This document shows positions 1 to 64,000 of a stretch of DNA of 64,000 bases, piece by piece. The notes beneath the pieces are model-generated. The model saw only the letters and a program-made list of their open reading frames with translations. It did not search any database and was not told the DNA's origin. The stretch spans positions 141,435,052 through 141,499,051 of the forward strand of contig CM041083.1 of assembly GCA_023079485.1 (NCBI GenBank), read 5' to 3'. The stretch comes from Archilochus colubris (lineage: Eukaryota; Chordata; Aves; Apodiformes; Trochilidae). Numbering within the stretch: position 1 is the stretch's first letter; every line of letters starts with the position of its first letter. The position numbers were made by a program, and so were the translations under genes.

Positions 1-42
1 GTATCTACCCTCTCTGAGTAAAATGCCATTGTTTTTCTGTAA

Positions 43-5251
<5,209 letters not shown>

Positions 5252-5548
5252 ATATTGCATCTTATCCATGCAAATACTCTCAGGATACTGAGCTTGCCCA
5301 TTGGATCTGCTCCTAATCACTCTGAGAACATTGTAAATAACCTCGTTGATGTCCAGGACTGGAATACCAGGAACTGTTTGTGGCTCCTTTCCCAGAATGA
5401 CCAAGGCTGCCAGTGTTACAAAGTGCATTGGGATGAAATGCCAACTTTTCAGTGATAGTTTCAGCAGGCTTTCTAGATCACTCAAAGTATTTCGTGAGGA
5501 AATACAGCAAAGCATTCCAAATACCTTCCAAAGTACTTAAAAGCTTTT

Positions 5549-5554
5549 ATTAAA
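5549..5554 (+). terminator. PCID2: PCID2 poly(A) signal (ATTAAA)
   Basis: An ATTAAA hexamer lies about 300 bp after the PCID2 stop, followed by T-rich sequence. It is the first good poly(A) signal downstream, so the 3' UTR would be roughly 5252-5575. The open frames seen inside it have no family resemblance. Cleavage position is inferred. Confidence 0.55.
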
Positions 5555-6384
5555 GTACTTTCTGTTACTATTTCTGCTTTTGTCATCCAGAGAGGAGAAA
5601 TACCATCATTTGTTACTTATGATAATCCATTCTTCAGACTGAAAATGTTTTCTGTTTTTTTATGTCAGTTCAGTAGTCTTGCTGGTATTCAATACTCTCT
5701 TCAAACCTTCTCTAAAAACTAAAGAAGTGCTTGACACCAAAAGCTTTATTTTGTCAGTGATCTTTGGGTTCAAGTAAGCGTGGGTTTTTTGTCTGTATGT
5801 GCCTACAGATGGGTTTTGTGGTGTGTTTTTTGGGGGAGAGGGGTTGGATTTTTGTTTGTTTTTAATTCTGGTAATATTTTTTTTTCTTTCCGTTGTTATG
5901 ATGAACAAAAGCTTAAATTATCTGTACTCTGATTTATTCTGCTTCTGAGGAAAACACTGCCACATGTTTGGATCCAATACTTTAAGTATTCCTATCACAA
6001 GGCTTTTGGGGTGTTGTTTTTGTTGTTACAATGAAACTTTGTTGATAGTGATGAGATAGTAGTTTTGGGGTTTTTAATTATTTTTAAAGGAATTTTTTTT
6101 TTCTCCTCTGTGAAAGTTGGGTTTTATTTTACCCACTAGCAGACATGGACATGATTCATAAGGGAAAACATGGGTACCATGTATAAGGGAAGGTATTTTT
6201 CAGTGTGATGGGAGTATCAAGGCCTACATGAACACAGGCATCTAAACACCTGGAGTTTCCCTGTTCTTTGTAAATTTTACTTGTGTAGATTCTGAAATTA
6301 GAACATGAATTTGCTGAATCAAACCTCAGGGGTAACAAGACTCATTTCGTTCAAGCAACATTTAAAATTCTGGAAATACTTTTT

Positions 6385-6597
6385 AATTGGATAGTAGGAA
6401 AAATCTCTTTACTGCAAGAGTAGTCAGATGTGGAAGAGGCTGCCCAAGGAAGCGGTGAAGTCACCATCTACGGAGGTGTTCAAGAAAAGTGTAGACATAG
6501 CACATCAGGACATGGGTTAGTTGGCATGGTGGTGTTGGGTTGGTGGCTGGGCTTAATGATTTCAGAGGTTTTTTTCCAACCTAAATAATTCTATAAA
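6385..6597 (+). mobile_element. CR1 LINE fragment, 3' end
   Basis: Diverged CR1 3' end. It shows the chain of landmarks typical of the family: GGATAGTAGGAAAAA, then GGCTGCCCAAGGAAG, then TTCCAACCTAAATAATTCT. It lies between the PCID2 and PROZ 3' ends. Confidence 0.75.
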
Positions 6598-6640
6598 TTT
6601 TAGGATTAATAGTTCCAGAAAACTAAAAGTTCAGTAAGTT

Positions 6641-6646
6641 TTTAAT
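6641..6646 (-). terminator. PROZ: Candidate PROZ poly(A) signal (ATTAAA on minus strand)
   Basis: The minus strand reads ATTAAA about 230 bp past the PROZ stop codon. The PROZ and PCID2 3' ends face each other roughly 1 kb apart, and the CR1 fragment at 6385-6597 lies between them. Use of this signal is inferred. Confidence 0.4.
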
Positions 6647-6872
6647 GAAATAACTGGTTACCATGTCTTGGCTATGAGAGTACTGTGTGTCAAAAGAAGA
6701 TGAAATGCAAACAGGCACTTCTGTATGAACTGGAGTTATATACCTGTCCTCATTGCAACTTCCATTGCTGCAATCATGATGGAGAGTCAATTGAGTGCAC
6801 TGCCTGCATTCAAATGTTTCCTTGCAATGACTGGCAGAGGTTTGGTGCTGGAGGGTTGGCTGTGTTTATGTC

Positions 6873-9800
6873 TTACTTCATTTTTTGTTTAAACCATATC
6901 ATATACCTTGCTGTGTTAGTGAATAGAAGTGTTTCCCACTCGGTGTCTTCTAGTGGCCAAGATCCCAGGATACCAGTCAGAAACCAAGTGCCCTTGTACT
7001 CAGTAGCTAAAAAGCCTCCTCCAGCCAGTTGTTTGTCTACAGTCTCCTGGAGGGCTCCACAGAACTGCCTGTTGGTGAGGCTGATGTTGAGTATTTGTTG
7101 GCAGTCCTCAGCAGGAAGGTAGGAAACCTGCAACTCCTCACCTCGAAGTTCATCGCCTTCCAGTCTCCAGGCACTGACTGTACCAGCGAATTTTGGGATT
7201 AAAATGTGTTCTGCAAAGTCTCTTTCAGGCATGCAGAGAGGAAGCTGGTGGTTGCTGCACTCAACGTGCTCCTGAAGTTGCAGTAATGCGATGTTGTTCT
7301 CACCAGTGTCTTCATCATATCGGATGTGTATGTGTTTCTCACTGACTTCCAGTATTTTCTCAGTTCCATTGGGCCCTGTGAAGCAATGGCATTTCACTTC
7401 TTTTAGAAATAATTTATAAGAGATCTGAAAACTGCAGGCAAACTGGCAGCTGCCTCGTCTCACGCTCAGAAATACATGCAGAAACTAAAGGTGCTCTTTC
7501 CTGAAACAGCTGCAGTAAAGGTGAACAAGGAATGATGTCTTGACAGCTTTTTAATTCTGTGTGGAAGTATGCTTGATTTCAGAAGGAAGGAAAAATATCC
7601 AACAAGTGAGTTCTGGCATGTAGCAAAAGTCACCTTAAATCCATCTGGTTTAGCTTGTCCCTAGCTGCCAAGTTCTGAATTGCATTTGAGAGGCTGTGGC
7701 CTCTTTCCTTGGCTTGGGACGTATGGGGCAGCTGTAGTTCTAGCTCAAGATACTTAACTGAGATGCTTAAATGAGATGGCAGTAAATTTTTTTCCTTTAA
7801 TAATATTTCTATGCAGCAAAAATTTTCGTAAGCTTGTCAACATTAGAATGTGCTACAAGAGGAGAAAATGTTTGGATCACCTACCAGCACCCACCCTGAT
7901 TTCAAAGTGGCTGTGCAGAAGGGCACACTCTGCTGTAGTCAGTACAAAGTTACTCTTCAGCAGCACTCCTCCACAGAAGCCCTTGCCTTCTGAGTTCAGC
8001 ATCAGGGCCTAGGAAAATGCAAAAAAGATGATGGGTAGCACTGCCCACGTCAGGTTGAATGATGAATGTGCTAGAAATACCTGCCACGGAAATCGCTCAT
8101 CACGTTTCTTCCTCGTTCCACTTATTGGATTGTCACTGTCTTGAAGTCTGCCACATGCACATTGATCTAGCAAATGAATGAAGAAATCAAAACGTCATGC
8201 TGTATCATTTCAAGAGAACTCCTACCTGCCTAATAACCTTATTGTTTCTACCTTGACTTTGGGGTTTCACTTTTACACCAAGGAAAAGGAGAAGGACAAT
8301 TCCTCAGCTCATTAAAATTGGAACAATTTGTTTGGCATCTGTAGTCTAACAGCTTAGTGATTGCAGTAAACAAACATTTTTTGTCATTGCATTAGTCTTG
8401 TGGCCACCAGATTTCACAGTGCCTTGAAACTGCTGAAATGAGGCTTCCTCTCCAGCCAGTCATCAGCACAGCTTGCTTCCTCTTCTTTGTATCCAATATC
8501 TGAATTGCACCAAATGCCGGGTTACTGAGGCCCAATCTGGACAAGGTGAAACATGAGTTTTCCTTGTTAAAGTTGTTACTCTAGAGGTGTACATGCCTTT
8601 CTCTTCCAGTTCAGAAAGCAAACATGCTTCACAAGTTGATACTCCAGTTATCTGCATTTACCACATTTTCTGTTCAGCTTGTGGCATGGTCTTGGGTCAC
8701 TCAAACTGGATCCTGTGTGGGTAAAGCTCAGTCAGAAAGCACCCTTCAGGACCTCTCACAGCACATGGGGGTTGCTTAGTCTACAGGATTAATGTAGAGC
8801 AAAGCAAAGCCCACCTGAAATGTGCACTGGATGTGGGCATCAAGCCTTCATCACCAAAAGTGTGGCTCCACAGCTCAACCCCTATTCAGCTCACTACTTG
8901 CTAATGTAGACAAGAGCCTAAGCATACTACTGTGTTTTTAGTAGGCTGAGGGGATACATGGTATGAGATGGGGAAAAATGAAGAGGGCTACAGCTTCAAA
9001 AGGTATTGCTCCAAACTGATTAAATGTAGTAGCAAATGTTACACTTCATCTATCAGACCTGGTGCCAATCTTAATCAGTTGAACCTCAATCACAGACAGA
9101 TCTTCAGTGCAGCTCCTCTTTACCAAGCATGGGAGTAGAAAACTCAGCCCTGTGAGTGATCTGTAGGATGATGCAAGTCCTTTCTGCAGACCCATGCTTA
9201 AATGTTCAGATTAAATATTGTTTCTTTTACCACTGCTCTGGCATCTTGCGTGGTGGTCCCTAGATTCCTCCTGTTTCTGCCCAGTTTAGAAGATCAGTAA
9301 CATTCCCATCACTTGAGTCTCCAAGCAGACTGATAGCATCTGGGTATCAGGTGCTGGCCTGCCCACCCCAGCACTGGGCATGTGCCCCCTGTACTTCAGA
9401 GTTCACACCTACCTAATGCAATGCACTCTTTTTTGTCCTTCCCAAGCTCATAGCCATCAGCACAGGAACAATGGTAGGAATTGCTTCCTGGGTAGCAGAA
9501 GTGGTGACATCCTTCTTTTGCTTGGTGGCGACATTCATTTTTGGCTAAACAGGATAAGTGGAGGAAAAGCATTGGGAGCAGCCCTGCAGAAAAGGCTCTG
9601 GGGGTGCTCCAGGCTCAGTGTGAGACAGCAACCACCAGGGCAAAGTGTATCCTGGGTGACATGAAACACAGCATGACCAGCCTGTCAACTGATCTGGGTC
9701 CCCTCACTGGTCCAGGCTGTGGTCCACTTTCTGTGCTCCCCAAGAAGCTGGTCTGTGTCCAGTCACACCCCTTATAAAAAAAATGACCTTCCCTTGCTGG

Positions 9801-12800
9801 AGCTGGGGCGTTTCCCAACCCGGGGGACCTCTAAGCCAGCAGAAAAACTGATGTAAGGGCTGGAAAGTAGAACCTGGCAGATGTAGAATTGTAGGATCCA
9901 TCCCAGGGTGTTTTCCATGCCAGAAAGAGTCCGTTTTGCTTTATGCCTTCTACGCTTCCACTGAAAATGGTTTGGTTTAGAATCACAGATTCATTGAACA
10001 GTTTGGGTTAGAAGAAACCTTCAAAATCATCTAGTTTCAACCTCCCTGTATGGCCAGGGACACCTCTCACAAGACCAGGTTGCTCCAAGCCCCATCCAAC
10101 CTGACCAGGACACTTCCAAGGAGGAGGCAGCCATAACTTTGGGCAACCTGTGCCAGAGTCATAGAATCATAGAATCATAGAATTGGCTGGGTTGGAAGGG
10201 ACCTCAGAGATCATCGAGTCCAACCCTTGAACCACCGTTGCGGTTGCTAGACCATGGCACTGAGCCACATCCAGTCTTTTTTTAAATATCTCCAGGGACG
10301 GAGAATCCACCACTTCAGTGGGCAGCCCATTCCAATGACGGATCACTCTTTCCGTAAAGAAATTCTTTCTAAACAACCAAACCCCCCACAACAACCACCC
10401 CGTCTCACCACCCTCACATTGAAGAATGTCTTCTTTATATCTAACTTAAATCTACCTTCCTTCAGTTTAAAACTCTTAGCCCTCATCCTATCACCACATG
10501 CTCCTGCAAAAAAAATTTTTGCAAGTCCCAGGGGACTGTCTTGTGGGTGCCTGTGGTCTCAGAGGCACCAGGGTGGTTGGGAAGCCCCTGTGGCACCACA
10601 GCCATTTTTCTTCAGGTCACATCACCTGGAACTGCAACAAGAATAGCATCTGGGGAGCATGGGTGGCAGTGGGCAGGGCTGCCTTTGGAGCCCACCCGTG
10701 GTAGGGACTTGCTTCAGCCCTTTTGCTGCATCCCCAGGAAGAGGGAGGCTCAGGGGGATGAGGCAGCCTGCTTAAACTCGGGATGCTGTAACATTTCAGC
10801 GGCCTGGTAGCAGCATCCATCACCCCTGCTCTGCCAAGAACCACGTCTTTCCCAGAAACTGGTAACTGGCTGGGAGATCTGCGTATGGTTTACCCCCTCC
10901 TCCAGGAGGAGATGAGGCTGCTGGGGAGAGGAGGCGCTGCCTTACCGAAAGCACAGTTCTCTCCCTCGTAGCCCTCGGCGCAGGTGCAGGTGTAGCCGCG
11001 GATGCTGTCCTCACACACTCCGTTGTGCTGGCAGGGGCTGGATGAGCACCTCCTGCCACCTGCAGGAATGACACAAGGGGAGGAGGGATGAGTTGCCACT
11101 TCCGCTGATCCACCCCAAAATACGCAGTTCCCACCCCCTTTCCCGCGACGTGAGCTGCTTGGAGAAGCACTGTGGAGAGCAGTTTGGAAGGAAATGTCTC
11201 TGCTTTCAGAGACTCTCTTGCTGGGAGGCCAGGAGGTGCCCAGGTAGAGTCTAGTTCTGAAGGATGGATTGGATTGGATGGGATTGGATTGGATTGGATT
11301 GGATTGGGCTGCCCAGGGAGGTGGTGGATTCTCCCTCCCTGGAGGTTTTCAAGAAGAGACTGATGTGGCACTCAGTACCATGGTCTGGGAACCACAGTGG
11401 TAGTGGATCAAGGGTTGGACTTGATGATCTCAGAGCTCCTTTCCAACCTGGCTGATTCTGTGCTTGTCTGCTTCAGGGAAAGCACTGACTTACAGTTCAT
11501 GGACTTTTTACAAATATAATATGAGACTGGTGCTGTAGGTCTCCCATGTTAGGTTGATACACATATGGATAAAGAAGTGATTATATGCATCTATAGATTA
11601 AAAAAACGAATAATTTGGCACCAAAATTATGCAGAGAGCAACATCAAACAAGGAGGCAATCTTCCTTTTACAAATCATTACAGCTATTACACAGTAGCTT
11701 GGACACTAGCAAGTTTAATCTTCCTGACAAACCAAACACTGAAACAGAAGGATGCATCACTGCGAATGAAGCACCAGGCAGAACTGCCAGTTTCCCTTTA
11801 GGCTGCTCACTTAAAAGACACCAAAAGAGTTTGGAAATGGTCTTCAAGTAACAACTGCTTATTGTACACATGAGCGATCAGGAAGCAAGCCAGAAAAGCC
11901 TGATTTGAGACGTGATCTTCAGCCTTTCTAAAATGTAAAACTTCATCAGCAAAGTTAACTGCAATCAGCAGACTGCCACAGTTGGTATCAGACATGGAAA
12001 GGTGAAAACTACCCAGAACTGGGAAAATCCACCCAACCTGCAGGCTATTGCTTAGGCTATGGGCATATTTATCTTTGAGAGTACTAAATTATTATCTTAA
12101 AGTCATCACCACCCTTAGCTTATCTTCAATGAGGTGCCACCAGCATACCCCAGCACAATTTAGGTCTCCTGGGAGGGTTTTTGGGATGTTAAGAGGCAGT
12201 CTCATCATCACAGATAAGCTGGAAGAGTTGAGGAGTGAGGACCTCCCGCAGCAGTGGATGTGTAGCTGGAGCTAGGGAAGGGCAACACCTACAGTCTTAA
12301 GCAAGTTAGATCATTTAATTTCATCCATCTGAAATGGATGCTCAAATATAGGTAAAGAAGTCTCAAACAATGTCTGGGGTCAGGTGGGGTCCTGTAAAAG
12401 TGGGAAAAAATAAACCTAGTGCCTAGCTTTACTAAAGCATGAAAGAGAAGATTCCAGGAATTATAGAAAAATAAGCACAATTGCTGTTACTGGAAAGCTA
12501 CTGGAATTGTGAGGCTGTTTGGAAGCTCCCAGCAAAGTAAGATGATTATAAGCAAAACCAAACATGCATACTTCAGCATCAAATAATCCAGACCCTTAAA
12601 CCTAACTGTGTTACAGGATAAGGGACAGAATGGGGAATCAGTGAACATCTTAGAACAGAAATATCTCCATGACATTGTCATTAAGTGAGCCAGGAAGACA
12701 CAGACTACTATAAGACATGCACAAAACCTTTTGGAAAATGATCTTTAAAGAGAGGTTCTTGGTAGCTAAGTTTATTCTGCTAATAAAAGAAGGTCAGGGA

Positions 12801-15800
12801 CACTTGTGCTCTCAGGCCAAGTGCCTTGGCAGCCTTAGGGCAAGATTCCAGTATATCAGCTTTTACTTGAAGAGACCAAGGTAGAGCAGTACAAAACAGA
12901 GGGTGAGCTAACAGCTCTGCCTCTCTTCCCAACCCTCTTTTATCCACAATGCAGATTTACCCACTGGACTATGAAGGCAGAGCAACAGAGGTCTATAAAA
13001 TGAGACTTTGGTAGACAGGATGAAAAACTGTTTGTTTAACAAGGGGGGGGGAAAGCCATGGAAATGCATGGCAACAGTCTTCAAAATGTTCGAAAAGATA
13101 CCACAAAGAAGGAAAGACATGTTGCTGTTCTGCAGGAAGAAGGGAGGACATAATGTCTTTTAATTACTGCAAGGAAAGCACCTCAGAGGACAAAGCCAGT
13201 AATATGTCCTGATTTTGGCTGAGCTTGTTTAGATGTACCATCCTCAACTTGTTCCTCCTGTCTCTTCAGAGAAGCCTGAAGAGGAAGCATGCATGATGTG
13301 CTGAGCACAAACCAAGGACTGAACTTAAAAGAAGTCAACTTCACCCTCAGAGAATTAATGAAAAGCCAGATAATTAGCATCATTCTTCATAGAATTTATA
13401 TCACTGATTTTACTCTTCTCTGCAATGTTCCCTGGACTCAGTGTTTTACTGGCTCCTGCAGAGAATTAGTACTAACTGCTTGTTTTGTCACCTCCTTATC
13501 TACTGTCTAAACCTGAGGTTAGAAATTAATAAAAGCTAAGAGATAATTTAGGACAACACATGCAGAAAAGAGGGAGGGAATAGGGCAGGGTCACGATGAG
13601 CTCCTTGTCTGGGAGGCATTTGGTAGCATGAGCCACCCAGCATTTACAGATTTATTTCTTTCCTTGAAGACTGCCAAGGGATGGTGCAGTGCCAGTGTCC
13701 AGGGTTTGCAGGCAGTCCAGTAGCTTTTAACACCTCTTTACCTCATTCAGGTTTAAGTGTTAGCTTTGTATTTGGGAGGTTTTGCTGGGGGAGCTGTTCT
13801 GCTCTGTTGCATCAGCAAAGCAGAGTTCTCAGGTCCCAGGCTGTTTCAGAACAGCCTTAAATTCAGGAAAAGAAATAGCCTGTTTACTATGATAACAGCT
13901 ACTCACCTTGATTTTTACTTTGCAGTCTTAAATGATTTTCCATATTTATTACTTTTTCAACAACTTTCACACCAACACTTTTCTAAAAACATCACAAGTA
14001 GTGAGCTGGGTGTTTCTTGTAGGAGAAACTCAGAAAACCAGCACTGATCTGAAACCATTATGTTCACAGTGTGACACCACTATGAAGGAGGGAAATCAAG
14101 AGGCTAACTTACCATAGTAAGCTTCCCAAAACATTTCCTGAAAAAAGGAGAAAAAAAGATAAATTATATTTTAATTCTCAAATAATATTATCTTCCACAA
14201 ATATTTTGGGAAAACAAAAATATTACACGAGAGAATATGTACATCTAACATTTTTTTTTAACATTTACACAGTTGCATAACTACAAATTCTGTCCTGCCA
14301 GCAAAATTTGCATGAGATGGGAGGGGGTTGGCATCCTGCTTATTTTATTGTTCCTTAAGAAGCTGGAAAAGAAAAGAAACACTTTGCAGGCAAACAGCTG
14401 AATCCTGTAGTGATACAGCTTCCTGGAAAAACTGGCTGGCCATTGTCTCTCTAGTCTGCAGTGGCCTGGGAAGTGACTCTGTCTCATCCTGTCCCACCCT
14501 GCTTGGCCCCCAGCAGGTGCTGCTGGAGGCAGAGGGGACAGCAGAGAGTGAGTCTGGGGGTCACAGGCACTGGTCAGCTCCTTTCTGTGCCCCACTTTTC
14601 CCTGGGTGCATGCAGGCAGCTCTGCTACTGCTTTCCCCTCCCTTGTATCTCCCCTCCATAAACTTTCTCCATGGGAGTTTCCTCTGCTTTCCCATCAGAC
14701 ACAATTTCTAGCCAGATTCCTCTTAAAGAGCAGAGCATCCAGCTGTACATGTCAGGAGGGCCTGGCAGATGCTGACCAAGTGGGATTCTTTCTATAGATC
14801 CCACAAGATGCTGGTGAGTTGTTTCCCTCCAACCCAGCACCCTCTTGCTGCTCCTGCTCCCTCTGGGTTGCTGAAGTTATATTTCTATGTGTGGTCACAA
14901 TGGGACAAGAGCCATAAATTTTCACAACATAAGGCACAGAACACATGGTTTACAGAAAGGGAATTTACAGCTGCTAGAGTTCACCTCTGCATTTCCATTT
15001 TGACCGCTGAATATACCTATTTGCTACCTTCTGAGGTGGAAAATGCAAAGACTTCACATGGAGAAAACCATCCCAAAAAATTATGCAGGCTGTGGAGCTG
15101 TATTGGAGAGTAAAGGACCAAGGCAAAATTTTTTATTATGCATGCAGAAAACCAAAATACTTACAAGCATTTCATCATTTTCAAACACTTCTCTTGCTTC
15201 TTCATGAGTACATCTCTCTTCAAGGCATTCCCTTTCCAAGCTGCCTTGGAGGACCTCTTCCAAAAGTAGGGAATTGGCACGCCTCTGTCTCTTGATGACA
15301 TTGTTTGCATCATCAGCTGATATAAATACTGGAGTATTGTGTGACAAAATGCTGTCATAAGTTTGTAGATTCACTTTCTTACATATTTTTACCTCCTTTT
15401 ATGAAAAATAAATCCTTTTGATTGATTCAGGGTTTCAGCCACCTTAAACTTACATACTGAAAGAGCCCTACTTTCTTAGCCCAAACTCCTGCTGAGGAGC
15501 CATAGTCTTTTCCTTTTGGGGAATGCCTGACTTGCTCCCAAGCAGGAGGAATTTGAAGTCCTTCCAGACACAGTTTGTTCCTCCAGTGGACAGACAGAGC
15601 AGAGATGCTGTGGCACAACTGGCTAAGGAGAGAAGTACTAACATAAAGGCAGAGGCTATTTTGTAAGAGTGCATCTCAGACTCACCAGCAGAGGTGAAAA
15701 GAATTTCTAATTATTTATGATCATGGGTTCACACTGAAGCTCTTCAGTCTTAGTTCAGGGAGATTTTTTTTTCTTTTTCTGAGAAGCAAAACATTGACAT

Positions 15801-17042
15801 GACTGAGTTTTCAGTCAAACCTCTCTAAAGGTGAATAAATAAAAGGTACCACTCAGCAATGCTCAGAATTAAGAGGGCTGTATCATGTACCATCCTTTAT
15901 CTGTGAGATGCCATAATCTTCTCGAATTGAGTAAAGAGGAGTAAAGAAAAAAAAATCAGAAGAGTTATCAGATCTTAAAACTCCTCTTTGCAATGATGCC
16001 CCCAGCAAAACCTATCTGCCAGCTGAATGGGTGCTGCTGTGCTGGAACCTGTTGCCTTTGACATTAATCAGAGTGTGGCTCTGTGTGCCAGCACATTTTT
16101 GTCTGTTCTCCTATGCTTGGAAAGTAAATGCTTTAGACAGTGTTTTGGGGTGTTTTTAGTTATTTAATACAGTGTTTGGGGGCTTAGCACTTCAAGGCAC
16201 AAAGCTTGAAATAATATTAGAATTGGAAAAATTGGCAGCAATAACAAAATTACTCTGAAGCTGCATACAAATGACTAGTTATCCTTTGAAGGATATCCAA
16301 TAAGAAACAGTCTTCCATGTGATGCTAAAAAATAATAAATTATAAAGTAAAATATAAAATAAAGTAAAATAAAAGCTTTGTATTTGTGTCTTGTGAGTAA
16401 AAAAGTTATCTGACACCCCAGTGTACATTTCTGCTGTGCAGTGTTGCTGGTGCATCCAGCATTACTGGTAGTGTCTGCTGCTTCTGCTGCTGCCAGGGGA
16501 GTTTGGACCTTCTTAAGTTGTCACCATCTTTTTCTTCTCAAGATTGACGTATCATGGAGGATCAGCACAGAAATAAAAATTTCTTCAAGCTATAGCAAGT
16601 ATGCACCTCAGCCTCTTTCATAAAACTCATTTTTATTTCAGCAGCAACAAGTAATATAAAACAAAATTCTCTTTAGGACCTGTGGCACTCTTTAGGAATT
16701 ATAAGAAAAGAGAAAATATCCTGATATAAACGGTGGTAGTTCAAAATTACATTGATTTAGTAACCTACTGTGGTTTTTACTTAACTATTTAAAAAAAAAA
16801 CAACCCAAACAACCAAAACAGGTGAAATGTAAGGAAAACAAGGTACAGTTTTCAGTGGTGTCACCCTGGGCTACAAAGCAAACATGATATAAGGTACCAA
16901 ATTACTGCTGTGTTTCAAAGAGCAGTAGCACAAATAAGAACTAAAGGCACAACAATCAAATAAAAAAGGCCATACCTGTCTGTTCTGTCTGGAGGAAAAG
17001 GGCAGAGAGAAGAAACAAAATTGTCCAAGAGCACCTTGCCAT
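6873..17042 (-). CDS. PROZ: Protein Z (vitamin K-dependent plasma pseudoprotease)
   Basis: Secreted liver protein, cofactor of the serpin ZPI, which inhibits factor Xa on phospholipid. Coding exons, in order of transcription: 16976-17042, 15165-15328, 14113-14137, 10946-11059, 9413-9544, 8081-8166, 7885-8008, 6873-7375. They sum to 1215 nt, or 404 aa (human 400). Domains: signal peptide starting [18 protein letters not shown]; propeptide ending KRQRR; Gla domain ([12 protein letters not shown]); 25-nt helical-stack exon (EMFWEAYY); EGF1 with six Cys; EGF2 with six Cys ([14 protein letters not shown]); linker; pseudocatalytic domain. The His57 site reads TTAEC, the Asp102 site reads ENNIALL, and the Ser195 region reads LAGGGF, so all three triad positions are changed. 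No Arg-Ile-Val-Gly-Gly activation site occurs before FPWQ. The start lies in a strong context (GTCACCATGG). Human PROZ keeps the Asp, so that loss is extra here. Confidence 0.94.
9978..10157 (-). mobile_element. CR1 LINE 3' end, inverted
   Basis: Reads as a reverse-complemented CR1 3' end (AGAATCACAGATTCATTGAA, then ATCATCTAGTTTCAACC, then GGAGGAGGCAGCC). It lies in the PROZ intron between the EGF1 and EGF2 exons and directly abuts a second CR1 copy. Confidence 0.75.
10159..10515 (-). mobile_element. CR1 LINE 3' end, inverted, young subfamily
   Basis: Starts with the CR1 tail tandem TCATAGAATCATAGAATCAT and continues through AACCCTTGAACCACCGTTGC, the same subfamily as the copies at 38837, 53558 and 54126. 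It sits about 430 bp from the PROZ EGF1 exon. The tail repeats are well preserved, so this is a relatively recent insertion. Confidence 0.85.
11262..11308 (+). repeat. (GGATT)n pentanucleotide microsatellite
   Basis: Run of GGATT units with one GGATG-type interruption, immediately before a CR1 3' fragment in the PROZ intron. Likely length-polymorphic. Confidence 0.9.
11306..11462 (+). mobile_element. CR1 LINE fragment, 3' end
   Basis: Contains GGCTGCCCAGGGAGGTGGTG, GGACTTGATGATCTCAGAGC and a final TTCCAACCTGGCTGATTCTG, the usual CR1 tail in sense orientation. It begins directly at the pentanucleotide array. Confidence 0.85.
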
Positions 17043-17200
17043 GGTGACCCTTGGAGCCTGGTGGCCACCAGGCTGCATTCCTGCAGCTTTTGGGGAAATG
17101 GTTGCGTGAAAGATGTTGAAGTTTAAAGTCCAGCTGCTCATGAGAAAACACAACCCCTACGGGCAAAGCCTGGCCTCAGTGTCAACACATGAAAAACCTC
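17043..17200 (-). promoter_or_regulatory. PROZ: PROZ 5' flank with HNF4-like site, shared with F10L
   Basis: On the minus strand TGGACTTTA (17124-17132) lies about 85-90 bp before the ATG and resembles the HNF4 consensus TGGACTTTG, which fits liver expression. The stretch 17135-17190 is strikingly similar to 33952-34002 in front of F10L (for example GCAAAGCCTGGCCTCAGTGT against GCAAAGCCTGGGCTCAGTGT on the plus strand), at the same distance from each ATG. The HNF4-like core sits at the same aligned position in both. No TATA box is evident. Factor binding is inferred. Confidence 0.5.
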
Positions 17201-17354
17201 AGCAAAACCTGCTTAGTGGTGCAACACTGTCACTTCTCTTCCTGTGATGGCTGAAGGGGGAGCAGGTTTGCCAGCACAGCAAAGGTGTGGGTATGCATCC
17301 CACCCCCCAGCCTTCCCTTTCCTTAACACAAAATGGGGAGAGGTGAACAGTATG

Positions 17355-17846
17355 AACAGTCTTTACAAGGAAGACATGGACGTGCTGGAGTGTGTCCAGA
17401 GAGCGGCCACAAGGGTGATCAGAGGGCTGGAGCACCTCTCTTGTGAAGACAGACTGAGAGAGTTGGGGCTATTCAGTCTGGAGAGGAGATGGCTCCAAGG
17501 AGACCTTATTGTAGCCTTCCAGTATCTGATGGGGCCTATAAAAAGCTGGGGAAGGACTTTTTAGGATGTCAGGTAGTGATAGGACCAAGGGGAATGGATT
17601 CAAGTTAGAGGAGGGTAGATTTATATTAGATATTAGGAAGAAGCTCTTCACCAGGAGGGTGGTGAGACACTGGAACAGGTTGCCCAGAGAGGAGGTGGAA
17701 GCCCCATCTCTGGAAGTTTTTAAGGCCAGGCTGAACAGGGCTCTGAGCAACCTGATCTAGTGGGATGTGTCCCTGCCCATGGCAGGGGTATGGGACTAGA
17801 TGGTCTTAAAGGTCCCTTCCAACCCTGAAAATTCTGTAATTTTATG
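17355..17846 (+). mobile_element. CR1 LINE, 3' part
   Basis: A roughly 490-bp CR1 3' segment including the last codons of the reverse-transcriptase frame ([20 protein letters not shown] reads in frame) and the tail TTCCAACCCTGAAAATTCTG. It lies just upstream of the PROZ promoter region. Confidence 0.9.
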
Positions 17847-19410
17847 AACATCACTATGATTCCATGGACACCAGAACAAAGAACAATCTGGGTGATGATT
17901 ACAGGGATGAGTTTTGTGACGTGGCTCTTTCATACGCTGTCCCCACCAAATATTTGCCAAGGCTTAGTTGTACTGGTCAAATCTCATCAGCTTTTAGAGC
18001 AACCAAACATCATAGTGTGGAATTTCCCCTGCAGGGATATATCTGAATGAATATGGCATTTTTCTTTGTGGCTGTTAGGTTTTCGCTGCCCAGCCTGGAA
18101 GGCCCACTTCAACTGATCTCAGGATCCTGGTCACACAGTCTATGGAAAGAGACATAAGTACAAAGGACCATGTACATGTGAGTACATGTGAGGACCTCCC
18201 TGGGCTGCTGTGTGGCACAAACCCGGCAGCTGGGGCACTCCTCCTGCCTCGCCCAGGAGGAGAGGAAGGATCCAAGGGTTGGTATGGATGGGTTGGGGGC
18301 TGCTGTGGCAGTGGTTTGGCTCCTAGCACAGGCAGGCTCCTGGGAACAGCAGGAAACCATTTCTAGAGTCAGAGCAACAACCAGTGAGAAGAAAAATGTT
18401 GGGGTTTTTTGGGTTTTTTTAATCTGAGTTAGAAACATAGAGACTGTTTTGTGTTTTCATGTTGCAAACTTCCAGCTATTATTTGAGTACGCAGTTCTAA
18501 CAACATATGGTTGATCTGATCATTCGTGGGCAAATCCACAAATAAAAACTTCAGTTTACATCAGCTGCAGTTTTTAAAACCAGTTTCAGTGAGTATCAAG
18601 AAAGAGGAGCAGGGCTGAAGAAGACCACATGCCTCATCAAGGCCAGTCCTGACCAGCTCTGGGCTCATATTGCCGCTCCCATCACAGACTTTAATGCTTC
18701 CAGTAAACAACCTCTGCATTACAACTATTGTAGGATGTCTTTTCTGTAAAATCTCTGCTGGGACATTGTTCCAGAAGTTCACTCAGAGTTAAAACTCTTC
18801 TAATATCAAGCTTGATTTTATTCACATGTAAGGTCATAACCTTATATATTTCTTCTTTTCTCCTTGGTATTTCTGCAGAACTAATTAATATAGACTCTCA
18901 CCCTCCTTGGTTAATTCCACGTTGAGCTTTCTACAGTCAATGAGCTCTCCATGCTTTCCACAGTGCCCTGAGGCCACCCAGTCCCACTGTACCTTTCACA
19001 GATGGGGGCTTCATGGCTGGGGAAAGTGGGGGTCATTGACAGTGGTTACATCTATCAGGTACTGGGGGGCTCAGCCAGCACCTTCTGTGTCTGGGAACTG
19101 CTGTGGTCACTCACCTCACCCTTGTCACCTTGCATGGTGGCAGCTGCATTGCTATTCCATGGCTGACCATCCCCAGGGGAGCACCTGCCAGTGAGGCTGC
19201 TGCCATAGATGCTCTTCTTACTTGCCTTTACCTTCCCATAATAAGAAAACTTGCCCCCCATACATATGCAGTACAGTAACTCTGGCTCCCTTCAGCATGA
19301 AAAACATGTCACCACTTGATGTCAGCAAAGGACTTTGCAGGACACAGCACAAAAATGTGGATCTGCAGATTTACTTTTTAAAAACAAGCTGTTTACGTTT
19401 TGCATTTTGC

Positions 19411-20045
19411 CATAGAATCGTCTCACATAATACTTTAGTATGGCAGGGACCTTAAAGATCATCTAGTTCCAACCCCACAGCACATCTTGCATTAGAGTCC
19501 CAGCTGCTCAAAGCCCTATCTATTCTGACCTGGAACACTTCCAGAGGGGGCAGCCACAACTTCCTTGGGAAACCTGTGCCAGAGTCTCACAATGACACAG
19601 TGATTAATTTCTTCCTGATGTCTAACCTCAGTTTCCTCTCTTCTGGTGTAAAACCATTACCCCTTGTCCTGAGGCTATTCAGGGGCACTCCGTGCCCTTG
19701 TTAAAAGTCCCTCCCCAGCTTTCCTATAGGCCCCTTTCAGGTACTGGAAAATGGTTATAAAGTCTCCCTGGAGCCTTCTCTTCTCCAGGCTGAACAACCC
19801 CAACTCCCTCAGCCTGTCCTCATAGGGGAGCTGCTCCAGCCCTCTGATCATCTTTGTGGCCCTCCTCTGGGCTCAGTCCAACAGCTCCATGTCCTTCTTG
19901 TGTTGAGGGCTCTAAAACTGGACACAGGACTCCGGGTACAGTTTACAAGAGTGGAATAGAGGTGAAGATGTGCTGGCCACACATCTTTTGATACAGCCCA
20001 GGATATGGTTGGCTTTCTGAGCTCCAAGTCTGCATTGCTGGCTTA
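19411..20045 (-). mobile_element. CR1 LINE, 3' part, inverted
   Basis: Starts with the reverse-complemented tail (TTAAAGATCATCTAGTTCCA) and extends to the 3' UTR and RT C-terminal part (CTCTTCTCCAGGCTGAACAA). One of the longer copies, in the PROZ-F10L intergenic region. Confidence 0.9.
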
Positions 20046-20214
20046 TGCTACTGGCAATTAGGGAACTCTTATAGGTATAAGGTAATTGTTCAAATTAGGT
20101 TAATAGTAGCAACACAACTACAGAAGCTGTAATCTCATCAGACCTTATTTTACACAAACCCTTTTCTTACTGTGTTTTGGTTTTGTTTTTTTTTACAAAA
20201 AATTCCTTGACTGA

Positions 20215-20568
20215 GCATCTGTGTCCTCGGGAATGTGTGTTCTTGTGTGTTCCTGCCTCCAGTTCCCGACTGCTGCTGACTCCAGGAGTCCAGCCTGGAC
20301 TTTCCCAGGGCTGCCCTGCAGCCTCGGTGGTGACGTGAGAGTTACTGGGGGAAAAGGGAGGAGGAACGTGGTATGGTTTTTCTGTATATTTATATATATT
20401 CAATATTTTTTTTTCTTTTTTAATCATTACTGTTTCATTAAAGCTGTGTAGTTTAGTTTCCACATAAGTCTCTCTCCCTTATTCTCTCTCCTTTCTTTAT
20501 CAGGGAGGGGGATTAATAGAGAGCATCTGTCATTTGGCTAATTACCAGCCCAGCATTAATCCTTGACA
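20215..20568 (+). repeat. LTR-like dispersed repeat, copy 1
   Basis: Shares a long segment in the same orientation with 47600-48064: TGCTGCTGACTCCAGGAGTC, GGGCTGCCCTGCAGCCTCGG, an ATTAAA poly(A) hexamer in TTTCATTAAAGCT, and GGATTAATAGAGAGCATC. The poly(A) signal, the CT-rich stretch after it and the shared ending at TTGACA or GTGACA suggest a retroviral LTR, but I found no convincing target-site duplication. Confidence 0.6.
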
Positions 20569-22852
20569 CACACAATGTCAGATATGAAAATCTGCAGTTC
20601 CAAGGATGGAGTAACTGAATCAGTCAGTGCTCTTTTAGCACCTGGTTCCCACAAAGTTCTTGCCACAGCAATGCAGCATAGCCAGGGGATGCTGCAAGTG
20701 TGCAGACCAGCTGCTTGGGCAGTGGTAGGGCAGCCATGGGGACATGCCAATGCCACCTCCCTCCTGCTGCATCCCCTGGCTGGCAGTCAGCCTTGCTGCA
20801 GCAGGGGCAGACAGGGGCAGCCATCCTGAGTAGCTCTGTCACTTTCACATGCTTTTGGGAAACACGCACCTCAGCCAGCAAAAGGGGTCAGCAATTATTT
20901 TCCAGAAAATGTCACCCCCATGCTGAGCAATAACAAAAGGTTATGGTTGGGCTTGCAGCCACATTCCTCCCTAGGGATGTCCTCCTGATGAGTGGCATGA
21001 GAGCACTGAGGTTAGTTGTGTGTTTTGGACACTGAAGATGGTTGAAGGTGAAGGAGACTTCACCATAGCAGGAGGTGCAGGACCACAGGAGCAGCTCCAT
21101 CCTCCTCTCTCCTCCACCTCACTTCTGTGCAGCCTCTTATCTTTGTGTCAGCTCTCCACAAGAATCTGGGGGCTCTGAGATGAGAGAAAGGCCACTACTG
21201 CTTCCTGCTGCAGGGCAGGGAGGAGGGGGGGTGTCAGGAGCTGGGCCCAAGAGGAGCAGACCCCTCCAGTGTCATCATGAACTGTGCATCCTCCCACCTT
21301 GGTCCTGCATGTCTATTGCCAGACTTGCAGCTCTGGCAGAGGAGGGGCAGAAAAAAACTGGAGGATGTGTTTTCTCTGATGTGCTTAGAAATACATGGGT
21401 TGGCTGTTAGGTAACTGGTGGTGCTCAGCTCACTGAAAGTGAGGCAATAGAGGGCACATCCCAAGCTCCCCTACTCCGAGCCATCTGTGCTGCAGATGGA
21501 CCCAGTGATTTTCTTGCTTTCTGCCCCATTTTGCCTTTGAGGCAGTCCTCAAAACCCCTCTGGCTTCTTCTGTGCCCTCTCCTTGCTCCAGGTTACCCAG
21601 AGCCTCAGCTGGTAGGGTAAGAAGGTAGGAGAAGATATGAGAAACCAGTGGACTTGCAGCCCTGCTTAAGCCCACCCTGGGCAATGCATGCCCGCTCCTG
21701 GGTGGCACAGGGAAGCAGATAAAGCTGCTCAACCCTATATCCCTGCCACCACTTTTGCTAACTCTCCATGGCTATGAAAAGCCACCTCCTTGTTCTCCAC
21801 GTCATTTTCCATGCATGTCACTTATCTCTAACCTCCTGCCCAATAAACTGAAGAAAAAAATCTGCCCCATGCCCTAAGTATTGATGGGCACTGAAGCACT
21901 ATACTTTTGCCTGAGGAATAAGGGACTGTCACCAGCCACCCACCTGCCCACCTGGTCTGATCTTCCCCATAGGGAAGAGCCCCGGAGAAGATGCAGGCAA
22001 ATCACAGCTATTGCTCCCAGCTCCAAAGAGATGGAGAGGGCACAGCCCAGGTTTTACAGTGGTGTAACCCAGTAACTCCTCTGTCAGAGGGCTGACATAT
22101 TGTGAAGCTGTAGGTTATTCTTTACATAGGTTATTCTTTACATAGAGAATAAATAGATAGAAGCAGCAGATTCAGGAACAAGGGAGAGCTTTTTCAAATT
22201 AAAGAAGAAACTCCCTTGCAGACAACTGTTTAAACACAATAAAATGGGAATGCTTCCCCCAGCACAGACTAGACACCGGTCAGCTTAAACCAGGTGAGCA
22301 TGGTCTTATGTAGTCTTGGTCAAGAGGTAGCAATGAGCTCCACAAGCTAATCCCATTTACATGCTGATGTACACTCTGCTCGTATGAAGCATGTTTATCA
22401 GCATCCGTGCTTATAAGAAGCACAACTCTTTGTGTGTACCGAAGCTGTAAAAATGGCAGCTGAAATTTGCTGGGCCAGCAGACAGGAAAATCTTAATCCT
22501 TAGTGTGGTTAAAACAGGTTATTATTCAGTTAAATACCTGGACTGTTCACGACCTGCAGAAAAAAAAGAGAGAAAAAAAAATTCTTGCCAAATCCTAAGT
22601 GCATCACTATTTCCAAAAGCTGGAGGAACTTGCAGCCATTTGGGAGGAACATCAGCACTGCCCTTCTGGTTTGGTTACAAATTGCAAGAAACTCTGGAGA
22701 AGTGGTCAGGGAGGAGAAATGTAGCCCTGAGGAGCTCTGATTCTCTATTGTGGATGCTGCTCTCGTAACAGGATTTGAGTCTAGCCCACAGGGTTGTGCA
22801 AGTCTCCTGGCAGTCTGGCAGAGAAAATGAAAACCATCGTGGAATTACTCTG
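20569..22852. other. Intergenic, nothing recognised
   Basis: Moderately GC-rich unique-looking sequence. Open frames are short, overlap on both strands and resemble no protein family I know. No RNA gene or repeat array seen. Confidence 0.5.
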
Positions 22853-22980
22853 ACATCTGCCCCCTCCCTGGAAGTGTTCACAGTCAGGTTGGATGGGACT
22901 TTGAGCAACCTGATCTACAGAAAGGCAGGGGGGGTTGCATGTAAAAGTCTTTTCCAACCCAAACTATTCTATGAGTCTGT
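22853..22980 (+). mobile_element. CR1 LINE fragment, extreme 3' end
   Basis: Short remnant: TCCCTGGAAGTGTTCACAGT, then TTGAGCAACCTGATCTACAG, ending TTCCAACCCAAACTATTCTA. All are standard CR1 tail landmarks. Confidence 0.75.
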
Positions 22981-25663
22981 GATCTCTGTAGACGCACGCT
23001 CTGACGTTTTCTGTATCAGGGCACACATTGCTAAAAAAAGTAATCGTTAATATTTCCACTATTAAAATGCATTCTTTCTTTCCACCTTTGTGCTTCTCTA
23101 CCATTTTTGCCCACTTTCATCCTAGATGTCCTTTTCCCTGCAAAAATTGCAACCAATAAAGCAGGGCATGGAACATCCAGAGATGGCAGAGCACAAGCAA
23201 GGACAATGCTGTATCACTTGGGCTGCTAGATAGGATTTCAGTGATGGATGAAGGGTTTTAGTGAGGTGGCTAATTTTGCTCTGAGACAAACAATATCTTG
23301 ATCCTCTGTGAACAACACAAAAAAAAAAATTTTGGAATCTGTGCTATTTGGATGAGGATTTTTTTTCCCCTGTTCCTTGCTCTTTCTGCCTGATTCTCTC
23401 TCTGAAAGTTGTGGGGCAGCAGCCCTGCAGCTGTGTCCAGATGTTGTGATTTAAGGTGTCCCCATGACCATCTGCTCACTTCCTCCTGCAACAGACTTAT
23501 CAGGAGGGGAGACCTGACCTGACCTCAGCTGTGTCAGTGCAAATACAACACCAAAGAGCTTCCACCCCCAGCCCAGACAGCGGTGACCGTGTGGTGGAAG
23601 CGGCTCCTGCCATTAACTTCCAAGCTCTAGGAGAGATGGACTCTGTGGTCTTGTGCAACCACTACATTGCTGGATTGGATTTTGAAAACTGACTTCTGCA
23701 TTTATGACAGAGAAAAAAAAAATCCATCCATGTTGAAAAATGATGGCAAAAAATCTTACGCAGGTTTCAAAGTAAATCATCCAGGATGAATTGAGTGAAA
23801 ACTCTGACCCCTCTGGGGGGACTCAAATAGCATTTAGGCAGAGTAGAGGTGACATGCTGTGTGCCTTGGTATGTATCTCGAGTGAGAAATGCAATGCTCT
23901 GTGCAATTAAGTAGCTGTGTCCCTACAGACAGAATTTGTTCTTACCTGCTACTAAACATCTGAGTAGGTTGATGACAGAATTTCATGCCTGGAAATGCAA
24001 ATCTGAGGAAGACGTTCAGATGACTGATTCCTCTGAATGCACGTTGAGTTTAAAATGGTGAGGAAAGCCCATTAAAGGTTTCCATGCCTTTTTTAATCAG
24101 AAATAAACTAGGAACACCGCAGAGCTGGGGTAAGTGGAAATGCAGGGCTGGTAGGAAGAGAGATGGATGGCAATGAGGGAATGGGTCAGCAGTGTTCTCC
24201 TTTTGGTCCCTGGGACAGGTCTGATTTTTATATATCTGGCTCAGCTCTCTCACAATATATAGTTTAGGGCTGAAATATAAAGAGGAGTTTCAACAGAGGT
24301 CCCATGGGCAGTCAAGCAAGGGTAAATCCCCTGGAGCAGCGATGTCAGGGAATTGCATGTGTTGCCATCTGTTCCTTGAACACCGTGACCTGGGATGTTC
24401 TGTCACTCCAGGACTGTGTTAATTTAGCAGTTCTGTAATTCAGGAGATGTGTCAGAGAAAACCAGGTGGGGTGGTGGGAATTAAAAATGGAACAGACTCC
24501 AGTGTGTTTTTGCTGAGTTTTTTGTAGGGGAACAGGACAGTGGCCATCTCAGGGCAAATTTAACAACCATATTCCTTGCAAACTGATCCATATTCAAAAT
24601 TATGAAATGGTTTATGAAAACCCCACAATGGAGACTTTCACACGTGCAAACTGGACATTGTGAAGCTAAGGAATGAGAAAAATATTGCACACTTTATACC
24701 ATAATTTCATTTGTATCATCTCTCTTTTCCCTTCCTTCCAAAATATGTACTGACACACTTTTTAAAGTACATGAGAGAGTACTTTCCTTTTCTGTAGAGA
24801 CTCAAACATCTTAATATCTAGTTCACAATTTTTGTGTACCAGTGAAGTAGCTGAAAGTCAAGTCTTTTTTTTTTCTTCTGGATTGAAATAAAGCAGACAG
24901 AGGATGTCAGGTTCAGGTGATCAGACATTCCAGCTTTTCATAGTCTTGAAGGATTATTTATCTTTCTAGATTTCAAAACTCTGCAGTTGCAAATAATTTA
25001 AATAGCTCTTTATACAAATGGTGACAAATAACACTATTGTAATCTGTAGGGCATGCAAAACATTCATTTTATTAGAGCCAAAATTACAACATGAATAATG
25101 ATGGTGAAGAAACTATCTCAGAAGGAGATCAAGAAAACATCATAACACCAATGATTTTAGTGATGATAAAGCAAGCCTTTCCAGTTCAATGAACTTTATT
25201 TAATCACTTATTTGATTTAGTGACATGCCTGGTTATTTAGATTAATGTGGATACGTGGGTGGCTTTTTTTAGCTTTTTTTAGCTTTTTCTGTGTACAGAT
25301 AGATAAATCTAGAAAATCACATAGCTTTTCTAGAAGCGTTTAAAATGCTGTCCTACTCAGATACTGTCTTTCTTAGTCTGATATTATCTTTGTCTGCTTC
25401 GTTTCTATAAAGGAGGTACTTCCACAAAAAGGTTTCTAGTTCAGCCTTGCAATGAGAGGGGGCTTATCAGTCCAGACAAAACCTCTAATAGACAAGTTTA
25501 GGCTATTACTGCAAGAGCAGTATTAAATCCTAGATTATCACATTTGAAGAAGTTTCACTGTCGTTCAAACCCAGCAAGCTCTGGTTGAAGTACAAGCTCA
25601 CTTCTGAAAACCAGATATTAGCTCATGAAGACAGAGGTGATGCCTCTTAAGGGAAGTACAAAC
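22981..25663. other. Intergenic, nothing recognised
   Basis: AT-rich sequence without exons I can recognise. The only structure is a short near-tandem of TTTTTTTAGC units around 25262-25290. Confidence 0.5.
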
Positions 25664-26376
25664 TGTAATATGTGTGTTTGTGAATTCATGTTGAATAATT
25701 ATTTGAATAATTATAAAGTGTTTACTAACCGAATTTATATAAAGTATTTTGCTAACCCCATTTTGAGAGTACTAATAATGTATCTGCCTTCAACATTGTG
25801 AAAGCTGCAAACATAAATGTTCTTTGTGTAACTACAAGGCTTAGGGGAACAAGAAACAAGACATCCACAGTTTCCCTCCTTGAAAACGCTACAATGTATA
25901 TTCCGTTGTGCTAATCTCAGCTGATTTTGCTGCTCACCACATAGCGTTGCAATTCCAGGTGGTTTTACTGCTGACTGCAGAGTGTTGCACAGGAAAGAGC
26001 GAGCGATCGCATGTGCTGAATCAAAGGGTACCCAGAGGGGAAACTGAGGCAGACACTGACTTCATCCAACGACCACCAGATGGGGGTCAAAAAGACCCTC
26101 AGAGATAAAGTGGGCATGCCCCTTTGAAGGCCTGCCTCTTCCAAGAACTAATAAACATAACCCAGCCTATTCCTAGAACAGTCATGAATATGTATTAGAA
26201 TAGTTATGAATATGTATTAAGATATGTAATATAAAGTAAAAGATTAAACTTTACCGCGTCCGTGTGAGTGGAGCGGAGACTCTCCACGCACCCAGCGCTG
26301 TTTTGCTTATTGCAATTTTATTAATTAAATTAAAGCTTTAACAGAAGAATATTGAGTCTCCGTCATTTTTATATCA
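25664..26376 (+). mobile_element. Solo LTR with 5-bp target-site duplication
   Basis: A 713-bp element beginning TGTAATATGTG and ending GTCATTTTTATATCA, so it has TG...CA termini. It is flanked on both sides by the same five bases, CAAAC (25659-25663 and 26377-26381). An AATAAA lies at 26150-26155. No internal retroviral genes follow, so this is a solo LTR left by recombination of an endogenous retrovirus. It ends 79 bp downstream of the F10L stop codon and lies antisense to that gene. Confidence 0.88.
26317..26322 (-). terminator. Candidate F10L poly(A) signal inside the solo LTR
   Basis: The minus strand reads AATAAA here, about 135 bp past the F10L stop. No AATAAA or ATTAAA occurs on that strand between the stop and the LTR edge. 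If used, the antisense LTR supplies the 3' end of the F10L message. Confidence 0.45.
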
Positions 26377-26455
26377 CAAACTATCAGAATTTTAGCAAGC
26401 ATGTTTAAAAGAGGAAAATATTACTTAAGGATCAGGTTGAATGACTGTCAAGCCC

Positions 26456-27003
26456 TTAAGAGTTTTCTGTCAAAATACTTCTTACCCACGGCAGGAACTT
26501 TGACAAGTTGGTGTACACACCATATTTCCCTGGCCTTCCACAGTCTTGTCCCCAGCTGATGATACCAGTAACAAAGTAAGTGCCATGGTATTTGGTCACA
26601 TGGGGGCCTCCTCCATCTCCATTGCAGGCATCTCTTCCATCTTTATCATAACCAGCACAGAACATGTTTTCTGTGACTGGAGCACGAAGGGCGACCTTGC
26701 AAGTGTCCCTGTCCACATAAGGGATTTGAAGCACTTTCATTCTTTTGACAGGCATCGATCCCGAATGTTCTATCCCAAAGCCACTGATAATTCCATATGT
26801 TTGATTCATCAGAACATCATTAGCAAAGTGCTCTTCTGGAAGGCATGCTGGGACAACATCCTCAGAAAATGTGATAGGTTCCTCCAATTTGAGAAGGGCT
26901 ATGTCTTTGTCAAAAGTTTGTGTATCAAATTCAGGATGTGCAATTATTTTTTCCACTCTGTGCAGTGCTCTACTTGGCTCTTCCTTTTCCCTGTCCACCA
27001 TCC
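26456..27003 (-). CDS. F10L last exon (catalytic-domain C-terminal part)
   Basis: Encodes [11 protein letters not shown] through VRSILTENS and a TAA stop. The active-site loop is [12 protein letters not shown], where F10 has [12 protein letters not shown]: the serine codon AGT is GGA here. It carries an N-glycosylation sequon NQT that is NQR in the neighbouring F10. Acceptor TCTGACACAG. Confidence 0.93.
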
Positions 27004-30000
27004 CTGTGTCAGATTAGTAAAGTAGCTGTTAGTAAGACAGTACCAACAAGTACAAACTGCATCTCAATAAGAGAAGGGACCAAAGTTCCTTGTACTTTGA
27101 CAAGGCATTGTCTTGTACAAATAAAACAGACTAGTCCTGTATCCTGATGATGTAGCATCTCATACACATTTTGGAGCAAAAATGCCAAGCAAGGAGATCA
27201 GAATTTTCCTATCGAAATAATGGTCTCAGTGAAAGCACTGATATAATATTTTGGGCTTCATTACAATGTTCCCAATGGTACTCCTACAACCAAAAGCCTC
27301 AACACAGAAGAGAAGGATTTTGCTCCTCTAATTCGTAGAGCAACATAGTCAAACAGACTTAAAAGGGAAGTAGATAATAATCATCTTCCAAAACTTGAAC
27401 ATTCTGCATACAAAACCTTAAGAATTTAAATATGTTTATTCTTTCTCAATTTGTATGAAGTCTCTTTGGGAATTAGACAGGCAATTGGATTTCAGGCATA
27501 TTCAATATTTGTTTTATGATTGCAGGCTGAGTACAATTTTTATCTCTCAGAACACCTTTTTTTTCAGTACCTAGAACTTACCTACCTTTTCAGAAATTAC
27601 AGTCATAAATATTAAATTTGAGGTTTCAGGTGTGGAACAGTCTCAGATTAGTATTTACATGCTGTCAAAATGGTTATGGCTAACATCTGATTGAGGCATC
27701 TGGAATTCTTCAAGGCTTGGCTAACACAGGAAATTTCATGAAGGTGCAATGTTAGACCAATTGAACTGCATCAGCTCAGCCTTACTTGCCCACCTACCTT
27801 TCCAGTTTGTACTTGGCTTCTATCATATACAAGCTACACCAGGCCAAGCCAAGCTTAAAAAAACTGTCCATTCAAGAAACTTGAACATATATTTCAGTGT
27901 TAGTCAAGGGACAGGAAGAGGCAGTGAGAAATAACATGAGGGTAAGAAAAACTCTAGCAGAGTTCTGTGTTTTCTGTTTCAAGACTAAAACACAGTACAG
28001 TTTCTCATTTTTGTAGTGAAGGGCAAAATGGGAAGCACTTACCCACAAGAACCCGTAAATCTCTAGCGTGTTTAACACAAGATGCTCCAGAAAGTACAAA
28101 ATACTCATTCAGAATTGTCCCCCCACAAAACCAATTATCTTCCTCTCCTACCAGAACAGCCTGTAAAGAGAGAGAAGAAAGACAAAGTACAAGAACATAT
28201 TTATAGCTAGCTGAGATTTAAGCAGTTTTCTTCAAGCTGACAGTCTGATGGGTGTTTTATTTCAAAGTCATCCTCTGCTCAGAGAGTTACATTGAGCTGT
28301 AGCCACCCCAGAGGGAAGCTTGTTAAGACAGAGCTGTTTACTGGCTAAAAGCTGAGTTTGTGCAGAGTTATTTTACCAATGGGTTTTGGTTGCTGTTTTT
28401 TAAACATGTAGCTAATAGTGTAATAGCACACTCCTTTTGTTTCCGTTTTTTCACTTTAGTCTTGGTCACAACAGGAACTCAGACAGTTCATGGGGTGGCT
28501 GGCAGGCAAAGGGTTCTGTTGCTCACATCACCCTGCTCTACATCCTGGATCTGCAACCCTAATCTCCTGTCCTCCCTCTCTCCACATTTGCTCGATGCTG
28601 AAATGAAGGCACAGTGTCATTCATGGTGGGAGACCTCTGCTTGCACACAGGACTCAGGAGAGTGGAACAGCCACCCAGAATATTGGCACTGTCTCAAAGC
28701 AAGCTAGGTCCCCTTGGTGAATGGGGGTATGATGAAGAATAAATGTCTGCTGGTCCTGGTGAGCAGGGTCAGATGTTAAACATCTCAGGACAAGGGCACC
28801 TTACCTGCCATGGGGCTGTGATGGGTAAATTGTCAGCGTCCTCGGTGACCTCTGGATGGCTGCTTGGGGCCTTGGCTGTTCCCTCACTTTCAGGATGAGC
28901 ATCTTGACTTGCTGTGGTTCCTGTGACTTTCTCTCGACCAGCTTTATGTTTTCTCTGAAGCTTACCACATGGGAACTTGACTGAGAAGGCAAAACCAAAA
29001 TGCTAATACTTGATGTCTGGATGGTACTGGGACTTTCAGGCACATGTTGTATGTTGAGAGCAAGGCATTCCCATCCATAACCCTGACCAAACAGGTGTGA
29101 AGGCTCAGCTGATGCTACACAAGTCTTCACTCCAGCTCAGAACTGTCTTTCTTGAAGATTTAAGTGTATTTATAGGATGTGGAGAACCACAGTCTTCCAT
29201 CTCTCAGAGGTACAGTGCCTGTGCTGTCCCTGAATCATAGACTCATAAGATGGTTTGGATTGGAAGGGACCTTTCAAGGTCATCTAGTCCAATCCCCCTG
29301 CAAAGACATCTTCAACTAGATCATGTTGCTCAGAGTCTCATTCAGTTTGACTCTGAATGATCCCAGGGATGGAGACTCTACCATTTCTTTGGGCAACCTG
29401 TTCCAGTGTTTCACCACCCTCATTGTAAAAAATTTCTTTCTTATAGGCACACTTTAAGTTTTGAAAGGCCATAATAAGGTCTCCCTGGAGCTTTTTCTTC
29501 TTTAGGCTGACTAACCCCAACTCTCAGCCTTTCTTCATAGGAGAGGAAACAAACTCTTCAGGAAATCAACTTTTAATGGAAATGAGAAAAAACTCACCTA
29601 ACAGCTCAAGGACGACTCCTTGAGCACAATCAAATTCGGTATGCAAGTGTCTATATCAGGGTTGGTTCTGCATGATGTTTTAAGTCACTAAAGATGTTCT
29701 CTTAAAATATTAAAGATGTTCTTTTTAATATCTTCATTAAAGATCTGGATGAGAGGATTGACTGCACCCTCTAAGATGGCAGATGACACAAAGCTAGGTG
29801 GGTGTGATGATCTGACAGAGGCTAGGGAAGACTTACAGTGGCATCTAGACAGGTTGGATCAAAAGGCCAAGGTTAATTGTATGAAGTTCAATAAGGCCAA
29901 GTGCCAGGTCCTGCACTTGGGTCATAACAACCCCTGGGGATGTGTGGTTAGAAATCAGCAAGTTGGAAAGGGACTTGGGGGTACTGGTTGACAGTCGACT

Positions 30001-33000
30001 AAATATCATGTCCTGCACAACATTGTGGTCTCTAAACTGGACCAATATGGATTTGATGGATGGACCATTCGATGGAAGGAAAAGGAGGCTGAGAGGAGAC
30101 CTTAGAGCTCTCTTCAGCCACCTCAAGGGAGGTTGGAGTGGGGAGGGAAGCAGTCTCTGCTCCTTAGGGAACTGTGATAGGACCAGAGGGAATGGGTGGA
30201 AGCTGCACCAGGGGAGGCTTAGGCTGGATGTTAGGAAACATTTTTCTCTGAAAGGGTTGCCAAATGTTGGAATAGTCTGCTCAGGGCAGTGGTGGAGTCA
30301 TCAACCCTGGAGGTGTTTAAAAGGTGTTTGGGCCTGGTCCTTAGGGACATGGTTTAGTGGTGAGCTTACAGTGTCAAATGTTGTCAGTCAGAGATTGGAC
30401 TGTGTGTGTGTGTGATTCTGTGTGATTAAAAAAGCCCTCGCAAAAGTAAGAAAGAGGGGGATTAAAATGATTGAAAAGTTAATATAATTTTCTACTTCTA
30501 AAATTTGCCTGTTTGGGGCAAGTAGGCAAATTGGTCTAGTATTTTCAAAATATTTAAAAGTTAAACAGTTTTGATTATTGGTATCATTATTTTGTGTACT
30601 GCCTGTTATTAAAACTTTTGTAATTTGGAAACTGGGTGAAGTATCCTATATTAAGAATTAGAAATGCACGACAGCAATCTGGGCTTAAAATATGAGGGAC
30701 ATCATAACGAATATAATCAGACAGGCAAATACAATCAGACAGACAGAAGAACAGATTAAGATTAATAATTGTTAATGTTCACTTTCTCTGGATACAGGCA
30801 AAACGGATGGGTTTAAATTCAGTGTCAGTAGTTATTCACATATTAGATGACTATAGCTTAACTTTGGAAAATTAGCTTTTAGAAAAAAGTAGAAAGGAGG
30901 GTTTTTTTTTTCACATGGAGCAGCTGACATTTTACAGTAAGCACATGAGATATAACTGCAGTCATATTATGTGATTCCCATTGTGCTTGAGGACTCTGTC
31001 TTGGAAAGGGAGAAGTTTCTTGGGTTCCTACTTGTTTGCACCTGTAGGTGTTCATCACTTTCTGGAGACCTTGAAAAAAGACACCAGTTTTCACCAATGA
31101 AAAACCTAACCCATTGCTTTATAGCAAAGCCTCCTGAAGCACGAGATGCCTGTGGGAGAACCAGGGTGAGAGAAGGAGAACCTGAACCCCATTGTAACCA
31201 CTTGTTTTATATATAGCTTTATATATGCTGGGACATAAGTTTTGCAGTCTACTCTGAGAGAATTCTTATTTGCACAGAATGTGTCTTTGAGCTATTTTTG
31301 CCACTGAACATTGCTCACAGTTGCACAATTTGATGTTATTTAAATTTTGACCTTAAGCTAAGATCTTATTATCCTTGTTGGTAACACCTGCAGCAAGCAA
31401 TGCACAAAGAGTTAATATTATTCCTTGTGCTTCAACTGTGCTGCAACACACCAGCATTCCCCAGCCGTGGTGAAGATGCAATAGTTCACCCCCACAGAAT
31501 GAACTTCAAGTGTGACTTCTTACCTACAGGAAGGCAGGTTTTGTAGTCAGTGCCTAGGGCATAGCCAGCAGCACAGGAACAAACAACTCCCTCATCATCA
31601 GCTTTGCAGAACTGCTCACAGTCCCCGTTGTTGACCTTGCATGCGTTTGGTAGGACTGCAAAGGAGAGGCATTTATAGGAAGGGTAAAAATTTATGGTGA
31701 TTTCATAAAAGCACAAGCAGCTCTCAAAACCTGGTTTGCAAGTACTAGTCAACCCCCATACTGTGAAATTCTGTGCAATTCCTGACAAATGCCTTACCAA
31801 TAATGTAATTACACTGATTTAAAACCTGGTAAGCTGTCAACATTAAGTAGACAAATTTTATTTTATATGTAATGCTGTGTTTCCCAGTTCTAAGTAGCAG
31901 CTCTTTGGGGACAGAGGAAAGGATAATCCATACTCACCCAAATGGCCATTGTACTGAGGCAAAGATGAGCATGGCTGTGGGTAAGAGGCTAAAATCAGCA
32001 ACAAATAAATTTTCAGTAATAAACGGTGCATTGGACTCTTGATAGATCCTTGTGATATTCCTTTGCCACCTGTGTGTGGCTCATACTACTCACCTTAGCT
32101 TAGTCCCTGGCACTGGAAGATGGCAAACAGCATGGAAGAGCTCCTCCCAGCACCAGCAGCATGAAAGCAAGAAATAACCCAGTCGTAACAGATGCTGCCT
32201 AACCTGTTCCTAGAGACTAATGATGAGACTCCAGAGAGCACCCACACAGCCCTATAACAACTCAAAGGTTTCCTAATCTAACCTGAGTGTCCCTCAGTGT
32301 CATGTGGTCTCACTACTTCTTGTCCTAGCTGCTCATCCTTGTGGAAATGGAGAAAAGTTGAGTTTATTACATGGTTTACAAATTTCCTTGGTTTCTGTAT
32401 TGTGTGACCAAGGGTGAAATTTTGGGTTTGTGTTTACTGAATTGCCTCCTATTTCTGTTGGACCACTCTTCAAGTTTCCCAAAATAGTCCTGAACTCTCA
32501 TTTTGACTTATGGTTGTCTTTGAAATCTGGAACAAGCTAAAAGTTCAGTGAGTACATACTCAGTGTGGAAAATGCCCAGTATCAGAGGTCCTCAGGCCCA
32601 CCTATCTGGAGCCTTGCATTCCATAGCATATCATGTTGATCTGATTTTATTTACTCATTTGCTTTCCTGGTTTTGTTTCAGGATATTTGCAACTCTTTTA
32701 TACAGATCTAAATTTTTCTATACTTTCTTCTGGAGGGTAGGTCATGAAGGAGCTCTTGATTTTAATGAATCCTCCAGTCCTTTTGTCACCTTGGGATAGT
32801 TTGGACGTGTGCCTCAAACACTTTGGGGTTTTTCTCTCTGTTAAAAGATCTTTCTCTCTGTTAAAAGATACATTAATTTTCTTCTCTTGTTCTTTTTCCT
32901 TTAATTCTGTCATGAGCTCTGTCATTTTACAACTGAAGTTGTCTTCAGTCTTTTTACTGTCAGACACTTCTGCTCTGCTGATGAAAATCGAATGCAGGTG

Positions 33001-33860
33001 AGTGAACACAAGATTGCTTTCTACATGTTTGTATGAGAAAACCTTCCTTGAAACATCCTGAAGATTCTCAGGGCACCCTGTGTCCCTCTAAGTACTTTTT
33101 CTGCTTCATCTTTGGGATGTCAAAATATGCTTCTAACTCCCAGCTCTTGTACTGTGAATGACTCAGATGTTTTTTTTAATTGTGTCCAACCAGTCCTCTG
33201 TAATCACCAAATGACTTTTACAGCAAAATCGAACAACAAAGTATGTATCATCTACAGCATGATTCACAAGCTTACTCTGTAGAGAAGCATCTCAGGCTCC
33301 AACCTCAAAGACAGGTGGGGCAGCTCCTCAGGTGGAGATGGGATGTTTCTCTTGAGACTGAGACAAGCACAGTAGGTGATGATGTGGGGTCCTGGTTCTC
33401 CTCTGCACTGTTAAACCTGTCATTCATTTTGTCACCCAATTGCTTATAAATGGACAGTAATGGTTATTTAATCGTCACATCTCTTGAGGACATGAAGAAT
33501 TGCAAATGGTTTGTGCTGTCAGTTTGAAAGCTCTGTATACTGACATATTCACCCCATATTTTTTACTGACACGATTGATTCAGTCCAAAATGGCATTTCT
33601 CTAGTGACTAAACCCTGGATATTATTGCACAGCAGCACTCAAATAGGAGCAAGGTGGCTGAGAAAGCCAAGCTACCAGGTTTTCAACCACATCGCCCCGG
33701 ACGACAAAGCACAAATAATGGCAAATAATTACCTGTGTGGTTTATAGAAAGCAGCACAAAGTCAAGTCAAAGCAAAGACTGTACCTGTCTGCACCATCTG
33801 AAGGTAAAGGAGGACAACAGGAAGAAGCCAGACTGTCCCACGGTGCCCTGTCATTGCCAT
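26456..33860 (-). CDS. F10L: Gla-less, catalytically dead factor X-like gene
   Basis: Secreted factor X paralogue; function unknown. Exons: 33785-33860 (signal), 31938-31988 (EGF1 remnant), 31524-31655 (EGF2), 28805-28980 (linker), 28043-28160, 26456-27003. They sum to 1101 nt, an uninterrupted 366-aa frame with canonical splice sites. Exon 8 is the same length as in F10 (548 nt) and clearly homologous ([20 protein letters not shown]). His57 has become Ser (LSGASC) and Ser195 has become Gly (GDGGGP); Asp102 (DKDIALL) and Asp189 (RDAC) remain. The Arg-Ile-Val-Gly-Gly site is replaced by NLPITAPWQ. The Cys22-Cys27 pair is lost as a pair; 42-58, 168-182, 191-220 and the interchain Cys remain. 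No Gla or helical-stack exon is recognisable, but skipping both keeps phase. It lies between PROZ and F10, with a PROZ-like 5' end. It could be a pseudogene, although the intact frame argues against that. Confidence 0.82.
28043..28160 (-). CDS. F10L exon carrying the former His57
   Basis: 118 nt, the same length as the F10 counterpart. Reads [14 protein letters not shown], then [21 protein letters not shown]10 has LTAAHC where this has LSGASC, so the catalytic histidine is Ser while the Cys42-Cys58 pair is kept. Acceptor CTTTACAG, donor GTAAGT. Confidence 0.9.
28805..28980 (-). CDS. F10L linker/activation-peptide exon without cleavage site
   Basis: 176 nt, against 251 nt in F10. Reads [20 protein letters not shown] and ends [13 protein letters not shown]. 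The interchain Cys of FPCGK is kept. The Arg-Ile-Val-Gly-Gly activation sequence and both cysteines of the 22-27 loop are gone. A basic RKH-K stretch remains near the old two-chain processing site but is not a clean dibasic RKKR as in F10. Confidence 0.87.
29234..29550 (-). mobile_element. CR1 LINE 3' end, inverted
   Basis: Reverse-complemented tail ATCATAGACTCATAAGATGG, then GGTCATCTAGTCCAATCCCC, then CTCCCTGGAGCTTTTTCTTC. In the F10L intron between the EGF2 and linker exons, upstream of a longer sense copy. Confidence 0.85.
29725..30425 (+). mobile_element. CR1 LINE, RT C-terminal part plus 3' UTR
   Basis: The longest CR1 copy in the window. It reads the reverse-transcriptase motif ADDTKLGG followed by [20 protein letters not shown], then the 3' UTR landmarks. 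The frame is broken in several places, so it is a dead fragment. It lies in the same F10L intron. Confidence 0.9.
31524..31655 (-). CDS. F10L EGF2 exon
   Basis: 132 nt, phase 1-1. Reads [15 protein letters not shown], then [19 protein letters not shown], so all six EGF cysteines are intact. NNGDCEQFC is identical in F10 and quite unlike the PROZ EGF2, so from this exon on the gene is F10-derived. Confidence 0.92.
31938..31988 (-). CDS. F10L shrunken EGF1 exon
   Basis: 51 nt instead of 114, still phase 1-1, between acceptor TTGCTGATTTTAG and donor GTGAGTA. Encodes [17 protein letters not shown]. It aligns with the start of PROZ EGF1 ([10 protein letters not shown]) and F10 EGF1 ([12 protein letters not shown]), but keeps only one cysteine and stops where a new donor has arisen. 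No EGF fold is possible. Use of this exon is inferred from phase and splice sites. Confidence 0.6.
33785..33860 (-). CDS. F10L signal-peptide exon
   Basis: 76 nt. Reads [20 protein letters not shown] then QMVQT, a good signal peptide, with donor ACAG|GTACAG in phase 1 as in PROZ, F10 and F7. DNA resemblance is closest to PROZ exon 1 (both end in a shared ACCTGTCTG-type donor region on the plus strand). A second in-frame ATG lies two codons further on. Confidence 0.78.
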
Positions 33861-34010
33861 CCTCCAAGCTCACTGTGAGTTTCTCACCAATGTGTCTGCA
33901 GGGCTCTGTGGCAGCTGGTAAATAAGAAGCGCTGCAGTGCAAAGGTCATTAACTCCTGAGAAAACAAAACCTCTAAGAGCAAAGCCTGGGCTCAGTGTCA
34001 GCGTGGGACA
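33861..34010 (-). promoter_or_regulatory. F10L 5' flank, PROZ-like, with HNF4-type site
   Basis: The minus strand reads TGACCTTTG (33940-33948) about 85 bp before the ATG, a good HNF4-type element at the position aligned with the PROZ site. Further up, 33952-34002 is similar to the PROZ flank and unlike the CpG-rich start of F10. This suggests liver expression and a PROZ-type promoter; binding is inferred. Confidence 0.5.
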
Positions 34011-36464
34011 AATGTTAACAGAACAAAAAAGCCACTGTGCTGCAGCAATGCCACCTTGATGGCTTGCAGACACCTGGGGTGAGCAAAGCCTGTGGGCAGT
34101 GTGGAGCTGGCTTTGCCACCCAGGCTGTGTCGCCTGTGTATTTGACACTCCTCAGGAAGAGAGGAGTCCATAAACCAGGGTAGGTTCTGCTTCAGCAGAA
34201 TAACATGCAGTTGCATGGTGAAACTTGGTTATGGTACTGAAATCCAGATTCCAGACCACTACTTGGTGGTCTCCTCTGCAGAACCATGGTCTGTGGCTGT
34301 AGAGAAACAAGATAAACCAGGTGCCTCGAATTGCCAGTGAGTGGGTGTGAGTCCACCTGTGCCTGATTAGGACAGGCCCCTATTGGGCATGAGCAAGACC
34401 AGGGGGCCAATAAAGGTGGGACACACACCCACAGAGGAGACCTCAGCTCACTCTGGTGTGAGGCATGGAGAGGCCAGCAGCTTGTCGAGCCTCTGGAGCA
34501 AGAAAGGCTCTTCCTGCTACACTTCTACCCTGGAAGCGCTGTGTGGTGGCTGGAGTCCTGGAAGAGACCAGCAGCTTGTCGAGCTTCAGGAGCAAGAATG
34601 GCTCCTCCTGCTACATGTGGCTATTCCTTTTCTCCCTGTCCATTGTCGGTGGCTTTACATCTTCAGGAAATATGGATGAAGCCTCCCTAAAGAGCCTTAC
34701 TAGACAGGCAGCAAGGAGCTAGAGCAAGTGATCTGGCTGTGGTTCATGTCCCAAGAAAGGCAGAACAACCAGAACCACAGCTTTGGGCCTCCTGTGGAAG
34801 GGACAGAAGCAGGAAAGCAGCTTGGAAAGGGAGAAGTAGCTCAGGGAACCAAATCTGCAGAAAGTGTACTGCAGAGATGTTGCCTTTCAGCTCAGGCAGT
34901 TGCCTTAGGAAGCAAGTAAAACATGGAGCTAAACAGAACAAGAGAAATAAAGAGGGGAAATTTGGCCTGTAAGGTTTTGCACAATGTTTTGGGTTCTCTT
35001 ATACCAAATAACACTGTAGTTTGAAATGCTTTGGGCAGGCTGAAAATTATTGTTATGCTGGAATCCAGTGAAACTGGGAAGCAGGAAGTTCATCAATTTC
35101 CACCTTATTCTGGATGGAATTTTTTTTTTTCCTCACACCACTCGATGGATTCTCAGCTGTTGACAGGGATGGGTGGCCTGGGGCTCAGGCTATAGAAGAC
35201 AACCCTGTCAAGTGAGTCACCTGTGTCAGGGAGCAATAAAGAAGAAGGAAAACCTTTCCTGTTATTTCCATGCCAGCACAGGTCACAGCTCCATGACTAC
35301 AACAGTTCTCCATTGCTTGCATGGGTCACCTGGAAGCATAGAAAAGAAGGGCTGGAAGGACCAGCCAGGACCACCTAGCCCAGCTCACTGAGCCAACAAG
35401 GGTCTTAATTTACCTTGATTCTTCTTTGTGTGTTGACCAAGGCTCCAGCAAAGGTTCCTCCTGCCTGGATTTTGCAATCTGTTCAAATTTCACTATGTGA
35501 AATTACCCCAAAAACAATAAGTCCACATTGAAAAGAAGTGTGCTTTAGTTCTTTCTTTTCTTGCAAGGCCTAGAGCTGGTTATGGACTTTGGTAGAAGGC
35601 CAACATGCAAGCATATATTCCACTCATTGTCTAAGCATAGCAGAGACACTTTTTGTACAGAACAAGGAATAATATGAAGCCCTTGAGCTTCAGGCACCAT
35701 AGGCATCATGGAACAGGATGAAAGGCTCACTAGGAACCAGTTTTTCTGGAAAAAGAAAAATAAACTGATTGCAAAGTCCAAGGACAAAGTCTCTCATAAT
35801 CTGCAGAATAATGACACTTCTTTTCTAAGCACAGTCATGTTGTACACACACAAACATGGACTTTCCTCACCCTCTTGTATGCTCATCTGTTAAGCCAGCT
35901 CTGTGCCAGCTCTCAAGGTGCTACTTGGCCTGACAAGGTGCTCCTCTCAGCCACCTCAGCACCCTATATAGTCCAGTTTCACTTCAGTCCTCAGGATGAA
36001 GCAGAAGAAAGCCCTCAGCAAGAGTATGTAAACAGGATTTGGGTAGCACCAAGGCTTTAGGTTGTCACTTTGAAGAGGATGTTTCACACTGATGGAACAC
36101 TCAAGGATAATGGTGGCATTGGTGGCTACCAAGGCAGGAGATTAGAGTATTCAAAAGGGAATCCAGTGTATAGAAGAAGTCAGGGAACCAAACATTGCTG
36201 AACAAACACTGAACTAAGTCTGCTGAGGGTTTACACAGGTGGTGACCATCAACCTTGGGTAACTGACCTGCAGTCCTTCCTGTGCACATTTATTGCTGAT
36301 TGCAGCAATACCATCCTCCTCTGCAGAGCTGTATTTCTAGTTCTTCAACCTGGTTTGCTCACAGCATCTCCTGTATGAAACCAGCCAGTACCAATGCAAA
36401 CCCTCAGAGGTAACCCAGCAAGTGTCTGGTGAAGTTCAGGTGCCTCAGACAACAGGGAAGACCA
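34011..36464. repeat. F10L-F10 spacer with an internal direct repeat
   Basis: Near 34474-34530 and 34567-34618 the sequence CCAGCAGCTTGTCGAGC plus its continuation (GGAGCAAGAA, then CTCCTGCTACA) occurs twice in direct orientation about 93 bp apart. The surroundings (CAATAAAGGTGGG, ACACACACCCACAGAGGAGA) look like part of an unclassified interspersed repeat. The remainder up to 36464 shows nothing I recognise. Confidence 0.5.
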
Positions 36465-36880
36465 ACAGACTGGAGAAGCCTTGGAGAGACCATCAGGATG
36501 ATTAGGGACCTAGAGAACATGACTTACAATAAAAGGCTGAGGGGTTTGGGTTTGTTCAGCCTGGGATAGCTGAGAGATATAATTGCAGTCTTCCACTGCC
36601 TAAATGGGGATTACAGTGTAGACAAGGCCAACCACTCCCCAGAGGTGCCCAAAGAAAGAAGGTGAGACAGCAGTCAGAAGTTGCAACAAAGAAAATTCCA
36701 ATTGGACATGAGAAATTTTATACCTGAGAGTGCTAAAGCATGGGAACAGGTTGCCCAGAGTACAACAAAATCTCTGCCTCTGAAGTTTTTCAAAACTTCA
36801 CTGGACCAGACCCTGCACAACCTGCTCTAGCTTTGATGTTAGCCCCCTGAGCATGGCGTTGGACCAGATCACTTTCCTCT
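36465..36880 (+). mobile_element. CR1 LINE fragment, diverged 3' part
   Basis: Old copy with GGAGAAGCCTTGGAGAGACC, AGGTTGCCCAGAGTACAACA and CACAACCTGCTCTAGCTTTG in CR1 order. The poly-tail is degraded. Confidence 0.7.
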
Positions 36881-37255
36881 GCCCCTGCTGTTGCAATTTT
36901 TATCATGATTTATATAACTAGGACTGAAGCTGAGAATGTTTGAAGAATAACTGGACATAAAACCACTACACATACAAAAAACTATCGGAGCATCTGCATG
37001 GAAACCTTACAGCACAGCTCACATCACAGTACCTGAACAGATTACATGTGGCAAATCACATTTTAATTACCTCCCTCCATTCTTTAACTCCTCATCAGAC
37101 TCGACATAAAGCAGGTAAAATTTGTCACACTGATTTCTCTAGGGACTTTCATGCTTTTTTCACTCTTAAATGAGTTGTCTTCATATATTTGTAAGCTGAA
37201 TAGAGGGAATAAATAAATATATTTTTTTAAAAAGGAACAAAAAAAGAAAGAATGT

Positions 37256-37261
37256 TTTATT
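37256..37261 (-). terminator. F10: Candidate F10 poly(A) signal (AATAAA on minus strand)
   Basis: Three minus-strand AATAAA hexamers occur at 37541-37546 region, 37507-37512 and here, about 525-810 bp past the F10 stop. None lies closer. The F10 3' UTR would therefore be 0.5-0.8 kb. The choice between them is open. Confidence 0.4.
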
Positions 37262-38066
37262 TCATATGCTGGGGTACATCAGTATTGCACTTTACAGAAA
37301 CACTTAGAACAAGTACACATGCAAGGAGCTTTCTGATCCTCAGCCATACACAGTCCAAAACATGATACAGAAAACAGTGAGCATGCACATACATTTTTTT
37401 CTTTCTGATGAAGAGAAGTGTTAAACTGAAGTACAATCCCTATAAAGCAAAACTCCATTTTAATTAGCTGCTGTGACCCAAGCGGGCAATTTTGTGGAAC
37501 ATGTGTTTTATTTAGCATGTGTGCTAAATGTGTTTTATTTATCAGATGTTGAATATTTCCTTGGGTCTCAGCTTTTATGAGGCGAGATTCCCTACTCCCA
37601 TAATCTTCTAAATATATCTGCAGGTAGAAGCTAAACAGCTCTAGTAATAAGAAACTCCCTACTGAGCCAGCTGGCTGCAATAGGAGGATTAACTGAAATC
37701 CTGTCCTTTCCACTTTCATCATGATCAGTGGAGGCTCAGATTATGTCCAGGAGCCTCTGGTGAAAGTACTTGGACAAATGACAGGAATCAAAATGGCAAT
37801 ATAAAAATAACCAAACAAGCAAACAAAAGACCCCACCGAGCAGCCATTTTGTTTAGGGAAAGCCCCTCCTTTTACAAATTCAAAACAGCATCAGCAGTCT
37901 GCATATACATGCTGAAAGCCAGGAATAAAATAAACAGAAGCAGCACCATAACCTTAAGGAATCAGATCTCAAAACAAGTTTAGCAGATGTGGATAAAAAA
38001 AAAAATAAAGTTTCCATTACAGAAACTGCATCTTGTTAGATAACAGAAAGATCAAGAGCCACGCCA

Positions 38067-50095
<12,029 letters not shown>

Positions 50096-50351
50096 GGTGG
50101 AGGGGAGAGACCCCCTCATACCCCCCCGCCGCTGCTGCCGGGCCTGCGGGTCCACACCACGGACGGGACGGGACGGGAACCGAAGCCTTCACCCCCCCGG
50201 GCGGGGAGAGACTGAAGCGACGTTGCTTCACCCTTCTCAGAAATAGCGGAAGCGCCAGGGAAGGGGGAAAATCGCCACGGGATTTCTCACACGGGGACAG
50301 GACGGGACGTGGGGTGTTGGGAGGCTACGAAGATGATGGGGCTTTTCATCT

Positions 50352-50402
50352 TCCCTTCTCTCTCTCTCTCTCTCTCTCACTCTCTTTTTTTTTTTTTTTT
50401 TT
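50352..50402 (+). repeat. (TC)n microsatellite and poly-T
   Basis: A run of TC dinucleotides with one CA interruption leads directly into about 20 T residues, just upstream of the F10 CpG island. Likely length-variable. Confidence 0.9.
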
Positions 50403-50591
50403 AAGGAAAAAAACTTTAAAAAAAATTTTTTTATTTCTTCTTTATTTATTTTTTAATTATACCTGTTATTTGCGGGGGAGGGGGAAGTGAGTCGTCACTT
50501 TAATAAGCAAGAGGTGGCCCGGGATGTTCGGGTCGGGCCGGCAGTGGCAGATTCTGGGGCCAAGCAGGGACAAGGATGGCTTTCCACCCAA

Positions 50592-50975
50592 AAAAGCTGA
50601 GAGAGCTGGGGTTCTTCAGCCTGGAGAAGAGAAGACTCTTCGAAGACCTCTGGCTTTTCAGTACCTGAAGGGGCCTACAAGGAAAGCTGGGGAGGGACTT
50701 TCAATGAGGGCATGTAGTGATAGGACAAGGGGGAATGGTCTCAAGCTAGAAGACGGTAGAGATAAGTTAAATATTAGGAAGAAATTCTTCCTAATGGTGA
50801 GACACTGGCACAGGTTTCCCAGGGAATTATGGCTGCTCCCTCCCTGGAAGTGCTGAAGTCCAGGTTGGATGGGGCTTGGAGCAACCTGGGCTAGTGGGAG
50901 GTGTTCCTGCCATGGCAGGGGTGGTCAGAGCTAGATGATCTGTAAGGTCCTTTCCAACCCAAACCATTCTCTGAA
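50592..50975 (+). mobile_element. CR1 LINE, 3' part
   Basis: Shows GAGCTGGGGTTCTTCAGCCT, ATTAGGAAGAAATTCTTCCT and TTCCAACCCAAACCATTCTC in order. It lies about 500 bp upstream of the F10 start. Confidence 0.88.
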
Positions 50976-52941
50976 AACCTGCCAGCCTTGGCAGCTCCCA
51001 CCCACATCCCAGTGCCACAAGCAGCTGGATCCCTGCTTTCAACACCCATCATCCGGTGACCTTGGCCTGGTGCTCACCAGGACCTGGCCTCTATCCCACT
51101 GTTTTTGAGAGGTTTTACTCAGCTGTGACAGCTGAGGTCTCTTTGTGTTCTGTAGGCCACATCTTTGGTGCTTTCAGAGCTTGCCATTGCATCTCCTTCA
51201 TTTTATTCTCTTGTTTAAACAGGCCATTTTATTAAAAGTATACCTAAAACATGGCTTTGTTTTGCAAAAGTCACTGCATGGCCAATGGTTCTGGCAGTTT
51301 TCTTGCAGCATTTAAATGTCAATATTTACATTGGAGCATTGCAGAGAAAAGTCATCCTGTGGAACATGAAAAACCCCAAACTATCCTTGCTTGAGCACTC
51401 TGGAGGGATGATTTTGCAGTGCTGAGTGCCTCATCTCAGTCAAAACAAGGTTTTATCTGCCTGTCACTGCTCCTAGTCACTGTCCTCCCTGAGAATACAG
51501 TCTACTGGCATATATACTTTCCTTTTAGGAGTAATAAGAACCTCTGGACTGTGTTTTCATACTGTAAGATATCTTGTTTCTCAAGTTTTGGGAATGTACT
51601 GATTTTCTCCAATTGAGTTCACTGCTTACATGGACAGTATCCCATTCTTTTATGTCGAAAAGCATGTTACAGGATGTTCAGTATAGCATGGTATGTGGAC
51701 CATATAATGACAATGTTTTCTTCTAATAATAGTGTGGCATATTATAAATGTCCTACTTGTTTATGAGCTTTTCTGGTTGAGTTATATCCAGCATGATTTG
51801 AGTTAATCCAAAGAATAAGTTTTGCAGAAGATACTAAGTGTAATCCTCTAATCTTATGGTCACTTTATGTTTCTCACTTCTTCACTGTTTTCATGCATAG
51901 ATTAGAAGGTACTTTTAAAAACAGAGTTGATGGTGTTTTCTGAGCTCTTCAAGCACTACAGTTTATTCATTAGGGCTTTAAAGAAAGGTCTTTGGCTTGT
52001 GTTTTGCAGATAGTCAGACAATAATCCGAGTCTGGCTTTAGATCTCATGACAGAGAGTACAATTTAGATTATACAAGAAAGAAAATGAGACAAACATTCC
52101 CTTTCATTTGCTCCCTTCTGTATTGAAGAGTGCAATACCAAGGCAAAGATAAGATCAAATCAGTTGCATTCTTCACTGCTCATAAATATAATGTTAAATG
52201 TTACACTTAGCAGCCTTAATTACAGCAGTAGTGCTTGGTGCAAGAAGACTAAAATCAAGTTATTGTAGCAGACCTGTAAATGTGGAATTAACCTTTTCCC
52301 AGTTTTCTTGTCCTGGAGACTATCTATAGTTTCTTCCCCTCAAATCAACCTTTACCACTGCAACTGTTGGAGAAAGCTACCTTAACATAAGCTAAAAGAG
52401 GCACTTTTTCTATTTCTTCTGCTATTGCATCTTTGCATTACAGAATCCATCACCCAAGGAAATTATGAAACCCAGAAGCATAAATGTGTTCAGAAGAGAT
52501 TGCACACATTTGTGGACAACAGGTTCATGCATGACTATGCAGCCTCATGCAACTTCTGGCTCAGGAAGTCTGCATATCACTGATTACCAGAAGCTGGGAG
52601 GGTAGCCAGAGGAAGGATCATGATATGTTTGATGTGTTGCTGACAGTCTTTCTCTCAGCTTCTGACTTTGTCCCTTAGCAAAAAAAAAAAAAAAATGGAT
52701 GCAGAGCAAGAGGGGCTTGTTCTATGCCTGCTTGACAAGACATGTAAGTTTACAAACAAAACTGAGAGAAGTTATTTTATATATTCCAAGTAGACATTAG
52801 GCTCATTTCTAATCATTAATAATGGTGTGGGTATCACATGTATCCCATATCTGAGATAATGAATGAACACTTTAGTATGAAAAAGGCACAGAGGGGTTGA
52901 GGGGTGGCAACATGATCTGGAAATGCTTCGGTTCAACATCA
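50976..52941. other. F10-F7 spacer, nothing recognised
   Basis: AT-rich intergenic sequence between the F10 start and the F7 3' end. A run of about 15 A residues lies at 52680. It must contain the F7 3' UTR, but I find no clear AATAAA or ATTAAA on the minus strand close to the F7 stop. Confidence 0.5.
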
Positions 52942-61888
<8,947 letters not shown>

Positions 61889-64000
61889 GGTGAACCCTGT
61901 GAGCCAGCGTCCCGGTAGTGTATTGACATTTCAGCAAGGGCTGTTTGGCCAAAGAGCTCAGCTTCAAATGCTGGGAGCCAGAGGAGGGGCTGGCGAGTCA
62001 TAGAAACAGAAAAAGATCCATGACACCACGGCAAGCAAAGCAGCAGGGCACATGCAAATCCTGCATTGAGCCCTTTTCCCTCAAGCAGGGAGCTTGGTTT
62101 TGAAGTGTGCTCTCCTACCTTGGCTTCTCATCACACAGACTGCTAACCCAGCCCTTATTTACCACCTAAGATGCCTTTTTGATGAGAAATGGAAACACTG
62201 GGACCCTGTATCCATATGTCTGGCATTAGCTTGGCTGTATAGCCCTACATGCAGAGAGCAGCAGTTTGGTCATTATCTTGCATTGGCAGTCAAGGGGTGG
62301 TCTCAGTGCTTTGGAGTATGGTTGAATTGCTGACATCTGCCTTTTCCTACTGCTCTGTCATCAGCTGAAACTCTGCACTTGTGGCCAGATTTGCTTGGAG
62401 ACACTAATTAACCAGCACAAAACCCCCTGCGCTGTTTGTCTTCGCCTTTATTGCAAGATCCATGTGTCCTGCACAAGTTGTACCAGCTGGGAGAGATGCT
62501 GAGCTGATCCACCTTCTATTTCATTAGTAACAACAGGGGGCTGAGGGGCTGATCTGCAGGCACTGTTTTATCTGGAAAGCAAGCAGTCCTCTGATTTAAT
62601 GGAAATCAATGAACAGCATCAGACTAGAGACCTGCCAACATTCTTGGGGAAACATTTACTTAAGATAGCAGAGAGGTAAAGAGCATGTTTGCCTATGGGA
62701 AGTGATGTGCTGCCTGAGGGCTAGAGTATTTTTCAGGTTGTTCTCCCCATCCTGAATAGAAAAAAAGAGGGGGGGTATGGGGGGGTGTGGGAGCTCTGCA
62801 TCTGAACACCACAGCAGAAAAAAGCAGAAGCTGTTTTTGAACTTTGCTGCCAAACCTCATTGTAGTTCCCTGCAGAAGCTGTGATCCTTAGGGGAGCTGG
62901 GCTCCTGGCCATTCTTCACATGCAGCCCTGTTGTTTGGTGGTGGAGCACACAGCTGGATATCCTGCTTGGAAATAGCTTTCCCAAGGGTGGGCATCCAGG
63001 CACTCCTCTGGATCACAGCCTGGATAAATCCCAGCAGCCCTGTTCCTGAGACGGTCAGGGACAGGTGAAAAGTCGTGTCCCAGGACAGAGGAAGGAGGCC
63101 AATTACTGGAATACAAAAGGACCTACAGCAGCCCCATGCTGTCCCCATCTCTGCTTTTTTTTTTGAGGGGGAACCTGCTCCACATCTCATAGCCTTCCAA
63201 CACGATCCTCATTCCTTGTTTGCTTGCCTACAGCACTGATGTGAAAATAGCAAGGGCATGTTCTTCTTAGCAAGACCAAAGCTAAACTTGTTAAAACTGC
63301 TGGAAACTTCCTCTTTTTCTCATCTTCTTGAAGAAAGATCTATCCCTGTCTGCTTGAGTAAGTCAGACAGGTCAGAGCAGGAGGCTGTGCCTCCCTCACC
63401 AGAGGCCAGCCTGGCCCCAGACACCTATCACCCCACCAGACACATTTCCTTAGGCTGGGTGGGTATTTCCCTGCCAGGGAGGGTTGGGTGGCCACTACCT
63501 CACAGCAGCACCACAGAACCTCTGCACCACAGCTCCCCTTTGCTTTTTCATCTTCTCCCTTCGTAGTGTGCAGACCCTGTACATGCTTTAGGACTGACAC
63601 AGTATTTGCTTTCTCTCTTCCTCTCCTGCCATCCCTCAGGCATGAAAGATTTCGCTTTTATTGTTTGGGAATACAGCCAAACACTCACTATTTTTAGAGC
63701 CCAGGGAGAAGCCCAAGTGCTGGGAACAACAGTCAGTTCATATGGGGACAGTCTTCCAAGAAAAAAATCATGTGATTAGGTTTCATCAGAGAAGATAGGG
63801 ATGACCATGCCCACGAGGAGGGTCACTGAGGATTCAGCAGTCTTATGGCTCTGTTCATGAACTTCATATTCACAGGGCTCGTCTCAAAGCTGCTGCCCTC
63901 TAACAACAGCCAGAAGTACATTTTTGGTTAAAGAACTTTTTAAAGAAGAGCTCCCCTTCCTCACCATCTCACACCCCAGTGAGGGTACCAAATATCAGTT
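61889..64000. other. F7 5' flank and upstream intergenic sequence
   Basis: The palindrome TTTGGCCAAA at 61944-61953 lies about 56 bp upstream of the F7 ATG. Its CTTTGGCC half loosely recalls the HNF4 element at a similar distance in human F7; this is weak. The rest, to the window end, has only short unrelated open frames. MCF2L, the usual next neighbour, is not seen. Confidence 0.4.

Follow-up and report, generated by a model that had tools for sequence, protein, structure and literature searches.

Within the hummingbird DNA analysed here (Archilochus colubris; the whole 64-kb stretch is referred to as the window), a gene on the minus strand at 26456..33860 is, judging by its sequence, a real, bird-wide and non-catalytic paralogue of the coagulation factor X gene F10. 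It probably goes back to an F10 duplication on the bird stem, and its product is likely to be secreted, inactive as an enzyme, not bound to membranes and acting as a soluble binder. A sequence-only reading of the locus had proposed a secreted, Gla-less and catalytically dead F10 paralogue, which is now well supported, the nucleophile being lost in 55 of 55 bird sequences. To our knowledge, birds are credited with one F10 in their clotting system, and a retained dead copy devoid of the vitamin K-dependent part would add a new component to plasma, one that standard proteomics could measure. Bird clotting is unlike that of mammals, FXII having been reported as absent (accessible part of PMC4486697).

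Genomic context and gene structure

Four related genes form a cluster on the minus strand of the 64-kb window, in the order F7, F10, the paralogue and PROZ. F7 (52948..59391, minus strand) was located by tblastn, possesses a Pfam Gla match and extends from its Gla exon (59391-59227) to its last exon (53481-52948), whereby the name is based on gene order and similarity. F10, the parent paralogue (38073..46845, minus strand), was located by tblastn with the Ammospiza F10 and extends from the Gla exon (46845-46684) to the last exon (38618-38073), its signal exon not being located in the window by this search. PROZ (6879..15329, minus strand; Gla exon 15329-15171 to last exon 7364-6879) was likewise located by tblastn and owes its name to gene order and to the absence of the catalytic His and Ser rather than to a comparison with any PROZ protein. 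The paralogue itself is a tandem F10 copy whose splice sites are intact and whose frame is open; its last exon shares 59% with F10 and 30% with the PROZ-like gene of the window; over the protease domain it is 59% identical to F10. As the PROZ-like gene resides separately at 15329..6879, the identification of the paralogue as PROZ was rejected.

The six exons, canonical splice borders and 366 codons of the earlier model were recovered, with AG and GT found where expected and matching phases. Exon 1 (33785..33860) provides the ATG and a hydrophobic, signal-peptide-like stretch (25 codons plus 1 nt, phase 1, GT donor) and shares 88% with Phaethornis and 92% with Heliangelus. It is followed by the 51-nt exon 2 of the earlier model (31938..31988, phase 1-1, AG/GT borders), by the EGF2 exon (31524..31655; Pfam FXa_inhibition PF14670, E 6.5e-12; 89% to Phaethornis) and by the linker exon (28805..28980), which reads VKFPCGK ... 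APWQ and is devoid of Arg-Ile-Val-Gly-Gly. The first part of the pseudo-protease domain is encoded by 28043..28160, where His57 is replaced by Ser, and the last exon (26456..27003; all exons on the minus strand) retains Asp102, Asp189, Gly193 and Asp194, carries Gly instead of Ser195 and ends in a stop codon. A trypsin-type domain was identified by Pfam in the 366-aa protein (PF00089, 2.4e-53) and an FXa fold in the crane orthologue, so that EGF2 and trypsin fold, as two elements of the factor X plan, are both present. Among the best 120 of 613 matches, the closest full-length one is a Phaethornis superciliosus protein (80% identical), while the protease part is matched best by an incomplete protein of Calypte anna, at 96% identity. 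The open frame exceeds chance, since none of 5000 random sequences with the same dinucleotide make-up and a length of 349 codons remained open and the 80% identity to the Phaethornis protein holds over the length.

Distribution and origin

Orthologues were defined as the 54 database rows with at least 59% identity among the best 120 of 613 matches, a choice blind to residue 195, with each row representing one cluster at 90% identity. Three of these 54 rows (Pluvialis, Morus and Ciconia) bear the label LOW QUALITY, which usually stands for corrected frames; they were left out of tree building and of the comparison of sites (52 rows including the window) and retained in the residue counts (55 rows including the window). 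In a tree of 73 proteins and 214 columns, mostly from the protease domain, the paralogue forms a single bird clade (support 100/100) which includes palaeognaths, fowl and Neoaves and is sister to bird F10 (99/88), with crocodilian, turtle and mammal F10 lying outside. Gene order and tree hence both assign it to a bird group of F10 paralogues, and the tree suggests that a tandem duplication of F10 on the bird stem, after the crocodilian split, would have given rise to it. Within the clade, palaeognaths branch first and fowl form a separate clade, whereas the 73-protein tree resolves neither the position of the turaco Corythaixoides nor the branching order in Neoaves. The idea of a gene-model artefact was rejected, given that at least 54 rows were found in databases and that the tree is coherent.

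Among the matches listed (the best 120 of 613, 1677 and 655), no orthologue was found for parrots, falcons or passerines, none for crocodilians, turtles or other reptiles and no chicken protein. Decayed copies are under-counted, since the filtering of models in databases favours open frames. The source tag 'lgn', which we take to denote assembled reads, occurs on no row of the paralogue among the matches listed; in one row bearing it (P0078), both Ser195 and the activation site are retained.

Absence of the Gla and EGF1 domains

The Gla-less structure claimed earlier held up, as similarity to the F10 Gla exon within intron 1 stays at shuffle level, its score of 29 being attained in 52 of 60 shuffles, and Pfam reports no Gla domain in the 366-aa protein, which thus falls outside the vitamin K-dependent Gla proteins. 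Between F10 and the paralogue the score is 33 (reached by 25 of 60 shuffles), as compared to 145 for the control in the F10 region; a helical-stack exon would be too small to be picked up in this way. The EGF1 domain, which had been described as shortened to 17 residues, is instead absent: no EGF1 Pfam match was obtained with the 366-aa protein, and the orthologue models omit the 51-nt exon. Of 13 aligned models, ten possess a full N-terminus (346-350 aa), two begin from a downstream Met (340 and 341 aa), and that of Phasianus (331 aa) has a different N-terminus or start and is also devoid of an exon-2-type insert; the other 12 join the signal peptide directly to EGF2. All 13 lack exon 2 (31938-31988), which is therefore unlikely to be coding, and the window protein without it amounts to 349 aa, like the orthologue models.

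The 51-nt exon may, going by its residues, be a relic of EGF1, its 17 residues resembling EGF1 of F10 (shuffle p 0.007), F7 (0.01) and PROZ (0.003). In a scan of the whole intron the observed EGF1 score was reached by 6 of 60 shuffles, and DNA similarity between intron 1 and the F10 EGF1 exon is 17 as compared to 20.3 in shuffles (reached by 198 of 200). This weak likeness, together with an emu entry named isoform X2, which implies that another isoform is annotated, speaks for a main transcript with an additional upstream Gla or EGF1 exon and hence for a membrane-bound product; however, this is highly improbable given Gla scores of 29-33 against 145 in the control, which do not exceed shuffles, and given that the aligned orthologue models lack both domains.

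Catalytic residues and activation site

Residues were counted in the 55 rows of the paralogue (54 database rows plus the window), aligned with 21 F10 or F10-like rows. The two replacements read from the window, His57 to Ser and Ser195 to Gly, were both borne out on this alignment, with Asp102 being kept. Ser195 is Gly in all 55 rows, and Asp189, Gly193 and Asp194 are each present in 55 of 55; Asp102 is kept in 52 of 55 and His57 in 37 of 54, so that the catalytic triad of the factor X enzyme is not found in the paralogue. Parsimony on the 73-row tree requires one change for Ser195 and at least eleven for His57. The loss of the Arg-Ile-Val-Gly-Gly activation site was likewise verified, the segment being gone from the window protein; the Arg15 column holds Glu in all 19 rows with a letter, the other 36 of 55 being gapped or partial. 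Cys22 (0 of 19) and Cys27 (5 of 18) are largely lost, as is expected from the loss of the activation segment, and elsewhere the cysteines are near-invariant. That the protein is still an enzyme by means of another residue is scarcely conceivable: Gly193, Asp194 and the Asp189 pocket are indeed conserved in 55 of 55, but Ser195 occurs in none of the 55 rows, Arg15 in none of the 19 with a letter, and His57 was lost many times. An active enzyme was therefore rejected.

At position 70, in the calcium loop, 45 of 55 rows have Met, and the four palaeognath rows have Glu or Asp. Glycosylation signals are common in the paralogue (NGT 44/55, NQT 31/54, NLS 31/54, NKT 14/19) and amount to zero in 12 bird F10s; of these four, NGT and NKT are lost from the window protein, and NQT and NLS remain. 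Comparison of the 52 rows with 12 bird F10 rows revealed thirteen protease sites with a fixed difference (at least 90% on each side), four of which, at 185B-187 and 221 in what we take to be the appropriate numbering, locate near the pocket. Sites 35-39, 60-61A, 93-99 and 143-150 are invariant in the 12 bird F10s and variable in the paralogue, and this variability around the old active site argues against binding of FXa inhibitors there.

Evolutionary rate and constraint

The pace of the paralogue is about fivefold that of F10, with a median root-to-tip distance of 0.36 (52 rows) as compared to 0.066 (15 bird F10 or F10-like rows). Within the window, dN/dS between the paralogue and F10 is 0.27-0.35, resulting from dN of 0.28-0.30 and dS of 0.80-1.07, the latter near saturation (222 codons, three methods). 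The share of the paralogue branch was estimated at roughly 0.4-0.5, an apportionment in which 48 of 57 assignable changes were given to the paralogue, dS was halved and 36 of 93 differences remained without assignment. A fast pace and repeated loss of His57, next to three LOW QUALITY models and the lack of passerine, parrot and falcon copies among the matches listed, would also be consistent with a functionless gene which is slowly dying in all birds and is kept open by chance and database filtering. This is very unlikely, however, in view of near-invariant cysteines, of Asp189, Gly193, Asp194 and Gly195 being invariant in 55 sequences and of the dN/dS of 0.27-0.35.

The hummingbird gene, by comparison, may be on its way out. 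A relaxed and decaying copy, still open here and functional in other birds, is considered somewhat unlikely, and several observations point in its direction: the window protein is the second longest of the 52 rows from the root of the paralogue clade; since the split from Phaethornis, 27 changes fall on the window branch and 14 on the Phaethornis branch, with 14 further changes without branch; at position 218, the window and Calypte have Asp, as opposed to Gly in 49 of 49 other rows with a letter; the common sequons NKT and NGT are lost; and the linker exon is missing from the Heliangelus model, which reads into intron sequence and stops just after Trp215. Against decay stand the intact frames and splice sites of the window, and the Heliangelus model may reflect a fault of assembly or annotation. 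In neutral simulations of the window branch, an intact copy was obtained with a probability of 0.013-0.029 under an assumed indel ratio of 0.08, while consideration of stop codons alone, without indels, gave a probability of 0.21-0.34 for none, which is not decisive.

Putative function and comparison with known systems

As the preferred reading, the product of the bird-stem F10 duplicate would be secreted as a single chain of about 324 residues, provided that exon 1 serves as signal peptide, and would consist of EGF2, a linker without activation site and an FXa-type domain without nucleophile. In the absence of Gla and EGF1, it is not expected to bind calcium and phospholipid in the way F10 does; lacking Arg15-Ile16, it could not be switched on in the normal manner; and lacking Ser195, which by established serine protease chemistry is needed for the acyl-enzyme, it could not form the latter. 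With membrane domains, switch-on and nucleophile all missing, the protein most likely works by binding, presumably as a soluble protein in a zymogen-like state, and its likeliest partners would be those which meet factor X via EGF2 or the protease body. The sequence-only reading had suggested a decoy or regulator, a role which may apply; neither a partner nor a transcript nor a verified peptide was found. That the partner comes from coagulation, rather than being an unrelated ligand, is possible, though the balance tilts against it. Unlikely is the bolder idea of a soluble dead factor X which evolved once, before the basal bird split, and rivals factor X/Xa for a plasma partner; if true, it would represent vitamin K-free tuning of clotting by a built-in decoy, without known mammalian counterpart. 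The paralogue would also offer a clear example from nature of a protease fold that became a binder, with the nucleophile lost once and for good and the general base drifting repeatedly thereafter.

Among known systems, the adjoining parent gene F10 resembles the paralogue in EGF2, linker, FXa-type domain, disulfides and Asp189 pocket, but the paralogue is devoid of Gla, EGF1, Arg-Ile-Val-Gly-Gly and Ser195 and often of His57. Its cluster neighbour PROZ is likewise a relative from the Gla family without a working catalytic triad and acts through binding of the serpin ZPI; unlike the paralogue, however, PROZ keeps Gla and EGF1, and as the paralogue is far closer to F10, its loss of catalysis was independent. 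Zebrafish f7i is a duplicated clotting protease gene which turned non-enzymatic and inhibitory, yet it is a factor VII copy in fish and thus a separate event. Haptoglobin, a secreted trypsin-fold protein, is a binder without catalysis, but differs in domains and lineage. The venom factor X of Australian elapids is an active enzyme. According to the accessible part of PMC13320979, it is a second retained F10 copy in the sauropsid F7-F10-PROZ region, though, unlike the paralogue, expressed in venom and derived from a segmental duplication of its own.

Expression hints and earlier descriptions

Upstream of the ATG by 77-88 bases, an HNF4/DR1-like motif (TGACCTTTGCAC, 33937..33948, minus strand) was identified as the sole exact match in the 64 kb. 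It is a weak hint, since the consensus applied is the one we presume to be valid, matches with one mismatch stay at chance level (3 as compared to 3.9 expected in the window) and F7, F10 and PROZ lack a full match in the window. The HNF1 pattern yields 25 matches in the window as compared to 28 expected.

The sequence-only reading had further held that this is not a described clotting protein, which stands insofar as the open-licence literature (subscription papers lie mostly outside of it) yielded no report of a bird F10 copy that is inactive or lacks Gla, the accessible parts of PMC6205363, PMC13320979, PMC4209140, PMC9643190 and PMC4486697 included. It falls short in that databases automatically list 'coagulation factor X-like' entries; as far as searched, the gene is annotated but not characterised. 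The term 'coagulation factor X-like' occurs in six papers of the open-licence literature, one of which deals with a bird. Chicken plasma contains LOC771012 under this very name (accessible part of PMC6205363), which may or may not be the paralogue and gives no more than a hint of its presence in plasma.

Among the database proteins compared with X, the Gla-less tandem copy of the factor X gene F10, are two passerine 'factor X-like' proteins of 413 aa (P0022 and P0030). Sequence alignment revealed that in both an X-type signal peptide is fused to a body composed of EGF1, EGF2 and an active protease, and in the tree this body clusters with bird F10; a passerine X was not found among the matches listed in the protein searches. 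P0022 and P0030 possibly represent a chimeric factor X, Gla-less yet catalytically intact, which would have replaced X at the passerine X locus. The X model of the hummingbird Heliangelus exortis (P0018) misses the linker exon, continues into intron sequence and terminates directly after Trp215, and may reflect either a pseudogene or an annotation fault.

Within the 64 kb, pattern matching identified one full match to the HNF4-like pattern, which locates to 33937-33948, 5' of X exon 1. Between F7 and F10, long open frames overlap on both strands (49532-50490), the longest comprising 273 codons, and three of these frames gave no match in Pfam. Inside an X intron, the stretch 29232-29445 is matched within the window by two F10-region stretches (45894-45684 and 39048-38838) at ~67-69% identity and looks like an interspersed repeat.
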